A program made the position numbers and the translations under genes. From Sphingomonas sp. (GTDB lineage Bacteria; Pseudomonadota; Alphaproteobacteria; Sphingomonadales; Sphingomonadaceae), in the NCBI GenBank assembly GCA_013001055.1, contig JABDNH010000019.1:62001-126000 (forward strand): a stretch of 64,000 nucleotides of DNA. The letters are read 5' to 3'. Positions 1 through 64,000 of the stretch are shown one piece after another. Every line of letters begins with the position of its first letter. The first letter of the stretch is position 1. Below the pieces are notes generated by a model. That model ran no database searches. It had not been told where the DNA came from and saw only the letters and a list, made by a program, of their open reading frames with translations.

Positions 1-298
1 GGCAGAGGTCGATGTGGGCTGGTCCGAGGTGAAGGGCCGCCGTGTGGTCGGCGGGCAGGAAGGCTGGATGGAAGTGCTGGGCAGCGGCATGGTGCACCCC
101 AAGGTAATCGCCAATTGCGGGCTCGATCCCGATGAGTGGCAGGGCTTCGCCTTTGGCTGCGGGATCGATCGCCTCGCCATGCTCAAATATGGAATGGATG
201 ACTTGCGTGCCTTCTTCGACGGCGATCTGCGCTGGCTGAAACATTATGGGTTCCGCGCGCTCGATGTGCCCACGCTATCGGCAGGAGTGGGCGCATGA
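1..298 (+). CDS. pheS: Phenylalanine--tRNA ligase alpha subunit, C-terminal fragment
   Basis: Partial gene entering from the left edge; the frame is open from base 2 and stops at 296-298. It encodes the last ~98 residues of the class II catalytic alpha subunit, which charges tRNA-Phe in an alpha2beta2 complex with PheT. Visible are the motif 3 region, with [18 protein letters not shown] (Gly-rich turn and the ATP-binding Arg), and the family C-terminal DLR-FF--DLRWL-HYGF segment. The stop overlaps the pheT start (ATGA), so the subunits are translationally coupled. The tail after HYGF is about a dozen residues longer than in E. coli PheS. The identity is secure from the C-terminal motif and from pheT following. 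Confidence 0.95.
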
Positions 299-2646
299 AG
301 TTCTCGCTCGAATGGCTGAAGCATTTCCTCGATACCGATGCATCGGTTGAGGAGATTGGCGACAAGCTCACGGCAATCGGGCTTGAGCTCGAGGGCATCG
401 AAGACCCCGCACAACGGCTCGACGGTTTTACGGTGGCCAAGGTGCTCACCGCCGAGCCCCATCCCGATGCCGACAAGCTGCAGGTGCTAAGCGTCGACAC
501 CGGTAGCGGCGAACCGCTCCAGGTCGTCTGCGGTGCGCCCAATGCGCGTGCCGGGATGAAGGGTGTGCTGGGCCAACCGGGCGCGGTCGTGCCATCCAAC
601 GGCATGGAATTGCGCCAGGCCGCGATCCGCGGGGTCGAATCCAACGGCATGATGTGTTCGAGCCGCGAGCTCGAGCTCGGCGATGACCATGACGGCATCA
701 TCGAACTGCCTGGAGACGCGCCGGTTGGCGAAAGCTTCGCCGCCTACAGCAATGCCTCGCCGGTGTTCGACGTCTTTGTGACGCCGGATCGCGCCGACTG
801 CATGGGTGTAATGGGGATTGCCCGCGATCTGGCCGCTACCGGTATCGGCACGTTCAAGCCGGTCGAGGTGCCGAGCATCGACGGCAACGGTGCCGCCGCC
901 ATCGACGTGCGCACCGACGATCCGGGGGGCTGCCCCGCATTTTATGCGCGCACGATACGCGGCGTGAAAAACGGCAGCTCGCCTGAATGGATGCAGCGCC
1001 GTCTGATCGCTGCAGGCCAGCGCCCGATTTCGGCGCTGGTCGATTGTACCAACTATCTGATGCTCGCCACTGGCCGCCCGAGCCACGTCTATGACCTTGC
1101 CAAGCTCAATGGCCCCATCGTGGCGCGCAAGGCCATGCCGGGCGAAAAAGTACTCGCGCTCAACGAGAAGGAATATACGCTCGACGAGACCATGACCGTG
1201 ATTGCGGACGCCGATGGCGTGCATGACATCGGCGGCATCATGGGCGGCGAGCATTCGGGCGCGACCGAGAGCACCACCGACGTGCTGCTCGAAGTCGCCT
1301 ATTTCGATCCGGACAGTATTGCCAGGACCGGCCAAAAACTGATGGTCACCAGCGACGCCCGTACCCGTTTCGAACGCGGCGTGGATCCCGAATTCCTCGA
1401 CGATGGGCTGGCGCTGCTGACCGACCTCATCGTCCAGACCTGCGGGGGCGAACCCAGCGAGGTCATCCGTGCCGGGAACCCGCCGAGCGACAGGCGAACG
1501 ATTACGTTCGATTGGGACCGCACCGCAGCACTCGGCGGTATCGATGTCCCGCGCGAACGCCAGGCGGAAATCCTGACCGCGCTCGGCTTCACCGTCGAAG
1601 GCGACGACGTCACCGTCCCAAGCTGGCGCCACGACGTCGACGGACAGGCCGATCTGGTCGAAGAAGTCGCCCGGATTGTCGGTTATGACGAAGTGCCCTC
1701 GACCCCGCTGACCCGCGAAGATGGCGTGGCCCATCCGGTCGCGACACGCGGGCAGATTGCCCAGCGCCAACTGCGCCGCACCGCCGCGGCGCGCGGGCTC
1801 AATGAAGCGATCACGTGGAGCTTCATCAGCGAAGAGCACGCGGCATTGTTCAACGGCGGCGGCCATGTCGTCGACAATCCGATCAGCGAGGACATGAAAG
1901 TCATGCGTCCGTCACTCCTGCCGGGGCTGGCCGCTGCTGCGCGTCGCAACCTCGATCGGGGTGCTGACAGCATCCGCCTGTTCGAAGTCGGCCGACGTTA
2001 TCTACCCGACGCCGAGCATGACACCGCGACGGTACTGCTGACCGGCAACAAGCGCGCGCGCGGGTGGGCGCACGGTAAGGCCGACGGGTTCACCGCCTAC
2101 GATGCCAAGGCCGAAACGATCGCCTTGCTGGACGCCGCAGGCGCGCCGACCGCGAACCTCCAGCTGTTCCCCGATGCGGGCAAGGGCTGGCACCCGGGAC
2201 GTTCTGCCACGTTGGGCCTCGGGCCCAAGAAGATCCTTGCTGCCTTCGGCGAATTGCATCCGGCGCTGGCCAAATCGTTGGACCTGCCTGCGGGCACGGT
2301 CGCAGCCGAACTTTACCTCGATGCCATTCCGGCGCCGCGTAACAAGGACCGCGCACGCGTCCAATACGCGCCGCCCGCGTTACAGGCGGTCACGCGTGAC
2401 TTTGCCTTCATCGTCCCCGACGACTTGTCGGCGGGCGAACTCGAACGCGCGGTCGCTGGCGCGGACAAGAAGCATATCCAGTCGGTGCGCACCTTCGACC
2501 GGTTCGAAGGCGAAGACGGCCTCAGCCTTGCGGTCGAAGTCGTGCTGCAACCGCGGGAAAAAAGCTTCACCGACGAAGAATTGTCGGGGATTGGCAGGCA
2601 GATCGTAGCCGCTGCCGAGGGTAAGGGCGCGAAGCTGCGCGGTTAG
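295..2646 (+). CDS. pheT: Phenylalanine--tRNA ligase beta subunit
   Basis: 783 residues, the usual length for bacterial PheT. The beta subunit binds tRNA-Phe and carries the editing site for mischarged Tyr. Domains in order: N-terminal [13 protein letters not shown] helix, an EMAP/tRNA-binding OB domain (about 40-150, with [10 protein letters not shown] and the VVCGAPN motif), the B3/B4 editing domain (about 210-385), the B5 domain (about 400-470, [22 protein letters not shown]), the catalytic-like core, and a C-terminal ferredoxin-fold anticodon-binding domain (about 690-783, [15 protein letters not shown]). The ATG start overlaps the pheS stop by four bases. The gene ends in a four-base convergent overlap with the acyltransferase gene on the other strand. 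Confidence 0.97.
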
Positions 2647-3341
2647 TCCTCGACGCGCGGCACGTTGAGCGCGTTGATCGCGGCATGAACCTGCCGCTCC
2701 ATCTCCTCGCGCGGCAGGCCGGGCGGGATGATGTCGCCAACCTTGAAGGTGAAGCTGCCCGACTTTTTGACAAAACCGCGCGGCCAGATGGTCCCACTAT
2801 CGACCGCTACCGGCACCACCGGAAGCTTGAGCACTCGATACATACCGACAAAGCCCGGACGTAGCCGCGGTCGTTCGCCCACGGGGACGCGCGTTCCTTC
2901 GGGGAATATCACGATCGGCCGGTTCTCTCTGACAGCCTTTTGTCCGCGCTTCATCATTTCGCGCAGCGCCCTCGCGCCGGCGTTCCGGTCGACCCCGATC
3001 ACACCGTAAGCCTGCGTGACCCAGCCGAAAATCGGCATGTGCGACAATTCGCGTTTCATCACCACGATGGGCGTGCGGGCAAAGCGCAGCGTCTCCACTG
3101 TCTCGACCATGGCCTCGTGCTTAACCGCGATGAGATAGGCGCCTTCGGGGATCTCGCCCTCCCACTTCATCTCGATGCGCAGCACATATTTGACGAGGTA
3201 GTAATGGTAATCGGCCCAGGCGTGGACGATGCCCCGCAGAGGCTTTTGCCCGAACGGCACCAGCAGCAACCCAATCAGGCAATAGATCAGCGTGCCGGGA
3301 TAGAAGAGCAGCACGAAAACCATACTACGCAAAAAAGCCAT
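2643..3341 (-). CDS. 1-acyl-sn-glycerol-3-phosphate acyltransferase (PlsC family)
   Basis: 232 residues with an N-terminal membrane helix (about 5-30). PlsC-family enzymes acylate lysophosphatidate to phosphatidate at the inner membrane. The catalytic block is KHEAMVET (His75, Glu80), so the canonical HX4D is HX4E; other alphaproteobacterial relatives show the same change. FPEGTR at 146-151 is the conserved glycerol-phosphate binding block. The start overlaps the stop of the YdcF-family gene (TGATG), placing it last in the ftsE-ftsX-ydcF-plsC run. The substrate could be another lysophospholipid; the family is certain, the exact substrate is not. Confidence 0.88.
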   Translation of the reverse strand: MAFLRSMVFVLLFYPGTLIYCLIGLLLVPFGQKPLRGIVHAWADYHYYLVKYVLRIEMKWEGEIPEGAYLIAVKHEAMVETVETLRFARTPIVVMKRELSHMPIFGWVTQAYGVIGVDRNAGARALREMMKRGQKAVRENRPIVIFPEGTRVPVGERPRLRPGFVGMYRVLKLPVVPVAVDSGTIWPRGFVKKSGSFTFKVGDIIPPGLPREEMERQVHAAINALNVPRVED

Positions 3342-3880
3342 CAGATCCCTACCAATACGCCAAAGCGCCGCAGCAGCATCTTGTTATATTCGGCGAAAAG
3401 AATGCGGAAGCTGGGCTCGGTCTCGACCGCGTCGATGATGATCGTCCGATCCTCGCCGAAAACGCGTTCAAATTCATAGATGGCGCGGTCCATGTGCCAG
3501 TCGCTGGTGACCAGCCAGATATCCCCATCGGGCTTATCCTGCACGTCGAGCCAGCGCTTGGCCTCTTCCGCGTTCGAGCGCGTATCGACCGATTCGGATC
3601 CAAGATCGACGCAGCATCCCACGAGCGCCGCCTTGCCGCCAAGCCGTTCGATAATGTCCGCTTCGGTGACCAATGGATCTGCCCCCGCGATCAGCAGGCG
3701 CTCTCCCCTGCCGTCTGCCAGCCGGTCGACCGCCTGTTCGATCCGGTTGGGCCCGCCAGTCAGCGCAACGATGGCATAGGCTTTCGTGTCTTCATCGGCC
3801 GGCTCAGGCAGGCTGCTGCCGAACCAGCCAAAGCCCAGCACGTAAAGAATGAGCGCAAATGCAGCGAAACGCAGGATCAT
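3341..3880 (-). CDS. YdcF family (DUF218) envelope protein
   Basis: 179 residues, with one N-terminal membrane anchor (MILRFAAFALILYVLGFGWF) followed by a DUF218 domain. Landmarks are VALTGG-NRIEQAVDRLADGRGERLLIAGA near the N-terminus, the SVDTRSNAEEA motif and LVTSDWHMDRAIYEFERVF. Family members such as SanA and ElyC are inner-membrane proteins linked to envelope or cell-wall integrity, but the reaction is not established. It overlaps ftsX by four bases upstream and plsC by one base downstream, so it is probably co-expressed with the FtsEX divisome genes. This neighbourhood favours a role in envelope maintenance; no specific substrate can be assigned. Confidence 0.85.
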   Translation of the reverse strand: MILRFAAFALILYVLGFGWFGSSLPEPADEDTKAYAIVALTGGPNRIEQAVDRLADGRGERLLIAGADPLVTEADIIERLGGKAALVGCCVDLGSESVDTRSNAEEAKRWLDVQDKPDGDIWLVTSDWHMDRAIYEFERVFGEDRTIIIDAVETEPSFRILFAEYNKMLLRRFGVLVGI

Positions 3881-4740
3881 GGTGTTTGGCGCAATGCCCT
3901 CAAAACCGCCTGCCTTGCAACAAGAGTCGCAAGCGCCGCGCCGAGAATTGGAAGTGCGGCGAGCATCAGGATATCGGTCGCGCGCAACAAGGCGCTTCCC
4001 GCCAGCTGCCCAGCGATTACCATGCCGCCACCGGCAACGATCAGCAGCACTATTCCTGCGGCGGCCGCACCGACCAGCCCACCGATGAGCGCATCGATGG
4101 CGATACGGCGCTGGAACAGGCGGACAACCTGTCCATCGGTAGCGCCAACGCCATGCATGACATTGATCGTCTGACGGTTCGCCGCCAAGGCCGCACGCGC
4201 CGCCAGCGTGACGGCAGCACCGCCCGCCAACGCCACGAGCAGCACGATAAAGCCGGCGACCCAGCCGAGCGCGCGCAGCGAACGCAGTAGCGGCGCCACG
4301 CTGGCCCGGTTGGCCACCACCCGGGCGCCTTCGAACTGACCGGCTAATGCGGTCTGAATTGCCGCTTCGTCGGCTGCCGGCGTGAGGTCAAGTTCGACCA
4401 GCGCCGGGACCGGTAGACCCGCTTCCTCCGCCGCCGGACCCAGCCAGCGATCGAGCGTTTCGCGGATCTCGACCGCGGGCACCGCGCGGGCATCCTGGAC
4501 ACCGGGCAAGGCGCGAGCAGCCTCGGCCAGTGCGGGACCGGCCTCGACACTGCCGGGAAGCTGCACGGTATAGCGCTGCGCCGTCGCTTGGCTGAGCAGG
4601 CTGGCGCTGTTGGCGATCGCGAGCCCGGCGGCGGCAACGATCACCATCACGAACATCATGATCGCGATCAACCAGGGGGTCGGCCCGCGCACACGGCCGC
4701 CCGGCAATAATCGCTTTTCGGCGGGGCTCATGACAAGCAT
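3877..4740 (-). CDS. ftsX: Cell division protein FtsX
   Basis: 287 residues, slightly shorter than E. coli FtsX. It is the membrane component of the FtsEX complex, which couples ATP hydrolysis in the cytoplasm to activation of septal peptidoglycan hydrolases. Topology reads as expected: a cytoplasmic N-tail, first helix (about 23-45), a periplasmic loop (about 46-150), then three helices in the C-terminal FtsX permease domain, the last ending near residue 280. The start overlaps the ftsE stop by one base (TGATG). Together with ftsE immediately upstream, this makes the call firm despite weak sequence conservation in the periplasmic loop. Confidence 0.9.
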   Translation of the reverse strand: MLVMSPAEKRLLPGGRVRGPTPWLIAIMMFVMVIVAAAGLAIANSASLLSQATAQRYTVQLPGSVEAGPALAEAARALPGVQDARAVPAVEIRETLDRWLGPAAEEAGLPVPALVELDLTPAADEAAIQTALAGQFEGARVVANRASVAPLLRSLRALGWVAGFIVLLVALAGGAAVTLAARAALAANRQTINVMHGVGATDGQVVRLFQRRIAIDALIGGLVGAAAAGIVLLIVAGGGMVIAGQLAGSALLRATDILMLAALPILGAALATLVARQAVLRALRQTP

Positions 4741-5489
4741 CAGCTACTCTCCTCGGCCCGCGGTCGGCGCGGGGGATGCTTCAGCTGACCCGTGGGGTCG
4801 ACGATCGTGCCCTTTTCGAGCCGCATCAGGATGCCACCGGGAGTCTCGTTCATCAGGCCGACGTCGTGGGTGGCGATAACCACTGTTGTCCCCAACCGGT
4901 TGAGCGCCGCAAACAGGTGGATCAGGCGGCGCGCCATCTCGTTATCGACGTTGCCGGTGGGTTCGTCGGCCACCAGCAAGTCGGGTCGTCCGATCACCGC
5001 GCGGGCAATGGCAACGCGCTGCTGCTCGCCGCCCGACAAGGTCGGGGGCTTGGCATCGGCGCGGTCCTCGAGTCCGACCCAGGCGAGCATCTCACCCACG
5101 GCATCGTCGATAGCATCGTCGGTGTGACCCGCAATGCGGAGCGGCAGCGCTACATTGTCGCGCGCCGACAGGTGATTGATCAGCCTGAAATCCTGGTAGA
5201 CGATCCCGATGCGCCGGCGCAGCGCCGGCAACGCATCACGTTCGATATCGGTCAGGTCTTCTTCAAAAAGCGTGAGCCTGCCGCGCGTCGGACGCTGCGC
5301 AAGATAGAGCAGCTTCAACAGGCTGGTCTTGCCCGCGCCCGATGGCCCGGTCAGAAAATATAGTCCGCCCTCGGCCAGCTTGAAGTCGAGATCGTGCAAA
5401 ACCTCGGCTTCCGTTCCGTAGCGCAGACCGACCGATTCAAAACTGACAATCAACGTTTCGTCCCCGCCATGATTCACTTGGTCTCGCAC
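4740..5489 (-). CDS. ftsE: Cell division ATP-binding protein FtsE
   Basis: ABC ATPase of about 249 residues. It shows Walker A GPSGAGKT (48-55), a Q-loop YQDFRLI, the signature LSGGEQQRVAIARA and Walker B DLLVADEPTGN, with the FtsE-typical FRLINHLSARDNVALPL stretch. It powers FtsX at the septum. Two starts are possible: the ATG at 5489, or a TTG at 5453 (residue 13) that has GGGGA at a suitable distance and gives an N-terminus closer to other FtsE proteins. I list the longer form. First gene of the leftward ftsE-ftsX-ydcF-plsC run; divergent from the zinc-ribbon gene. Confidence 0.94.
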   Translation of the reverse strand: MRDQVNHGGDETLIVSFESVGLRYGTEAEVLHDLDFKLAEGGLYFLTGPSGAGKTSLLKLLYLAQRPTRGRLTLFEEDLTDIERDALPALRRRIGIVYQDFRLINHLSARDNVALPLRIAGHTDDAIDDAVGEMLAWVGLEDRADAKPPTLSGGEQQRVAIARAVIGRPDLLVADEPTGNVDNEMARRLIHLFAALNRLGTTVVIATHDVGLMNETPGGILMRLEKGTIVDPTGQLKHPPRRPRAEESS

Positions 5490-5545
5490 AGGGAGGCAAT
5501 GCTTGCCAATGGCGGAAAATTGTTGTTACCGAGATATGAGTTGTC

Positions 5546-6514
5546 ATGATGCTAACTTGTCCCAACTGCGCAACGCGCTACGTCGTCAAGGACGGCTCGA
5601 TCGGCCCCAAAGGTCGCAAGGTACGCTGCGCAAGTTGCGCGCATAGCTGGCACCAGGATCCGGACACCTCGCTATTGGTTCAAGAAGATCCGCTTCCGCC
5701 TCCGGTCGAAGACGCCCCGCGCGTGGAAGAGACACCGTCTACGCCAGAGCAAGATCCGCCGCCGCCACCTTTTGGCGAGGGCGACGAGCCGATGTCCGAA
5801 CCGGAAGCGGAGCCCGAGCAATCTGCGTGGGGCAACGAGACGCCTGTCGCGCCCCCGCCCATTCCCGAGCAAGAACCGCTTCCCGAACCGCCTGAGGTCC
5901 CTTCATCGGCGTGGGAGGAAAGCCCGGATGCCGACGAGGAGCAGGTGCCGGTCGATCCCGTTCCACATTCGCACGACGGAGAAGTGGAAACGGTAGCTCA
6001 GACGAAAGTCGGTGAGACGCAACCGGAGCCGGCGATAGAAGACCCGATTTTTGCCGTCGACGATAGTTATGACGATACGGACGAAGCGCCAAAGCGCCGC
6101 TGGCCGGTCATCGCATTGATCGGGCTTCTCCTTGTGGCCGTTGCCGCCGCGGCGCTCGTCGCGTTCGGTCCGCCTGAACTGCGCGAGCGCATCGGTCTGG
6201 CACAGTCCGGTCCGGAGCAATCGCCCTTTACGCTGATGTTCGAGCAGCAGTCGATCGTCCCGCTGGAGGGAACCGATAGCCAGCGTATCTCGGTGCGTGG
6301 GCGGATTATCAATTCGACCGACAGCGAACAGGTCGTCCCGATCATCCATGCGCGGGTGACCGACGGAGCCGGTGAACTGGTGGAAAGCTGGACGATCGAT
6401 CCGCCGCAGGCGCGGCTCGGCCCCGGCGAGAGCGCAAGCTTTAACAATGCGCGCGTGGGTGAGTTTCCCGAGGAATCCACGCTGACCCTCGCGGTTGGCA
6501 GCACCGACGGCTGA
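5546..6514 (+). CDS. MJ0042-type zinc-ribbon membrane protein with DUF3426-like C-terminal domain
   Basis: 322 residues. The N-terminus is a zinc ribbon: Cys5-x2-Cys8 and Cys28-x2-Cys31 in the MJ0042 finger pattern. A long Pro/Glu-rich acidic linker (about 50-180) follows, then one membrane helix (about 186-207, VIALIGLLLVAVAAAALVAFG), and a C-terminal domain (about 225-322) with SQRISVRGRIINST and the PPQARLGPGESASF block typical of DUF3426. The predicted arrangement is cytoplasmic zinc finger, membrane anchor and periplasmic beta domain. The function of this family is not known; proximity to ftsEX is common in alphaproteobacteria and hints at an envelope or division role. Two adjacent ATG codons are possible starts. 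Confidence 0.82.
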   Translation: MMLTCPNCATRYVVKDGSIGPKGRKVRCASCAHSWHQDPDTSLLVQEDPLPPPVEDAPRVEETPSTPEQDPPPPPFGEGDEPMSEPEAEPEQSAWGNETPVAPPPIPEQEPLPEPPEVPSSAWEESPDADEEQVPVDPVPHSHDGEVETVAQTKVGETQPEPAIEDPIFAVDDSYDDTDEAPKRRWPVIALIGLLLVAVAAAALVAFGPPELRERIGLAQSGPEQSPFTLMFEQQSIVPLEGTDSQRISVRGRIINSTDSEQVVPIIHARVTDGAGELVESWTIDPPQARLGPGESASFNNARVGEFPEESTLTLAVGSTDG

Positions 6515-6517
6515 CCC

Positions 6518-6769
6518 TTATTCGAATTCCATGAGCCGCGCGGGTTGGTGGCGGCCGGCGCGGTCGGTAATGGTGGCGCTGCGCCATTGGCCACCTTGTG
6601 CCTGCTCTTCGCGCCCGGCTTCCAATCGGTAAGATCGAACGATCTTTACGCTGGCGCGACCGCGCGCAGTCGCGGCGATGGGCGAGGGTGCGGGCGCAGG
6701 CTGGGATGCCGCCGCAGTCGCAGGCGGCGCGGCCATCAGCAAAAATGCGCTCAGAAACATCCAGTCCAT
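6518..6769 (-). CDS. Small secreted hypothetical protein
   Basis: 83 residues with an N-terminal signal-like segment (MDWMFLSAFLLMAAPPATAA, likely cleaved near residue 20), an Ala/Pro-rich spacer and a short basic domain containing SVKIVRSYRLEAG and GGQWRSATITDRAG-RQ-like residues. I do not recognise a family. It converges on the zinc-ribbon gene with a three-base gap between stops. Codon usage is typical of the window. It could alternatively be non-coding, but the clean signal peptide and the intact frame between two real features make a small exported protein more likely. Confidence 0.55.
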   Translation of the reverse strand: MDWMFLSAFLLMAAPPATAAASQPAPAPSPIAATARGRASVKIVRSYRLEAGREEQAQGGQWRSATITDRAGRHQPARLMEFE

Positions 6770-6916
6770 AAACGCACATCACGCGCAGATGGTAAATGAT
6801 GACTTTACCTTTGCTCCGGATCGGGACGGAAAATAGGGGCGTTGCCTAAGTGGAATCGCTTTGCTAGAGGGCGCGCCTTACCAGCGATGACGGGGTCTCC
6901 GACATCGAATCAGTGT

Positions 6917-7003
6917 GCGGTCGTGGCGGAACTGGTAGACGCGCAACGTTGAGGTCGTTGTGGCCGAAAGGCCGTGGAAGTTCGAGTCTTCTCGACCGCA
7001 CCA
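6917..7003 (+). tRNA. tRNA-Leu (GAG)
   Basis: A class II (long variable arm) tRNA. The acceptor arm GCGGTCG (6917-6923) pairs perfectly with CGACCGC (6993-6999), followed by discriminator A and an encoded CCA at 7001-7003. The anticodon stem CAACG/CGTTG encloses loop TTGAGGT, giving anticodon GAG, which reads CUC/CUU Leu codons. The T loop TTCGAGTC is present and the extra arm is TGGCCGAAAGGCCG. An ATTTTC/GAAAAT hairpin just downstream (7004-7018) may help 3' end formation. It converges on the usher-like gene. Confidence 0.96.
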
Positions 7004-7025
7004 TTTTCCCGGAAAATCGGCCTTT

Positions 7026-9695
7026 TCAGGGCGTCGCGGCGGCCAGTTGCGGTGTGTCGGCGACAATTGTGCCGAGCCGTAGATAGGGTTTGTCCGGATC
7101 GAGCGTGAAGACCTTGCCGAGATCCTTGGGAAGGCCAAGCGCTGTCGCCGAGGCATCCGCCAGCACCAGCCGATACGAACCGTATGCCAATTGCTCCACA
7201 AGGAAGTAACCGTCGAATTCACTGCGCGTACGGCCGCCGACCTGGCCGTCTTCGCCCACCAGCATCAGTTCGACTCCCTCGAGCGGATTGCCGCTGCCGT
7301 CGAGCAGCATGCCTTCGACTTCGCCGGATCCGACAAGCCCGATTTCGATTTCTGCAGCGACGCCCGGGCGCGGCGTAACCACTCGCAGCGCGCTGCGGGG
7401 AACGAGCGTGGGATCGGCAAGCCCGCTCGTATCGACACCGATCGCGACCGGGCTATGCGTGCGCAAGCCCGCCATCCGGATAAGCCCCGCATCGTCGCTT
7501 GCGTCACCGCGACCGGTATGCCCAGTGGTGAGCAAGGCGCCCTTTACAAGCGGTTCGTCGCGATCGCGGATGCCATTGTCATTGTCGTCACGGTAAACGG
7601 TGGCATGGACGCTGCCGGTACGGGCAAGCGGCGTGCGCGTCGGCTGGAAGCGCGGCGCGTCGAGCGAGAAAGCGAGGTTGAAACCCGCAGCGACGCTACC
7701 ATCGGTAGCTGCTTCCGCGGTAACCGCAACCGAGGCAATGTCGAGATTACGGATATGCGCGACACGGGCGCGGACGCGGCCGTTGTCAGGTTCCCACACC
7801 AGGCCGCCGTCCCAGGCGACATATTCACTCTGGCTATAATAAGCGCTGATGCCGGCCCGGTTTACTCCGGTGCCGGCCAAGGCCAGTTCGACATCACCTT
7901 GCAAGCGCACATCGCCGACACGCCCCGATCCGGCGAAACGGGCATTCAAATTCTCGGTCGGCGGGGCGGGCCCCGCAAAACTGCGTTTTTCCCAGTCGAG
8001 TTCGGCCGTCAGATTGAATCGGTCGATCAACATATTTAGACGCGTTGCGGCCGCCAAGGCGCTTGTCCCGTCCGTGTAGCGCCGCCACCCGACCTGTCCT
8101 GAAAGCGGAACATTCTTGCTCCCGATTTTCAATGGCGCGAACAGTGATACGCCATATTCCTGCTTGACGCGATCTTCGACGGCACTGGTTCGAAATCCGC
8201 TATTCACGGTGGCATAAGCGCCAAAGTCGATGCCGCCGAGTTCGCCAACGGCACGCGCGCGGTAGCGCTGGCCGCCTTCGCTGTTGAGCGCGATCGTCGC
8301 CTCAACCAGGGCATTGCCCAAAGTGCGCCGAACCGCGCCCTCGGCGTAGGTCAGGCGTTCGTCTTCAAGTAGCAAGCTCTGCGCGAGCAGGCCGACCGAT
8401 GTCTTCTGATCGAGACCATGATCGATAGCGAGCGTCGCCTGAGCTCGCACATTGCTCGTAGCGGGGCGGCGCCGCGAACCGAAATCGAACAGGTCGCGTT
8501 CGGGCTGACTGACGCTCGCGAAATACCAGGTTTCGCCCGGCGGGATCTGCTGGTCGCCGACCAGCACTTCCTCGACCCTGCGGCGCACCTGTCCTTGCGG
8601 GCCGTAGAGAATGATCTCGACCTCGTTTCGTCCATATTGCAACTCAATATCATTAAACGCGTACCGCCCTTGAGCATTGGGAGAGGCAAAGGCCAATAAT
8701 TGTCCGTTGCGATAAAGCTCGGCGTCCCAGCCGGCAGGAAGCTCTCCTTCGAAGCTGACTTCGTCGAAGCGGGCGAGCCGGCGCAGCGGACGATTGGATA
8801 CCATCGCGCCGCGACCGCTGCCGGCCACGTTCGAAACTCCCGTCGAGCCCGTATCGAGATCGCCGATTTCGAAATGGGTGGCATTCAGGAAGCCGAGCAG
8901 GCCGCCATCGGCATCCGACCGGTAGGCGCGGAAGCGGAACGTGCCCTGCTGGCGCTGCGTTCCGGTCAACAGGCGGGCATCGAAAGACAATTTCGCGAGT
9001 TCGCCCGAGGCGTATATGGCGCTGTTGCGATCGAAGCGCATGCCGCCCGCATCCGAATATGTCACGCCGGCGGCAACAACGACGTCCATCGCGGGCATCC
9101 GCCACATCTCGTAGGGAAGCTTGACCTGGGGCAGGCTTGCCATGTCGAAACTGGCGCGGTTGGCGAGCCGCTCGGCGCGGCTGCGCCGCTCGGCGGCCAG
9201 CTCGACCGGCAATCTGGCCTCGCTCTCGAGGACAAGCATTGATCCCGAAAGGTTGGGGCGGACATTCAGCCCGAACCAGCGCTCAAGCGCAGGAGCTTTG
9301 ACGCACCAGCCCTCCGGCACCTCCTTAATGCTACTTAATGCTAATGCTTCGCGATTGCTGTCGTAAGTGACGCTCCCGGATTTTCGATCGATGTCGATCC
9401 GGTTCTCTTCGGTGAAGGCCCAGCCAGAAGCGCGCTGCGCCTCGAGGTCGATCTTCATTGGCACATCCAGCGCGGTCAGGAAGTCGCCGAAGACGATGCA
9501 GGGGCCATCCGGCGTGTCATAGGCGCGCACACCATCGCCCAGCATGCGGTCGCGGATCTGTAGATCGAGCAGGAATTGCTCTTCGGGGTCGGGAATCCAC
9601 TGGTCGCCGACGGGATCACGCTCGATGGCCGCGGCAGCTGTTGCCCCCGCGGCCATCATTGCTCCCAGAAAGAGCGTTTTGAGCATGACCCGCAT
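7026..9695 (-). CDS. Usher-like outer-membrane protein of a DUF4402 chaperone-usher cluster
   Basis: 889 residues with a signal peptide (cleavage after about residue 22). A conserved N-terminal globular part (about 25-150) precedes a region with FEGELPAGWDAELYRNGQ and RYAFNDIELQYGRNEVEIILYGPQGQVRR, the fold signature seen around usher barrels and plugs. A long stretch of alternating beta strands consistent with an outer-membrane barrel follows (about 330-690). The C-terminal part carries DDNDNGIRDRDEP (about 702-715), an SdrD-B-like calcium-binding loop, then a carboxypeptidase-regulatory-like beta domain. It starts 14 bases after the chaperone stop. By context it should form the secretion pore for the DUF4402 subunits; this is inferred, and it is distant from PapC/FimD. 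Confidence 0.75.
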   Translation of the reverse strand: MRVMLKTLFLGAMMAAGATAAAAIERDPVGDQWIPDPEEQFLLDLQIRDRMLGDGVRAYDTPDGPCIVFGDFLTALDVPMKIDLEAQRASGWAFTEENRIDIDRKSGSVTYDSNREALALSSIKEVPEGWCVKAPALERWFGLNVRPNLSGSMLVLESEARLPVELAAERRSRAERLANRASFDMASLPQVKLPYEMWRMPAMDVVVAAGVTYSDAGGMRFDRNSAIYASGELAKLSFDARLLTGTQRQQGTFRFRAYRSDADGGLLGFLNATHFEIGDLDTGSTGVSNVAGSGRGAMVSNRPLRRLARFDEVSFEGELPAGWDAELYRNGQLLAFASPNAQGRYAFNDIELQYGRNEVEIILYGPQGQVRRRVEEVLVGDQQIPPGETWYFASVSQPERDLFDFGSRRRPATSNVRAQATLAIDHGLDQKTSVGLLAQSLLLEDERLTYAEGAVRRTLGNALVEATIALNSEGGQRYRARAVGELGGIDFGAYATVNSGFRTSAVEDRVKQEYGVSLFAPLKIGSKNVPLSGQVGWRRYTDGTSALAAATRLNMLIDRFNLTAELDWEKRSFAGPAPPTENLNARFAGSGRVGDVRLQGDVELALAGTGVNRAGISAYYSQSEYVAWDGGLVWEPDNGRVRARVAHIRNLDIASVAVTAEAATDGSVAAGFNLAFSLDAPRFQPTRTPLARTGSVHATVYRDDNDNGIRDRDEPLVKGALLTTGHTGRGDASDDAGLIRMAGLRTHSPVAIGVDTSGLADPTLVPRSALRVVTPRPGVAAEIEIGLVGSGEVEGMLLDGSGNPLEGVELMLVGEDGQVGGRTRSEFDGYFLVEQLAYGSYRLVLADASATALGLPKDLGKVFTLDPDKPYLRLGTIVADTPQLAAATP

Positions 9696-9709
9696 GGCCC
9701 TTGTCGCCT

Positions 9710-10516
9710 TTAGCGCAGGACCGCGTCGGTCGAGGCGATCAGAACGCTGCCCTCACTCGACGGCGCACGATATTCCACGGTGACCTTGCCGCTCAGGTCG
9801 CCCGCATAGTCTTCCCGCACGGGGATGAGGACGGTGCGCTTGTCGAGCTCGGTGTAGACGGCAACGCCGCCGAGCCGCGCGATTGGCAGGTCTTCGCCAT
9901 CTTTCCACACCTCGATAGCGCCAAAAGTGCTGCGGTCACCAGCGCGGGTAAGGTCGACGGCCACCGCCGGTCGCCCGTCGCGTGTCGCAACGCGCACATC
10001 GGCGATCGCGGCTTCGACCTGGAGACGGCCGAGACGCACGATCACGGGGATCGTCACGCCATAAATGGGGGTGAGGCGGAAACTGATGCCTTCGTCAGTG
10101 CCCGACTGTTCCACCGGACGTGGCTTGGGAATGGCGCGAAACAGGAGGTGAATACGATATTCGCCATCTGCCAGCCCTGCAGGGGGGCGGGCCGAAATAC
10201 GGATCGCCTGGGGCTGTCCCGGGGGCAAGGTGACGCGGCGCGGGGCGAAAATCACCATATCGCGAGCGGTAATCTCCTTGTCGTTCGCCGTTTCGACCTC
10301 GGCCAACGATCCGTCGGGCATCATCCGGCGTAGTTCGGCGGTAACGCGATAGGTCGCTTCTTCTTCGCCGATATTGTTGAGAATGATCTGGGTGCCGCGC
10401 CCGCCGTCCAGAATGACGCGGGTCGGCGCGACCAGCAGGTCGCCGACACCGGCCTGGGCGGGTTGCGCCATGGCGACGATTGCGGTGGCGGCCAAAACGT
10501 GGCGAAAAAAATGCAT
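9710..10516 (-). CDS. Periplasmic pilus-assembly chaperone (PapD-like)
   Basis: 268 residues from the ATG at 10516, which has GGAGGG seven bases upstream; the frame is open further upstream but without a start signal. A signal peptide ends at AQA (residue 22). The mature protein shows PapD-family marks: Arg33 in the first strand (VAPTRVIL), FAPRRVTLPPGQPQAIRI at 90-107 matching the F-PR---L-PG--Q-IRI G-strand motif, and GEYRIHLLFRAIP at 118-130. Such chaperones hold subunits by donor-strand complementation until the usher takes them. It lies between the DUF4402 subunit genes and the usher-like gene, and is separated from the subunit gene by a terminator-like hairpin. Confidence 0.85.
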   Translation of the reverse strand: MHFFRHVLAATAIVAMAQPAQAGVGDLLVAPTRVILDGGRGTQIILNNIGEEEATYRVTAELRRMMPDGSLAEVETANDKEITARDMVIFAPRRVTLPPGQPQAIRISARPPAGLADGEYRIHLLFRAIPKPRPVEQSGTDEGISFRLTPIYGVTIPVIVRLGRLQVEAAIADVRVATRDGRPAVAVDLTRAGDRSTFGAIEVWKDGEDLPIARLGGVAVYTELDKRTVLIPVREDYAGDLSGKVTVEYRAPSSEGSVLIASTDAVLR

Positions 10517-10648
10517 GAAAACCCTCCATATGGCGGCGCAGAAAAAGCACCGTTTCGGAGTGTTTTGGCGTCCAATGGTTAATAAGGCGCAAACCATGAG
10601 CGGAAAAACGCTGGGAAGTTTGAACGGCCGGTCCGGATCGGAGATACG

Positions 10649-10682
10649 AAAAGGGCGGCGAGCTTTCCAGCCCACCGCCCTT
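10649..10682 (-). terminator. Intergenic terminator/attenuator after the DUF4402 subunit gene
   Basis: On the minus strand AAGGGCGG (10682-10675) pairs with CCGCCCTT (10658-10651), and the arm is followed by TT, giving a GC-rich hairpin with a short U-run. It lies 24 bases downstream of the subunit stop and about 130 bases before the chaperone start. Placement suggests partial termination, so that subunit mRNA exceeds chaperone/usher mRNA, as is common in fimbrial operons. The U-run is short, so the strength is uncertain. Confidence 0.6.
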
Positions 10683-10705
10683 CTGCGCGTCAGGAGAAGC
10701 GACGC

Positions 10706-11278
10706 TTACTGATAATCGGCCGTCACGGTGAACGTACCTTCATAGTCGCCTTCGACCGTGGTGTCGGCAACCGTCAGCGAACCACCGACATAGAAGTCGT
10801 CGCCCGGCGCACCCGAATTCGACAGTGCGACGTCGTAGAAGCCGTCCGAGTCGCTGTCGCTGAGATCGGTCGTCAGGTTGACGGTCAGCGTGTCCGTGCC
10901 GCCGACGAGCGTGATCGTCGCGGACGGGGGCAGCGTCACGTCGACTTCCTGGCCCTGCGTACCGGTGATGTTATAGTTGATCGCCGCAGCAACCGCGCCC
11001 GAGCAGACGAAGTCGGTGCCGCAAGCGCCGGCGGTGCCGACGGTGCCGGCCGAGCTGGCCTCGATGCTGACAACCGCGTTAGTGCCGGTGGCACCCGCCG
11101 GAAGAACGATCGTGCCGAAGTCGAGCGTGTCGTTGCCGACGATGGTCAGCGTCAGCGGCTTCACGACGCGCGCCTTGGCTTTACCATTCGAGTTCGAAAC
11201 GGGTGCGGCGAACGCCGGCGTCGCAACGAGAGCAACGGCAGCCGTACCCATAACGGCGATTTTCTTGAAATTGGTCAT
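10706..11278 (-). CDS. DUF4402 secreted protein, probable major fibre subunit
   Basis: 190 residues from the ATG at 11278 (GGGGA about 11 bases upstream). The signal peptide ends at PAFA (residue 24). The mature protein starts with a polar extension, then alternating strands such as AKARVVKPLTLTIVG and LDFGTIVLP, the DUF4402 signature. Two Cys residues (in ACGTDFVC) may form a disulfide. The C-terminus has a penultimate Tyr (Tyr189) and Gly at position -14 (Gly177), the beta-zipper motif of chaperone-usher pilins. It lacks Lys/Arg-rich segments and is Thr/Ser/Asp rich, like a fibre protein. First of three genes before the chaperone and usher. The subunit role is inferred from motif and context. 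Confidence 0.8.
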   Translation of the reverse strand: MTNFKKIAVMGTAAVALVATPAFAAPVSNSNGKAKARVVKPLTLTIVGNDTLDFGTIVLPAGATGTNAVVSIEASSAGTVGTAGACGTDFVCSGAVAAAINYNITGTQGQEVDVTLPPSATITLVGGTDTLTVNLTTDLSDSDSDGFYDVALSNSGAPGDDFYVGGSLTVADTTVEGDYEGTFTVTADYQ

Positions 11279-11433
11279 AGTCTTAAATCCCCACTGGTCC
11301 ATGTTTGTTGCCGGACCCGGAAAACCTCATTTCGGGCCCGGTCCGTGATGTCGCTATTAACCAGTCCCGCTTACTGATCCCCTGAAGGTCATGGTAAAAA
11401 CGGCGTTAAGGAATGATCGAAAATGGATCGGAT

Positions 11434-11961
11434 TTAGCGGTATTCCGCCACAATCGGCACATCGCCGCGATAATCGCCTTCTGCTGCGCCGCTTATTTCC
11501 AGCCTTCCGCCGAATCGGAAGCGTAGTTCGCCATTGGCGTCGAGTTCGGGCTGCGAGGGCAGGTCGTGTTCGATCGATTCGAGGCGAATCCGACCCCCTT
11601 CGATATTATGCAGCTCGATATAATCGGGCAGGCTGATCGAGATCTGTCGTCCGGCTTCGCCGCGAATCACCACTTCGCCAACCATGGCGCGTGCCGACAG
11701 CGCGGCGATGCCGCCCTCGGTCATGCGCGCGCCCGTAGCGCCAAGCGTTGCGCTGCCATCGCCAAGCACGACCAGCTGGTCGAAATCCAGCATGGTCTCG
11801 ACCGAGAGCTGTACACGCTCCTCGGCTTTGTCGACAGGGTCGACGATGAGTTCGGGTGTATCGCACAAGCGACATTGTGCCGCGGCCGGGGCAGTCGGCA
11901 CGGTCAGGGTCGCCAGCACCGCGGCTGCGGCCAGGCAAAAAAGGGCAAATCGGCCCGTCAT
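11434..11961 (-). CDS. DUF4402 secreted protein, probable minor or tip subunit
   Basis: 175 residues with a signal peptide of about 28-29 residues. The mature N-terminus carries Cys30-x2-Cys33 (CRLC). The body follows the DUF4402 pattern (MLDFDQLVVLGDGSATLG) and the C-terminus again has penultimate Tyr (Tyr174) and Gly at -14 (Gly162), with the shared EGDYxG block seen in the neighbouring subunit. The two are clearly paralogous at the C-terminus but diverged elsewhere. It is the most upstream gene of the leftward cluster, 155 bases ahead of the major-subunit start, and divergent from msrB. A tip adhesin or initiating subunit is plausible but not shown. Confidence 0.72.
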   Translation of the reverse strand: MTGRFALFCLAAAAVLATLTVPTAPAAAQCRLCDTPELIVDPVDKAEERVQLSVETMLDFDQLVVLGDGSATLGATGARMTEGGIAALSARAMVGEVVIRGEAGRQISISLPDYIELHNIEGGRIRLESIEHDLPSQPELDANGELRFRFGGRLEISGAAEGDYRGDVPIVAEYR

Positions 11962-12045
11962 GGGAGAAAGTGCTAGGCACCAAGGGTGAAAACAGGGTTA
12001 ATGCCATGGCAACTATTTCACTTGTCCGGCGGTTGAAGGATCAAG

Positions 12046-12444
12046 ATGACCAAGCAGAAGCTGACCGATGCCGAATGGCGCGCGCGCCTGACCTCCGAAG
12101 AATATCGCATCTTGCGCGAAGCCGGCACCGAACCCCCTTATTCGGGTGCGCTCAACGTCGAGAAGCGCGATGGCGAATATCACTGCGCCGGCTGCGGTGC
12201 GATGCTGTTCGCCTCGGGCAGCAAGTATGACAGCGGGTCGGGATGGCCCAGCTTTACCGACCCGGCAGAAAATGAGGCCATCACCGAACATCGCGATGAA
12301 AGCCACGGCATGACCCGGGTGGAAATCCGCTGTTCAGCTTGCGACGGGCATCTTGGTCATGTCTTCCCCGACGGTCCGGGACCCAGTGGCCTGCGCTATT
12401 GCGTCAATAGCGCCAGCCTCGACTTCCAGCCTGACGAGAAGTGA
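12046..12444 (+). CDS. msrB: Peptide-methionine (R)-S-oxide reductase
   Basis: 132 residues, a standard single-domain MsrB. It reduces the R-epimer of methionine sulfoxide in proteins using thioredoxin. Zinc ligands are two CxxC pairs (Cys47/Cys50 and Cys96/Cys99); the catalytic Cys119 sits in RYCVNSASLDF, and GSGWPSF and GHLGHVFPDGP are the family motifs. No resolving Cys is evident at the usual internal position, so recycling may differ in detail. AAGGA lies seven bases before the ATG. There is no signal peptide, so it acts in the cytoplasm. Confidence 0.97.
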   Translation: MTKQKLTDAEWRARLTSEEYRILREAGTEPPYSGALNVEKRDGEYHCAGCGAMLFASGSKYDSGSGWPSFTDPAENEAITEHRDESHGMTRVEIRCSACDGHLGHVFPDGPGPSGLRYCVNSASLDFQPDEK

Positions 12445-12498
12445 TGCTTGTCGCCGGCGCCCTCCGGCCCTAGCAGTCAGGGTGGAGAGGAACCCTAA

Positions 12499-14622
12499 TT
12501 GGCGCGATTGTTCAAACGGCTGGTGATCTGGGGCGGCGCATTTGCGCTGCTTTGTCTTGTAGTGCTCGGTATTGCCGTTGCCGTCGCCTACCAGTCGCTG
12601 CCCTCCTACCAGCAACTGACCGATCGCGAAGATTTGGGTCAGACGATCCGCGTGCGAGCCGACGATGGGTCGGTCTTGGTCGAAATCGGGCCGCAATTCG
12701 GTCGCTGGCTGACCTACGAAGAAATCCCGCAGACCATGAAAAGCGCCATGATCGCGGTCGAGGACCGGCGCTTCAGGTCGCACATCGGGATCGATCCCAT
12801 CGGCATTGCGCGCGGGATCTGGGTATCGCTGCAAACGGGCGATCGCGTCGCCGGCGTGTCCACGATTTCACAGCAGCTCGCTCGCAACATTTTCCTGACG
12901 CCAAAACGCGACGTCGGGCGCAAGACCCGCGAAGCCATCATCGCGATGGCGCTGGAGGCCAAGTTCTCCAAGAACCAGATCCTCGAGCTCTATCTCAATC
13001 GTGTCTATTTCGGTGGTGGTGCCTACGGCATCGATGCGGCCAGCCGCACATTTTACGGCCATAGCGCGGAACGGATGACGGTCGGCGAGGCGGCGATCAT
13101 TGCGGGGCTCGTCAAGGCACCGTCCAACTATTCGCCGACCGCCGACATCGAAGCCGCCCAGGGCCGCGCCAGCGTGGTGCTCGACCTCATGGTCAATCAC
13201 GGCTTTCTGCCCGAAAGCGCCCGCGCCGGGGTCGATCCGGCGGAAATCCGGCTGGAGGAGCGCACTAACGAAAACAGCGCGCGCTATTTCACCGATTGGG
13301 CGCTACCCCAGCTCGAAACACTGATCGACCAAACCAGCGAACCCATCGATGTCTGGACCACGCTCGATCCCGGCATGCAGGATGCGGCCAGTAACGCGGT
13401 CAATGCGCATGCACCCGCCGGTGCGCAGGGCGCGCTCGTGGCCATTGATCGCGACGGCGCCGTTCGCGCGCTTGTCGGCGGGCTCGATTATGTCGACAGC
13501 ATCTATAACCGTGCCACGGTGGCCAAGCGGCAGCCAGGTTCAAGCTTCAAGCTTTTCGTTTATCTCACGGCTCTGGAAAACGGTTGGCGGCCAGATGATC
13601 AGGTGGTGGACGAGCCGATCACCATCGGCGACTGGTCACCGCGCAACTCGAACCGTACCAATCTCGGTGTGATTACGCTGCGCGAGGCGTTTGCCCGTTC
13701 GGTCAACACGGTGAGCGCGCAAATCGGCGCAGAGCTTGGCTTTGCGACCATCGCCCGCATGGCCGCCCGCTTCGGCATCACCGACGACATCAATACCTAC
13801 CCTTCGATGGTGTTGGGAACGAGCAATGTGCGCCTTATCGAGATGACCAAGGCGTTTGCCGCGGTGCATCGCGGCGGCACCTCGATGCCGCCTTACGCCA
13901 TCAAGCGCGTGGTGACCGCGTCGGGCCAGCTGCTGTACGATCATGAAGAAGCCCAGCCGCGGGTGTTGGTGGCGCAATGGGTCGCCCGTGACATGACCGA
14001 CCTCCTGCAAAGCGCCGTGCAGTCAGGCACCGGCCGCGCCGCCCAGATCGGCCGTCCCGTCGCCGGCAAGACCGGCACCACCTCGGACAATCGCGACGGC
14101 TGGTTCATCGGCTTTTCAAGCGGGCTGACCACCGGTGTCTGGTATGGGCGCGACGATAATGGCCGCGTCCCCGGACTAGGCGGAGGCAGCGCCCCCGCTC
14201 GCGCGTTTGGTGACTTCATGCGTGTGGCCGTGGCCAACCGCCCGGTCGAACAGTTCGAGGTCAACGCGCCGGTTCCCGATTGGCAAATCGAGCCCGACGA
14301 CGAGACCTGGCTGCTCGACCAGCTCTTGTTCGACGAAAACGGCAATCCCGTTTTGAGCAACGAGCTCGATCCGCTCGCACCGCGCCCGGGCGACGATGAC
14401 GATCTCAGCTGGATCGACGACGCCTTGCGCCGCGGGCAGGAGGAGCAGCCCGGCGAGATGGATCGCACGCTGGACGAGCAGCGCCGCCAGCGTCAACAAC
14501 AGCAACGTCGCCAGCAGCAGCAGCAGCAGCCCGAAGCGCCGCCTGCGCCGGACGGCGCGCGGATTATTCGTGTGCCCGAGCCGGCCCCGTCAACGCCCGA
14601 TCCGCTGCAACCGCGGCCCTAG
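12499..14622 (+). CDS. PBP1A-family bifunctional transglycosylase/transpeptidase
   Basis: 707 residues from a TTG start with GGAGAGG eight bases upstream. One membrane anchor (about 8-30) is followed by a GT51 glycosyltransferase domain with catalytic Glu88 in EDRRFRSHIGID, then a class A transpeptidase domain with SXXK at Ser348-Lys351, SVN at 401-403 and KTG at 524-526. It polymerises and crosslinks peptidoglycan in the periplasm. It is shorter than E. coli PBP1A, lacking the large inserted OB domain. The C-terminal tail is Asp-rich, then Gln/Arg-rich (RQRQQQQRRQQQQQQ), then Pro-rich and probably disordered. The last 33 bases overlap the convergent YgjP-like gene. Confidence 0.93.
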   Translation: MARLFKRLVIWGGAFALLCLVVLGIAVAVAYQSLPSYQQLTDREDLGQTIRVRADDGSVLVEIGPQFGRWLTYEEIPQTMKSAMIAVEDRRFRSHIGIDPIGIARGIWVSLQTGDRVAGVSTISQQLARNIFLTPKRDVGRKTREAIIAMALEAKFSKNQILELYLNRVYFGGGAYGIDAASRTFYGHSAERMTVGEAAIIAGLVKAPSNYSPTADIEAAQGRASVVLDLMVNHGFLPESARAGVDPAEIRLEERTNENSARYFTDWALPQLETLIDQTSEPIDVWTTLDPGMQDAASNAVNAHAPAGAQGALVAIDRDGAVRALVGGLDYVDSIYNRATVAKRQPGSSFKLFVYLTALENGWRPDDQVVDEPITIGDWSPRNSNRTNLGVITLREAFARSVNTVSAQIGAELGFATIARMAARFGITDDINTYPSMVLGTSNVRLIEMTKAFAAVHRGGTSMPPYAIKRVVTASGQLLYDHEEAQPRVLVAQWVARDMTDLLQSAVQSGTGRAAQIGRPVAGKTGTTSDNRDGWFIGFSSGLTTGVWYGRDDNGRVPGLGGGSAPARAFGDFMRVAVANRPVEQFEVNAPVPDWQIEPDDETWLLDQLLFDENGNPVLSNELDPLAPRPGDDDDLSWIDDALRRGQEEQPGEMDRTLDEQRRQRQQQQRRQQQQQQPEAPPAPDGARIIRVPEPAPSTPDPLQPRP

Positions 14623-15276
14623 TTCGCGCAGGAGCTTACGCGCTTTTGCCGTCGGTCCGCCGAACAATTCCTGCTCGAGACGATGAAACGCGCGGCCGTG
14701 GTCCATATGAACGCGGTGCGCCACTTCATGGGCCGCGACATAGCGCCGCACGGCATCGGGGGCACATACCAGACGCCAGCTGAAACGCAGCTTGCCGTCA
14801 TGCGTACAGCTACCCCATCGCGTGCGAGCATCGCCGACGCTGACGGCGCGGACATTCACCTTGGCCAGCTGCGCAAACTCGGCGACATCATCAGACAACA
14901 GACGGCGCGCTTCGTCGCGCAACCATGTTTCGATCCGGCGGCTGAAACTTTCTTGCGGCCCCCCGCCCTGGAGCGCATCGCCGACGCGCTCGATGCGGCG
15001 CGGGAGCTCCGCAGCATGGCGCAGCACGAGCTCCCCGTCGCGAAAGGGAATTTTCCCACCCGGCGTCAAGGGCATCGCTGTGGCGCGACCCCCTCGCTGT
15101 TGTTCGATCCAGTCGGTTTGGGTTTGCACCCAGGCCCGCGCCTTGCGCTCGCTGGCGCGTGGCGGAAGCGTCAGCAACAAACGGTCTTCTATCGCGTCAT
15201 AACGCAGCTTCATTCGCCGCGCCCTGCGGTGCCGACGAATGACCAGCTTCAGGTCTTCAGAGCGGGCGGTCGACAA
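14590..15276 (-). CDS. YgjP/SprT-like zinc metallopeptidase (DUF45, M48-related)
   Basis: 228 residues. The C-terminal half holds HEVAH at 183-187 followed by a third ligand region HMDHGRAFHRLEQELFG, the YgjP/WLM-like metalloprotease pattern. The N-terminal half is basic (VIRRHRRARRMKLRYDAIEDRLLLTLPPRAS), and WGSC appears before the zinc site as in the family. Cytoplasmic; the substrate is unknown. Its start overlaps the YcgN-family stop by 20 bases, suggesting coupling, and its end overlaps the convergent PBP gene. The family is often called a predicted metal-dependent hydrolase; proteolysis is inferred from the motif. Confidence 0.88.
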   Translation of the reverse strand: MSTARSEDLKLVIRRHRRARRMKLRYDAIEDRLLLTLPPRASERKARAWVQTQTDWIEQQRGGRATAMPLTPGGKIPFRDGELVLRHAAELPRRIERVGDALQGGGPQESFSRRIETWLRDEARRLLSDDVAEFAQLAKVNVRAVSVGDARTRWGSCTHDGKLRFSWRLVCAPDAVRRYVAAHEVAHRVHMDHGRAFHRLEQELFGGPTAKARKLLRELGPRLQRIGR

Positions 15277-15694
15277 GGTGATGCTCGATATCTCCAGCGT
15301 CGTCTTCGCTTACCGCCCAGCCGCGGACCGAAATACCAGCGTCGTGGACGCTCTGCGGGTCGCCGCTGATCAGGTAATGCCATTCGCGCAGGTCCTTGCC
15401 TTCGGCGCGCAACCGGTAGGCGCATGTCGCAGGGAGCCAACCCAATCCGTCGACCGACGCCTTGGTCAGCGTCACGCAGTCGGGCACATGGCGTTTCCGG
15501 TCAGGATAATCGCGGCACCGGATCGTATCGAGATCGAGCATCCTGCAGGCGATGTCGGTCGCATAATAGGCGCCGGTATCGGCATCCTCCGCCTTGTGCA
15601 TGCAGCAGCGTCCGCAGCCATCGCATAACGCCTCCCATTCACCAGCGTCGAGATCGGCCAAAGGCTTTTTCCAAAACGGTTTTTTGCTATTCAT
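15257..15694 (-). CDS. YcgN-family cysteine-cluster protein (UPF0260)
   Basis: 145 residues. It contains the family Cys-cluster: CDGCGRCCMHKAED near residues 24-31, then IACRMLD, CRDYPDRKRHVPDCV and CAYRL, eight Cys in a pattern suggestive of iron-sulfur or zinc binding. The biochemical role of this family is not established. The frame is intact and of the usual length. Coupled to the YgjP-like gene downstream (20-base overlap) and divergent from the ankyrin-repeat gene. The call is by the characteristic Cys spacing. Confidence 0.9.
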   Translation of the reverse strand: MNSKKPFWKKPLADLDAGEWEALCDGCGRCCMHKAEDADTGAYYATDIACRMLDLDTIRCRDYPDRKRHVPDCVTLTKASVDGLGWLPATCAYRLRAEGKDLREWHYLISGDPQSVHDAGISVRGWAVSEDDAGDIEHHLVDRPL

Positions 15695-15744
15695 CTTCGA
15701 TAGTGTAAGCCGCCCCCAAGACGAATCCCAAGAGAGAATTGACC

Positions 15745-16377
15745 ATGCTGCGTTTCATTGTCCTGCTGATTGCTGCCGCGACCGTGGCGGTTCCAGCATC
15801 CGCCCAGCTCAACCGCTCCGAAGGCGAGACATTCATCGCCGCCGTGCGCGAGGGCGATAGCGGTGCTGCAATCGGGATGCTCGAACAGCCGGGTACGCGC
15901 ATCGCCAATTTCAAGGGCTTCGAAGGCGAAACCGCGCTTCATATCGTTACCCGCAAGAAGGACTACCCCTGGTTGGTGACGTTGATCCGCTATGACGCCG
16001 ATCCCAATGTGGTTGATCGCAACGGAGAAACTCCGCTCATGATCGCCACGCAGCAGCGCTGGTACGAGGGCGCCGATCGCCTCGTGCGTGCCGGTGCGCA
16101 GGTGGACGTTCCCAATGCTGCTGGCGAAACGCCGCTGATGCGCGCGGTGCTCTTGCGCCAGCCCCGCCTCGTCAAACTTTTCCTTGAAAAAGGCGCAGAC
16201 CCCGACCGCACCGATTATTCGGCCGGGCTCAGCGCGCGCGACTATGCGCGCCGGGATTCGCGCAATCCGCAGCTGCTCGAAATGATCGAATCGGTGACCG
16301 CGAGGAGCGAAAGCCGGGGCGAATTGCAGTTTGGACCGACGATCGAATTCCCAGTCGGCAACAAGACCGACGACTAA
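15745..16377 (+). CDS. Secreted ankyrin-repeat protein
   Basis: 210 residues from the ATG at 15745 with GAGAG eight bases upstream (a TTG two codons earlier is possible). The signal peptide ends at ASA (about residue 20). Ankyrin repeats follow, with recognisable NGETPLMIA, AGETPLMRAV and a capping ADPDRTDYSAG-SARDYARR segment (about 45-175). Small exported ankyrin proteins of alphaproteobacteria probably mediate protein-protein contacts in the periplasm; the partner is unknown. The end overlaps the convergent mmcB gene by four bases. Confidence 0.85.
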   Translation: MLRFIVLLIAAATVAVPASAQLNRSEGETFIAAVREGDSGAAIGMLEQPGTRIANFKGFEGETALHIVTRKKDYPWLVTLIRYDADPNVVDRNGETPLMIATQQRWYEGADRLVRAGAQVDVPNAAGETPLMRAVLLRQPRLVKLFLEKGADPDRTDYSAGLSARDYARRDSRNPQLLEMIESVTARSESRGELQFGPTIEFPVGNKTDD

Positions 16378-16841
16378 AAATTGTCTCCCAGGCTGGGGTC
16401 GATCTGCGCCGCCAGGCGCCGGCCCGCACGCCTTGCAAAGCGTAGCGTTTCCGCCTTGCGCCTTGCTGGCGCAAGCTTGCGCTCGGCCGATTCCCGCATG
16501 AAGGCGGCGTCGTAACGATCCGCCACGATCAACCCCGCGACATCGGGCAGGAAATCGTCGCCGTCGCATATCGAGGCCAGTTCGGGTGTCACCGCCCAGT
16601 AGAAATGGTCGCAATAATCGAGATAGTCCCGCCACTTGCAATCGCCGAGAAGGTCGCTGCGCTGCACCTTGATCTCGACGATGACGATGCGGCCCTTGTT
16701 ATCGATCCCCATCAGATCGGCGCGGCGATTATTGGGCAGCGGCACTTCGGCAATCGCATAGATCTGCGAGCGCGCGAACAAGCGCGTCACGCCGCGCACC
16801 ACATCGGGTGCGAGAATTGTCGAATCGAGTTCGGTCGCCAT
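16374..16841 (-). CDS. mmcB: MmcB family DNA repair protein
   Basis: 155 residues. It matches the MmcB family (putative endonuclease), a LexA-controlled alphaproteobacterial repair gene first linked to DNA damage tolerance in Caulobacter. Visible are the PD-(D/E)XK-like core residues RRADLMGIDNKGRIVIVEIKVQRSDLLGD (Asp, then Glu-x-Lys) and the CDHFYWAV and GLIVAD strands. No LexA box was identified upstream by eye. It is a single gene: convergent with the ankyrin gene and about 40 bases upstream of the SleB-like gene end. Confidence 0.88.
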   Translation of the reverse strand: MATELDSTILAPDVVRGVTRLFARSQIYAIAEVPLPNNRRADLMGIDNKGRIVIVEIKVQRSDLLGDCKWRDYLDYCDHFYWAVTPELASICDGDDFLPDVAGLIVADRYDAAFMRESAERKLAPARRKAETLRFARRAGRRLAAQIDPSLGDNF

Positions 16842-16881
16842 CCTTGACGGCGTAGAACAAAAGGTGATCGAGAGCTAGGCT

Positions 16882-17502
16882 CTAGCGGTAGAAGATGTGA
16901 TTATCGATCCGGCCCAGACGCGTCAGGCGCCAGCGCGGATTGACATAACGCGCATGGAAGAAGAGCGCGTCGGGAATCTGCGATTCATGATGTTCGCCAT
17001 CGACGATGCGCGCGATCGCTACCGCCCGTTTCCAGGCTTTCGAATTGCGCTTGATGCTGGGCATCTTGCCGCCGCGGACGAAGCTGAACTGGCTACGCTG
17101 GAAAACGACACCGCAATAGCTGTCAGGAAAGCGACCGCTTTCGGCACGGTTTGCGATGACCCGCGCGACGGCCAGCTGACCTTCGAGCGATTCGCCGCGC
17201 GTTTCAAAATAGACGGCCCCCGCGAGGCATTCCATCTGGGCATTCCTCGTCTGCGTACCCTTGAAATGCTCGACCTTGCTATAGAGGTCTTGGGGCAAAT
17301 CGGGTTCCGGCGCCACATAAGGCTCGGCATCCTCGCCGCCAGTTACACCAACGTCCAGCACTGCATCGATTTCAGGGAGCGCCACGGTCGGTGCAAGCGG
17401 ATCGACGATCTCGTCTGTCTCCTGGGAGACTTCCGCCGGCGCCACCGACGCTGCGGTGGCCATGGATGCGAAAACCAGTGCTGAGCGCCAAAGGAACTTC
17501 AT
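16882..17502 (-). CDS. SleB-type cell wall hydrolase
   Basis: 206 residues from the ATG at 17502 (an in-frame GTG two codons earlier is less well placed for a ribosome site). It has a signal peptide (FLWRSALVFASMATAASVAPA). The C-terminal domain (about 90-206) is the Hydrolase_2/SleB lytic transglycosylase: CLAGAVYFETRGE with the catalytic Glu, AVARVIANRAESGRFPDSYCGVV, and LFFHARYVNPRW near the end. It probably cleaves or remodels peptidoglycan in the periplasm; alphaproteobacteria use it in growth rather than in spore germination. It stands alone, about 180 bases from the DUF1491 gene. Confidence 0.88.
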   Translation of the reverse strand: MKFLWRSALVFASMATAASVAPAEVSQETDEIVDPLAPTVALPEIDAVLDVGVTGGEDAEPYVAPEPDLPQDLYSKVEHFKGTQTRNAQMECLAGAVYFETRGESLEGQLAVARVIANRAESGRFPDSYCGVVFQRSQFSFVRGGKMPSIKRNSKAWKRAVAIARIVDGEHHESQIPDALFFHARYVNPRWRLTRLGRIDNHIFYR

Positions 17503-17682
17503 AGTCACATGCTCGTTTATGCGGTGAACGCGTTTCCAACGGACCTTGTCGCTCTTGCCGGCGACTTGTCGTTTCGATCCGGGATCCTTGTTCCCCGTCT
17601 GCGTGGCACCGGCACATTTGCGTGCGATTTTGGTGCCCCCCGCCTGAATTGACTGCCCCCTGCGGTCTCAACCCTTACACAA

Positions 17683-18024
17683 TCAAGAAGATTCGGTCGT
17701 TTCAGCGACGAACCGTTCGCCGTCCGCGATATCCAGTTCAATTGTCCACAAATCCGGGTCCGTTTTACGACGATTCGCGACGAAATCGCTGATTTCTGCC
17801 GATTCTGCGTTCTCTTTTGGTCCTGATTTTTGCCAGATATAGCCTTTGTCGAGATCGAGAAGCCGCTCCAAACAACAGAAATGACGGCCTTTTTCGGCAA
17901 TCAGCAGCAAAAGCGCGCCGCGATCGGGATCGCCTTTGTGGAGGATCGCTGCAAAACCGCCGTTCGATTCCACGCGGCGTCGCAGCGCGGCAACCTCCAG
18001 CGCTGCAGGAAGTCGGTCGTCCAT
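17683..18024 (-). CDS. DUF1491 family protein
   Basis: 113 residues from the ATG at 18024, which overlaps the thioesterase stop (TGATG). It has the DUF1491 pattern: LPAALEVAALRRRVESNGGFAAILHKGDPDRGALLLLI near the N-terminus, then a short aromatic-rich C-terminal part ending DPDLWTIELDIADGERF. Alphaproteobacterial, cytoplasmic, of unknown function. It is the last gene of the leftward ptsN-thioesterase-DUF1491 run. Confidence 0.88.
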   Translation of the reverse strand: MDDRLPAALEVAALRRRVESNGGFAAILHKGDPDRGALLLLIAEKGRHFCCLERLLDLDKGYIWQKSGPKENAESAEISDFVANRRKTDPDLWTIELDIADGERFVAETTESS

Positions 18025-18497
18025 CAGGAAAGACGGTATCCGTCCAGGCCGGACAGCGCGATATGGCTGCGCATGAACGTACCTGTCCCGCGGCCGCATT
18101 CTTCGCCGGATGCATCGATGATATGCGCGTCCGCCACCAAGACGCGCCGTTTGCCGCTAATCCAGCGGCCTTCGGCGATCGCGCGGCCTTCTTTCATCGG
18201 ACGCGTGAAATGAAGGTTGAACGCCGTCGTCAACAGGAAACGGTCGCTGACCATGCCGTTGGCGGCATAGAAGGCGGCATCGTCGAGCATCTTGAAATAA
18301 AGTCCGCCATGCGCTGCGCCCGCCGCATGGAAGTGACGATCATCGACCGTGAACTCAATTCGCGACACTCCCGCTTTTTCAAGGTGGATGCGGCTATCGT
18401 AATGCGCGTTGACCGGCGCCGACGCGTAAAGCATCTCGAGCGCCTGCAGATGCGCCTTCGCCCCCGACAGGGAACTCTCAGGCGGCGGTGCGTTCAT
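18024..18497 (-). CDS. PaaI-family hotdog thioesterase
   Basis: 157 residues with a single hotdog fold. HGGLYFKMLDDAAFYAAN (about 63-80) is the family's central helix with the active-site Asp and the preceding HGG; TTAFNLHFTRP marks the following strand. It probably hydrolyses an acyl-CoA or aryl-CoA; the substrate cannot be deduced. Its start lies 20 bases inside the ptsN 3' end and its stop overlaps the DUF1491 start, so the three are translationally linked. A PaaI-type phenylacetyl-CoA role is not supported because no paa genes are near. Confidence 0.85.
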   Translation of the reverse strand: MNAPPPESSLSGAKAHLQALEMLYASAPVNAHYDSRIHLEKAGVSRIEFTVDDRHFHAAGAAHGGLYFKMLDDAAFYAANGMVSDRFLLTTAFNLHFTRPMKEGRAIAEGRWISGKRRVLVADAHIIDASGEECGRGTGTFMRSHIALSGLDGYRLS

Positions 18498-18942
18498 CGG
18501 CTCCCATTAGGACCGCCGCAAGGGCATCGCGCCCGCGTGCACCGCGCATCTTTTCGATCGCGGTGCCATGGCGCGCGACGCGGCTGACCGCGGCCAATGC
18601 ACGCAAATGGTCGGCCCCCGCATCGGGCGGCGAAAGGATCAGGAACACGATGTCCACGGGCATCTTGTCGATGGCATCGTAATCGAGCGGCTGGTCGAGC
18701 CGCGCCACCAGGCCATAGACCCGGTCTAATCCTTCGAGTTTGCCGTGCGGAATGGCAACGCCGCCACCAAAACCGGTCGATCCCAACGCTTCACGTTCGA
18801 GCAGCGCATCGGCAATGGTGCCAGCGTCCAGATCGAGCTGGCTTGCCGCTGCCTGGGCAAGGCGCTGCAAGAGGCCGCGCTTCTCGCGCGCCGTCAGGCT
18901 CGTCCGTATGGCCGAGTAATCGATAAAATCAGATAATTGCAT
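18478..18942 (-). CDS. ptsN: PTS IIA-like nitrogen-regulatory protein PtsN
   Basis: 154 residues, one EIIA-Ntr domain. The phosphorylatable His66 lies in GVAIPHGKLEG. The protein receives phosphate through EI-Ntr and NPr and regulates potassium, nitrogen and envelope processes in proteobacteria. In many alphaproteobacteria ptsN follows hpf, and the same holds here: hpf begins 64 bases upstream of it in transcription order (hpf stop at 19007). The remaining IIA features (FLILSPPDAGADHLRALAAVSR) are present. The IIB/IIC sugar-transport domains are absent, as expected for a regulator. Confidence 0.95.
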   Translation of the reverse strand: MQLSDFIDYSAIRTSLTAREKRGLLQRLAQAAASQLDLDAGTIADALLEREALGSTGFGGGVAIPHGKLEGLDRVYGLVARLDQPLDYDAIDKMPVDIVFLILSPPDAGADHLRALAAVSRVARHGTAIEKMRGARGRDALAAVLMGADERTAA

Positions 18943-19006
18943 TCTTCACGCCAAACTGGGGTTGATACTTGGAGGGGTCCCTAATCGATAGCGACCCACT
19001 TGTCAG

Positions 19007-19576
19007 CTATTGTCCCGGTTCGACCCACCCGATGGTGCCGTCCTGACGGCGATAGACCATATTGTACGCCCCGGTCTGCCCATTCTTGAACATCAGCGCG
19101 TTCGTATCGCGAAGATCGAGCATCATGACCGCATCGGACACGCTGGCCGTCGGAATATCGACCCGAGTTTCCGCCACGATCGCCGGTGCATCAGTCTCTT
19201 CATTCTCGGCTTCGTCAGGTTCGGCCTTGGAATCGAAAATGCGATAGGAAGCATCGAATTCGGGTGAATCCTGGGCGCCGCGATGGGCATTGAGACGGCC
19301 GCAATAGCGCTTCAACTGGCGCTCGATTTTGTCGGCCGCTCCTTCGAACGCGATATGGGCATCGGACGCCTTGTTGGAAGCCTTGAGCACAATGCCCTTG
19401 TTTACCGGTGCCACGATATCGCAGCGGAAATCATTATGCTCGGCGCGGCCGAAGGTGACGTCGGCGCTGGTCGCACGCGCAAAATATTTCTCTGTCAGCT
19501 GGGTGATACGATCGGAAACATGGGTACGGAGGGCCTCTCCGGTTTCTACCTGATGGCCTGCGACGCGGATATCCAT
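19007..19576 (-). CDS. hpf: Ribosome hibernation promoting factor, long form
   Basis: 189 residues. The N-terminal HPF/RaiA domain (about 1-100: VETGEALRTHVSDRI, HIAFEGAADKIERQLKRY) binds the 30S decoding centre. After an acidic linker, the C-terminal domain (about 130-189, VVRTRVDIPTASVSDAVMMLDL-like pattern, ending NMVYRRQDGTIGWVEP) drives 100S dimer formation. This is the long form, which inactivates ribosomes without RMF. A strong AAGGAGAGG site lies just before the ATG. The following ptsN gene is the usual neighbour. Confidence 0.95.
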   Translation of the reverse strand: MDIRVAGHQVETGEALRTHVSDRITQLTEKYFARATSADVTFGRAEHNDFRCDIVAPVNKGIVLKASNKASDAHIAFEGAADKIERQLKRYCGRLNAHRGAQDSPEFDASYRIFDSKAEPDEAENEETDAPAIVAETRVDIPTASVSDAVMMLDLRDTNALMFKNGQTGAYNMVYRRQDGTIGWVEPGQ

Positions 19577-19603
19577 GCGCCTCTCCTTTCTTTAGGTCTT
19601 CCT

Positions 19604-19622
19604 GCAACCGTGAGATGGTTGC
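19604..19622. other. Short inverted repeat between dnaQ and hpf
   Basis: GCAACC (19604-19609) and GGTTGC (19617-19622) form a six-pair hairpin with a seven-base loop. It lies between the dnaQ stop and the hpf start, both on the minus strand. No U-run follows on the minus strand, so it is a weak terminator candidate or an mRNA processing structure in the hpf 5' region. Confidence 0.3.
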
Positions 19623-19642
19623 GTTTCATTAAAAATGGGACG

Positions 19643-20332
19643 TCAGACGCGACTCCACAAGGGTTCGCACAGTTGCTGGATAAAGCTTTTATGGCGAGCC
19701 AGTTCCGCCTCACTAGCCGAATGCGGTCGGGGCGGACGCACGGGACGGCGAATTGCGGGATCGCCATTGACTACAGGCGCGGCGGCCGCCGGCTCGACAC
19801 TGGCAAGCGACAGGCCGATCTGCCGGCCCCCCGTCAGTTCGATATAGACTTGCGCCAACAGTTGGGCATCGAGCAGCGCGCCATGCTTTACGCGCATCGA
19901 GCGATCGACGCCAAACCGCGTGCACAATGCATCAAGGCTATGTTTTGCACCCGGAAACTTGGTGCGCGCGATTGCCAGCGTATCGACCATGCGGTCCAAA
20001 TCAATAGGCGCGCGGCCACATTTCTCCAGTTCTGCATTGAGAAAGCCGAAGTCGAACGAAGCGTTATGTGCCACCAGCGGCGCGTCACCGATAAAATCGA
20101 GCAGCTCGATCGCCTTATCGGCGAAAAGCGGCTTGTCAGAAAGGAATGCGGCCGAGAGGCCGTGCACCGCCTCGGCCTCGCTAGGCATCTCGCGCTCGGG
20201 ATTGAAAAAGCAGTGATATTCGCGACCAGTCTCAATGCGATCGATCATTTCGATGCAGCCAATTTCGACAATGCGGTCGCCCAACCCCGGGCTGAGCCCG
20301 GTGGTTTCGGTATCGAAGACTATTTCTCGCAT
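19643..20332 (-). CDS. dnaQ: DNA polymerase III epsilon subunit (proofreading exonuclease)
   Basis: 229 residues. It is a DEDDh 3'-5' exonuclease: Asp7 and Glu9 in FDTETTGL, HNASFDFGFLN for the second Asp, and KHGALLDAQLLAQVY carrying the His and the last Asp. It proofreads for the replicative polymerase alpha subunit. The C-terminal ~50 residues are Ala/Pro-rich and would contain the alpha-binding tail. It is part of the maf-aroE-coaE-dnaQ group that flanks the origin in many alphaproteobacteria. The start is 20 bases from the coaE stop. Confidence 0.95.
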   Translation of the reverse strand: MREIVFDTETTGLSPGLGDRIVEIGCIEMIDRIETGREYHCFFNPEREMPSEAEAVHGLSAAFLSDKPLFADKAIELLDFIGDAPLVAHNASFDFGFLNAELEKCGRAPIDLDRMVDTLAIARTKFPGAKHSLDALCTRFGVDRSMRVKHGALLDAQLLAQVYIELTGGRQIGLSLASVEPAAAAPVVNGDPAIRRPVRPPRPHSASEAELARHKSFIQQLCEPLWSRV

Positions 20333-20352
20333 GGCTTATCTAATGCGCCTTT

Positions 20353-20934
20353 CTACAGGCCCAAGCAAGCAAGGATCCGGTCAACTTGAGCGCGCGTATT
20401 ATCGAGTGATCCCGAGGTGTCCACGACATGGTCGGCGCGCGCACGCTTATCTTCGTCGGACATCTGGCGGGCGAGGATATTGGCCAGCTTCTGTTCGGTC
20501 ATCCCAGGTCTGCGCATGACACGTTCGCGCTGCACTTCAGCCGGCGCAGAGACCACGACCACGACATCGAAATTCTCCTCCCCGCCGGTTTCGAACAGCA
20601 GCGGTATCTCGAAGGCCAGCGCCCCGGCGTCGCTATTGGCCAGGATGAAGCGGGTCCGTTCGTGATGCACCGCCGGGTGGACCAGCCCTTCCAACTTCGC
20701 GAGTGCATCGCGATCACCCAGCACCATCGCCGACAACGCCTCCCGGTCCACCGCGCCATCGCTTGTCGAGCCGGGGAATGCAGCTTCGATGTCCGGCACC
20801 AGTCGCCCGCCCGGACCCTGCATCTCGCGGACGGCGGCATCGGCATCGAACAGCGGAATGCCGGCATCCTTGAACATGCCGGCCACCGTCGATTTGCCCA
20901 TGCCGATGGACCCGGTGATCGCGATCGTCTTCAT
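20353..20934 (-). CDS. coaE: Dephospho-CoA kinase
   Basis: 193 residues. It catalyses the last step of coenzyme A synthesis, the 3'-phosphorylation of dephospho-CoA. P-loop GSIGMGKST at 8-16, the DADA motif (LFDADAAVRE), FEIPLLFETG as the lid/CoA region, and RVMRRPGMTE are present. Coupled to aroE by an ATGA overlap at its start. Length is normal for the family. Confidence 0.96.
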   Translation of the reverse strand: MKTIAITGSIGMGKSTVAGMFKDAGIPLFDADAAVREMQGPGGRLVPDIEAAFPGSTSDGAVDREALSAMVLGDRDALAKLEGLVHPAVHHERTRFILANSDAGALAFEIPLLFETGGEENFDVVVVVSAPAEVQRERVMRRPGMTEQKLANILARQMSDEDKRARADHVVDTSGSLDNTRAQVDRILACLGL

Positions 20935-21767
20935 GCGCTCAACCTAGCAAAAAGTTCGGCATCGTGCGCGCGCGGTGCATCTTCATCGAAGAATATCTTG
21001 AAACTCGCCGCCGCCTGCTCGACGAGCATCTCCAGTCCCGTGGCAGTACTGAGGCCGCGCTCCCTGGCGGCCGAAATCAATGGGGTCTTGGCAGGCGACG
21101 ACACTAGGTCGAACACCCAACCGCGCTCGCTCAACCGGTCGATATCGACCTTGAGCGGCGCATGTCCGACCATCCCGAGCGGGGTCGCATTGATCAGACC
21201 ATCACCGCCAATCGCATCGCTCAACTTGGCCGGCTGGATCTTGAGGCCGAATTCGACCGCGAGCTTCGTTGCCTTCACCCGGTCGCGCGCATGGATCCGA
21301 ATCATCGACAGGCCGAGCGAGCGGCAAGCAACTAAAACAGCGCGTGCAGCGCCGCCGCTCCCAAGCAAGGAAATCCGGTCCATGGCGCGGCCTTGTCGAT
21401 GCAGATCGGCGAGCAATCCCATCACCGCGCCTATATCGCTGTTTGCAGCGATCAGGCGGCCCTCACGCGGCACCAGCATATTTGCAGCACCGGCTGCGAC
21501 GGCCCGATCGGTGGCTTCGTCCGCCAGGGCGATCGCATCGAGTTTGAGCGGCATTGTGACGTTGCACCCACGCCAGTGCGGATCCTTTCGGCGCTTCTCG
21601 ACATAGGCGCTAAGCTCGCTCCGCTCGACCCGGTGGCGCCGATAACCGCCGGCGCGCGCCAATTTCTCCAACCAGAAGCGGTGGATAACCGGCGATTTGC
21701 TCTGCTCGATGGGATCGCCGATAACTTCGGCGTAATCGCCTGCAAGAGGGGCATCAGTCGCGGTCAT
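20931..21767 (-). CDS. aroE: Shikimate dehydrogenase (NADP+)
   Basis: 278 residues. It reduces 3-dehydroshikimate to shikimate. The substrate site is seen in GDPIEQSKSPVIH (Ser-x-Ser) and GCNVTMPLK with the catalytic Lys; the NADP-binding Rossmann part has LLGSGGAARAVLVAC. The C-terminal GLEMLVEQAAASFKIFF closes the substrate site. ATGA overlaps with maf upstream and coaE downstream. It supplies the chorismate route used by the aroF-trp operon further along the window, but is not linked to it. Confidence 0.96.
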   Translation of the reverse strand: MTATDAPLAGDYAEVIGDPIEQSKSPVIHRFWLEKLARAGGYRRHRVERSELSAYVEKRRKDPHWRGCNVTMPLKLDAIALADEATDRAVAAGAANMLVPREGRLIAANSDIGAVMGLLADLHRQGRAMDRISLLGSGGAARAVLVACRSLGLSMIRIHARDRVKATKLAVEFGLKIQPAKLSDAIGGDGLINATPLGMVGHAPLKVDIDRLSERGWVFDLVSSPAKTPLISAARERGLSTATGLEMLVEQAAASFKIFFDEDAPRAHDAELFARLSA

Positions 21768-22351
21768 GTTGGCAGGAAGCCTTCATCGCGCAAAGCCCCG
21801 AGGAGGGGAAGTAAAGGCATACCAAGCACGGTGAAATGACTTCCCGTGATCTTGTCGAACAACAAGGCGCCGGGGCCTTCAAGCCGGAAAACGCCGACGC
21901 AAAAACGAACCGCCGGCCAGTCCATTTCAAGATAAGTTTGAATAAACTCTTCGCTATACTTGCGGACCTTCAGCTCGGCGACGTCATGTGCGTTGAATAG
22001 CGTCTCCTCATCCCGAGTGAGGGCTACAGAACTGTGCAAATACAATGACTTACCGGAAAACATGCGAAGGTGCTCGGCGGCCTCCTCGCGATCGCGCGGC
22101 TTGTCTAGCGCGATGTCGTCACAATAGGCGACGCTATCGCTGCCGATGACCAGCGCCTCCCGTTCAGAACGACTGACCGCCAACGCTTTTTCGGCCGCCA
22201 GTTTCTGCGTCAATGCGGCGACATCACCGGTGAAGCTTGCCTTGACCGCACCTTCGTCGAGGTCGGATGGAACGACACGATAGTCGAGCCCGACCTGGTC
22301 GAGCATGGCGCGGCGAATGCCGCTTGCCGAGGCAAGAATCAGGTCGCGCAC
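21764..22351 (-). CDS. maf: Maf-like nucleoside-triphosphate pyrophosphatase
   Basis: 195 residues from a GTG start. Family marks: LILASASGIRRAML at the N-terminus, the SDSVA motif in the position of the usual (S/A)DT-V catalytic Asp, and KPRDREEAAEHLRMFSG. Maf proteins hydrolyse non-canonical or specific NTPs to the monophosphate; YceF and YhdE subtypes differ in substrate, and I cannot assign the subtype. Adjacent to the candidate origin, first gene of the leftward maf-aroE-coaE-dnaQ run. Confidence 0.93.
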   Translation of the reverse strand: MRDLILASASGIRRAMLDQVGLDYRVVPSDLDEGAVKASFTGDVAALTQKLAAEKALAVSRSEREALVIGSDSVAYCDDIALDKPRDREEAAEHLRMFSGKSLYLHSSVALTRDEETLFNAHDVAELKVRKYSEEFIQTYLEMDWPAVRFCVGVFRLEGPGALLFDKITGSHFTVLGMPLLPLLGALRDEGFLPT

Positions 22352-22652
22352 GCGTTCGGGATAAATCTGTGGATAAACATGGGGCTTGGCCTAGCGCGAC
22401 TTTGGGGACGGGCCAAGCGATCGAGTCATTCGATAGGTCCGTATGGTCGGTCCCTGTAAGCGTCCACAGCCCTTTTCACGAATCGCTTTGCTGTGAATCC
22501 TGTGGACACAAGAGCGCGAATCGGCGGTTTTCTGCCAGACTCATTTTTCCGGGTCTGTTGGCAAAATCGGGATCGCGTCTTACATCCCGTTATTAACGCG
22601 CCAAGTAACTACATCTATCTAGATTCTAATTATATATAAGGAGAGAAGAAGG
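22352..22652. other. Candidate chromosomal replication origin (oriC) between maf and hemE
   Basis: A 301-base gap between divergent maf and hemE. It holds a perfect DnaA box (TTATCCACA on the minus strand, 22368-22376), a 7/9 box GTGTCCACA (22501-22509, minus), and further TCCACA/TTCACA partial matches at 22463-22468 and 22493-22497. An AT-rich run at 22603-22638 (CTAATTATATATAAG among it) could be the unwinding element. GANTC sites, the CcrM methylation target, occur at 22423, 22480, 22495, 22518, 22538 and 22622, six in about 200 bases. The hemE side of the gap is the known origin position in Caulobacter and relatives. parS sites lie 5-7 kb away. This makes an origin likely. Confidence 0.72.
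22368..22376 (-). promoter_or_regulatory. Perfect-consensus DnaA box
   Basis: TTATCCACA read on the minus strand, identical to the high-affinity consensus. It lies 17 bases upstream of the maf start, within the proposed origin. Confidence 0.8.
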
Positions 22653-23672
22653 GTGGCCGATAAGCCTCTTTTAGCCGTCTTGCATGGCGAACGGCGGGAC
22701 CCGCCACCCCTCTGGATGATGCGCCAGGCCGGACGCTATCTGCCCGAATATCGCGAGCTGCGCGCCGAAAAGGGCGGCTTTCTCGATATGGCGTATGATC
22801 CGCCAAGCGCAGCCGAGATCACTCTCCAGCCCTTACGCCGCTTCGCGCTCGATGCGGCGATCCTTTTCTCCGATATTCTCGTCGTGCCGCACGCGATCGG
22901 CCAGCACCTCTATTTCATTGCCGGTGAAGGACCACGGCTCGAACCTCGGCTAATGGAATCATCGCTGGAAGACCTTCAGAGCGCCATGGAGCGCGTCGAG
23001 CCGGTTTATGAGACCGTGCGTCAGGTCAGGACGCTTTTGGCCCCTGAGACCACCTTCCTCGGCTTCGCCGGAAGCCCCTGGACCGTCGCTACCTATATGG
23101 TTGCCGGCCAGGGTAGCCGCGACCAGGCCCCTGCCCGCATCATGGCCTATACCGAGCCGGCACGATTCGGCGCGATCATCGACAGGCTTGTGGATGTCAC
23201 GGTCGAGTATCTTTCAGGGCAGATCGAAGCCGGCGTCGATGCCGTGCAACTCTTCGATAGCTGGGCTGGCAGCCTGTCGCCTTCGCAGTTCGAAGAATGG
23301 GTGATCGCCCCCAACGCGCGGATCGTGCAGGCGCTCAAGGCACGCCATCCGGGCACGCCGATCATCGGCTTTCCAAAGGGCGCGGGTGCCAAACTGGTCG
23401 ATTATGTCGCTGTGACCAAGGTCGATGCCGTCGGTCTCGATGAAACGCTCGATCCGGCTTGGGCCAACGAAGCACTTCCTGCTGGCCTTCCCGTCCAGGG
23501 CAACCTCGATCCGATGGCATTGCTGGCCGGAGGCGACAAACTCGATGCCGCAATCGACCGCATTTTGAATGCGCTCAAAGATCGACCGCACGTCTTCAAT
23601 CTCGGTCACGGGATCGACAAGACGACGCCGATCGCGCATGTCGAACGCATGATACAGCGAGTGAAGGGCTAA
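22653..23672 (+). CDS. hemE: Uroporphyrinogen decarboxylase
   Basis: 339 residues from a GTG start with AGGAGAG nine bases upstream. It decarboxylates uroporphyrinogen III to coproporphyrinogen III in haem synthesis. Conserved MMRQAGRYLPEYRELR (substrate-binding Arg), ILFSDILVVPHAIG with the catalytic Asp, and the YISGQ-like/FDSWAG segment (LFDSWAGSLSP) are present, plus the C-terminal FNLGHGIDKTTP. Its stop overlaps the hemJ start by one base (TAATG). Immediately downstream of the candidate origin. Confidence 0.97.
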   Translation: MADKPLLAVLHGERRDPPPLWMMRQAGRYLPEYRELRAEKGGFLDMAYDPPSAAEITLQPLRRFALDAAILFSDILVVPHAIGQHLYFIAGEGPRLEPRLMESSLEDLQSAMERVEPVYETVRQVRTLLAPETTFLGFAGSPWTVATYMVAGQGSRDQAPARIMAYTEPARFGAIIDRLVDVTVEYLSGQIEAGVDAVQLFDSWAGSLSPSQFEEWVIAPNARIVQALKARHPGTPIIGFPKGAGAKLVDYVAVTKVDAVGLDETLDPAWANEALPAGLPVQGNLDPMALLAGGDKLDAAIDRILNALKDRPHVFNLGHGIDKTTPIAHVERMIQRVKG

Positions 23673-24124
23673 TGGACCAGCTAGTCGGATTTCTTGGCGC
23701 CGCCTATTTATGGGTGAAGGCTGCGCACGTCATCTTCATCGTCTTCTGGATGGCGGGGCTTTTCATCGTGCCGCGCTATTACGTCCATCATCATGAAACG
23801 ACGGCTGGATCGGCCGAAGACCGCGCCTGGATCGAGCGTGAGGATCGCGCCCGCACGGTGATCCTGCTTCCAGCGATGGTCCTGAGCTGGGTTCTGGGTC
23901 TCGCCCTCGCCCTGCACCTCGGCGCCTTTACCCAGGGCTGGTTCCACGCCAAGCTCCTGCTGGTTGTCTTGCTGACCGGTTACCAGGGCTGGATCGGCGC
24001 GTTCGGCAAGAAGTTGGCGCGCGGCGAACGTCCGCTGTCGGGCAAGGCTCTGCGTTTCCTCAACGAGGTGCCCGGCATTTTCACCATTCTCATCGTCATC
24101 CTCGTGATCGTCCGACCTTTTTAG
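23672..24124 (+). CDS. hemJ: Protoporphyrinogen IX oxidase HemJ (CopD-like)
   Basis: 150 residues with four membrane helices. HemJ oxidises protoporphyrinogen IX to protoporphyrin IX in the membrane in most alphaproteobacteria. The conserved His in WVKAAHVIFIVFWMAGLF (helix 1), the RYYVHHHE loop, HLGAFTQGWFHAKLLLV (helix 3), and RFLNEVPGIFTI at the end match HemJ. The hemE-hemJ pairing and the coupled start support the call over the CopD copper family. Confidence 0.93.
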   Translation: MDQLVGFLGAAYLWVKAAHVIFIVFWMAGLFIVPRYYVHHHETTAGSAEDRAWIEREDRARTVILLPAMVLSWVLGLALALHLGAFTQGWFHAKLLLVVLLTGYQGWIGAFGKKLARGERPLSGKALRFLNEVPGIFTILIVILVIVRPF

Positions 24125-24191
24125 ATCGTCGGTCTGGCCGATCATCATTGACTCGCGCGCCCCGGTTTCTTAGCTGGTGAGCGAAGGCGGC

Positions 24192-24222
24192 GCATCGGCC
24201 CGCTTATCCTTTTCGCCGATGC
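24192..24222 (+). other. Hairpin between hemJ and rho
   Basis: GCATCGGC (24192-24199) and GCCGATGC (24215-24222) are perfect eight-base arms with a 15-base loop, 80 bases upstream of the rho start. Only two T residues follow, so it is a weak terminator for hemJ, or a structure in the rho leader. Confidence 0.4.
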
Positions 24223-24301
24223 TTCAACCCACCGCCACGCGACACAAGCGGTCCTCGCATGTCGCGCCAACAGGCTTCCCATGCCTAGGAATATTATCGC
24301 G

Positions 24302-25561
24302 ATGATGCATCTCCAAGAATTGAAGCAAAAAGCTCCCGCCGAACTGGTCAAGATGGCCGAGGATCTGGGTGTCGAGGGCGCATCGACCTTGCGCAAGCAG
24401 GACATCATGTTCTCGATCCTCAAGGAGCATGCCGACGAGGGTGAGCAGATCATGGGGATGGGGACGATCGAAGTCCTCAATGACGGCTTTGGCTTCCTGC
24501 GCAGCCCCGAAGCCAACTTTCTCGCCGGACCCGACGACATTTATGTCGCGCCGCACCTTGTGAAGAAGTTGGGCCTTCGCACCGGCGACACGGTCGAAGG
24601 CGAGATCCGCAGCCCCAAGGACGGCGAGCGTTATTTCGCGCTGACCACTGCCACGCAAATCAACTTTGACGAACCGGGCGCGGTGCGCCAGCGCGTCAAC
24701 TTCGACAACCTCACCCCGCTCTACCCCGACGAAAAGCTTACGCTGGACAGTTCGGACCCCACCGAAAAAGACAAGAGTGCGCGGGTCATCGATATCGTCG
24801 CACCGCTTGGCAAGGGCCAGCGCGCTTTGATCGTGGCGCCGCCGCGCACAGGTAAAACCGTGCTGCTGCAAAACATCGCCAAGGCGATTACGGACAACCA
24901 TCCTGAAGTCTTTCTGCTCGTCCTGTTGATCGACGAACGTCCGGAAGAAGTCACCGACATGCAGCGCAGCGTGCAAGGCGAAGTCGTCTCCTCGACTTTC
25001 GATGAACCCGCCTCGCGCCACGTGCAAGTTGCTGAAATGGTTATCGAAAAAGCAAAACGCCTTGTCGAGCACAAGAAGGATGTCGTCATCCTTCTCGACT
25101 CGATCACACGTCTCGGCCGCGCCTACAACACAACAGTTCCCAGCTCGGGCAAGGTGCTGACCGGTGGTGTCGATGCCAACGCGCTGCAGCGTCCCAAGCG
25201 CTTTTTCGGCGCTGCGCGTAATATCGAAGAGGGCGGCTCGCTTTCGATCATCGCCACCGCACTGATCGACACCGGCTCCAAGATGGACGAGGTCATCTTC
25301 GAAGAGTTCAAGGGTACGGGTAACAGCGAAATCGTGCTCGACCGCAAGGTGGCCGACAAGCGTATTTTCCCGAGCCTCGATGTCGGTAAGTCCGGCACCC
25401 GCAAGGAGGAATTGCTCGTCGACCAGGCGACGCTCTCGAAGATGTGGGTCCTGCGCCGCATCCTGATGCAGATGGGGACGATCGACGCGATGCAGTTCCT
25501 GCTCGACAAGATGAAGGACGCCAAGTCGAACGAAGATTTCTTCGCGAGCATGAACCAGTAG
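24302..25561 (+). CDS. rho: Transcription termination factor Rho
   Basis: 419 residues from the ATG at 24302, giving [12 protein letters not shown], the family N-terminus; an ATG seven codons earlier (24281) is possible but has no ribosome site. Rho-N domain ([24 protein letters not shown]), cold-shock-like RNA-binding domain ([22 protein letters not shown]), and ATPase domain with [12 protein letters not shown] (Walker A), the Walker B region [16 protein letters not shown] and [13 protein letters not shown], then the C-terminal R-loop and arginine-finger region. Hexameric RNA-dependent helicase. Rho next to hemE-hemJ and mnmE is the standard alphaproteobacterial arrangement. Confidence 0.97.
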
Positions 25562-25614
25562 AGCCGATGCCCGTTGTGACCAATTATACGACCAGATAAC
25601 GAACAGGGTTTTTG

Positions 25615-26352
25615 ATGATCGAACAGTTGATGCTGTTGCTGGCAGCCGCTTCGGCGGACGGCCTGTCGCTTGGCGGTCCGGCACAGATGTGGGATGCCAT
25701 CGTCACCGATTTCTCCGACATCACCAACCCTGATAAGATGGTCATCTTCCTCCAGGTTCTGGCGATCGACTTGGTACTTGCGGGAGATAATGCGATTGTC
25801 GTCGGCGCGTTGGCCGCGGGCCTCCCGCCCGACCAGCGCCGCAAAGTCATCATCATCGGGGTGATGGCAGCACTTGTATTGCGCGTCGCCTTCGCGCTCG
25901 TGGTCACCCAGCTGCTCGCAATCGTCGGCCTGATTTTCGTCGGTGGCTTGCTGCTGGTTTGGGTCGCCTGGAAGATGTGGCGCGAGCTTCACCACACCGG
26001 CGAAAGCCCAGGCAGCCCGGAAGTTGCGGGCGACGAGACCAGCGGCGTGAGGTCGGCAAAAAGCTTTTATGGCGCGGCATGGGCCGTTGCCGTCGCCGAC
26101 GTCTCGATGAGCCTCGACAACGTGCTTGCCGTGGCGGGCGCATCGCGCGAACATCCCGGTATCCTCATCGTGGGCCTGATATTTGCGGTCGCTCTAATGG
26201 GCCTCGCGGCGAATATCATCGCCAAATATATCGAACGCTATAAGTGGATCGCCTATATCGGGCTTGCGGTTATTGTCTGGGTGGCCGGCAAGATGATCTA
26301 TGACGGCATTGTCGATCCGCAGGTCGGGATCGGCCTCTTCTTCGGCGGATGA
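25615..26352 (+). CDS. TerC-family (YjbE-like) membrane protein
   Basis: 245 residues from the ATG at 25615 with AGGG six bases upstream. Seven membrane segments are predicted. The TerC hallmark DLVLAGDNAIVV occurs early and its echo DVSMSLDNVLAVAG in the second half, the paired Asp-Asn motifs of the family. YjbE/YkoY/TerC proteins are linked to metal handling, especially manganese export, in other bacteria; here this is only family-level knowledge. A four-base overlap couples it to mnmE, which begins at 26349. Confidence 0.88.
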   Translation: MIEQLMLLLAAASADGLSLGGPAQMWDAIVTDFSDITNPDKMVIFLQVLAIDLVLAGDNAIVVGALAAGLPPDQRRKVIIIGVMAALVLRVAFALVVTQLLAIVGLIFVGGLLLVWVAWKMWRELHHTGESPGSPEVAGDETSGVRSAKSFYGAAWAVAVADVSMSLDNVLAVAGASREHPGILIVGLIFAVALMGLAANIIAKYIERYKWIAYIGLAVIVWVAGKMIYDGIVDPQVGIGLFFGG

Positions 26353-27614
26353 CGATTGTCGCCCTGTCGTCAGGGCGGCTTCCCGCAGCAATCGCGATTC
26401 TACGGCTAAGCGGACCCGAGGCGCACGCAGCGGCCACATCCATTGCTGGGGCGCTGCCCTCGCCGCGCCAGGCAAGCCTGCGCAATCTTCGCCACCCGCA
26501 CACGGCGGAGTTGATCGATCGCGGCCTGGTATTGTGGTTTCCCGGCCCGAAGAGCGCGACCGGCGAAGATCTCGTCGAGTTTCACTGCCATGGCAGCCGC
26601 GCCGTTGTCGAAGCGATGCTCGAGGCGCTGACAGCATGTCCGGGAGTCCGATTGGCCGAGCCCGGCGAATTCACGCGTCAGTCGCTTCGTAACGGCATCA
26701 TGGACCTGACCGAAGCCGAGGGGCTCGGCGATCTGTTGGAAGCCGAAACAGAAGGACAGCGCAAGGCAGCCCTGTCGTTGCTGCAAGGCGGGTTGCACGA
26801 TCGTCTCGATGCCTTGCGCGAAAGGCTCATCAATTTATCGGCCATGGCCGAGGCCGGCATCGACTATGTCGGTGATGAAGATGAAACGAGCGGGCATGAA
26901 GCAGCCATTGGCACCGAGCTTGACGCCGCGCGTGAAGCGGTGCGCCGCTTGCTCGAATTGCCCGAACGACGCCCGCTGCGGGATGGGATCCGGGTTGTGT
27001 TGGCGGGCCCTCCAAATGTTGGAAAGTCAAGCCTTCTCAATGCTTTACTAGGTAATGAGCGCGCGCTCGTAAGTGCCGAAGCGGGCACCACCCGGGATGT
27101 TGTCGAAGCACCCGTACAGATTGATGGCACGGCCTATATCCTGATCGATACCGCGGGTTTGCGCGACACCGATGGCGCGGTCGAGAAAATGGGAATTGAA
27201 CGCGCGGGGGGCGAAATCGAGCGGTCTGACATTTTACTATGGCTCGGCGCGCCCGAGGATGCTCCCAGCCACCCTTGCCTCATCAAGGTGGCGGCAAAAA
27301 CTGATATTATCGAATCGCATGGGCACTATGATATTGCTGTGTCGGCAAAGACGGGCGACGGCATTGCAGAGCTGATCGAACATATCCGGTTAAAGTCAAA
27401 TAGGTTGCTGCCGGCCGCCGACGGGCTCTCGCTTTCTCGACATCATGTTGCCGCTTTACAGGAGATCGAAAAGCAGCTGGTGTCGGAAAGTGACCCCGTC
27501 ATTTTTGCTGAAAAGTTGCGAGCGGCGCGTCATGCCCTCGACTCCCTGTTGGGCGCACATGGACTGGAAGATGTGCTCGATCGCATTTTTGCGCGCTTCT
27601 GTCTCGGAAAATGA
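26349..27614 (+). CDS. mnmE: tRNA modification GTPase MnmE
   Basis: 421 residues, slightly short for the family (around 430-455). With MnmG it installs carboxymethylaminomethyl groups at U34 of certain tRNAs. The formyl-THF binding N-domain (FHCHGSRAVVEAMLEAL), helical domain (EAGIDYVGDEDE), inserted G domain with GPPNVGKSS (G1), EAGTTRDVVE (G2), DTAGLRD (G3), and the C-terminal FCLGK (catalytic Cys) are present. The G4 motif NKxD is reduced to a weak form (VAAKTD). A perfect parS site begins one base after its stop. Confidence 0.96.
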   Translation: MTIVALSSGRLPAAIAILRLSGPEAHAAATSIAGALPSPRQASLRNLRHPHTAELIDRGLVLWFPGPKSATGEDLVEFHCHGSRAVVEAMLEALTACPGVRLAEPGEFTRQSLRNGIMDLTEAEGLGDLLEAETEGQRKAALSLLQGGLHDRLDALRERLINLSAMAEAGIDYVGDEDETSGHEAAIGTELDAAREAVRRLLELPERRPLRDGIRVVLAGPPNVGKSSLLNALLGNERALVSAEAGTTRDVVEAPVQIDGTAYILIDTAGLRDTDGAVEKMGIERAGGEIERSDILLWLGAPEDAPSHPCLIKVAAKTDIIESHGHYDIAVSAKTGDGIAELIEHIRLKSNRLLPAADGLSLSRHHVAALQEIEKQLVSESDPVIFAEKLRAARHALDSLLGAHGLEDVLDRIFARFCLGK

Positions 27615-27630
27615 TGTTTCACGTGAAACA
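27615..27630. promoter_or_regulatory. parS centromere site 1
   Basis: TGTTTCACGTGAAACA, a perfect 16-base palindrome identical to the consensus parS bound by ParB. It lies directly after the mnmE stop, about 2.5 kb upstream of parA and about 5 kb from the proposed origin. Confidence 0.95.
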
Positions 27631-27657
27631 GTTGATGACTTCTGATAAGTCGCGCTC

Positions 27658-29457
27658 ATGTTCGACGTACTTGTAATCGGGGCTGGGCATGCCGGAGTGG
27701 AGGCTGCAGCGGCAGCGGCACAGCGCGGTGCAAAAACAGGCTTGCTCAGTTTTTCCAAGGCCAATGCCGGGCAGATGTCATGCAATCCTTCGATCGGGGG
27801 TGTTGGCAAGGGCCATCTCGTTCGCGAACTTGACGTGTTCGAGGGGCTTTTAGCGAAAACGTCCGATCAAGCGGCAATTCACTACAGGATGCTCAATCGA
27901 AGCAAGGGACCGGCGGTTCAAGGGCCGCGCATCCAGGCGGATCGGTCACTTTTTCAAACAGCCACCCAAGCTGCCCTTCAACAACTTCCGATCGAATGGC
28001 TCATCGACGAGGCGTTGGAACTCGACATTGAGGGTGACACGGTCGTTGGTGTCATAACGGGCACTGGCTCTCGTATAGCCGCGCGTAGCGTCGTAGTGGC
28101 GACCGGCACATTCCTCGGTGGCAAGATCTTTCGCGGCCATGACCGCGTCGAGGGCGGCCGCGTCGAAGAAAAAGCGGCCACGCGGCTGGGCGAACAGTTC
28201 GCCGATCTCGGGCTGGCACATGGCCGTTTGAAAACAGGCACTCCGCCGCGGTTGGATGGGCGTACCATCGATTGGGCCTCGCTCACACCGCAGCCGACAG
28301 ACGGGCAAAACTGGCGATTTTCAGCCTTTTCTCGTAGCGCTCGACGGCCTCAACTCGATTGCGCCATTACACGAACAAATCCGCGGACCCATGAGGTAAT
28401 CGGCAACCATGCTGATCGCTCACCGCTGTACGCGGGTTCGATCGATGGTCGGGGACCGCGATACTGTCCGTCGATCGAAGACAAGGTAAAGCGTTTTTCG
28501 GATCGTGAGGGCCACCAGATCTTTCTCGAGCCTGAAGGCCTGACTACCAGGCTCGTATACCCTGCAGGCATCTCTACGTCGCTGCCCCTCGACGCACAGC
28601 AGGAGATGATGGCCACCATAAGGGGGTTGGAGTCGGTCGAGATCGTGCAGCCAGGCTATGCCGTAGAATACGTATTCGCTGATCCGCGGCGATTGGATTC
28701 GCGTCTTTGCCTCAAGGATATCGACGGATTGTTCATGGCGGGGCAGATCAATGGCACCACAGGATATGAGGAGGCCGCAGCGCAAGGGCTAGTTGCTGGC
28801 ATCAACGCAGCTGCCCATGCTGCCGGCAAAGACCCAACGCTTTTTGGTCGGCAAACGAGCTACATTGGGGTGATGATCGATGATTTGATCGTGCACGGCG
28901 TGAATGAGCCCTATCGTATGATGACCGCCCGGGCAGAATATCGTCTGCATCTGCGTGCAGATAATGCGATTGCCCGGCTTGGCGTCCAAGCCAAAGCGTC
29001 GGGTGTAAGCGCGGCGCATGCAACAGCTATCGATCGCTACATGGAGCGCAAGGCAGCTTACATGACCTCTTTCGAAGAGAAGGTTGATGCGAAGGAATTG
29101 GGCCTTCAGGGCGGGCAGAAATCGCTTAAAGAATGGATTTCCCGGCCGGAAGCAGTGACGGCAGTGCGTGACCGGTTCGGAGATGATGACGCGGCAGCGG
29201 AGGCAATCTCCGATATTCTGTACGCACCTTATCTGGAGCGCCAAGAGCGCGAGTGGAACACCATGCAGAAGGACGCTTCAATCACGGTGCCGGCTGATTT
29301 CGATTATACGGCCGTTGCCGGGCTCTCCACAGAAATGATCGAACGGATCAGTGCTGTTCGGCCGGATAATCTCGATCAGGCTTCCCGTATCCCGGGGATC
29401 ACGCCCGCGGCGCTTAGTGCGCTACATTTTGCCCTTTCCAGGCGCGATGCAGCCTGA
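27658..29457 (+). CDS. mnmG: tRNA uridine-5-carboxymethylaminomethyl modification enzyme MnmG
   Basis: 599 residues. FAD enzyme partner of MnmE. FAD motif VIGAGHAGVEAAAAAAQRGAKTGL at the N-terminus, the NPSIGGVGKGHLVRE block, RSKGPAVQGPRIQADR, CPSIEDK, and the C-terminal RADNAIARL (here LRADNAIARLG) are all visible. Somewhat shorter than E. coli MnmG (629) through the C-terminal part. The final 11 bases overlap rsmG in another frame. Confidence 0.97.
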   Translation: MFDVLVIGAGHAGVEAAAAAAQRGAKTGLLSFSKANAGQMSCNPSIGGVGKGHLVRELDVFEGLLAKTSDQAAIHYRMLNRSKGPAVQGPRIQADRSLFQTATQAALQQLPIEWLIDEALELDIEGDTVVGVITGTGSRIAARSVVVATGTFLGGKIFRGHDRVEGGRVEEKAATRLGEQFADLGLAHGRLKTGTPPRLDGRTIDWASLTPQPTDGQNWRFSAFSRSARRPQLDCAITRTNPRTHEVIGNHADRSPLYAGSIDGRGPRYCPSIEDKVKRFSDREGHQIFLEPEGLTTRLVYPAGISTSLPLDAQQEMMATIRGLESVEIVQPGYAVEYVFADPRRLDSRLCLKDIDGLFMAGQINGTTGYEEAAAQGLVAGINAAAHAAGKDPTLFGRQTSYIGVMIDDLIVHGVNEPYRMMTARAEYRLHLRADNAIARLGVQAKASGVSAAHATAIDRYMERKAAYMTSFEEKVDAKELGLQGGQKSLKEWISRPEAVTAVRDRFGDDDAAAEAISDILYAPYLERQEREWNTMQKDASITVPADFDYTAVAGLSTEMIERISAVRPDNLDQASRIPGITPAALSALHFALSRRDAA

Positions 29458-30082
29458 TCGCATAGCGAGCGTTGCGGGAGTCCATGTTTCACGTGAAACA
29501 TGGCTCAAGGTCGAGCGCTATATCGAGCTACTTATAGAGGAAAACCAACACCAGAATCTGATTGCGAAGAGTACCGAGCAAGAGGTTTTCGAGCGGCACA
29601 TAGTCGATAGTGCGCAGCTATTGCCGACGGCAAACACCTCCGATGCAAGCTGGGTCGATATAGGGACCGGACCTGGTCTTCCAGGTATAGTCTTGGCCAT
29701 TCTTGATCCATCCTCGACCTTCACTCTGGTCGAGCCCCGACCATTGCGAGTGCGGTTTCTGGAAAAAGTCGTCTTAGATTTGCGACTCGAAGACCGCGTG
29801 ACGCTATACGAAGGCAAGGCAAGCGAACTCGATGGCTCGTTTCGGGTCATCACAGGTCGAGCGGTAGCCAATCTCGCTAAATTCCTCAGGATGTCCAAGC
29901 ATCTATCCACAGAAAAAACGGTTTGGGTGCTGCCCAAAGGAAAAAAAGCGATGGATGAACTGGAAGAGGCGCGCTGCTTCTGGCACTTTGACTGTTCGAC
30001 CGTAGAGAGTGTGACCGATGGTCGCGCCTCGATCGTATGTATCAAACGCGTGCGATCGAAATCGAGGGGAGGGATGCGATGA
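29447..30082 (+). CDS. rsmG: 16S rRNA (guanine527-N7)-methyltransferase
   Basis: 211 residues from the ATG at 29447, inside the mnmG end. The N-terminal VSRETWLKVERYIELLIEENQHQNLIAKST region, the SAM-binding DIGTGPGLPGIVLAI and the VEPRPLRVRFLEKVV block are family motifs. The usual RAVANL catalytic segment appears as TGRAVANLAKFL. Codons for HVSRET contain a perfect parS site (29485-29500), so this coding segment doubles as a ParB-binding site. The stop overlaps the parA start (ATGA). Confidence 0.95.
   Translation: MQPDRIASVAGVHVSRETWLKVERYIELLIEENQHQNLIAKSTEQEVFERHIVDSAQLLPTANTSDASWVDIGTGPGLPGIVLAILDPSSTFTLVEPRPLRVRFLEKVVLDLRLEDRVTLYEGKASELDGSFRVITGRAVANLAKFLRMSKHLSTEKTVWVLPKGKKAMDELEEARCFWHFDCSTVESVTDGRASIVCIKRVRSKSRGGMR
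29485..29500. promoter_or_regulatory. parS centromere site 2, inside rsmG
   Basis: TGTTTCACGTGAAACA within rsmG codons, part of a 22-base perfect palindrome at 29482-29503. Together with site 1 it lies 1870 bases apart, both near the parAB genes. Confidence 0.93.
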
Positions 30083-30861
30083 TCCGGATTGCGGTGGCGA
30101 ACCAAAAGGGTGGGGTCGGCAAGACCACGACGGCAATCAACCTGGCAACGGCGCTTGCGGCAATCGGCTGGAAAGTGCTGCTGATTGATATCGACCCGCA
30201 GGGAAATGCCTCGACCGGTTTGGGTGTCAGCTCGCAGGACAGGGGCGCCTCCAGCTATGACGTGCTGTTAGGCGAGAAATCAATTGAAGAGGCTGCGATA
30301 GAGACGCGCGTGCCGCGCTTGGATCTGTTGCCTGCGACCGTTGACCTTTCGGGTGCCGAGGTCGAGCTCGTCGCGCTGGAAGAGCGGACGCACCGGCTAG
30401 AGAACGCGCTCAATGAGGCCACACCAGGACGCTGGGACCTTGTTCTGATGGACTGCCCGCCTTCACTCGGACTGCTGACCGTCAACGCGCTGGTCGCGGC
30501 ACGTCAGTTGCTCATACCGCTTCAATGCGAGTTTTTTGCGCTTGAAGGGCTCAGCCAGCTGCTTCAAACGGTCGAGCGCGTCCGTTCGGGCTTCAATCCG
30601 GATCTTTCGATCCTGGGGGTGGCCCTGACGATGTACGATCGGCGCAACAATCTGTCTGGACAGGTCGCAGACGACGTCCGGGCATGTCTTGGCACCACCG
30701 TGTTCGAGACCGTGGTGCCGCGCAACGTGCGTCTCTCTGAGGCGCCAAGCCACGGAATTCCTGCTTTGGTATATGATTTGAAGTGCCCAGGATCAGAAGC
30801 CTATCTCCAACTGGCGCGTGAGTTGCTGCAGCGGCTACCGAAGCCGGCGGAGGCTGCCTGA
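30079..30861 (+). CDS. parA: Chromosome-partitioning ATPase ParA
   Basis: 260 residues from the ATG at 30079, overlapping the rsmG stop. Deviant Walker A KGGVGKTTT near residues 10-18 (with the signature first Lys), DIDPQGNASTGLG as the switch I region, MDCPPSLGLLTVNAL as Walker B, and the DVRACLG-EAPSHGIPA C-terminal part. It drives directional movement of ParB-parS complexes after replication. It directly follows rsmG and precedes parB with one-base overlap, as in Caulobacter (gidA-gidB-parA-parB). Confidence 0.97.
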   Translation: MIRIAVANQKGGVGKTTTAINLATALAAIGWKVLLIDIDPQGNASTGLGVSSQDRGASSYDVLLGEKSIEEAAIETRVPRLDLLPATVDLSGAEVELVALEERTHRLENALNEATPGRWDLVLMDCPPSLGLLTVNALVAARQLLIPLQCEFFALEGLSQLLQTVERVRSGFNPDLSILGVALTMYDRRNNLSGQVADDVRACLGTTVFETVVPRNVRLSEAPSHGIPALVYDLKCPGSEAYLQLARELLQRLPKPAEAA

Positions 30862-31736
30862 TGAAGAAACCGACAGGTCTCGGCCGCGGATTGTCGGCTC
30901 TCCTTGACGACGCCGATCAACGCGTCGGAAAGAAGCCCGTTGGCACCGGCGCTTCGGTCGAACGGCTATCGATTAGCAGTATCAAGCCCAATCCGAGCCA
31001 GCCGCGGCGCCAATTCGACGATGGCGCGCTCGACGAGCTAGCCGCCTCGATTACCGAAAAAGGCGTCTTGCAACCCATCCTGGTGCGGCCCGTCGACGGT
31101 GGTTACCAGATTATTGCAGGCGAACGCCGATGGCGGGCGGCGCAAAAGGCGCAACTCCACGAAATTCCGGCGATAATTCAATCATTTGATGACGAAGCGG
31201 TCGCTGAAATCGCGCTGATTGAGAATATCCAGCGCGAAGATCTCAATGCGATAGAGGAGGCGCGCGGATATAAGGCGCTGGCGGATAATTATGGTCATGA
31301 TCAGGCTACGATAGGTAAGCTGGTAGGCAAGTCGCGTTCGCATATTGCCAACATGATTCGCCTGCTCGATTTGCCAGGCGATGTCGCAAGCATGCTAATG
31401 CGAGGCGATATCAGCATGGGCCATGCTCGCGCAGTGCTGACGGCCGAAGACCCGGTAGGTCTCGCCAAGGCGATTGTCGCTCAAGGCTTGAGTGTCCGCG
31501 ATGCCGAAGTCCGTGCCAAGAATGGTAAAGCCACCAAGTCAAAGGGCAAGGAGGGTGCAAAGGCGACGCATCCGGTAGATGCAGACCTCAAGGCGCTTGA
31601 ATCGCAACTGGGTGATATGCTCGGGCTAAAGGTCAGGATCGTGCATGGCAAAACGGGCGGAAAGGTTCAATTGGCCTACCGCACGCTCGACCAGCTCGAC
31701 ATGGTGTGCCAGCGCCTTTCGGGCGAGCCGATCTAA
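30861..31736 (+). CDS. parB: Chromosome-partitioning protein ParB
   Basis: 291 residues, CTP-dependent DNA clamp. Motifs: GLGRGLSALLDD at the N-terminus (ParA-interacting), NPSQPRRQFDD and GYQIIAGERRWRAAQKA (the GERRxRA CTP motif), ENIQREDLNAIEEARGYKALADNYG, the helix-turn-helix QATIGKLVGKSRSHIANMIRLLDLP, and the C-terminal dimerisation part. Its two cognate parS sites are present in the window. It converges on holA with a four-base overlap. Confidence 0.97.
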   Translation: MKKPTGLGRGLSALLDDADQRVGKKPVGTGASVERLSISSIKPNPSQPRRQFDDGALDELAASITEKGVLQPILVRPVDGGYQIIAGERRWRAAQKAQLHEIPAIIQSFDDEAVAEIALIENIQREDLNAIEEARGYKALADNYGHDQATIGKLVGKSRSHIANMIRLLDLPGDVASMLMRGDISMGHARAVLTAEDPVGLAKAIVAQGLSVRDAEVRAKNGKATKSKGKEGAKATHPVDADLKALESQLGDMLGLKVRIVHGKTGGKVQLAYRTLDQLDMVCQRLSGEPI

Positions 31737-32740
31737 CGACGGCCGGCGCGCGCTACGGCCAGCATTTCTTCGGCAAGCTCGGCACGCGCGGGCCCTTTTC
31801 CAAAAATGAGCTGTTGTTCGAGCGTCGCGATCCGCTCGGCCAGGCGCGCCAATCGATCTGCCGGCCAGCGATGAAGCAGCTTCTGGACAAGTGGTTTATC
31901 TTTCCAGAACAGGGCCTTACCCATCGACGTCATGACACCAGACGCGCTCTCGCCGGCCGCAATCCGGGCGGCCATCGGCGCGATCTGCATGATCCTGCGC
32001 TGCATGGCGCGGATGACGGGAATCGCTTCGGTGCCGCTCCTCGAAATCGACGCCAAGCTCGTTTCCAACGCTTCGATATCGCCCGTCATGGCGGCGTCGC
32101 CGAGCGCAAAGAACCGGTCTTCGCTCAGCGCCGCACCGATCTTGTCGACGGCCTCGTGGGTGAGCGGCACGGGATTTTGCTCAGATGCGCCGAGGAAGAG
32201 CGCGTATTTGGCGAGCTCTTGGGCAGCAACGGCGCGGTTTGATCCAGTTGTGGCGGCAATGCGTGCCGTGACGCCGGGATCGGGGCGCAAATTTTCCGAA
32301 GCTGCCATCGCGTCGATCAGATCATCGAGTGCCCTGCCTTCGGGCGCGTACGAGGCATGCACAAGCGTGTCTGGATGAGCCTCGACCGCCTTCAACAACT
32401 TTCCATTGCGACGTAGTCCGCCGGCAATAGCGACCACCGGATGCTCTCCGGCAGGGGCTTCGAGCAACGCCAGCACCGCATCTGCAATTTCGTCGCCGCA
32501 CGGCTCGACCCAGATGAGTTGCCGGTCACCGAACATGCTGATCGCTGCAGCGTCGTCGGCCAGGCGGGCTGGATCGCTCTTCAGCGCGGCCCCTTCGACG
32601 GGTGACTTTTGGGCAGCGATCTTTTGCAGCAACTGGTCGGCCAGACTGCGCGATCCCGCTTCATCGGGGCCGTAGAAAAGGTAAAAGCGTATATTGGCCT
32701 CGCCAAGCTGGCGCGCGGGATTGCGCTTGTCCGCAATCAC
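31733..32740 (-). CDS. holA: DNA polymerase III delta subunit
   Basis: 335 residues from a GTG start (GTGA overlap with lptE). Delta is the clamp-loader subunit that opens the beta ring. NIRFYLFYGPDEAGSRSLADQLL at the N-terminus, the DRQLIWVEPCGDE strand, and the C-terminal IWKDKPLVQKLLHRW-like region (FWKDKPLVQKLLHRWPADRLARLAERIATLEQQLIFG) are typical of HolA. Position after lptE and leuS matches many alphaproteobacterial genomes. Confidence 0.93.
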   Translation of the reverse strand: MIADKRNPARQLGEANIRFYLFYGPDEAGSRSLADQLLQKIAAQKSPVEGAALKSDPARLADDAAAISMFGDRQLIWVEPCGDEIADAVLALLEAPAGEHPVVAIAGGLRRNGKLLKAVEAHPDTLVHASYAPEGRALDDLIDAMAASENLRPDPGVTARIAATTGSNRAVAAQELAKYALFLGASEQNPVPLTHEAVDKIGAALSEDRFFALGDAAMTGDIEALETSLASISRSGTEAIPVIRAMQRRIMQIAPMAARIAAGESASGVMTSMGKALFWKDKPLVQKLLHRWPADRLARLAERIATLEQQLIFGKGPARAELAEEMLAVARAGRR

Positions 32741-33222
32741 TGGCCAGACCGGCTGAGATAAAGCGCGATGCGCGCGACCATGTCGTCGGCGACTTCCTGG
32801 GCCAGGCGTTCGGACGCCGTTTGTTCGGCGGCAACGGTAGCATATTCGGAGCTGGTGATATCGATCCCCGCATCGAAGCCGGCCGTAGCATCAAGAACAG
32901 TTTCGCCGCTGGACAGGTCGACGAGCTGGTAGCGGGCGCGCAACGTCCGCCGTTCTCGCGTCGCCGCGGCATCGCCGCGAATACCGAAGCGCGTAATGTC
33001 ATCGTCGATCACGATGTCGAGGCGATAAAGCGGTGCTTCGTCACTGCTTCCAAGACGGTCCACCAAAGCATTGCGCAACAGCCAGCCCGAGCGTTCATCG
33101 ATCGCCGAGACGGCAACGCGCGATAATTCTGCGCGGCTGACGGCTCCTTCGCTTGTCCCGTAGAGCGGCCGGAGCCCGCAGGCCGCCAGCATCAAGACTA
33201 GGGGGAGCATCATCCACTTCAT
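32737..33222 (-). CDS. lptE: LPS-assembly lipoprotein LptE
   Basis: 161 residues with a lipobox LAAC at about residue 15 (signal [16 protein letters not shown]). The family pattern RPLYGT follows immediately, then [15 protein letters not shown] and YRLDIVI. LptE plugs the LptD barrel in the outer membrane. The gene lies between leuS and holA, the classical leuS-lptE-holA cluster, coupled by ATGA to leuS. Alphaproteobacterial LptE is poorly conserved, so identification rests on the lipobox, motif and context. Confidence 0.9.
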
Positions 33223-35729
33223 GCGACGATATTAACCAGCCTGTCGGGCACCACGATGACCTTGCGCGGCGGATTGCCATCCAGCTGCGTCTGGATCTTG
33301 TCGAGGGCAAGCGCCATGGCCTCGGCCTCATCCTTCGGGAGGCCGCGTGCGACCTGTATCTTGTCGCGCAGCTTTCCATTGACTTGCACCACCATCGTGA
33401 CCTCGTCGTCGACGAGCATTTTAGGATCGTGTGCGGGCCACGCCGCATCGGCGACAAATCCTTCGCCGCCGCGCGCTGCCGCTGCCTCTTCGGCGAGATG
33501 CGGCGCCATCGGGGCGATAAGCTTGATAAGCGTGTCGATCGCTTCGTCCCGGCTCGCCGAAGTGCCGGCCTTCTCGAGCGTGTTCGTCAGTTCATAGACT
33601 GCCGCGACGGCCTTGTTGAATTGCAGCCCTTCGATGGCTTCGGTGACGGCCGCGATTGTGCGGTGCATCTTCTGAAGGACCGCCTTGTCTTCGCCCTTGC
33701 CATTTTCGGCATGGGCCAGGCGCCAGACCCGCTGCACGAAGCGTCCCGCGCCTTCAATGCCGCCTTCGGACCATTCCAGATCGCGTTCGGGCGGGCTGTC
33801 GGACAGCATGAACCAGCGCACAGCGTCGGCCCCATATTTGTCGAGTATCGGCGTCGGATCAACAACATTCCTCTTCGATTTGGACATCTTTTCGACGCGG
33901 CCTTTGGAAACCAACTCGCCATTGTCGATACGCGTCCAGTCGTCGCCCGACTTGGTGATCTCGTCCGGAGACAACCAGCTGCCGTCAGCGGCCTGATACG
34001 TTTCGTGAGTCACCATACCCTGCGTGAAAAGGCCCGCGAAAGGTTCGGCAATGTCGATCTTGCCGATATGCTGCAGCGCGCGAGTGATGAAGCGAGCGTA
34101 GAGCAGGTGCAAAATGGCATGTTCGACGCCGCCAATATATTGCCCGACCGGCAACCATTTCTCGGCTTCGGCCTTTTCGAACGCCTTGTCCTTGGGTCGG
34201 CTGGCAAAGCGGATGAAGTACCAGCTCGAATCGACAAAGGTGTCGAGTGTGTCGGTTTCGCGCCGGGCGGGCGAACCGCACTTGGGGCAATCGACCTTCC
34301 CCCATGTCGGGTGGCGGTCGAGCGGGTTGCCGGGAATGTCGAAGCTAACATCATCGGGCAGCACGATCGGCAACTGGTCGCGCGGCACCGGCACGGCGCC
34401 GCAAGCATCGCAGTGGATAATGGGAATCGGCGTGCCCCAGTAGCGCTGGCGGCTGACGCCCCAGTCGCGCAGGCGAAAGACCGTCTGACCTTCGCCCCAA
34501 TTGTCTGCCTCGGCGCGCTTGATCACCTCGGCCTTGGCCGCTTCGGTGGCCATGCCGTCGAGGAAACGCGAATTGACCGCTACGCCCGGATCGGTATCTG
34601 CCTCGCCTTCGATCGGCGCATCGGCGTCGTCTGTCGAGCCCGCCACCACGCGGTTGATCGGTAGGCTGTATTTGGTTGCAAATTCGAAGTCGCGCTGGTC
34701 ATGGCCAGGCACACCAAAAACTGCGCCGGTGCCGTAATCCATGAGCACGAAGTTCGCGATATACACCGGAAGGTGCCAGCCGGAATCGAATGGATGCACA
34801 GCCTTGAGGCCGGTATCGTAGCCCTGCTTCTCGGCGGTCTCGATGTCGGCTGCGCTGGTCCCGCCGGCCTTGCACTTGTCGATAAAGGCCTGTGCGTCGG
34901 CATCGCCGGCTGCCACCGCTTGGGCCAATGGGTGATCGGCTGCCACGGCGATAAAGCTCGACCCGAAGATCGTGTCGGGTCGTGTGGTGAATACTTCGAC
35001 GTCAGAATGGTCGCCTATGCGCTCGGCCAGAGCGAACTTGAATTGCAGCCCGACGCTCTTCCCGATCCAGTTCTCCTGCATCAAACGCACCTTGTCAGGC
35101 CACTTGTCGAGGCGGTCGAGACCGTCCAGCAATTCGTCCGCGAACTGGGTAATCTTGAGGAACCACTGGCTCAGTTTCTTACGTTCGACCTCGGCGCCCG
35201 AACGCCAGCCCTTGCCGTCGATAACCTGTTCGTTGGCGAGCACGGTCATGTCGACCGGGTCCCAATTGACCTCGCTCTCCTTGCGGAAGACGAGCCCGGC
35301 GTCGAGCAGGTCGAGGAAGATCGCCTGCTCGTGCCCATAATAATCGGGGTCGCAGGTGGCGAGTTCGCGGCTCCAGTCGAAGGCGAAGCCGATGCCTTTC
35401 AGCTGGTCGCGCATGGTGCGGATATTATTCCACGTCCATTCGCCTGGATGCACCTTGCGCTCCATCGCGGCATTTTCCGCCGGCATGCCGAAAGCATCCC
35501 ACCCCATCGGATGGAGCACTTCGCAGCCCGTCATCCGGCGATAACGCGCGAGCACGTCGCCCATCGTGTAATTGCGGACATGGCCCATGTGGATGCGCCC
35601 CGATGGATAGGGAAACATTTCGAGCACATAGGCCTTGGGCTTGTCGCTATCGGAATCCGCCTCGAACAGCCGCGCCTCTTCCCAGCGCTGCTGCCAATGC
35701 CGATCGGCTTTTCCCGGATCGAAGCGCAT
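33219..35729 (-). CDS. leuS: Leucine--tRNA ligase
   Basis: 836 residues from the ATG at 35729, overlapping the DUF3576 stop (TAATG). Class I synthetase: HMGHVRNY (HIGH motif) near residue 50, a CP1 editing domain (about 230-410), the zinc/insert region [15 protein letters not shown] and [30 protein letters not shown] in [13 protein letters not shown], and the anticodon-binding C-terminal domain ending in [12 protein letters not shown]. First gene of the leuS-lptE-holA cluster. Full length for the alphaproteobacterial type. Confidence 0.97.
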
Positions 35730-36169
35730 TAGCTGGGAGCGACGGTCGCGCGGCGAATATCGCGTGCGCGCACCAGGATGATATCTTCGAGCTTCTGCAC
35801 GGTGGCAGCACTTACCGGCGCACTGACCCAACTGCCGGCTTGGTTGACCTCGCGCACCGCGTTGACGCGCACGGCGTCGGCACGAAGTTGCGCATCGAGG
35901 ATCGACACAGTGAGCTTGACGCGCTCGCCCGGTGCGTTGGGCGAGCTATACCAATCGGTGACGATCACGCCGCCCGCCGAATCGGCGGTCAGCAGCGGGG
36001 CGAACGAAACGGTGTCGATCGCGGCGCGCCATAGATAGGTATTCACGCCGATCTGGTTGGTCACCGCCGGTGCCATCCCGACCGGTGCGACATTGTTCGA
36101 CTGGCAAGCGCCGAGCGACAAGCCTGTAGAGGCAATCAACAGGGCGGTACGTGCAAGGGTCGGGCGCAT
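35729..36169 (-). CDS. DUF3576 family lipoprotein
   Basis: 146 residues from the ATG at 36169 with GAGAGA upstream. The signal peptide ends in a lipobox-like LGAC (residue ~22), so it is probably an outer-membrane or periplasmic lipoprotein. The DUF3576 block [28 protein letters not shown] and the end with [15 protein letters not shown] are visible. It precedes leuS in many alphaproteobacteria. Function unknown. Confidence 0.88.
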
Positions 36170-36309
36170 AGAATCTCTCTTTAGAAAAACTGGTTTCGCC
36201 AAGAGGGTTAGACGGCCAAATCGCTCCTGCCAAGTCGGCAAGTCGCACCAGCGCGTTGTCCCATCGTGTGACGAGTCCGCCACAGGGGAGCACGGAATCG
36301 TGGAGCTAC

Positions 36310-37104
36310 ATGGATTCTCGTGCGTTCAGGGCTTATAGAGATGGGGTCGAGGAGTATTTACGAGTCGTGAAACAGGGACCTGACAAAGCCTGGAAAGCCC
36401 GCGGTCTTGCCGCCACGGCTTCGCTTTGCGCCCTTGCCGCCCTCGTTTCGCTCCCCGCCACTGCCCAGCAGAGCAACGAACGCGAACGCCCCGTTTCAGT
36501 GAGCTATGAACGCAGCTTCACGCCGGCCGGCGCCGATCCGCGCCTGGCCGCAGCATTCGCTTCGCGCGGGCCGGAAGCGCGCGGCTTCCGTTTCACTCCT
36601 GCCGCCGCCAAGGATCGCCCGTCGCAACTGCGCGTCGCGGTGCGCACCAGTGAAGCCGCGGCGCGAACGGGCAACCGCGCTGCCGAAAGCGTGACCAAGG
36701 CACCCACCGCGGTCTCGAGCCTCAATCCAACCAGCTACAATCTCGGCGTCGCCGTGGGCTGGAAAGACTTTGCGGTGTCCAGCGATGTTGCAAAACGCGG
36801 CTCGGATGATCCGCGGATTGCCGATCGCGAAAGCGCGCTTGTTGGCGTCAGCTACAACCTCAAGCGTTTCACCGGCCGTGTATCGGTTGCTGCAGATCGC
36901 GACATGAACCGTGTCGCCCCCGCGCTGCGCCCCAGCGAGACGTATTCGCTGGACGTCGGCGGCGAAGTGAAGATTACCGATCGGCTCGCGGTGACCGGCG
37001 GCGTTCGCTATCGCATCGACCAGGATCGCATCGACGATCCGGGTGAGCAGGATAACCGCCGTGACAGCCAGGCGGTTTATGTCGGGACCGCCTTCAAGTT
37101 CTAG
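36310..37104 (+). CDS. Hypothetical secreted protein with beta-barrel-like C-terminal half
   Basis: 264 residues from the ATG at 36310 (GGAG five bases upstream). A cytoplasmic-like N-extension of about 27 residues precedes a signal-like hydrophobic stretch (LAATASLCALAALVSLPATAQ, about 32-52). The mature part has alternating strands ending in a terminal Phe (GTAFKF), as in outer-membrane barrel proteins; about ten strands are possible (SYNLGVAVGWKDFAVSSDVAKRG, VGVSYNLKRFTGRVSVAADR). I do not recognise a named family. The N-extension is odd for an exported protein, so a start at a GTG near codon 20 (36367) is an alternative. Confidence 0.6.
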   Translation: MDSRAFRAYRDGVEEYLRVVKQGPDKAWKARGLAATASLCALAALVSLPATAQQSNERERPVSVSYERSFTPAGADPRLAAAFASRGPEARGFRFTPAAAKDRPSQLRVAVRTSEAAARTGNRAAESVTKAPTAVSSLNPTSYNLGVAVGWKDFAVSSDVAKRGSDDPRIADRESALVGVSYNLKRFTGRVSVAADRDMNRVAPALRPSETYSLDVGGEVKITDRLAVTGGVRYRIDQDRIDDPGEQDNRRDSQAVYVGTAFKF

Positions 37105-37107
37105 TCG

Positions 37108-37632
37108 CTAGGCGCGCAGAAACGCGTCGATCCCGGCCCACCCCACGAACAAGCCCGTGTCGAACGCTTCGAAGCGCGCCCGGTCCATCCCGCCCAAAGC
37201 AATAGCGGGGCAGCCGCATATGCGGGCGAGATCGTGCGCTTTTTCCACTCCCAGTGCCCTGCCTCCCAGATGCGAGCTCGTCGGAAAGATTGGCGAGATA
37301 TAGGCGATGGCAGCGCCGCGCCGCCGCGCATGTACAGCCTCGCTGCTATCGTGCACCGGTAGCGAGAAGGGGAATGCTCCCGGATCGCTCGTCGGCTTGT
37401 GGACATAGGTTGCACCGACGGTGCGCGCCAATGCCACATCCTCGCTCACCGACAGGATCAAGGCCCGCCGCGTACATATCGCGGCAACTTCTTGCGCCAG
37501 CGCCGCACGTGCGGTGCTGCCAAGGCGCTTGTGCCGAAACACCACGCCGCTCCCCACGGGCAGTCGCTCAAGCGTCGGCATCAACGCGTCGCCGATCCGC
37601 TCGTCGGTGAAGAGGGTCTGGCGGGGAAGCAT
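37108..37632 (-). CDS. Thiamine phosphate synthase/TenI-family protein
   Basis: 174 residues from the ATG at 37632, which has AGGAAG six bases upstream. It has ThiE/TenI features: LPRQTLFTDERIG at the N-terminus, SVHS-like VHDSSEAVHA, ISPIFPTSSHLGG (the pyrophosphate/phosphate region) and PAIALGGM. Shorter than ThiE (around 210), as for TenI-like or divergent alphaproteobacterial members; substrate-loop residues of ThiE are not all recognisable. Divergent from the YggS gene, starts 22 bases apart. Confidence 0.8.
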   Translation of the reverse strand: MLPRQTLFTDERIGDALMPTLERLPVGSGVVFRHKRLGSTARAALAQEVAAICTRRALILSVSEDVALARTVGATYVHKPTSDPGAFPFSLPVHDSSEAVHARRRGAAIAYISPIFPTSSHLGGRALGVEKAHDLARICGCPAIALGGMDRARFEAFDTGLFVGWAGIDAFLRA

Positions 37633-37654
37633 CACGCTTCCTATAGCGCAGGCC

Positions 37655-38293
37655 ATGGAAGAGCTCGACCAGGTAAAAGAGAAAATCGCCCGCGCCGCCC
37701 GGCGTGCCGGCCGGGATCCGCAGGACGTCACATTGGTTGCCGTGTCGAAGCGGCACGATGTCGACGCGATCCGGCCGTTGCTCGACGCCGGTCACCGCGA
37801 TTTCGGCGAGAACCGCGTGCAGGAAGCGCAGGAAAAATGGCCCGCACTGAAAGCTGAATTTCCCGATGTGCGGCTCCACATGGTTGGCCAACTCCAGTCC
37901 AACAAGGCAGCAGACGCGGCCGAGATCTTCGACGTCATCCATTCGCTCGACCGCAACTCGCTCCTCAAGGAATTGGCGAAGCTCGACACGAAGCCCGCTT
38001 GCTACATCCAGCTAGACGTTGGCGAGGAGGAGCAAAAAGGCGGGCTCCCGCTTTCCCAACTCGTAGCATTTCACGCCAAGGTCAAAGATGCGGCCATACC
38101 GCTTGCCGGCCTGATGGCAATGCCGCCGCAGGGGGTCGAGGCCTCGCCATTCTTCGCGCTTACGGCCGAGCTGGCGCGCCGCCACGGCATTGCAGGTCTC
38201 TCGATGGGCATGTCGGGAGATTATGAGGAAGCAATCATGTTGGGTGCTACGGTCGTGCGCATCGGCACGGCGCTTTTCGGCACCCGCAACTAA
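37655..38293 (+). CDS. YggS-family PLP homeostasis protein
   Basis: 212 residues. A single-domain PLP-binding TIM barrel, COG0325. The Lys that carries PLP is in [32 protein letters not shown], followed by [15 protein letters not shown], and [28 protein letters not shown] at the end. It balances vitamin B6 and amino/keto acid pools; it is not an enzyme of a known pathway. The stop overlaps ribA (convergent) by four bases. Confidence 0.94.
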
Positions 38294-39297
38294 TCGTCGA
38301 TATGCCCTGACCGGGCCTTTTTCACGCTCAGATAATGCGTGTTATGCGGGTTGGGCGGCATCTGGTGGCGCACACGCTCGAACACCGCCACACCCTCGGC
38401 TTCAAGCCCCTCCACCTTAGCCGGATTATTGGTGAGCAGGCGCACCTCATGCGCGCCTAGCGCTTTCAGGATGGCGGCTGCGACGCCATAATCACGCTCA
38501 TCGTCGGCAAAACCCAGCCGAGCGTTTGCATCGACCGTATCGAGCCCGCGATCCTGTAATGCGTAGGCGCGCAATTTGTTCGCCAGTCCGATCCCGCGGC
38601 CTTCCTGGCGCAAGTAGAGCAGGATGCCGCCGCCTTCCTCACCGATCAAATCAATTGCCTGCTTCAATTGCGGCCCGCAATCGCACTTGAGGCTGCCGAA
38701 CACATCGCCGGTGAGGCATTCCGAATGCAGCCGTACGAGCGGCGGTCGGCCCCCGAACGCCCCCACGATCAGCGCGGCATGCTCTTCGCCATTGGCGCCA
38801 TCGCGGAAAATCGCCATCTGGGTTTCCGGCATTCCGTCGAGCGGCAGGTTTGCGCGCGCGACGAGTTCGACGCTGCGCTGCGCGCGCATGATGTCATTGG
38901 AAGAAGCCGAGGCCGCATCGCCGTCGCTGACCAGCCAGGCAGCGGGTAGCAATCCTGCCAGCGACAGCAGTTTCACAGCGGCAGCATCGCCGTCTTCGCC
39001 GGCCTGCGTCTGCAACGGACCGAGCGGGCCGCGCGAAAAATCTTCGGCCGGATCGACCAGCGAGCGCGCGGCTTCGACATCTAGCCATTCGGCGCTGACT
39101 CGCACTGGCGTGCCCCCACATGCCTCGCGTCGATTGCCGAGCCCGAGCGCGGCTGCCCGTGCGCTGCTCAGGATAAGAGTGCCCGCCTTGCCCGGCTTTC
39201 CCGTTTCCAGCGCCAGGATTGTCGGCCCGCCCTCGATGCGCACGGGAAGCCCGCGCTGCAACGCCTTCACGGCATCGCGAACGGGCGAGTCGGTCAA
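38290..39297 (-). CDS. ribA: GTP cyclohydrolase II
   Basis: 335 residues from a TTG start at 39297 that overlaps the xth stop (TTGA). It opens GTP to the first riboflavin intermediate. The C-terminal ~190 residues hold the enzyme: [22 protein letters not shown] (zinc Cys ligands), [22 protein letters not shown] and [16 protein letters not shown]. An N-terminal ~130-residue extension ([19 protein letters not shown]...) resembles a degenerate DHBP-synthase-like domain, which alphaproteobacterial RibA often carries. The unusual start codon is supported by the stop overlap, not by a strong ribosome site. Confidence 0.93.
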
Positions 39298-40085
39298 ATC
39301 TCGATGTCCACCGTAAGCGGGACGTGGTCGGACGGCTTTTCCCAGCTTCGCGCCGGTTCGACGACGTCGTGCCCGACGACACGATCGGCAAGGTTCGGGC
39401 TGGCCCACATATGATCGAGCCGGCGACCGCGATCGTTTACCGTGTGATCACGGTTGCGATAACTCCACCAGGTAAAGCAGCGCTCGGGCGCAGGAATGAA
39501 TTTGCGCCCCAAATCCACCCAGTCATGGCTTTTCTGAAATCGTTTCAACGTCTCGATTTCGATCGGCGTGTGGCTCACCACCTTGACCAGTTGCTTATGG
39601 CTCCACACGTCGCATTCCAGTGGCGCGATGTTGAAATCGCCGACAATCAACGTCGGTTCCTTCAAGTCCTTGCTCCAAGCCGTCATGCGTTCGATGAAAT
39701 CGAGCTTCTGCCCAAATTTGGGATTTTCGTCGCGATCGGGGATATCGCCACCCGCCGGCACATAAACATTTTCAAGCCGGAATTTGCCTGCCACGCGCAC
39801 GCCGACATGGCGCGCTTCGCCATTGTCCTGCCAGTCATGGCGAAGGTCTTCCTCGAGCGGCAACTTGCTGATGGTCGCGACGCCGTGGTGCATCTTCTGT
39901 CCATTGAGCGCGAGGTGCGGATAGCCCCATTCCTCGAACATCCTGCGCGGGAAGACGTCGTTATGGGCCTTGGTTTCCTGCAGGCACAGAATGTCCGGCG
40001 CAGTCTCTGTCAGGAATTTCTCGACGATATGAGGCCGGGCGCGAACCGAATTGATGTTCCAGCTGGCAATCTTGAGTGTCGGCAC
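39294..40085 (-). CDS. xth: Exodeoxyribonuclease III
   Basis: 263 residues. AP endonuclease/3' exonuclease of base-excision repair. [33 protein letters not shown] (metal-binding Glu), [13 protein letters not shown] and the final DHVPLTVDI carry the EEP-fold catalytic residues. Normal length. Downstream of the candidate small RNA and coupled to ribA. Confidence 0.96.
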
Positions 40086-40144
40086 AAAGAATCCTCTTAG
40101 GTTTCCGGCCTTTTAGCGAAGCTACGGACGGGCGCAACGCGCAC

Positions 40145-40184
40145 AAAAAGAAGACCCCCGCTCCGGGGGCGTGGAGCGAGGGTC
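40145..40184 (-). terminator. Intrinsic terminator with U-tract
   Basis: On the minus strand GACCCTCGCTCC pairs with GGAGCGGGGGTC (plus 40184-40173 and 40164-40153; one mismatch in twelve), followed by CTTCTTTTT. It is GC-rich with a clear U-run, the strongest intrinsic terminator seen in the window. It lies about 140 bases beyond the lolA stop, and could end either lolA mRNA or a separate small RNA. Confidence 0.85.
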
Positions 40185-40305
40185 ACCTAGCGTTCGTCAC
40201 GCAAGGTGATAACGACGACCGGATAACAGGGGGAAACTCCGGCTCTTGCCGCTATCGACGTCTTCTCTAGCGCGAACCGCCTTTCCCCAACATGAACAGT
40301 TTCGT
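40145..40305 (-). ncRNA. Candidate structured small RNA between lolA and xth
   Basis: About 160 nt on the minus strand with three stem-loops. Stem 1: GGGGAAA (40288-40282) with TTTCCCC (40236-40230), enclosing an inner CGCTA/TAGCG stem. Stem 2: ACCTTGCGT (40207-40199) with ACGCTAGGT (40193-40185), one mismatch. Stem 3: the terminator at 40145-40184. A TATAGT box (40317-40312) sits about seven bases before the proposed 5' end. No coding frame fits. Identity with a known family is not recognised. It may instead be the long 3' UTR of lolA. Confidence 0.5.
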
Positions 40306-40306
40306 T

Positions 40307-40324
40307 TAAAGACTATAGTCTTTA
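40307..40324. repeat. Perfect 18-base palindrome after lolA
   Basis: TAAAGACTATAGTCTTTA, self-complementary over 18 bases, three bases past the lolA stop. It contains the TATAGT box of the proposed small-RNA promoter, so it could be an operator overlapping that promoter or a processing hairpin. Confidence 0.6.
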
Positions 40325-40327
40325 GAC

Positions 40328-40936
40328 CTACTTTTCAGGATCGACGAAGGTGAACTTGCTGTCCGGAATGCCGACATTGTAGCGCTGGTTGTCGAGCCGC
40401 ACCGCGGTGCGCTTGTTCTGGGCATCGATGGCGGTCCAGCCCTCCAGCTGCAGTCCGCCTGGCGCAGAAGCCCGTTTGGTGAACGCCAGGATCAGCGTCC
40501 CGAATTCGGGGCGGCGCGAATCGCGGGCGCGCACAATCACGACGCGCGAATCATCGCTCGGCACGATGCGGGCGATACGCGACAGGTCGGGATTGTTATC
40601 GAGCAACGCAGCAAGCGGTGATTCGGATATCTTCCAGCTCGACTTCTGCTTCACCTCGTAATCGAGGAAGTAGAGCCGCTTGCCATCACCGACCATCAGC
40701 ATGTTGGCATTCTTGCCATAGTCGAAGCGAACCTTGCCCGGACGCTTCATTGACAGAGTGCCCGAGAGCGAGCGGCCCTTGCCGTCGGTCTGGGTGAAAT
40801 TGGCGGTCATCGTGCTGGTCGCCGAAATATGTCGCTCGACCTGATCGATCGTCGGCGCCTGCTGCACCGCAGCAGGTGCAGGCGCGGCGACCATGGCGAC
40901 TGCGGCCACGGGGGCCAGAAACGAAGTGAATTTCAT
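40328..40936 (-). CDS. lolA: Outer-membrane lipoprotein carrier protein LolA
   Basis: 202 residues from the ATG at 40936 with GAGGAA five bases upstream. A signal peptide (MKFTSFLAPVAAVAMVAAPAPAA) leads to the LolA domain: MTANFTQTDGKGRSLSGTLSMKRPGKVRFDYGKNANMLMVGDGK and PLAALLDNNPDLS. LolA ferries lipoproteins from LolCDE through the periplasm to the outer membrane. It lies next to ftsK, as in many alphaproteobacteria. It is the gene immediately upstream of the candidate small RNA. Confidence 0.93.
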   Translation of the reverse strand: MKFTSFLAPVAAVAMVAAPAPAAVQQAPTIDQVERHISATSTMTANFTQTDGKGRSLSGTLSMKRPGKVRFDYGKNANMLMVGDGKRLYFLDYEVKQKSSWKISESPLAALLDNNPDLSRIARIVPSDDSRVVIVRARDSRRPEFGTLILAFTKRASAPGGLQLEGWTAIDAQNKRTAVRLDNQRYNVGIPDSKFTFVDPEK

Positions 40937-41032
40937 CACAATTCCTCAAATGCTGTTCGGTGCCTTTCTGGCAGTCCGGGGTTGAATGCGTGGTGAATTC
41001 CTGCGTTCCGCGCGGTTAAGGTAAAACGAGCG

Positions 41033-43315
41033 CTAAATCGGATTACCGTCAGGGTCGATCAGCACTTCGCGCCGCCCGACATGGTCGGGACCGGAGACCA
41101 GTCCTTCCTTTTCCATCCGTTCGATCAGCCGCGCCGCGGTATTGTAGCCAACGCGCATCTGGCGCTGGAGATAGCTGGTCGAGGCCTTCTGGCTTTCCGC
41201 AACGATCTGGACCGCGTTGCGAAATTGCTGTGTCTCGGCATCGTCCTCGCCAACCGGCTGGCCATCGAACAGGTATCCGCCATCTTCGGGCTCCTCGGTG
41301 ACCGCCTGAATATAGTCGGGATGCCCCTGTGCACGCCAATGATCGGCGACGCGGCGCACTTCGTCGTCGGACACGAAAGGACCGTGAACACGGATGATCT
41401 TCTTGCCGCCGGGCATGTAGAGCATGTCGCCCTTGCCCAGCAGTTGCTCGGCACCTTGTTCGCCGAGGATGGTCCGCGAATCGATTTTGCTGGTGACCTG
41501 AAAACTGATGCGGGTCGGCAGGTTGGCCTTGATGACACCGGTAATGACATCGACCGATGGGCGCTGGGTCGCCATGATGAGGTGGATGCCGGCGGCGCGC
41601 GCTTTTTGCGCCAGTCGCTGGATCAGGAATTCGACTTCCTTGCCTGCGGTCATCATGAGGTCGGCCAACTCGTCGACGACGACCACGATCTTGGGCAGCG
41701 GTTCGTATTCCAGCTCCTCGATCTCGTAAGTGGGTTGGCCGTTGTCGGCGTCGTAGCCGGTCTGCACCTTGCGCTCCAGGGTTTTGCCCTTGGCCTTTGC
41801 CTCGCTGACCTTCTTGTTGAAGTTGGCGATCGAGCGGACCGACAGGTTGGCCATCATGCGGTAGCGCTCTTCCATCTGCTCGACCGCCCATTTGAGCGCG
41901 CGGATAGCCTTACTCGGCTCGGTGACGACGGGTGAGAGCAGGTGCGGGATATCGTCATAGATGCTGAGCTCGAGCATCTTGGGGTCGATCATGATCATCC
42001 GGCAATCGTCGGGGCTCATCCGGTAGAGCAGCGAAAGGATCATCGCGTTGAGGCCCACCGACTTGCCCGACCCCGTCGTCCCGGCGACGAGAAGATGGGG
42101 CATCGGCGCGAGGTCCGCGATCACCGGCTCGCCCGAAATATTCTTCCCTAGGATTATCGGCAGGCTCATCGACTGGCTGTCGAAGGCTTCGCTGTCGATC
42201 AGCTCGGAAAGCATGACCATGTCACGCTTCTGGTTGGGAAGTTCGATGCCGATGACGCTGCGCCCGGGAATGGTCGCGACGCGCGCCGACAGCGCGCTCA
42301 TATTGCGCGCGATATCGTCGGCCAGCTGGATGATGCGGCTGGCCTTGATGCCGCTCGCCGGTTCGAGCTCGTACATGGTCACCACCGGCCCCGGCTTTAC
42401 TTCGACAATGTCTCCGCGCACCGAGAAATCCTCGAGCACGCTCTCAAGCAGCCGCGCGTTGCGTTCGAGCGCCGCCTTGTCGATCTTGTCGTTCTGGGCT
42501 TCCTCGGCAGGTGCGAGCAGGTCGAGCGACGGAAGGTCGTAATTGTCGCCAAGTGCCAGCGTGGTCTGTTTGCGCGGGGCGGCCTTGGTGCTTTTCGCAC
42601 GTACGACCGGACCTTTGGGTTCGGCCACTTTGGGTTCACGGCGCGGGGGCGCGGCATCCTTGCGTGCGCCCAGCTTGCGTTTCTTGGGCGCGGCGACCTT
42701 GGGCTTGGGCTTGCGCTCGAACAGCGGTCCGATCCAGTCAAGATCGTCGTCGCGAATGCCGAGCGCGAGGATGAAGAGTGCCAGCCCGCCGACCAGGCCG
42801 ACCGCCATCAGCGACAGCCGCACCGGTCCTTCGATGGCGCTATCGCCGATCAGCCCAAGCAGGCCGTCAAAGCCCTGCGCGCCCGCCATGCCAAGTACGC
42901 CGCCCCACCCGCCGGGTAGGCCGCTCACCGCATCGGGTGCCATCAGCCCGATCGCCGTGCCGAGGATCAGCAGCGAAAGGAAACCCAATCCCCACTGTTT
43001 CGCGGGACGCCCCGGCTCTTTCAGCCGGATCATGCGCGATCCGATTAACAGCAGCATCGGGACGATCAGGATCGCGGTCAGGCCGAACAGAGTCAGCGAG
43101 ACATCGCTCGCCATTGCACCGGGCGCGCCAAGCCAGTTGGCAGGCGGCCCTGCAGCCGCCGTCGACAGGTCGGGATCATTACGATCATGCGTGGCAAGCG
43201 CCATCGCCAGCCCAAGCCCGAGCGCGACGATAATGAAGCCGCCGATCCGGCGGCTGATCCGCCTCGTGCTGTCGGCCAGCTTGTCCTGCCACTTTTCCTG
43301 AGCCTTGGTCGCCAT
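41033..43315 (-). CDS. ftsK: DNA translocase FtsK
   Basis: 760 residues. N-terminal membrane domain with four helices (about 25-180), a basic Lys/Arg/Pro linker (about 195-260), then the RecA-like motor with Walker A VAGTTGSGKSVGLNAMIL, Walker B KIVVVVDELADLM and the C-terminal gamma winged-helix (LQRQMRVGYNTAARLIERMEKEGLVSGPDHVGRREVL). It pumps DNA at the septum and activates XerCD at dif. Shorter than E. coli FtsK, because of a short linker, as in alphaproteobacteria. Confidence 0.96.
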   Translation of the reverse strand: MATKAQEKWQDKLADSTRRISRRIGGFIIVALGLGLAMALATHDRNDPDLSTAAAGPPANWLGAPGAMASDVSLTLFGLTAILIVPMLLLIGSRMIRLKEPGRPAKQWGLGFLSLLILGTAIGLMAPDAVSGLPGGWGGVLGMAGAQGFDGLLGLIGDSAIEGPVRLSLMAVGLVGGLALFILALGIRDDDLDWIGPLFERKPKPKVAAPKKRKLGARKDAAPPRREPKVAEPKGPVVRAKSTKAAPRKQTTLALGDNYDLPSLDLLAPAEEAQNDKIDKAALERNARLLESVLEDFSVRGDIVEVKPGPVVTMYELEPASGIKASRIIQLADDIARNMSALSARVATIPGRSVIGIELPNQKRDMVMLSELIDSEAFDSQSMSLPIILGKNISGEPVIADLAPMPHLLVAGTTGSGKSVGLNAMILSLLYRMSPDDCRMIMIDPKMLELSIYDDIPHLLSPVVTEPSKAIRALKWAVEQMEERYRMMANLSVRSIANFNKKVSEAKAKGKTLERKVQTGYDADNGQPTYEIEELEYEPLPKIVVVVDELADLMMTAGKEVEFLIQRLAQKARAAGIHLIMATQRPSVDVITGVIKANLPTRISFQVTSKIDSRTILGEQGAEQLLGKGDMLYMPGGKKIIRVHGPFVSDDEVRRVADHWRAQGHPDYIQAVTEEPEDGGYLFDGQPVGEDDAETQQFRNAVQIVAESQKASTSYLQRQMRVGYNTAARLIERMEKEGLVSGPDHVGRREVLIDPDGNPI

Positions 43316-43408
43316 GTCGTCCCCTCTGAATACGGATAGAATGCCCGCTGGTGGACTCCGCGGTCAACGGGGTATCGGAAGGCGGTGTTTGAAGCTAGGA
43401 AAGACGGC

Positions 43409-44623
43409 ATGGAATCGCGCGCAATCATCCTTGGCGGCGGGCTTGTCGGATTGGCCCTTGCAGCAGCGCTCGACAGCGCCGGCTTGGCAACCACGGTCAT
43501 TGATCCAGCAGACCCCGAAAGCCGCCTCAATGCGAAGTTCGACGGACGCACAAGTGCGCTTAGTTCGTCATCGAAGCGGATGTTCGATTGCGTGGGAATA
43601 AGCGATCATTTCCCTGAACCGGGCAACCCGATCAAGGTCATCCAGGTCTCCGATGGCCTGCTGCCCGGCGGGCTGGCGTTCGATCCGCAGGAGGATGGCG
43701 AACCGCTCGGCTGGATGCATGAAAACCGCCATCTGCGCACAGCGCTGCTGGCGCGCGCACGGGCGGGCAAGCATATCGACCTGCGATACGACACCAGGCC
43801 CGCCAATGTGGAGCGCGATGAGTTTGGTGTGACGGTCACGCTGGACAATGGCGATGTCGTCAAAGGGGCGCTGCTCGTCGCTGCTGACGGACGTAATTCG
43901 CCGATGCGCGAGCAGGTCGGCATTCGTACAGCCACCTGGCGGTACAATCACGCCGCGATCGTCTCGACGATGCAGCATTCCAAGCCGCACGACAATATTG
44001 CTTACGAGATATTCTATCCCGCCGGCCCGTTTGCACTGTTGCCGATGACCGACGATAGGAATGGGCACCGCAGCGCCATCGTCTGGTCTGTCCATACCAA
44101 GGATGCGCCGGGATATCTGTCGCTATCGGACGAGGATTTTGCCGCGGAAGCGCAAGCCGCGATGGGCGACGTGTTGGGCGAAATCAAGATTATCGCACCG
44201 CGATCGACCTATCCGCTCGGCTTTCATCATGCCGCGCGCATTACCGATGACCGCCTCGCGCTGATCGGCGACGCAGCGCATGGTATTCACCCGATCGCGG
44301 GCCAGGGCGTAAACCTAGGCTATCGCGATGCCGCCGCATTGGCACAGGTGCTGGTGGAAGGCGCGCGGCTCGGGCTCGATCTCGGCGATGCGCAGCTGAT
44401 GGACCGCTACCAGCGCTGGCGCAGCGTCGATACCATGATGGTTTCGATGGCGACCGATGGCCTTGCGCGCATCTACGGCATTCCCGGAAAGACAGCCTCG
44501 AAAGTACGTCGTTTTGGCATGAGCCTGATCGATCGCATCGGCCCGCTCAAACAGCGGCTGATGGATGAAGCCCGCGGGACCAGCGGTGATTTGCCGCTCT
44601 TGCTGCGCGGCCTGCCGATCTAG
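43409..44623 (+). CDS. UbiH/UbiF/COQ6-family FAD-dependent monooxygenase
   Basis: 404 residues from the ATG at 43409 (AGGAAAG seven bases upstream). It shows an FAD dinucleotide motif IILGGGLVGLALAAALDSAG, the second FAD motif DRLALIGDAAHGIHPIAGQGVNLGYRDAAALA with GD, and the central VVAADGRNS-like LLVAADGRNSPMREQ. It probably hydroxylates the ubiquinone ring; which position cannot be deduced. Divergent from ftsK and facing the Lon-substrate-domain gene. Confidence 0.92.
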   Translation: MESRAIILGGGLVGLALAAALDSAGLATTVIDPADPESRLNAKFDGRTSALSSSSKRMFDCVGISDHFPEPGNPIKVIQVSDGLLPGGLAFDPQEDGEPLGWMHENRHLRTALLARARAGKHIDLRYDTRPANVERDEFGVTVTLDNGDVVKGALLVAADGRNSPMREQVGIRTATWRYNHAAIVSTMQHSKPHDNIAYEIFYPAGPFALLPMTDDRNGHRSAIVWSVHTKDAPGYLSLSDEDFAAEAQAAMGDVLGEIKIIAPRSTYPLGFHHAARITDDRLALIGDAAHGIHPIAGQGVNLGYRDAAALAQVLVEGARLGLDLGDAQLMDRYQRWRSVDTMMVSMATDGLARIYGIPGKTASKVRRFGMSLIDRIGPLKQRLMDEARGTSGDLPLLLRGLPI

Positions 44624-44625
44624 CG

Positions 44626-45258
44626 TTACTGGAGCGTCTGGTCGGCGGCGGCGCCGCCGGGTGCCATACGCTGGAAGTGCATCAGCTGCGTCACGAGCTC
44701 GGCGCGTCCGCCCAGCGTCTTTTCCTCGAGCAGCGCCTGCTTGGCGCCGATATCGAACGGGGAGACCTGCGCAATGGCATTTACCAAAGTCTCGTCATCA
44801 AGGCGCGACACCTGGTCCCAATCGACCTCGAGCTCCAATGCTTCACCGAAAGCGCGTGCCTCGCGCTCGACTTCGCTGCGCATCGCGGCACTTAGAGCGC
44901 TCGGCTCGCTGTCGTCGAACGCGGCCAGATCGACGTCAGCCTGGCGGTAGAGCGTGTCGACCTCGGCTTCGCGGATCCACCGAAACCGCTTCACACCCTC
45001 GAGAATAATGTTGAAGCGACCGTCATCCAGTTCTTCCATGCCGATAATGGCGCCAAGGCATCCAACCTTGTGGAGCGGCGCGTTGTCGCCGTCATGAACA
45101 GGCTGGATCATGCCGATCTCGCCCGAACGGTCGACCGCATCGCGGATCATCTCGCGATAGCGTTCCTCGAATATATGAAGCGGCATTTGCGCGCGCGGAA
45201 ATAGCAGCGCTCCGGCGAGCGGGAAAATGGGAATGCGGGCAGGCTCCGCTCCCATCAT
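44626..45258 (-). CDS. LON substrate-binding (N-terminal) domain protein
   Basis: 210 residues from the ATG at 45258 overlapping the thioredoxin-TPR stop (ATGA). The domain starts RIPIFPLAGALLFPRAQMPLHIFEERYREMI, with GMEELDDGRFNIILEGVKRFR later, the LonN fold without the ATPase or protease. Role unknown; such stand-alone proteins may help recognise damaged proteins. The pairing with the co-chaperone-like thioredoxin upstream supports a proteostasis role. Confidence 0.92.
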   Translation of the reverse strand: MMGAEPARIPIFPLAGALLFPRAQMPLHIFEERYREMIRDAVDRSGEIGMIQPVHDGDNAPLHKVGCLGAIIGMEELDDGRFNIILEGVKRFRWIREAEVDTLYRQADVDLAAFDDSEPSALSAAMRSEVEREARAFGEALELEVDWDQVSRLDDETLVNAIAQVSPFDIGAKQALLEEKTLGGRAELVTQLMHFQRMAPGGAAADQTLQ

Positions 45259-46166
45259 GTGAAGAGGACTGCCGACAGCCGCCGGCGCTGCTTTGATGAC
45301 CAGTCGTCCTCGAGCCCTGCGGCTTCTAGGAGCTGCAGGAACTTGTCCTTGGCGGCGCCGTCGTTCCATTCGCGATCGCGCGCGATGGATTCCAGCAGTT
45401 GGTCAGCCGCACCGTTACGGTCGCCTGACGCCATCAGTGCCTGCGCGAGCTCGAAACGGGCTTCATGGTCGTCGGCATCCTTCTCGATTCGCGCCGTCAG
45501 TGCGGAAGTGTCGATCCTTTCGGCTTTCTCGGCCGGCGCTGCCGAAAGTTCGAGCATGGCACGGACGCGGCTGATCGCAGGATCATCGCTATCGACGCCC
45601 TCGAGCAGCGCGGCGGCGGTGTCCTTGTCCCCTTTCTCCAAGTGGGTTCGTGCAAGCCCGCCAATAACCTTGGGGTGATCGGGCGCGATTTGCTGGAGCT
45701 GTTCGAAAATCGCCATCGCATCGTCGAGCGCGCCATTGTCCAGCGCGTTCTCACCCATCTCGATCGCCTGGTTGAGCTGTTCTTCCTGGTCGGCGCCTTC
45801 ACCCTTGACCGGTAGCTGCGCCAGGACCTGGTCCAGCGCCTGCTTGATTGCGCCGGGCGTTCGATATTGCGTGAGGTCGGCTACGGGCTGGCCCTGGTAG
45901 ATCGAATAGACGGTGGGCACCGACTGGATGCGGAACTGCTGGGCGATGAATTTCTGCTCGTCGATATCGACCTTGGCGAGCATCACGCCCTTGTCGGCAT
46001 AGTCGGCGGCAACCTGCTCCAACACGGGCGACAATTGCTTGCATGGCCCGCACCAGCTGGCGGTGAACTGGACGATGACAAGCTTGTCCATCGACGGCTT
46101 CATCACTTCGGTCTCGAAGCGCTTCACGGCCGTTTGCTGTTCTTCGGTCAGCCCTGCGGTTGCCAC
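45255..46166 (-). CDS. Thioredoxin-domain TPR protein (YbbN/CnoX-like)
   Basis: 303 residues. N-terminal thioredoxin fold (about 8-120) with the redox site WCGPCK at about 38-43 in FTASWCGPCKQLSPVLEQVA and the cis-Pro in IQSVPTVYSIYQ. The C-terminal two-thirds is TPR-like alpha-helical (ENALDNGALDDAMAIFEQLQQIAPDHPKVIGGLARTHLEKG). E. coli CnoX/YbbN has SxxC and acts as a holdase partner of GroEL; here the CxxC is complete, so disulfide reduction is possible. Coupled to the LonN protein downstream. Confidence 0.9.
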   Translation of the reverse strand: MATAGLTEEQQTAVKRFETEVMKPSMDKLVIVQFTASWCGPCKQLSPVLEQVAADYADKGVMLAKVDIDEQKFIAQQFRIQSVPTVYSIYQGQPVADLTQYRTPGAIKQALDQVLAQLPVKGEGADQEEQLNQAIEMGENALDNGALDDAMAIFEQLQQIAPDHPKVIGGLARTHLEKGDKDTAAALLEGVDSDDPAISRVRAMLELSAAPAEKAERIDTSALTARIEKDADDHEARFELAQALMASGDRNGAADQLLESIARDREWNDGAAKDKFLQLLEAAGLEDDWSSKQRRRLSAVLFT

Positions 46167-46302
46167 ATCAATCTCCTGAACTTGCTGTGTCCGGCATATG
46201 GGAAGGCAAAAGCGAAATCAAAAGGGTTGCATGGGGGGCAAGGCGTTGCTAACTGCCCGCCACCCACCGGAAGCGCACCAGCGAATCCGGTAGCCCAAGT
46301 GA

Positions 46303-46377
46303 GCGGGCGTAGCTCAGGGGTAGAGCATCACCTTGCCAAGGTGAGGGTCGGGCGTTCGAATCGCCTCGCCCGCTCCA
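46303..46377 (+). tRNA. tRNA-Gly (GCC)
   Basis: Acceptor GCGGGCG (46303-46309) pairs with CGCCCGC (46367-46373), discriminator T and encoded CCA 46375-46377. Anticodon stem TCACC/GGTGA closes loop TTGCCAA with anticodon GCC. T loop TTCGAATC. It stands immediately before the trp operon end, on the opposite strand. Confidence 0.96.
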
Positions 46378-46459
46378 TTCATTCACCAACTCAAATCCTT
46401 TCGCCTTTCGTGGGCGTCACTATCGCGCGGCTAATGCAGATTGCCGAGCGATTGGTATG

Positions 46460-47245
46460 CTAGCCAGGCAGACCCTGCCTGAGTGCCGCGACCTTCTCCT
46501 TTACTGCAGCAACCGGATCATCGGCGTTGGCGGCAGCATCGACGATCGCCGAGCCGCTGATCACCCCGGCCGCGCCCGATGCCAGACCCTCGGCGACCTG
46601 CTCGGCAGTCGAAATGCCAAAGCCGAGGATCGGCGGCGGCGCATCGCGTGCCGTCAGTTTTTCGAACAGGTCATGGTGCTGCAGCTCCATGTCGCTGCGC
46701 TGACCGGTGACACCTGCGCGCGCCACGCAGTAAGTGTAGCCCTCCCCCAATGAAGCGATGCGATCAAGCGCATCATCGCCCGTATTGGGCGCGGCAATGA
46801 AGATTGGCGCAATGCCCGCTTTCTTGCATGCGGCGGCATAGGGCGCGGCTTCGAGACTCGGGACGTCGGCGACCAGCAGGCTGTCGACGCCCGCTGCAGC
46901 CAACTCTTTGCAGAACGTCTCCAGCCCCCGCGCCGCGACGATATTGGCATAGGTCAGGACGCCGACCGGCACGTCGGCATGGCGGCGTCGAAAGCGGGCG
47001 AGCATATCGATGCAGTCCTGCGTGCGCACTCCGGCATCGAGCGCGCGTTTGGAGGCGGCCTGGATGACGGGGCCGTCAGCGACCGGATCGGAAAAGGGGA
47101 TGCCGACCTCGATCATGTCGGCGCCGCCTTCGATCATCGCGTCGAGCATCTTCTCGGATGTCTCGATGTCGGGATCGCCGAGCGTCAGAAAGGTGCCGAG
47201 CACGCCGCCGCCTTTGGCGAACATGGCATCGTAGCGATTGTTCAC
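46460..47245 (-). CDS. trpA: Tryptophan synthase alpha subunit
   Basis: 261 residues from a GTG start that overlaps the trpB stop (GTGA). It cleaves indole-3-glycerol phosphate to indole, which is channelled to TrpB. Catalytic Glu in [28 protein letters not shown] (with the Asp in the next motif), and the phosphate site [13 protein letters not shown] with [13 protein letters not shown]. Last gene of the leftward aroF-trp operon, 83 bases from tRNA-Gly; no terminator was seen after its stop. Confidence 0.97.
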
Positions 47246-48417
47246 GCGAGCAGCTCCTGCGCTTGAGCCACGTCCTTGTCGCCGCGTCCGGACAGATTGA
47301 CCAGCAGGATCTTCTCCTCCTCCGCCGCATTGGCTCGTTCGATTTCCTCCAAGGCGTGCGCTACGGCGTGCGCTGTTTCGAAGGCGCAGATGATGCCTTC
47401 CTTGCGCGCCAGCAGCTGGAACGCCTTGAGCGCCGCTGCGTCTGTCACGCCGATATACGTCGCCCGACCGATAGCCTGCAGGAAGGCGTGTTCAGGCCCC
47501 ACCGCGGGATAATCGAGGCCTGCGGAGATCGACCAGCTATCGCTGACCTGACCGTCTTCGTCCTGCAGCAGCATGGTTTGCGCGCCGTGCAGGATGCCGC
47601 GGCGGCCCTTGCCGAGCGTCGCGCCATGGTTCTCGGTGTCGAGCCCCTTGCCCGCCGCCTCGCAGCCGGTCAGCGCGACATTCTCATCATCGCGGAAGGC
47701 ATGAAAGATGCCGATCGCGTTGGATCCACCGCCGACGCAGGCGATCACGTTGTCGGGCAGGCGTCCTTCAGCGTCCATCATTTGAGCGCGTGCTTCCTCG
47801 CCAATGACGGATTGGAAATCGCGTACCAGGCTGGGGAAGGGGTGCGGGCCCGCCACGGTGCCCAGCAGGTAATGCGTGTCGGCAAACCGCGCGGTCCATT
47901 CACGCAGCGCTTCGTTGACCGCGTCCTTCAAGGTGCAATCCCCCGATGTGACGGGTATGACTTCGGCGCCCATCAACTCCATGCGAAAGACGTTGAGCTG
48001 CTGTCGTGCGACATCGTCCTTACCCATGTAGATGCGCGTTTCCATGCCGAACATTGCGCCCGCGATCGCCGTGGCGACGCCGTGCTGGCCGGCGCCTGTT
48101 TCCGCAATCAGCCGCTTCTTGCCCATGCGTTTGGCGAGCAGGGCCTGCGCGATCACTTGGTTGGTCTTGTGCGCGCCGCCATGGAGCAGGTCTTCACGCT
48201 TGAGATAAAGCCGCACCTTGTCCGATCCGATATTGCGGCAACGCGTCAACGGGGTCGGGCGTCCGGCGTAGGTGCGCAGCAGGTGATTGAGCTCCGACTG
48301 AAAATCGTCATCGACCATGGCCTCGAGATAGGCGGCTTCAAGCTGCTCGAGCGCGGGAACTAAAATTTCCGGGACATAGGCACCACCAAAGTTGCCGAAC
48401 CGACCGTCCATCTTCAT
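47242..48417 (-). CDS. trpB: Tryptophan synthase beta chain
   Basis: 391 residues from the ATG at 48417 (TGATG overlap with trpCF). PLP enzyme condensing indole with serine. [14 protein letters not shown] at the N-terminus, Lys for PLP in [41 protein letters not shown] (PLP phosphate loop) and SGRGDKD near the end. Standard TrpB1 type that pairs with the TrpA encoded next. Confidence 0.97.
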
Positions 48418-49799
48418 CAAACTTGCTCCCGTGCGGGGCCGCGCAGGGCGGCAAACAAGGCGTCGATCTTGGCCGGGTCTTTTACGCGCGGCCGGGCTTC
48501 GACGCCCGAACTTGTGTCTATTCCGTATGCGCCGATGGCAGCGGCTTCAGCGGCATTTTGCGGCGTAATCCCGCCGGCGACGAAGGCTTCGGCGAGGTCA
48601 TCGCGCCCTTCGAGCGCGCTCCAGTCGAAACTGCAACCGGTGCCGCCACTTTGGCTGCCGCTGATCGTATCGAACAAGGTGCGATGCGCGGCGCTGCGCG
48701 CGCGGTCGACGCCGTCGGCATCGACGCCCGCCAGCGCCCAGACTTCCACATCCGGATCGAGCAACGCCAGTACCGCGTCGAGATCGGCGTCTGATTCATG
48801 AAGCTGAGCGGCGCTGAGGCCAAGCGCGCTCGCCTTGGCTGCAACTTCTTCGGGCTGTGCACCTCTGAAGACGCCTACCGGTTTCAGTCCGATTCCCCGA
48901 GCAAGCTCGGCCAGCACGTTTGCCGTCGCATCGTCGAGCGCGCGGGGAGTGTCGGGCACGAGGATTAGCCCTGCATGGGTCGCCCCCGCCTTTGCGGCGT
49001 GCAACACATCCTCTTCGCGCGTCAGTCCGCAAATCTTGACGGCACCGTGCACCAGTTCTCGCGCGGCAAGATCGATGTCATCCGCCGCCATCAGGTGGCT
49101 GCCCACAAGAAAGCCGTCGACCAGCGGGCCGATGCGTTTCACGTCACCGCGTCCCTTGATGCCGCTCTCGCTGATTAGCGTGGCTTCGGAGGGTGCCATC
49201 GCCGCGAGCCGTTCGGTCACGGCAAGATCGGTCTTCAGTGTCTTGAGGTCGCGATTGTTGATACCGATGAGCTTGGCGCCGAGCGCCGCCGCACGCGCCA
49301 TTTCTTCTTCGTCATGCACTTCCACCAGCACATCCATGCCCAGCAATGCGGCTTCGCGAAGCACTCCTGCAGCTTTTTCGTCGTCGAGCACCGAAAGCAT
49401 GCAGAGTACCGCATCGGCGCCGTGCGCGCGGGCTTCGGACACTTGAACCACATCGACGATGAAGTCCTTGGCCAGGATCGGTCCGTCGAATTTCGCGCGC
49501 AGATCGCGCAGCAGATCGAGCGACCCGCCAAAGTCTTCCCCGTCGGTCAGGATGCTAACCGCATCGGCAACGGGTGCGTAAGCCCTGATCGCTTTACCGG
49601 GCGAATGCTTGGCAACGTGGCCCGACGGGCTCCTGGGCTTTACCTCCATGATGAAGCGCGCACCGGTCTGGCGCAGCGCGGCGATGAGGCTGCGCTTCGT
49701 CGGCTCGGCTCGGACCGGACCATCGAGGCGCCCCGCCACTTCGACGCGCTTGCGCGCCACGATACGGGCAAGGGTGTCAGCTACGGGTGGCGTCGACAT
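48417..49799 (-). CDS. trpCF: Fused indole-3-glycerol-phosphate synthase/phosphoribosylanthranilate isomerase
   Basis: 460 residues from the ATG at 49799, inside the trpD end (23-base overlap). The TrpC half (about 1-250) has [12 protein letters not shown] and ILAKDFIVD (catalytic Lys residues), [13 protein letters not shown] and [13 protein letters not shown]. The TrpF half starts at about 254 with [12 protein letters not shown] (catalytic Cys257), then [34 protein letters not shown] and [23 protein letters not shown]. This is the fused arrangement of E. coli TrpC; most alphaproteobacteria keep the genes apart, with trpF next to trpBA. Confidence 0.95.
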
Positions 49800-50829
49800 A
49801 GTCCGAAGCAACCTTGCCTGCCGCGCCTGATCCGAGCGCCTCCAATGCCATCGCGGTAGCGTCCTTGAGCGTATCCGCCTTGCCCGCTGCAAACAGCAGG
49901 CCGCCAGCATTGATGGCGACGATATCGCGCTCTGGCTTGATACCGCGCCCGGCGAACAGTTCGGCCAGGCGGTGCGCATTCTCGATCGCATCGCCGCCCG
50001 TCAGCACCTTGAGGGGCGCAGGCTCGATCCCTGCATCTTCGGGCGCGATGGTAAATTCGGTGAGTTCGCCGTTCGACAGGCGAATGGCGCGCGTGTCGCC
50101 GTGCAATGCAATCTCGTCGAGCCCCGATCCGTGCACCACCAGCGCTTCCTCCACGCCCTGCGCTTCGAGCACCTTGGCGATGCGGCGCATGATTGCGGGA
50201 TCGGCGACGCCCAGCAGCTGCACGCGTGGTTGCGCCGGGTTCACGCAGGGGCCCAACAGGTTCATCACCGTGCGCACCGCCAGCTGCCGGCGCACCGGCG
50301 CGGCGTGCTTCATGCCGGGATGGTAGGCGGGGGCGTACAAAAAGCAGAAGCCGGTCTCGTCGAGCATCTGGCGCGAGGCCTCGGCGCTGACATCCAGCTT
50401 CGCGCCCATCGCTTCGAGCACGTCGGCGCTACCACATTTGGAGCTGACCGAGCGGTTGCCGTGCTTGGCGACGGGCAGCCCGCACGCCGCGGCAACGAAG
50501 GCCGCCGCTGTCGACACGTTGATCAGGCTCGACCCATCCCCGCCCGTCCCGCAGCAATCGGCGAAAAGATAGTCGGGGCGATCGAAGTGCTTTGCGGCGG
50601 CTGAAAGTGCACGCGCCGCGCCGATCATCTCTTCGGGCGTCTCGCCTTTCATACGCAGCGCGATCAGCATGCCGCCAATCTCGCCGGGCTCCAACTTTCC
50701 AAGCACGAGACGCTCGAAAAGATGTTCGGCGTCCGCGCTCGGCAAGTCCTCGCCGGTCAATAGCTTGGGCATGGGATTGGGAACGGGTCCTGTGTCCGGG
50801 GGCAGGGTCATGGCGGCGCTTTCAGGCAT
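49777..50829 (-). CDS. trpD: Anthranilate phosphoribosyltransferase
   Basis: 350 residues. Transfers a phosphoribosyl group to anthranilate. DCCGTGGDGSSLINVSTAAAFVAAACGLPVAKHGNRSVSSKCGSADVLEAMGA holds the PRPP/Mg and anthranilate sites, and MKHAAPVRRQLAVRTVMNLLGPCVNPA is the second block. It is stand-alone, not fused to a TrpG domain as in E. coli. The start overlaps trpG by eight bases, and an ATG at residue 7 or 20 is possible. Its 3' end overlaps trpCF by 23 bases. Confidence 0.96.
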   Translation of the reverse strand: MPESAAMTLPPDTGPVPNPMPKLLTGEDLPSADAEHLFERLVLGKLEPGEIGGMLIALRMKGETPEEMIGAARALSAAAKHFDRPDYLFADCCGTGGDGSSLINVSTAAAFVAAACGLPVAKHGNRSVSSKCGSADVLEAMGAKLDVSAEASRQMLDETGFCFLYAPAYHPGMKHAAPVRRQLAVRTVMNLLGPCVNPAQPRVQLLGVADPAIMRRIAKVLEAQGVEEALVVHGSGLDEIALHGDTRAIRLSNGELTEFTIAPEDAGIEPAPLKVLTGGDAIENAHRLAELFAGRGIKPERDIVAINAGGLLFAAGKADTLKDATAMALEALGSGAAGKVASDYVDATRS

Positions 50830-51421
50830 AAGCGGGTTCCTTGGCTAGATGGACTTGAGCCCAATCGGCCAATGCGGCGGCAAGCCGGTGGCCAAGCGGG
50901 GTCAAAATGGATTCGGGATGGAATTGCAGGCCGAGCTGGAGCGCGGCCTCGTCACGGATCGCCATTGCCATTCCATCGATCTCGGCATCGATAGTGAAGT
51001 TTCCGGGCAGTTCGGAAGTCGGCGTGCAAAGCGAATGATAGCGCCCGATGGTGAGCGGATCGGGCAGCTCCGCAAAGGGCCCGCGACCACCATGCACCAG
51101 CGCGCTGGTCTTGCCGTGGAAGGGCTGCCACGCACGGGCGACGCAGCCGCCTGCCTGCTGCACGATGGCCTGGTGGCCAAGGCAGATACCGATCAGCGGC
51201 ACCTTCGCCTTGGCGAGGCCGATCAATTCTAGGCAGCATCCCGCGTCGTCCGGTGTGCCGGGTCCGGGCGACAACATGATCGCCCCACCGTTCGCCATGT
51301 CGAGCGCGTCTTGAGCCGCGATGCTGTTGCGTACGACGCGTACCTCCGCGCCGCCCTCGCGCATCGCGTCAACCAGGTTGAAGGTGAAGCTATCGCGATT
51401 GTCGACCAGGAGGATCTTCAT
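50822..51421 (-). CDS. trpG: Anthranilate synthase component II (glutamine amidotransferase)
   Basis: 199 residues. Class I glutaminase: NRDSFTFNLVDAMREGGAEV at the N-terminus, LSPGPGTP, nucleophile Cys in GICLGHQAIVQQAGG, and the His-Glu pair in QFHPESILTP. It delivers ammonia to TrpE. It may also serve PabB, as such subunits often do. Overlaps trpE by ATGA. Confidence 0.96.
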   Translation of the reverse strand: MKILLVDNRDSFTFNLVDAMREGGAEVRVVRNSIAAQDALDMANGGAIMLSPGPGTPDDAGCCLELIGLAKAKVPLIGICLGHQAIVQQAGGCVARAWQPFHGKTSALVHGGRGPFAELPDPLTIGRYHSLCTPTSELPGNFTIDAEIDGMAMAIRDEAALQLGLQFHPESILTPLGHRLAAALADWAQVHLAKEPAYA

Positions 51422-52917
51422 GCCGCGGCCCCCAGCGCGCTCAGCACCGCGCTTGCCTTGGCGCGCGTTTCGGCGGCTTCGGCGGCGGGATCGCTATCGG
51501 CGACAACACCCGCGCCGGCGCGCACTTCGGCAACGCCATCGCGCACCAACGCCGAGCGGATCACGACCGCACTGTCGAAATTGCCAGCGCCGGTGAGGAC
51601 GCCGATCGCCCCGCCGTAAGGTCCGCGCGCCCTTGTTTCGACCGAACGGATCAACTCGATCGCTTTCAATTTGGGGGCTCCGGACAGGGTGCCGACATTG
51701 AGGCAGGCGCGGATGGCGTCGATGGCATCGCGGCCTTCGTCCAGTTCGCCCTCTACCGTCGAGACGAGGTGCATGACCTTCGCGAATCGTTCGACCCGCA
51801 GCAGGCTGGTTACCCGCCGCGAGCCGGGCGTGGCGACGCGCGCGATGTCGTTGCGACCAAGGTCGACAAGCATCAGGTGCTCGGAAACCTCCTTGTGGTC
51901 GAGACGCAGATCGGCTTCCTGCCGGTCATCCGCGTCGCCCGTATCGCCGCGCGGTCGCGTTCCCGCGATCGGGCTTACCGAGACGACGCGTCCGCGCACC
52001 TCGACGCCATTTTCGGGCGACGCGCCGAACAGGGTACCGTGGGGTGTGTCGGCGTAGAAATTGTAGGCGCTAGGATCGGCCTTCACGAGACGGCGGAAGG
52101 CCTGGATCGGCGCGGTACACGGGGCCTCGAAGGTCCGGCTCGGCACCGCCTGGAATATGTCACCCGAGAAGATGTGCTCCTTGAGCCGTTCGACGATCGC
52201 CTCGAAGCGCGCATCGTCAATATCTGGATCGACCGCTACGTCCGGCGCATCTTCGAGACGCGGTATTTGTGCCTGTTCGATCCTTGCCACGGTGCGCGAA
52301 AGTCGCTCGACGCCCAGCGACTGCAGCCGGTGCGCCGTCACGGCATCGTCATGCCCCGCAACCAGCGCCAGTACGCGGGCCGCGCCACTCGGCTCGACAA
52401 CGACGAGGGTCTCGGCCAACCGGAAATAGAGATCGGGGAAGTCGCCGGCCGGCCGCGCTGGCAAGGTTTCGACCATATCGACATGGTCGAAGCCGATCAC
52501 GCCCAACGCGGCAATCGCATAGGGTTCGTCCTTGTCGTGGATGCGAATAGCAGTGGTCATGGCACGCAGCGTATCGAGCGCGCTGGAGGCTGCGGCCCGC
52601 ACCGTTTCATCAGGATCGTCCGATCGTTCGAATCGCAGGCCGAGCCTGTCGCCATCGGGCCTTGTTTCCAGCAATTCGGCAATCGGACCCAGCAACGCCG
52701 TACCGTTCTCACTCACCGCTTGAATCGCTGCGTCGCCGCGCGTCGCTTCCAGCTCGAGCGCGTGATCGACAAGGATCAGCGCCGTCCCGCCGGTGCGGCG
52801 GAAGAACAGCTCGGCACGACCTTCGGCATGAAGGGCTGCAAACAGGCTGACCGCATCGACGGCCCCGGAGAGCCGCCGCGACAATATGGTCGCTTCGCCT
52901 CTCCGCAAGGGTTTCAC
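51418..52917 (-). CDS. trpE: Anthranilate synthase component I
   Basis: 499 residues from a GTG start overlapping the aroF stop (GTGA). Chorismate-binding domain with IFQAVPSRTFEAP, GTLFGASPENGVEVRG, PIAGTRPRGDTGD, DHKEVSEHLMLVDLGRNDIARVATPGS and LSGAPKLKAIELI. It follows E. coli TrpE along its length (LVDHALELEA, LYFRLAETLVVVE), but the LLES segment that forms the Trp feedback pocket is missing: the corresponding stretch reads ELFFRRTGGTALILVD. Feedback control may therefore differ. Coupled to trpG. Confidence 0.95.
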   Translation of the reverse strand: MKPLRRGEATILSRRLSGAVDAVSLFAALHAEGRAELFFRRTGGTALILVDHALELEATRGDAAIQAVSENGTALLGPIAELLETRPDGDRLGLRFERSDDPDETVRAAASSALDTLRAMTTAIRIHDKDEPYAIAALGVIGFDHVDMVETLPARPAGDFPDLYFRLAETLVVVEPSGAARVLALVAGHDDAVTAHRLQSLGVERLSRTVARIEQAQIPRLEDAPDVAVDPDIDDARFEAIVERLKEHIFSGDIFQAVPSRTFEAPCTAPIQAFRRLVKADPSAYNFYADTPHGTLFGASPENGVEVRGRVVSVSPIAGTRPRGDTGDADDRQEADLRLDHKEVSEHLMLVDLGRNDIARVATPGSRRVTSLLRVERFAKVMHLVSTVEGELDEGRDAIDAIRACLNVGTLSGAPKLKAIELIRSVETRARGPYGGAIGVLTGAGNFDSAVVIRSALVRDGVAEVRAGAGVVADSDPAAEAAETRAKASAVLSALGAAA

Positions 52918-53927
52918 AGTTCGCGTCCCAGTGCGCCGAGCATTGCCGCCAGCTGATTGCCCAGCGCTTCCATCTGCTCGGGGTAAAGCGACTGCGGGCC
53001 ATCGCTCAGTGCGCTTGGCGGATCGTAGTGCACCTCCACCATCACACCGTCGGCACCCGCTGCCGCCGCCGCCAGCGCCATCGGCGCCACCAGTTCGCGC
53101 TTGCCCGTGCCGTGGCTCGGATCGACAATGACCGGCAAGTGCGACTTTTCTTTAAGCAGCGGTACGGCCGCCAGGTCGAGCGTGTTGCGCGTCGCCGTCT
53201 CGAAAGTACGGATGCCGCGCTCGCACAGGATCACGTCATCATTGCCGCTTGCCATGATATATTCGGCGGCCATCAAAAGGTCGTCGACTTTTGCGGCCAT
53301 GCCGCGTTTGAGCATGACCGGCTTTCCGGCACCGCCGACAGCCTTGAGCAACTCGAAATTCTGCATATTACGCGTACCGATCTGGATCGCGTCGGCTTTG
53401 TCGGCGAGCAGGTCGAGATCGCGCGTGTCCACCAGTTCGGTGATGATCGGCAACCCGACCTTGTCGCCCGCTTCGCGCAACAGGGCGAGGCCTTCGGGTC
53501 CATGCCCCTGGAAGCTGTAGGGTGAGGTGCGCGGCTTGTAGGCCCCGCCGCGCAGCACCCGCGCGCCAGCCTTCTTGGCGGCCTCGGCGCTGGCTTGAAC
53601 CTGTTCGGCATTCTCGACCGCACAGGGGCCTGCGATCAGCGCGAATTTTCCCCCGCCGATCACCGCGTCGCCGATTGCAATCCGGCTATCGTGCGGGTGC
53701 AGCTCGCGGCTCACCAACTTGTACGGCGAGAGGATCGGCTTGACGCTTTCGACTGATGGCTCGGCCTCAAAGCCAAGCTCGGCCAGCACGCGCTCATCGC
53801 CCAGCGCCCCCAGCACCACTCGTTCGGCACCGGGCATGTGAAGTGGCTTCAGTCCCTTTGACTTGATCTTGTCGAGCAGGCGATCAACCGTCTCCTCGGT
53901 CGCTTCGGGCTTCATTACGATAATCAT
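52914..53927 (-). CDS. aroF: 3-deoxy-7-phosphoheptulonate synthase, type I-beta
   Basis: 337 residues from the ATG at 53927 with GGAG nine bases upstream. The N-terminal ~75 residues are an ACT-like regulatory domain (MIIVMKPEATEETVDRLLDKIKSKGL). The KDO8P/DAHP-synthase barrel has LIAGPCAVEN, RGGAYKPRTSPYSFQG, IQIGTRNMQNFELL, MLKRGMAA and IVDPSHGTGKRELV. It makes DAHP, the first shikimate-pathway intermediate. It is the first gene of the operon and follows the trp leader, so Trp availability would control its expression. The type I-beta form differs from the plant-like type II enzyme used by many proteobacteria. Confidence 0.95.
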   Translation of the reverse strand: MIIVMKPEATEETVDRLLDKIKSKGLKPLHMPGAERVVLGALGDERVLAELGFEAEPSVESVKPILSPYKLVSRELHPHDSRIAIGDAVIGGGKFALIAGPCAVENAEQVQASAEAAKKAGARVLRGGAYKPRTSPYSFQGHGPEGLALLREAGDKVGLPIITELVDTRDLDLLADKADAIQIGTRNMQNFELLKAVGGAGKPVMLKRGMAAKVDDLLMAAEYIMASGNDDVILCERGIRTFETATRNTLDLAAVPLLKEKSHLPVIVDPSHGTGKRELVAPMALAAAAAGADGVMVEVHYDPPSALSDGPQSLYPEQMEALGNQLAAMLGALGREL

Positions 53928-53964
53928 GTCTACTTACTCCGATGGGGGCTTGAAGAGCGGACAT

Positions 53965-53989
53965 GAAAAAGCCCGCTCGCGGCGGGCTC
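53965..53989 (-). terminator. trp attenuator terminator
   Basis: On the minus strand AGCCCGC (53988-53982) pairs with GCGGGCT (53976-53970) around a five-base loop CGCGA, followed by TTTTTC. It lies 25 bases beyond the leader-peptide stop and about 40 bases before the aroF start. Confidence 0.9.
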
Positions 53990-54014
53990 CGATAAGTCTG
54001 CGTGTCAGGCAGGG

Positions 54015-54104
54015 TCAGTCGTTCGCGCGCCAAGATATGGACGAGCGCCACCACCAGCCAGCGAACGCGGCTGCAGAATCGGTGATGGGTGCGATTTTCA
54101 TCAT
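54015..54104 (-). CDS. trpL: trp operon leader peptide with three consecutive Trp codons
   Basis: 29 residues: MMKIAPITDSAAAFAGWWWR then SSISWRAND. Three tandem TGG codons and a fourth Trp nearby, in a short frame between a candidate promoter and an intrinsic terminator, just before aroF. This is the classic layout of Trp-codon attenuation: stalling at the Trp run under starvation would favour an antiterminator and transcription of aroF-trpEGD(CF)BA. A second ATG directly follows the first. The ribosome site is weak (GGAAG 12 bases upstream). Too short for ordinary gene finders, and not functional apart from its translation. Confidence 0.85.
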   Translation of the reverse strand: MMKIAPITDSAAAFAGWWWRSSISWRAND

Positions 54105-54141
54105 TGCCCGCGTAACTTCCGTTTCTTCTCCAACATGTCAA
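54105..54141 (-). promoter_or_regulatory. Candidate promoter of the aroF-trp operon
   Basis: TTGACA (minus strand, 54141-54136) is a perfect -35 element. The -10 region 17 bases on (AAGTTA) is weak, so the exact hexamer is uncertain. The expected transcript would begin just before the leader peptide. Confidence 0.45.
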
Positions 54142-54228
54142 CCCGTACGTTGCGGAGCACATAATGGTTGCAATCGGGGAACGAGGCTACTAGCTGCATG
54201 TTTCAATGTTTTAACACGCTGGAACAAG

Positions 54229-54519
54229 ATGACCGAATCTCCCCTCAAGGATCTCGCTGTTGCGATGGCAGGACTGGAATGTCCCCGGGATGCCGAAGCC
54301 TTTCTCAAGGATTTGTGCACGCCAACCGAATTGCGCGCCATTTCAGAACGCTGGCATGTTGCGCGTTTGTTGGCGCGCGGCGACAAGACCTATCGCCAGA
54401 TCCACGACGACACCGGCGTTTCGACCACTACCATTACGCGCGTCGCGCGTTTCTTGAATGCCGAGGAAAACTGCGGCTACCGGGCAATGATTGACCGGCT
54501 GGAAGGGAGCAAGGCATGA
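54229..54519 (+). CDS. YerC/YecD-family TrpR-related regulator
   Basis: 96 residues from the ATG at 54229 (GGAA five bases upstream). Helix-turn-helix of the Trp-repressor superfamily: CTPTELRAISERWHVARLLARGDKTYRQIHDDTGVSTTTITRVARFL. The helix-turn-helix GVSTTTITRVARFL is the recognition unit. Such proteins often sit before hisG and comparative genomics has linked them to histidine (not tryptophan) regulation. Here it lies between divergent trp and his operons, and its stop overlaps hisG (ATGA). It could control either operon. Confidence 0.9.
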   Translation: MTESPLKDLAVAMAGLECPRDAEAFLKDLCTPTELRAISERWHVARLLARGDKTYRQIHDDTGVSTTTITRVARFLNAEENCGYRAMIDRLEGSKA

Positions 54520-55388
54520 GCCGCCTCCATCTCGCCATTCAGAAGAGTGGCCGCCTCGCAGACCAGAGCCGCGAACTTCTCAAGCAGGCCGGGATCAAGG
54601 TGCAGGATACCAAGACGGGGCTGACCGCGCGCGCCACGAATTTTCCGCTCGACCTCATGCTGGTTCGCGATGACGACATTCCCACCTTTGTCGGCGACGG
54701 CGTTTGTGAACTTGGCATCGTTGGGCTCAACGTGCTCGAGGAATATCGGCTCGGACAGGACGACGACGTCGAGATCATCGCGCGCTTGGGCTTTGGCAGT
54801 TGCAAGCTGATGATCGCATGTCACGAAAACGAGGCGTTCGAAATCGCCTCGTTAGAAGGCAAGCGGATCGCGACCTCCTACCCCCGCATGACCCGGCACT
54901 TCCTTGCTGAAAAAGGCATCGACGCAGAGACTGTGACGATGCAGGGCGCGGTTGAACTCGCTCCGCGTCTCGGCATTGCCGATTATGTATGCGACCTCGT
55001 ATCTTCGGGCCAAACGCTCGAGGCCAACGGTCTTAAACCGGTCGACACGGTGCTTGAAAGCGAATCGGTGCTGGTGCGCACCCTGAAACCGGTCGACGGC
55101 GCGATGGCCGAACTTGTCGACGCGCTAAAGGCACGCACCGACGGCGTGATCGCGACCAGCGAAAGCAAATATATCGTCCTCAACGCACCCGAAAACGCGC
55201 TCGCAGACATCACCCGTATCTTGCCTGGTGCCGAAGCACCGACCGTCATGCCGCTGCTGGGTCGGCAGGGGCAGGTCGCGGTGCAGGCGGTGTGCCGGGA
55301 ATCGGTATTCTGGGAGACGCTTGAAGAGCTCAAAGTCGCGGGCGCGCGCGACATCCTCGTCATGCCGATCGAAAAGATGATGTTGTGA
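54516..55388 (+). CDS. hisG: ATP phosphoribosyltransferase, long form
   Basis: 290 residues, the long (HisG-L) type with a C-terminal regulatory domain, so it needs no HisZ. First committed step of histidine synthesis, subject to His feedback through the C-terminal domain (about 220-290, GVIATSESKYIVLNAPENALADITRILPGAEAPTVMPL). The catalytic part has AIQKSGRLADQSRELLKQAG, DLMLVRDDDIP and GRIATSYP-like KRIATSYPRMT. It ends ILVMPIEKMML, close to E. coli HisG. Many alphaproteobacteria have the short form instead. Coupled to yerC and hisD. Confidence 0.96.
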   Translation: MSRLHLAIQKSGRLADQSRELLKQAGIKVQDTKTGLTARATNFPLDLMLVRDDDIPTFVGDGVCELGIVGLNVLEEYRLGQDDDVEIIARLGFGSCKLMIACHENEAFEIASLEGKRIATSYPRMTRHFLAEKGIDAETVTMQGAVELAPRLGIADYVCDLVSSGQTLEANGLKPVDTVLESESVLVRTLKPVDGAMAELVDALKARTDGVIATSESKYIVLNAPENALADITRILPGAEAPTVMPLLGRQGQVAVQAVCRESVFWETLEELKVAGARDILVMPIEKMML

Positions 55389-56668
55389 TGACGATGATCG
55401 ACTGGAATAGTGCCGATGACATGCAGCGCCGCGCCGCGTTGGCCCGCCCCGACGTGCGCGGCGCGCCCGAACTGCGCGCCCGCGTGACAGCGATCGTCGA
55501 GCAGGTGAGGGACGAGGGCTGGCCCGCGCTCGAGCGACTGGCAACCAGTATCGATGGCGCGCCGCCCAAGAAGGTCGCCGTAGGCCCTTATGCCGACAAG
55601 GCGCGGGAAACGCTGGGTTGCGAAGCGATCGAAGCCATCGAGCTGGCGCGGGCCAATATCGCGCGTTTCCACCGCGAAACCTTGCCGCGCGACACCGAGG
55701 TCGAAACGATGCCCGGCCTCACCGTTGCAAAGCGCTGGCTGCCGCTGTCGTCCGCAGGCCTCTATGTACCGGGCGGCAAGGCGCCGCTCTTCTCGACGCT
55801 GCTGATGCTCGCCGTCCCTGCGCTGGTCGCCGGCGTGCAGCGGCTGGAAGTGGTGACTCCACCGCGTGCCGATGGCGGGCTCGATCCTGCCGTCGCCTAT
55901 GCCGCGCAGCTGTGCGGCGTTGAAACAATCCGGACCGTCGGGGGCGCGCAGGCCATCGCCGCGCTGGCCTTCGGCGCCGGCGAGATACGTCCCGTTGATC
56001 GCATCTGCGGACCCGGCAATGCATGGGTGGCGGCGGCCAAGAGCATCGTATCGTCGTTGCCAGGCGGGCCCGGGGTCGACCTGCCCGCCGGACCCTCCGA
56101 ATTGATGGTGATCGCCGACCATAGCGCCGATCCAGCGGTAGTCGCGGCCGATCTGCTCAGCCAGTCGGAACACGGCCCCGACGCGCAATCGATCATCGTC
56201 AGCAACGAAACTTCTGTCATCGACCGGGTCCTCGCCGAAGCAGGGGCGATGATGGACGACATGGGCGGAACCTTTGCACCGCTGCGGGCGATCAAGTGCG
56301 ACACGCTCGAGACCGCCTGCCAAATCGCCAATGCCTATGCACCCGAACATTTGAGCCTCGCGACGCAAGCAGCTGGCCGACTGGTCGATCGGATTGTCAA
56401 TGCGGGCGCGATCTTCGTCGGCAACAGGGCCGCCGAAACGCTAGGCGATTATCTTGCGGGCTCCAGCCACGTACTGCCGACCGACGGCGCGGCGCGCTAT
56501 ACCGGAGGCGTCACGTCGCTCACCTTCATGAAATCGATCAGCATCCAGCGCGTCACCGATGACGCGGCCCGCCGGCTCGCCGCGCCTGCCGCCGTCCTGG
56601 CCCGTCTCGAAGGCTTGGAAGCGCACGCTCGCGCTGCGGAAATCCGTGCTCGAAAGGTAGACGCATGA
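55388..56668 (+). CDS. hisD: Histidinol dehydrogenase
   Basis: 426 residues from the ATG at 55388 (a GTG one codon earlier overlaps the hisG stop). Zinc enzyme for the last two oxidations to histidine. The start MTMIDWNSADD resembles the E. coli HisD N-terminus (IIDWNS). Motifs: GLYVPGGKAPLFSTLLML, GGAQAIAALAFG, DRICGPGNAWVAAAKSIV, AGPSELMVIAD, LLSQSEHGPDAQSI, and the conserved NAYAPEHLSL with the catalytic His-Glu. Coupled by ATGA to the next gene. Confidence 0.97.
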   Translation: MTMIDWNSADDMQRRAALARPDVRGAPELRARVTAIVEQVRDEGWPALERLATSIDGAPPKKVAVGPYADKARETLGCEAIEAIELARANIARFHRETLPRDTEVETMPGLTVAKRWLPLSSAGLYVPGGKAPLFSTLLMLAVPALVAGVQRLEVVTPPRADGGLDPAVAYAAQLCGVETIRTVGGAQAIAALAFGAGEIRPVDRICGPGNAWVAAAKSIVSSLPGGPGVDLPAGPSELMVIADHSADPAVVAADLLSQSEHGPDAQSIIVSNETSVIDRVLAEAGAMMDDMGGTFAPLRAIKCDTLETACQIANAYAPEHLSLATQAAGRLVDRIVNAGAIFVGNRAAETLGDYLAGSSHVLPTDGAARYTGGVTSLTFMKSISIQRVTDDAARRLAAPAAVLARLEGLEAHARAAEIRARKVDA

Positions 56669-58293
56669 GCATCGCGTCCCGCCTCGTGCGTCCGGACTTG
56701 AAGTCGCTTCAACCGGTCGATCTGGCCGGTGCGCCGATCCCGGGCACTATCCGCCTCGATGCCAACGAAAACCCCTATGAGCCGCTCGCCGGCGGCCCGA
56801 CGATTAACCGCTACCCCGAGCCGCAGCCTGCAACGCTGCGCGCGCGCATGGCGGACCTCTATGGCTGCGCGCCTGAACAGCTTTGGGTGACGCGCGGCAG
56901 TGACGATGCCATCGACCTGCTCTGCCGCGCCTTCCTGCGCCCGGGCGAGGACCGCATCGTCGTGGTCGAGCCGACCTTCTCCGCGTACGGCCAATTCGCC
57001 AGCATCCAGGGCGCGCAAGTCAATGCGGCGCGTCTCACCGAAGATTTCGAATTTGACGAACAGGCGGTGCTGGATGTCTGCAAGGATGGGATAGCGCCAA
57101 AGCTGCTGTTCTTGTGCACGCCCAACAATCCGACTGCCACGCCGGTCGATCCCGAGGCGGTCCGCCGAATTGCCGAGGCGCTTCCGGACACGCTCGTGAT
57201 TGCCGACGAGGCCTATGGCGAGTTCTCCAAATTCCCGAGCTTGGCTCCCGAAGTCGAGAACAACCTGCTTGTCCTACGTACGCTGTCCAAGGCCTTCGGG
57301 CTTGCAGGCGCGCGCATTGGCTGCGTCATTGGCGATCCCGACATTCTCGGCTGGCTCGCCCGCGTTTCGCCGCCCTATCCGCTGCCAATGCCCTCGATCG
57401 AGGCCGCGCTGAAGGTGCTCGCACCCGAGCGCATGCCGGTGCATCTGGAACGTATCGAGAGACTGCTCGCTGATCGCGCAGCACTGGCGACTAAATTGCG
57501 CGATGCCGACGAGGTGCAAGAGCTCTACCAGGGCGGCAATTTTCTGTTCCTCGAAGTTGCCAATCCGGAAGACCTGGCCCGCCGCCTTTATGCCGCGGGC
57601 GTCAAGGTCCGCTTCCGTCCCAAGGCTGCTCCGGGCGGCGTGCGCATAACCATCGGCACAGAAAGCGAAAACAGCGCGCTCCTGTCCGTGTTCGGCATCG
57701 CGCAGGACAGGCCGCAGGGCCGCCGCGCCGCGGTTACCCGTGATACGGGTGAAACCGCAATCGTGGTTGAAGTCGACCTCGATGCGACCGAGCCCAAGCG
57801 GCGCATCGACACGGGCATCGGCTTTTATGACCATATGCTCGACCAGATTGCAGGCCATGGCGGCTTCGGCCTCACGCTCGCCTGCACCGGCGACAGGCAC
57901 ATCGATGGTCACCACAGCATTGAGGACGTCGCGCTGGCGCTCGGCGAAGCGCTCGACACCGCCCTGGGAGATCGCAAGGGCATCGGCCGCTTCGGTTTTG
58001 CGCTACCGATGGACGAGACATCGGCAGAAGTACTGATTGATCTGTCGGGCCGACCCTTCTCCAAATTCGAAGGCAATTTCCGCGACGAGAAGGTCGGCGA
58101 CTTCCCGACCCAAATGACGCCCCACGTCTTCCGCAGCCTTGCCGACAGCATGCGCGCCGCGATCCACGTCAAGGTCGAAGGCGAAAATGATCACCACAAG
58201 GTCGAGGCCTGCTTCAAGGCGTTTGGCCGCGCGCTGCGCCAGGGGCTGGCTATCGGCGGGGGAAGCGTGCCTTCGACGAAGGGCGTGCTGTGA
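56665..58293 (+). CDS. hisCB: Fused histidinol-phosphate aminotransferase/imidazoleglycerol-phosphate dehydratase
   Basis: 542 residues. The N-terminal half (about 1-345) is HisC: RLDANENPYEP, NRYPEPQP, CTPNNPTATP, IADEAYGEFSK and PLP Lys in LRTLSKAFGLAGARIG. A short linker (about 346-352) joins residues 353-542, an IGP dehydratase with TGIGFYDHMLDQIAGHGGFGL, GHHSIEDVALALGEAL and DHHKVEACFKAFGRALRQ (metal His ligands), ending STKGVL as in E. coli HisB. The HAD histidinol-phosphatase domain of E. coli HisB (around 165 residues) is absent. Both halves look intact, so the protein would catalyse steps 6 and 7 of histidine synthesis. No frameshift is seen at the junction. Confidence 0.93.
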   Translation: MSIASRLVRPDLKSLQPVDLAGAPIPGTIRLDANENPYEPLAGGPTINRYPEPQPATLRARMADLYGCAPEQLWVTRGSDDAIDLLCRAFLRPGEDRIVVVEPTFSAYGQFASIQGAQVNAARLTEDFEFDEQAVLDVCKDGIAPKLLFLCTPNNPTATPVDPEAVRRIAEALPDTLVIADEAYGEFSKFPSLAPEVENNLLVLRTLSKAFGLAGARIGCVIGDPDILGWLARVSPPYPLPMPSIEAALKVLAPERMPVHLERIERLLADRAALATKLRDADEVQELYQGGNFLFLEVANPEDLARRLYAAGVKVRFRPKAAPGGVRITIGTESENSALLSVFGIAQDRPQGRRAAVTRDTGETAIVVEVDLDATEPKRRIDTGIGFYDHMLDQIAGHGGFGLTLACTGDRHIDGHHSIEDVALALGEALDTALGDRKGIGRFGFALPMDETSAEVLIDLSGRPFSKFEGNFRDEKVGDFPTQMTPHVFRSLADSMRAAIHVKVEGENDHHKVEACFKAFGRALRQGLAIGGGSVPSTKGVL

Positions 58294-58871
58294 GCCTCGC
58301 TATCCTCGACCTTGGTTATGGGAATACCGAGTCGATCCGTCTCGCCTTCCGGCGTTTGGACGCGGATTCGATCCTCGTTTCGGATCCCGCCAGCGTGCAG
58401 GCCGCCGAGAAAATCGTGCTGCCGGGGGTTGGCCATGCTGGCTACGGCATGCAGCGGCTGGAAGAGGCCGGCCTCGTCGCCACCTTAAAGCTGCGCACCA
58501 AGCCTGCGCTCGGTATATGCCTCGGCATGCAGATGCTATTCGAGACGTCGGAGGAGACCGACCGCCCGCTTCTCGGCATCCTGCCAGGCAGGGTGAGAGC
58601 TCTAGAACCGGCCGAAGGTCGGCCTGTCCCGCACATGGGCTGGACCAGGGTCAGGGACGTCGCCACCGACATCGGCATTTCCGAAGGCGATCATCTCTAT
58701 TTCGCGCACTGCTTTGTCTGCCCCGAAAGCGGGGCGACAGCCGCCCGCGCCGACTATGGCGGACCGATCCCGGCCGCACTGCGCCACAAGAACTGGTGGG
58801 CCGCGCAGTTCCACCCCGAAAGATCCTCCGCCTCCGGCGCCGATTTCCTCAAGGCCTTTCTCAGCGCATGA
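58290..58871 (+). CDS. hisH: Imidazole glycerol phosphate synthase subunit HisH
   Basis: 193 residues from a GTG start (GTGA overlap). Glutaminase part of IGP synthase: ILDLGYGNTESIRLAFRRL, LPGVGHAGYGMQRL (oxyanion/PGVG), nucleophile Cys in LGICLGMQMLFE, GWTR and the His-Glu in AAQFHPERSS. It feeds ammonia to HisF. The catalytic triad is complete. Confidence 0.96.
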   Translation: MSLAILDLGYGNTESIRLAFRRLDADSILVSDPASVQAAEKIVLPGVGHAGYGMQRLEEAGLVATLKLRTKPALGICLGMQMLFETSEETDRPLLGILPGRVRALEPAEGRPVPHMGWTRVRDVATDIGISEGDHLYFAHCFVCPESGATAARADYGGPIPAALRHKNWWAAQFHPERSSASGADFLKAFLSA

Positions 58872-59590
58872 AACTGATCCCCGCCATCGACCTCATGGAC
58901 GGCAAACCTGTTCGCCTTGCCCAGGGCGATTTCGATCGCCGCACCGACTATGGGGAAAGCGCCGCCGATGCGCTCGCCACGTTCCTGATTCAAGGGGCCG
59001 AGATGACGCATATCGTCGACCTTGATGGCGCCAAGGCGGGCGAGCCCAAGCAGCACAGCCTCATCGCCGCGCTCGCTCCGATCATGCCCGTCCAGGTCGC
59101 CGGCGGCTTTCGCACGCGTGAGCAAGTCGGCGACATGTTTGAAGCGGGCGCCGCGCGCGTCGTCATCGGCAGCCTTGCCCTCTCGCGACCGCAGAACTTT
59201 ATCGAAATGCTCAACTGCTACGGCGCAGAGCGCATGGTACTCGCGCTCGACGTCCGCCTTGAAGGCGGCGTACCCTATGTCGCCCGCCACGGCTGGCAGG
59301 AAACCTCCACCAGCACTTTGGACGACGTCCTCGCCGACTTCCCGCGCGTGCGCAATATCCTCGTCACCGACATCGGCCGCGACGGCATGATGACCGGGCC
59401 CAACGTCGCGCTCTACCGCGCCTTGAAGACCGAATATCCCGAGCTGCAGGTGCAGGCCTCGGGCGGCGTATCCTCGCTCGACGATCTCGACGAGCTGCGG
59501 GAGGCTGGTGCCGACGCTGCCATCACCGGCAAGGCGATTTGGGGCAAGACCTTCTCGGTCGCCCAAGGGGTGCAGCGTGCCCGCGGCTAG
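58868..59590 (+). CDS. hisA: Phosphoribosyl isomerase A (ProFAR isomerase)
   Basis: 240 residues from the ATG at 58868 overlapping the hisH stop. Beta/alpha barrel with catalytic Asp in [21 protein letters not shown] and the second Asp in [14 protein letters not shown]; phosphate sites [12 protein letters not shown] and [26 protein letters not shown] matches the GWQE region of E. coli HisA. Normal length. Confidence 0.96.
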
Positions 59591-60344
59591 GATCATCCCC
59601 TGCCTCGATGTGGCCGATGGCAAGGTCGTCAAAGGCGTCCAGTTCAAGGATCACCGCGTCATCGGTGATATCGTCGATCACGCGCTGCGCTACCGCGACG
59701 AAGGCGCCGACGAGCTCGTATTCTACGACATCACCGCCAGCGCCGATAACCGCACCATCGATCCCAAGTGGATCCACGAAGTCGCCGCGGTAATTGACAT
59801 TCCCTTCGCGGTGGCAGGCGGCATCGATAGTATCGAAATCGCCGAAGCCTGCCTCTCGACAGGCGCGGACAAAGTTTCTGTAAATTCGCCAGCGCTGACC
59901 CGGCCCGAGCTGGTCGCAGAGCTTGCCGAAGCTTTCGGCCGGCAATGCGTCGTCCTCGGCATCGACAGCTATGAGGATGACGAGGGCACCTACCGGATCA
60001 AGCAGTTCACCGGCCGTCCCGACGCCACTGTTGATACCGGGCGCACGATGCTCGACTGGGCCCGCGATGTCGCAAAGCTGGGCGCTGGCGAGATCGTCCT
60101 CAACTGCATGAACCGTGACGGCGTGCGCCAAGGCTACGACCTCGCACAGCTTCGGGCGCTTGCCGACGCCGTCGACATACCCGTCATCGCCTCAGGCGGT
60201 GCCGGCACGGTGGAGCATTTTGCAGATGCATTTGGCGTCGGGTGTTCGGGCGCGTTGGCGGCCAGCGTCTTTCATGAACGCCGCATCGCCATTGGCGATC
60301 TCAAGGATTATCTCGAATCGCAAGGCTGGGAGGTGCGCCGGTGA
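59577..60344 (+). CDS. hisF: Imidazole glycerol phosphate synthase subunit HisF
   Basis: 255 residues from a GTG start at 59577, 14 bases inside the hisA end. Cyclase barrel with [34 protein letters not shown] (catalytic Asp), CVAGGI-like [32 protein letters not shown] and [12 protein letters not shown]. The sequence is of the gammaproteobacterial kind (ITASxDxR-xDxxW). Pairs with HisH. Confidence 0.96.
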
Positions 60345-60940
60345 AGCTCGACTGGGACAAGATGGATGGACTCATCCCCGCCATCGTGCAGCACGTCGAC
60401 ACGGGCGAGGTGCGCATGCTCGGCTACATGAACCGCGAGGCTCTCGACGCCACCAATGCAAGCGGGAAAGTGACGTTCTGGTCCCGCTCACGCCGTGAAT
60501 TGTGGAGAAAGGGTGCGACCAGCGGCGACACGCTCGAGCTGGTCGACATACGCGCCGACTGCGATGGAGATGCCTTGCTGGTGCTGGCGCGGCCTACCGG
60601 ACCGACCTGCCACCTCGGCACGTCAAGCTGTTTTGGCGAGCAAGGCGCGCCCGGCGTCGGCTTCCTTGGCGAATTGGCCGACGTGATCTCCGAGCGCGCC
60701 GCCAAAGCCGACGCGCAGGCTAGCTATACCGCGCGGCTCCTCGCCGAGGGCGTCAAGCGCTCCGCACAAAAGGTTGGCGAGGAAGGCGTCGAAACCGCGC
60801 TCGCCGCCACCGCAGGCGACAAGCAGGAAACGGCCAGTGAGGCCGCCGACCTGCTCTATCACCTGCTCGTGCTTCTCGAAGCGACCGATGTGCCGCTCGA
60901 TGATGTACTCGATGTGCTCAGGGATCGTCACAAGGCTTGA
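60341..60940 (+). CDS. hisIE: Bifunctional phosphoribosyl-AMP cyclohydrolase/phosphoribosyl-ATP pyrophosphatase
   Basis: 199 residues from a GTG start (GTGA overlap with hisF). HisI part (about 1-110): [57 protein letters not shown] with zinc Cys residues. HisE part (about 115-199): the [31 protein letters not shown]-pyrophosphatase motif. Fused as in E. coli, completing the operon. A TTG start of the next gene overlaps its stop. Confidence 0.96.
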
Positions 60941-60972
60941 CCGCCGCGGCACGAGCGCCTTTGGCACCCGCC

Positions 60973-62145
60973 ATGCATTATGATGTGATCGTCCTGGGCG
61001 CTGGCGCTGCCGGCATGATGGCCGCCTTCACGGCGGGCCGTCGCGGGCGCCGCGTGCTGCTGGTCGACCACAACAATGCGCCGGGCAAGAAAATCCTGAT
61101 CTCGGGCGGCGGCGGCTGTAATTTCACCAATCTTCATGCAGTGCCTGAGCGATACCTTTCGGCCAACCCGCATTTCGCAAAATCGGCGATGGCGCGCTAC
61201 ACGCCCGCCGATTTTATCGCGCTCATCGATGCGTACGGCATCGCGTGGCATGAAAAGACGCTTGGCCAGCTCTTTTGTGACGGGTCGGCCAAGCAGGTCG
61301 TCGCCATGCTGATGAAGGAATGCGCCGATGCGGGCGTCGAGACCCGTTTCGGCGACAGCCCCGCGGTCGAGCGCGATGGCGAAAGCTTTGTCGTCACCCT
61401 GGGCAACGACGCGATCACCGGCGATGCGCTGGTGCTGGCTACGGGCGGCCCCTCGATCCCCAAGCTCGGTGCGACCGGCTTCGCCTACGATCTGGCGCGC
61501 CGCTGGGGGCTCAAGATCGTCGAACCGCGCCCAGCGCTCGTGCCGCTGAAATTGCCCGCCGAAGAAGCGCTTTTTCGCGAACTGTCGGGCGTGGCGACAA
61601 AGGTCAGCGCGATCGCCGACCATGGTCCCGCCTTTCGCGAAGCGGCCCTGTTCACCCACCGCGGCCTGTCGGGGCCCGCTATCCTGCAAGTCTCCAGCTA
61701 TTGGCGCGGCAATGATGAGCAGGTCAGCGTCGATTTCCTGCCCGATGCCGAAGATGGCTGGCTGCGAAACGCGAAACGCGAAACGCCGCAGCGCAGTGTC
61801 GGCAGGGTGCTCGCCGAAGCGCTGCCCGATCGCCTCGCCAGCGCGCTGATCGACCGGCTGGGCGTCGACGGCCCGCTGCAATCGCACGGTGACAAGGCGC
61901 TCCAGGAGGTGGAGGAGAAGCTCGCCCATTGGTCCTTTACGCCCAATGGCAGCGAAGGCTTCGCCAAGGCCGAAGTCACGGTCGGCGGCATTGCGACTGC
62001 CGAACTCTCCTCGCGCACGATGGAAGCCAGGCGGGTGCCCGGCCTCTATTGCATCGGCGAAGCGGTCGACGTGACCGGCTGGCTCGGCGGCTATAATTTC
62101 CAGTGGGCCTGGGCGAGCGGTGTCGCTGCAGGCGAGGCAGCCTAG
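60973..62145 (+). CDS. HI0933/YhiN-family FAD-dependent oxidoreductase
   Basis: 390 residues from the ATG at 60973, giving MHYDVIVLGAGAAGMM; a TTG at 60937 overlapping the hisIE stop would add 12 residues. FAD motif VIVLGAGAAGMMAAFTAGRRGRRVLLVD, KKILISGGGGCNFTN (family signature), VLATGGPSIPKLGATGFAYDLA, and the final GEAVDVTGWLGGYNFQWAWASG. The family is FAD-binding with unknown substrates. Convergent with hisN by four bases. Confidence 0.92.
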   Translation: MHYDVIVLGAGAAGMMAAFTAGRRGRRVLLVDHNNAPGKKILISGGGGCNFTNLHAVPERYLSANPHFAKSAMARYTPADFIALIDAYGIAWHEKTLGQLFCDGSAKQVVAMLMKECADAGVETRFGDSPAVERDGESFVVTLGNDAITGDALVLATGGPSIPKLGATGFAYDLARRWGLKIVEPRPALVPLKLPAEEALFRELSGVATKVSAIADHGPAFREAALFTHRGLSGPAILQVSSYWRGNDEQVSVDFLPDAEDGWLRNAKRETPQRSVGRVLAEALPDRLASALIDRLGVDGPLQSHGDKALQEVEEKLAHWSFTPNGSEGFAKAEVTVGGIATAELSSRTMEARRVPGLYCIGEAVDVTGWLGGYNFQWAWASGVAAGEAA

Positions 62146-62894
62146 CCCTTCAGCGCGCCGACCGCCTGGCGGTAAAGCGCTTCGCTCGCTGCGGCAATTA
62201 CGTCACCGCCCGACAAATCATCACCCCCGGTCCAGTTGCCGATGTGCCCGCCGGCAAAACGCACGCACGCGACCAACGCGTCATAATCGTGCGGTTTCAG
62301 GCCGACATCGGTAGCCAGGTCGATATCGCCGGTCGCCACCCGCGCGAATGCCATCGCGTCGAGCCCGTAGCGCACCAACGGCACTTGGGCACGAAGCCGA
62401 CTGAATGCGTCGAATTGCGCGCCCTCGAACAGGTGCGGATCGGTAGTCGATATGCGTGCTTCCCCTAGAACGCAGCAGCCGCTCGTTTCGACGATTGCGC
62501 CGTTCAAGGTGGTTTCGCCATCGAAGCCGATCAAGCGTTCGTCGAGGTCGGGCAGATCGATCATGCCGCCGACATGCTCGCCGTCCTCGATCAAGCCGGC
62601 GAGCACGGCCCAGCTCGGCAGCCCGCAAATGAAGGCGCGCGTGCCATCGATCGGATCGAGGCTCCAGTGGCGCGCAGCCCCCGCGCGGGTCCAGCCATAT
62701 TCCTCGCCCCAGATGCCGTCTTCGGGATGGTTCTTTTCAATGAGTGCGCGCATCGCGCGTTCGGCGGCACGGTCGGCCTCGGTCACCGGGTCGAACAGGC
62801 CATTTTCGTCCTTATTGTCGACGCTGTCGGTTTCGCACAATTCGATGGCGATGCGGGCGGCATCCCCCAGACGATCGAAAAAATCGCGGCTCAT
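62142..62894 (-). CDS. hisN: Histidinol-phosphatase, inositol monophosphatase family
   Basis: 250 residues from the ATG at 62894, overlapping the TauE stop (ATGA). IMPase fold with metal site LDPIDGTRAFICGLPSWAVL, TEADRAAERAMRALIE and GEEYG (metal-binding Glu) in PEDGIWGEEYG. The alphaproteobacterial and corynebacterial HisN subtype matches this pattern and removes the phosphate of histidinol phosphate. It sits near the his operon that lacks the HisB phosphatase domain, so it is a likely source of that activity. A general inositol-phosphatase role remains possible. Confidence 0.85.
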   Translation of the reverse strand: MSRDFFDRLGDAARIAIELCETDSVDNKDENGLFDPVTEADRAAERAMRALIEKNHPEDGIWGEEYGWTRAGAARHWSLDPIDGTRAFICGLPSWAVLAGLIEDGEHVGGMIDLPDLDERLIGFDGETTLNGAIVETSGCCVLGEARISTTDPHLFEGAQFDAFSRLRAQVPLVRYGLDAMAFARVATGDIDLATDVGLKPHDYDALVACVRFAGGHIGNWTGGDDLSGGDVIAAASEALYRQAVGALKG

Positions 62895-63661
62895 AAAATC
62901 TCCAGTGCGAGGCCCCACCGATAGAGCATATAGGCCGCAACACTAAAGATTATGCCAACGAAAACCCGGGTTAGCGCGCCTTTGGTGCCTGACAATCTCT
63001 TGGCAGCGCGCCCGCCTGCCCAGCTACCGATGAAGCCGCCTGCGATGAAGGCCGCGGCGATATCCCAATCGACGTATCCCTCAAGGCCGTAGCTCGTCGC
63101 GGTAGTGGCGCCCAGCGCCGTGACCCCGACTAGGCTGGTCGCCATGGCGTTGAAGATCGGCAGGCTCGCGGCGGCCATCAGCCCGGGCACGATCAGGAAA
63201 CCACCGCCTATGCCGAAAAAGCCCGCCATCACGCCGGTGGCACCGCCATAGGCAAGCAGCTTGATCGTGTTGGGCCTGACGAAAGCCGTGCCGGGAGCTT
63301 CCTCTTTCTTGCGCAGCATGAGTGCGCCCACGAGTATCATGAGGATCGCAAACAGGCCGAGCAGCATGTCGCCATCGGTCGCCTTGCCCATCTCGGCGCC
63401 GACGACGGCCCCGACGACACCCGCCAGCGCAAATGGAATGCCCGCTTGCCAGCTGACCGCGCCGTCGCGGGCCTTCCCGAACAGGCCGATTGCGGCATTG
63501 GCGCCAACGCCGACAGCGCTGGTACCAATCGCGGCATGTGGCGGCAGGCCGATCACGTAGGCAAGAAAGGGGGTGGCGAGGATCGATCCCCCGCCCCCGA
63601 TCAGCGCCAGGCTGAATCCGACAAGACTGCCGCCTAGCGCCGCGATCAGCGGATCAAGCAT
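62891..63661 (-). CDS. TauE/SafE-family sulfite/sulfonate exporter
   Basis: 256 residues from the ATG at 63661, overlapping the rhodanese-domain gene stop by eight bases. About eight membrane helices, with the paired family pattern: GGGGSILATPFLAYVIGLPPHAAIGTSAVGV near the start and FFGIGGGFLIVPGLMAAASLPIFNAMATSL in the middle. TSUP transporters move organosulfur or sulfite compounds. Coupled to a rhodanese-like gene, so sulfur handling is likely, for example export of sulfite or thiosulfate formed by rhodanese chemistry. Confidence 0.92.
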   Translation of the reverse strand: MLDPLIAALGGSLVGFSLALIGGGGSILATPFLAYVIGLPPHAAIGTSAVGVGANAAIGLFGKARDGAVSWQAGIPFALAGVVGAVVGAEMGKATDGDMLLGLFAILMILVGALMLRKKEEAPGTAFVRPNTIKLLAYGGATGVMAGFFGIGGGFLIVPGLMAAASLPIFNAMATSLVGVTALGATTATSYGLEGYVDWDIAAAFIAGGFIGSWAGGRAAKRLSGTKGALTRVFVGIIFSVAAYMLYRWGLALEIL

Positions 63662-64000
63662 GCGCGGTCCGGTTCCAGGGCAACTTGGCCAGCAGCATGG
63701 CCATGCCGCAGAAACCGGTGACACCGGCAAAAGTCAGCCCTGCGCCCACGAAGACAGCAAGATAGATGAACCATGGCGCGACCAGCAGTGACAACAACGT
63801 GCCGACCAGCACCAGCAGGCCAGCAGCGATCATCACCTGGCGCTGCATTTCCATCGGCGCGCTCTTGTCCTTCACGACCGGCAGGCCAGCTTTTTCCCAA
63901 GCGCCGAGGCCGCCTTCGACGATGTAACAGTCGCGCTCACCCGCGCAGGCTTGAAGCTGCGCAGCCGAATTTTTCGTACGCATGCCCGACTTGCAGTGGA
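63654..64000 (-). CDS. Rhodanese-domain membrane protein (YgaP-like), C-terminal part
   Basis: Partial gene running off the right edge; the frame is open through 64000. The truncated N-terminus reads HCKSGMRT, the rhodanese active-site loop with catalytic Cys. After it comes QACAGERDCYIVEGGLGAWEKAGLPV (end of the domain) and a C-terminal two-helix membrane anchor (VMIAAGLLVLVGTLLSLLV, IYLAVFVGAGLTFAGVTGFCGMAMLLAKLPWNR), the YgaP layout. It would transfer sulfane sulfur at the membrane. The missing 5' part lies outside the window. Coupled to the TauE/SafE permease. Confidence 0.88.
   Translation of the reverse strand, partial: HCKSGMRTKNSAAQLQACAGERDCYIVEGGLGAWEKAGLPVVKDKSAPMEMQRQVMIAAGLLVLVGTLLSLLVAPWFIYLAVFVGAGLTFAGVTGFCGMAMLLAKLPWNRTAHA

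Follow-up and report, generated by a model that had tools for sequence, protein, structure and literature searches.

A probable trpL-like, tryptophan-sensing attenuator ahead of the aroF-trp operon of a sphingomonad

We analysed a stretch of 64,000 nucleotides (the window; G000:C12:62001-126000) from a Sphingomonas genome of about 2.1 Mb, in which aroF and the trp genes follow one another on the minus strand from 53927 down to 46460 with overlapping ends (Table 1). An initial annotation, made from the letters and their open reading frames, had described a seven-gene aroF-trpEGD(CF)BA unit, and all seven genes were found. The listed open reading frame of trpCF starts at 49991. Ahead of aroF, a leader frame on the same strand begins ATG ATG, runs through TGG TGG TGG CGC TCG TCC ATA TCT TGG and ends in TGA, which places Trp at residues 17, 18, 19 and 25 of the peptide; the 29-codon frame with three Trp codons in a row and a fourth, as first reported, is thus confirmed. 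Between the leader and aroF lies an intrinsic terminator, whose 21-base pattern occurs once in the window and in none of 100 shuffles. The initial annotation had placed a perfect terminator 25 bases past the leader and then aroF; the terminator and aroF are real, while the gap measures 27 bases after the stop codon. A general consensus scan of the leader stretch for promoters and terminators reported neither.

Table 1. Features of the aroF-trp locus, in window coordinates
Feature	Positions	Strand	Remarks
yerC, TrpR family	54229-54519	+	TIGR02531 56 bits, cut-off 42.2; divergent from the leader, then hisG
-35-like hexamer TTGACA	54136-54141	-	37 bases before the leader ATG; no clear -10
Leader peptide ORF MMKIAPITDSAAAFAGWWWRSSISWRAND	54015-54104	-	29 residues; probably leaderless, putative start at or next to the ATG
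Three consecutive Trp codons, predicted sensing site	54048-54056	-	at least two consecutive in 39/39 relatives, three in 17/39
Antiterminator 5' segment (segment 2) UGGCGCGC	54025-54032	-	begins at the fourth (last) Trp codon
Helper hairpin, predicted	53990-54021	-	nested in the antiterminator, across the leader stop codon
Segment 3 GCCCGCCG	53980-53987	-	5' arm of the terminator; common to antiterminator and terminator
Intrinsic terminator GCCCGC-CGCGA-GCGGGC-TTTTT	53966-53987	-	hairpin and T run
aroF, 3-deoxy-7-phosphoheptulonate (DAHP) synthase, B. subtilis-like type	52914-53927	-	TIGR01361 379 bits, cut-off 268
trpE, anthranilate synthase component I	51418-52917	-	best model NF010079 459.9 bits, under cut-off 471
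trpG	50822-51421	-	profile match
trpD	49777-50829	-	profile match
trpCF fusion	48417-49799	-	NF006945 439.8 bits, cut-off 380; putative start at internal ATG 49799
trpB	47242-48420	-	profile match
trpA	46460-47245	-	profile match

At E<=1e-60, 35 of the 71 genus genomes carry aroF of the window type (a 36th, G247, is cut by a contig end). A search of 298 family genomes gave six matches, two of them within the genus and four in genomes of other genera, and one metagenomic record (L032) has the gene as well. The 39 upstream stretches that we compared come from 34 genus genomes, the four family genomes and the metagenomic record, with aroF 63-100% identical; one genome with 113 bases upstream (G245, L127/L156) and five loci of repeat genomes already counted (L029, L030, L031, L033 and L036) were omitted. 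To score as a leader, an ORF had to contain TGGTGG in frame and to end 70-130 bases ahead of aroF. All 39 loci, each with complete upstream DNA, carry such a short ORF with tandem codons for the product of the operon, ending 76-122 bases before the gene. By eye, the leader peptides share little beyond the WW(W)R region. Every one of the 39 loci also has, between the leader stop codon and aroF, a hairpin of six or more pairs trailed by four or more T, which is free of mismatches in 38. Loss of the TGG run beside a conserved terminator in close relatives had been named at the outset as a finding that would speak against attenuation; at aroF, both are retained throughout. Ordinary sphingomonad trpE genes served as a contrast: a search of 59 genomes gave 53, and the 27 of them with loci were examined. 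None of these 27 has a WW leader within 400 bases or such a terminator within 250 bases. Outside the sphingomonads, a WW ORF precedes one of 74 aroF loci (L088), a count that excludes L029-L033 and L036 and includes some loci with fewer than 400 bases upstream. Elsewhere in the class, one aroF that is 52% identical to that of the window (L208, G692) has a 12-pair hairpin and four T just upstream and no WW leader.

We also compared the sequence ahead of the leader. Of the 39 relatives, 36 have a hexamer that matches TTGACA in at least four of six positions at a distance of 34-39 bases upstream of the leader ATG, with exact TTGAC at its start in 34 and a spacing of 35-37 in 34; where a frame held several ATGs, the one with the best hexamer was chosen, which favours this result. 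By our own estimate, exact TTGAC at six possible places would be met by chance in about a percent or so of cases. The -10 element is weak, with two to four of six positions matched at best, and SD-like strings precede the leader ATG in one of the 39. The -35 spacing suggests that the transcript probably starts at or beside the leader ATG and yields a leaderless message. Further upstream, before yerC, a conserved box CGTGTTAAAACATTGAAAC (54200-54218, minus strand) recurs by eye with small changes in all 11 loci in which yerC adjoins the leader, and is a candidate operator or promoter.

We then folded RNA that ended at the terminator loop in two states, with the ribosome footprint placed over either the second Trp codon or the stop codon, and calculated the gain from segment 3 pairing, counting only RNA ahead of the ribosome, against dinucleotide shuffles. 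With the ribosome stalled at Trp, segment 2 of the window is predicted to pair with segment 3 (54032-54025 with 53987-53980) around the helper hairpin, at -11.7 kcal/mol compared to a shuffled mean of -3.4, and none of 100 shuffles was as good; the E. coli trpL control gave -9.3 compared to -2.7. Prediction of an alternative leader fold had been proposed in the initial annotation, and this pairing between segments 2 and 3 is stronger than the shuffle mean in all 39 aroF leaders, with p<=0.05 in 32 and p>0.05 in seven. The nested antiterminator shape likewise recurs on folding in most relatives. Segment 3 pairing was stronger in the Trp-codon state than in the stop state in 39/39, which is partly by construction, as less RNA is free at the stop. 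Because an alignment would be fitted to the pairing, we used a swap test instead of covariation counts between segments 2 and 3, and found that in 27 of 36 cases a segment 2 pairs better with its own segment 3 than, on average, with those of other species, a modest effect (P 0.009; three near-copies omitted). The whole leader of the window folds no better than shuffles (z 0.69), and the case is built on comparison rather than on one fold.

At equilibrium, most sequences favour the terminator in every ribosome state as soon as its 3' arm exists, and E. coli is no exception. With the ribosome at Trp, the equilibrium values of the terminator were, for the window locus, 0.98 and 1.0 with the whole RNA and 0.53 and 0.92 when only RNA ahead of the ribosome was considered, 0.96 and 0.76 as medians of the 39 with the ribosome at the first Trp codon, and 1.0 and 0.98 for the E. 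coli control. Since this competition separates the states poorly, in E. coli too, segment 3 pairing before synthesis of the 3' arm was used in its place, and a kinetic choice, made during RNA synthesis, must be assumed. On that measure, the energy calculations and shuffles indicate that a ribosome stalled at the regulatory codons favours a competing antiterminator, one that cannot coexist with the terminator.

The Rfam family Trp_leader (RF00513) matches 54059-53963 with 30.9 bits (E 1.5e-4), below its gathering cut-off of 41, and none of 196 genomes of the order has a match at or above that cut-off. A scan of the order gave 27 matches, five at aroF and two at trpD (L007 in G154, L009 in G001). 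The other 20, as well as L002, have none of nine aroF or trp query genes nearby, and the 20 of these 21 that were viewed (all but L013) resemble, by eye, terminators of other genes. With so many matches away from any aroF or trp gene, the model was rejected as a finder of further copies.

The initial annotation had tied the layout to a seven-gene unit. As a feature of that one unit it is drawn too narrowly, as the same kind of attenuator stands before aroF-trpE-trpG in other genus members and before trpD(CF)BA in many. We collected 44 stretches upstream of trpD, from the 25 genomes with trpD among 30 (29 genus genomes without aroF and G001 of another family) and from 19 of the 20 aroF genomes in which trpB lies outside the aroF operon. 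A CCCGC...GCGGG-T terminator precedes trpD in 43 of the 44. Under a rule that required at least two Trp codons and a TTGACA-like hexamer at 34-39 in addition to the terminator, 35 of the 44 carry both leader and terminator (20 of the 24 genus genomes that lack aroF, 14 of the 19 split genomes, and G001); the nine loci omitted have no leader or no terminator under the rules. Stall-state pairing on the trpD side was better than the shuffle mean in all 35, with p<=0.05 in 29. Outside the family, though within the order, the locus in G001 (L222, G001:C92) has a minimal leader, MTNKFDMNISTTWWRWS, and a terminator before trpD(CF)BA, an attenuator of the same kind.

In split relatives, one attenuator thus precedes aroF-trpE-trpG, whose gene content was read in L221 and L223, and another precedes trpD. 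Under these rules both copies were found in 13 of the 19 split genomes; in a 14th, G245, a contig end interrupts the aroF side. Judged by position and strand of aroF and trpB, the 35 aroF genomes comprise 13 merged (the window included), 19 not merged and three undecidable cases (G238, G239 and G248); the merged order was read gene by gene in the window and in L224. Because split relatives carry a second copy before trpD(CF)BA, the operon of the window probably arose by union of two attenuated halves, aroF-trpEG and trpD(CF)BA, under the aroF copy, and we infer that merging came after splitting and not the reverse. We found trpB in 66 of 71 genus genomes and trpD in 24 of the 29 without aroF. 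A search for TrpE in aroF-less genus genomes (n=30) gave no match at E<=1e-30 in 17 and only matches of 33-36% identity in 13, and in the three of these that were scanned the best models were aminodeoxychorismate synthase (PabB). G154 has the attenuator before trpD(CF)BA, no aroF at E<=1e-60 and only a PabB-like match to TrpE at E<=1e-30. Judging from their gene content, aroF-less genus genomes such as G112, G176, G202 and G210 appear to belong to anthranilate auxotrophs whose trpD(CF)BA operon is attenuated.

Taken together, the leader and terminator in 39/39 relatives, their absence from the 27 ordinary trpE loci examined, the stall-state pairing in 39/39 and the sub-cut-off Rfam match argue that a ribosome-mediated, Trp-sensing transcription attenuator of the E. 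coli trpL kind controls aroF-trpEGD(CF)BA (probability about 0.92). We infer the start site, the pausing and the Trp response from the parts, their conservation and the computed stall-dependent pairing. Transcription would begin at or beside the leader ATG, so that ribosomes load on a leaderless message. When Trp-tRNA is ample, the ribosome would reach the UGA at 54017-54015 and cover segment 2, leaving segment 3 to pair with the 3' arm of the terminator, and a transcript of about 139 bases would end at 53966. When Trp-tRNA is scarce, the ribosome would halt on UGG-UGG-UGG and leave segment 2 free, segments 2 and 3 would pair around the helper hairpin, and RNA polymerase would continue into aroF and the trp genes. 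The translation-controlled attenuation proposed initially is therefore well supported, as far as sequence comparison goes, by conserved leader, terminator and stall-state pairing on the aroF and trpD sides. It is a classic mechanism in an unusual place, with paired copies in relatives, and not a new one.

We also considered a chance short ORF beside a stray terminator, with the operon controlled only at its promoter. The Trp run alone is weakly unusual, since TGGTGGTGG, present once in the window, is expected 0.16 times and 16 of 100 shuffles carry one, and the unremarkable fold of the whole leader would fit chance as well. Chance does not, however, account for a leader and terminator kept in every relative compared at aroF and missing from the 27 ordinary trpE genes examined, nor for stall-state pairing on both the aroF and the trpD side, and we regard this explanation as extremely improbable. 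A further alternative would make attenuation secondary to repression of the aroF-trp promoter by YerC, much as TrpR and trpL act jointly in E. coli. YerC is a TrpR relative (TIGR02531). The E. coli TrpR operator has CTAG as its core, and six of the 11 loci in which yerC adjoins the leader carry this tetramer 77-101 bases ahead of the leader ATG (L109-L112, L117 and L118; in the window at 54190-54193, minus strand), where it is a possible TrpR-family operator. However, hisG follows yerC, and of the 33 aroF loci with long flanks (L109-L142 without L127) only 11 have yerC beside the leader. This speaks for his genes instead of trp genes and makes a dominant role of YerC here improbable. Our guess is that YerC is probably a his regulator.

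The attenuator could in addition have a second function, with the terminated leader RNA and its peptide acting in trans besides their cis role, like rnTrpL and peTrpL of Sinorhizobium meliloti. An apparently leaderless start and a small terminated RNA are predicted here, and the two copies in split relatives could cross-talk; in S. meliloti, rnTrpL starts at the ATG of trpL and has trpDC mRNA as a trans target (PMC7298713). Against this, the leader peptides are alike by eye in little but the W region, and we consider a trans role unlikely.

The attenuated system may have an outside origin. In a 50-row TrpE tree, 16 aroF-operon sequences (14 distinct) group with those of E. coli, Aeromonas and Buchnera and a long-branch Deinococcus (100/99), apart from 27 ordinary sphingomonad TrpE. 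The tree holds three gamma sequences, and the program flagged the gamma and Deinococcus rows as deviating in composition. Scores against E. coli TrpE do not overlap (299-358 bits for aroF-operon TrpE, 221-252 for ordinary ones), ordinary sphingomonad TrpE is about 40% identical to that of the window, and a search of 385 alphaproteobacterial genomes for operon-type TrpE gave nothing else at E<=1e-85. Fusion of TrpC to TrpF is typical of enterics. The grouping of TrpE with gamma sequences, the E. coli-like terminator and the TrpC-TrpF fusion, on thin sampling, suggest that an attenuated gamma-type system arrived laterally. We tentatively give slightly less than even odds to a wider scenario in which, within a single sphingomonad genus, this acquired system came to be distributed across a split pathway: two leaderless copies would sense one tRNA and may cross-regulate as small RNAs, the halves would have fused under one copy in the lineage of the window, and elsewhere the aroF-trpEG half would have been lost and the trpD attenuator kept.

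Compared to trpL of E. coli and other gammaproteobacteria (RF00513), the window shares tandem Trp codons in a short leader, the switch between 2:3 and 3:4 pairing, near-identical terminator arms (AGCCCGC...GCGGGCT in E. coli) and a TrpE of the same group. It differs in a leader of 29 rather than 14 residues, a score below the Rfam cut-off, aroF instead of trpE as first gene, a probably leaderless start, a nested helper hairpin and the paired copies in split relatives. In S. meliloti, as in the leaderless start proposed for the window, the RNA of an alphaproteobacterial trp attenuator starts at the leader ATG, whereas the rnTrpL/peTrpL system there controls trpE(G) and has demonstrated trans functions (PMC7298713). 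The Corynebacterium glutamicum aroR-aroF system is likewise leader-peptide attenuation of a DAHP synthase operon, but it uses Phe-Tyr-Phe residues, answers Phe limitation and does not govern a trp operon (PMC11802643, citing Neshat 2014). Predicted leader or RNA elements also precede DAHP synthase genes in Acholeplasma, where the uORFC-13-1 motif is Phe-directed (PMC8632094), and in Shewanella, where the aroF candidate is Tyr-directed and the Trp-sensitive aroH is tabled as 'possible transcription termination' with no Trp leader named in the table (PMC2659441). Leader control of DAHP synthases is thus already published, directed by Phe or Tyr in the systems found. Searches of open-licence PubMed Central turned up no Trp leader described upstream of aroF or in any sphingomonad.

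The initial annotation had further proposed that Trp would set the entry into the whole aromatic pathway. This is too strong, since the same genome encodes a class II DAHP synthase (PF01474) at G000:C25:28617-29735, and Trp would therefore not be the sole gate to the pathway. A class II enzyme is present in 37 of 71 genus genomes, and 26 of the 36 genus genomes with aroF have both types. If our reading is correct, a Trp-specific attenuator governs both the trp pathway and a DAHP synthase; the DAHP synthase leaders found in the literature answer Phe or Tyr instead. The genus would then offer a natural series, with one attenuated half-operon, two, or one merged operon, in which attenuators can be followed as they move, duplicate and persist while genes are acquired, joined together or lost.
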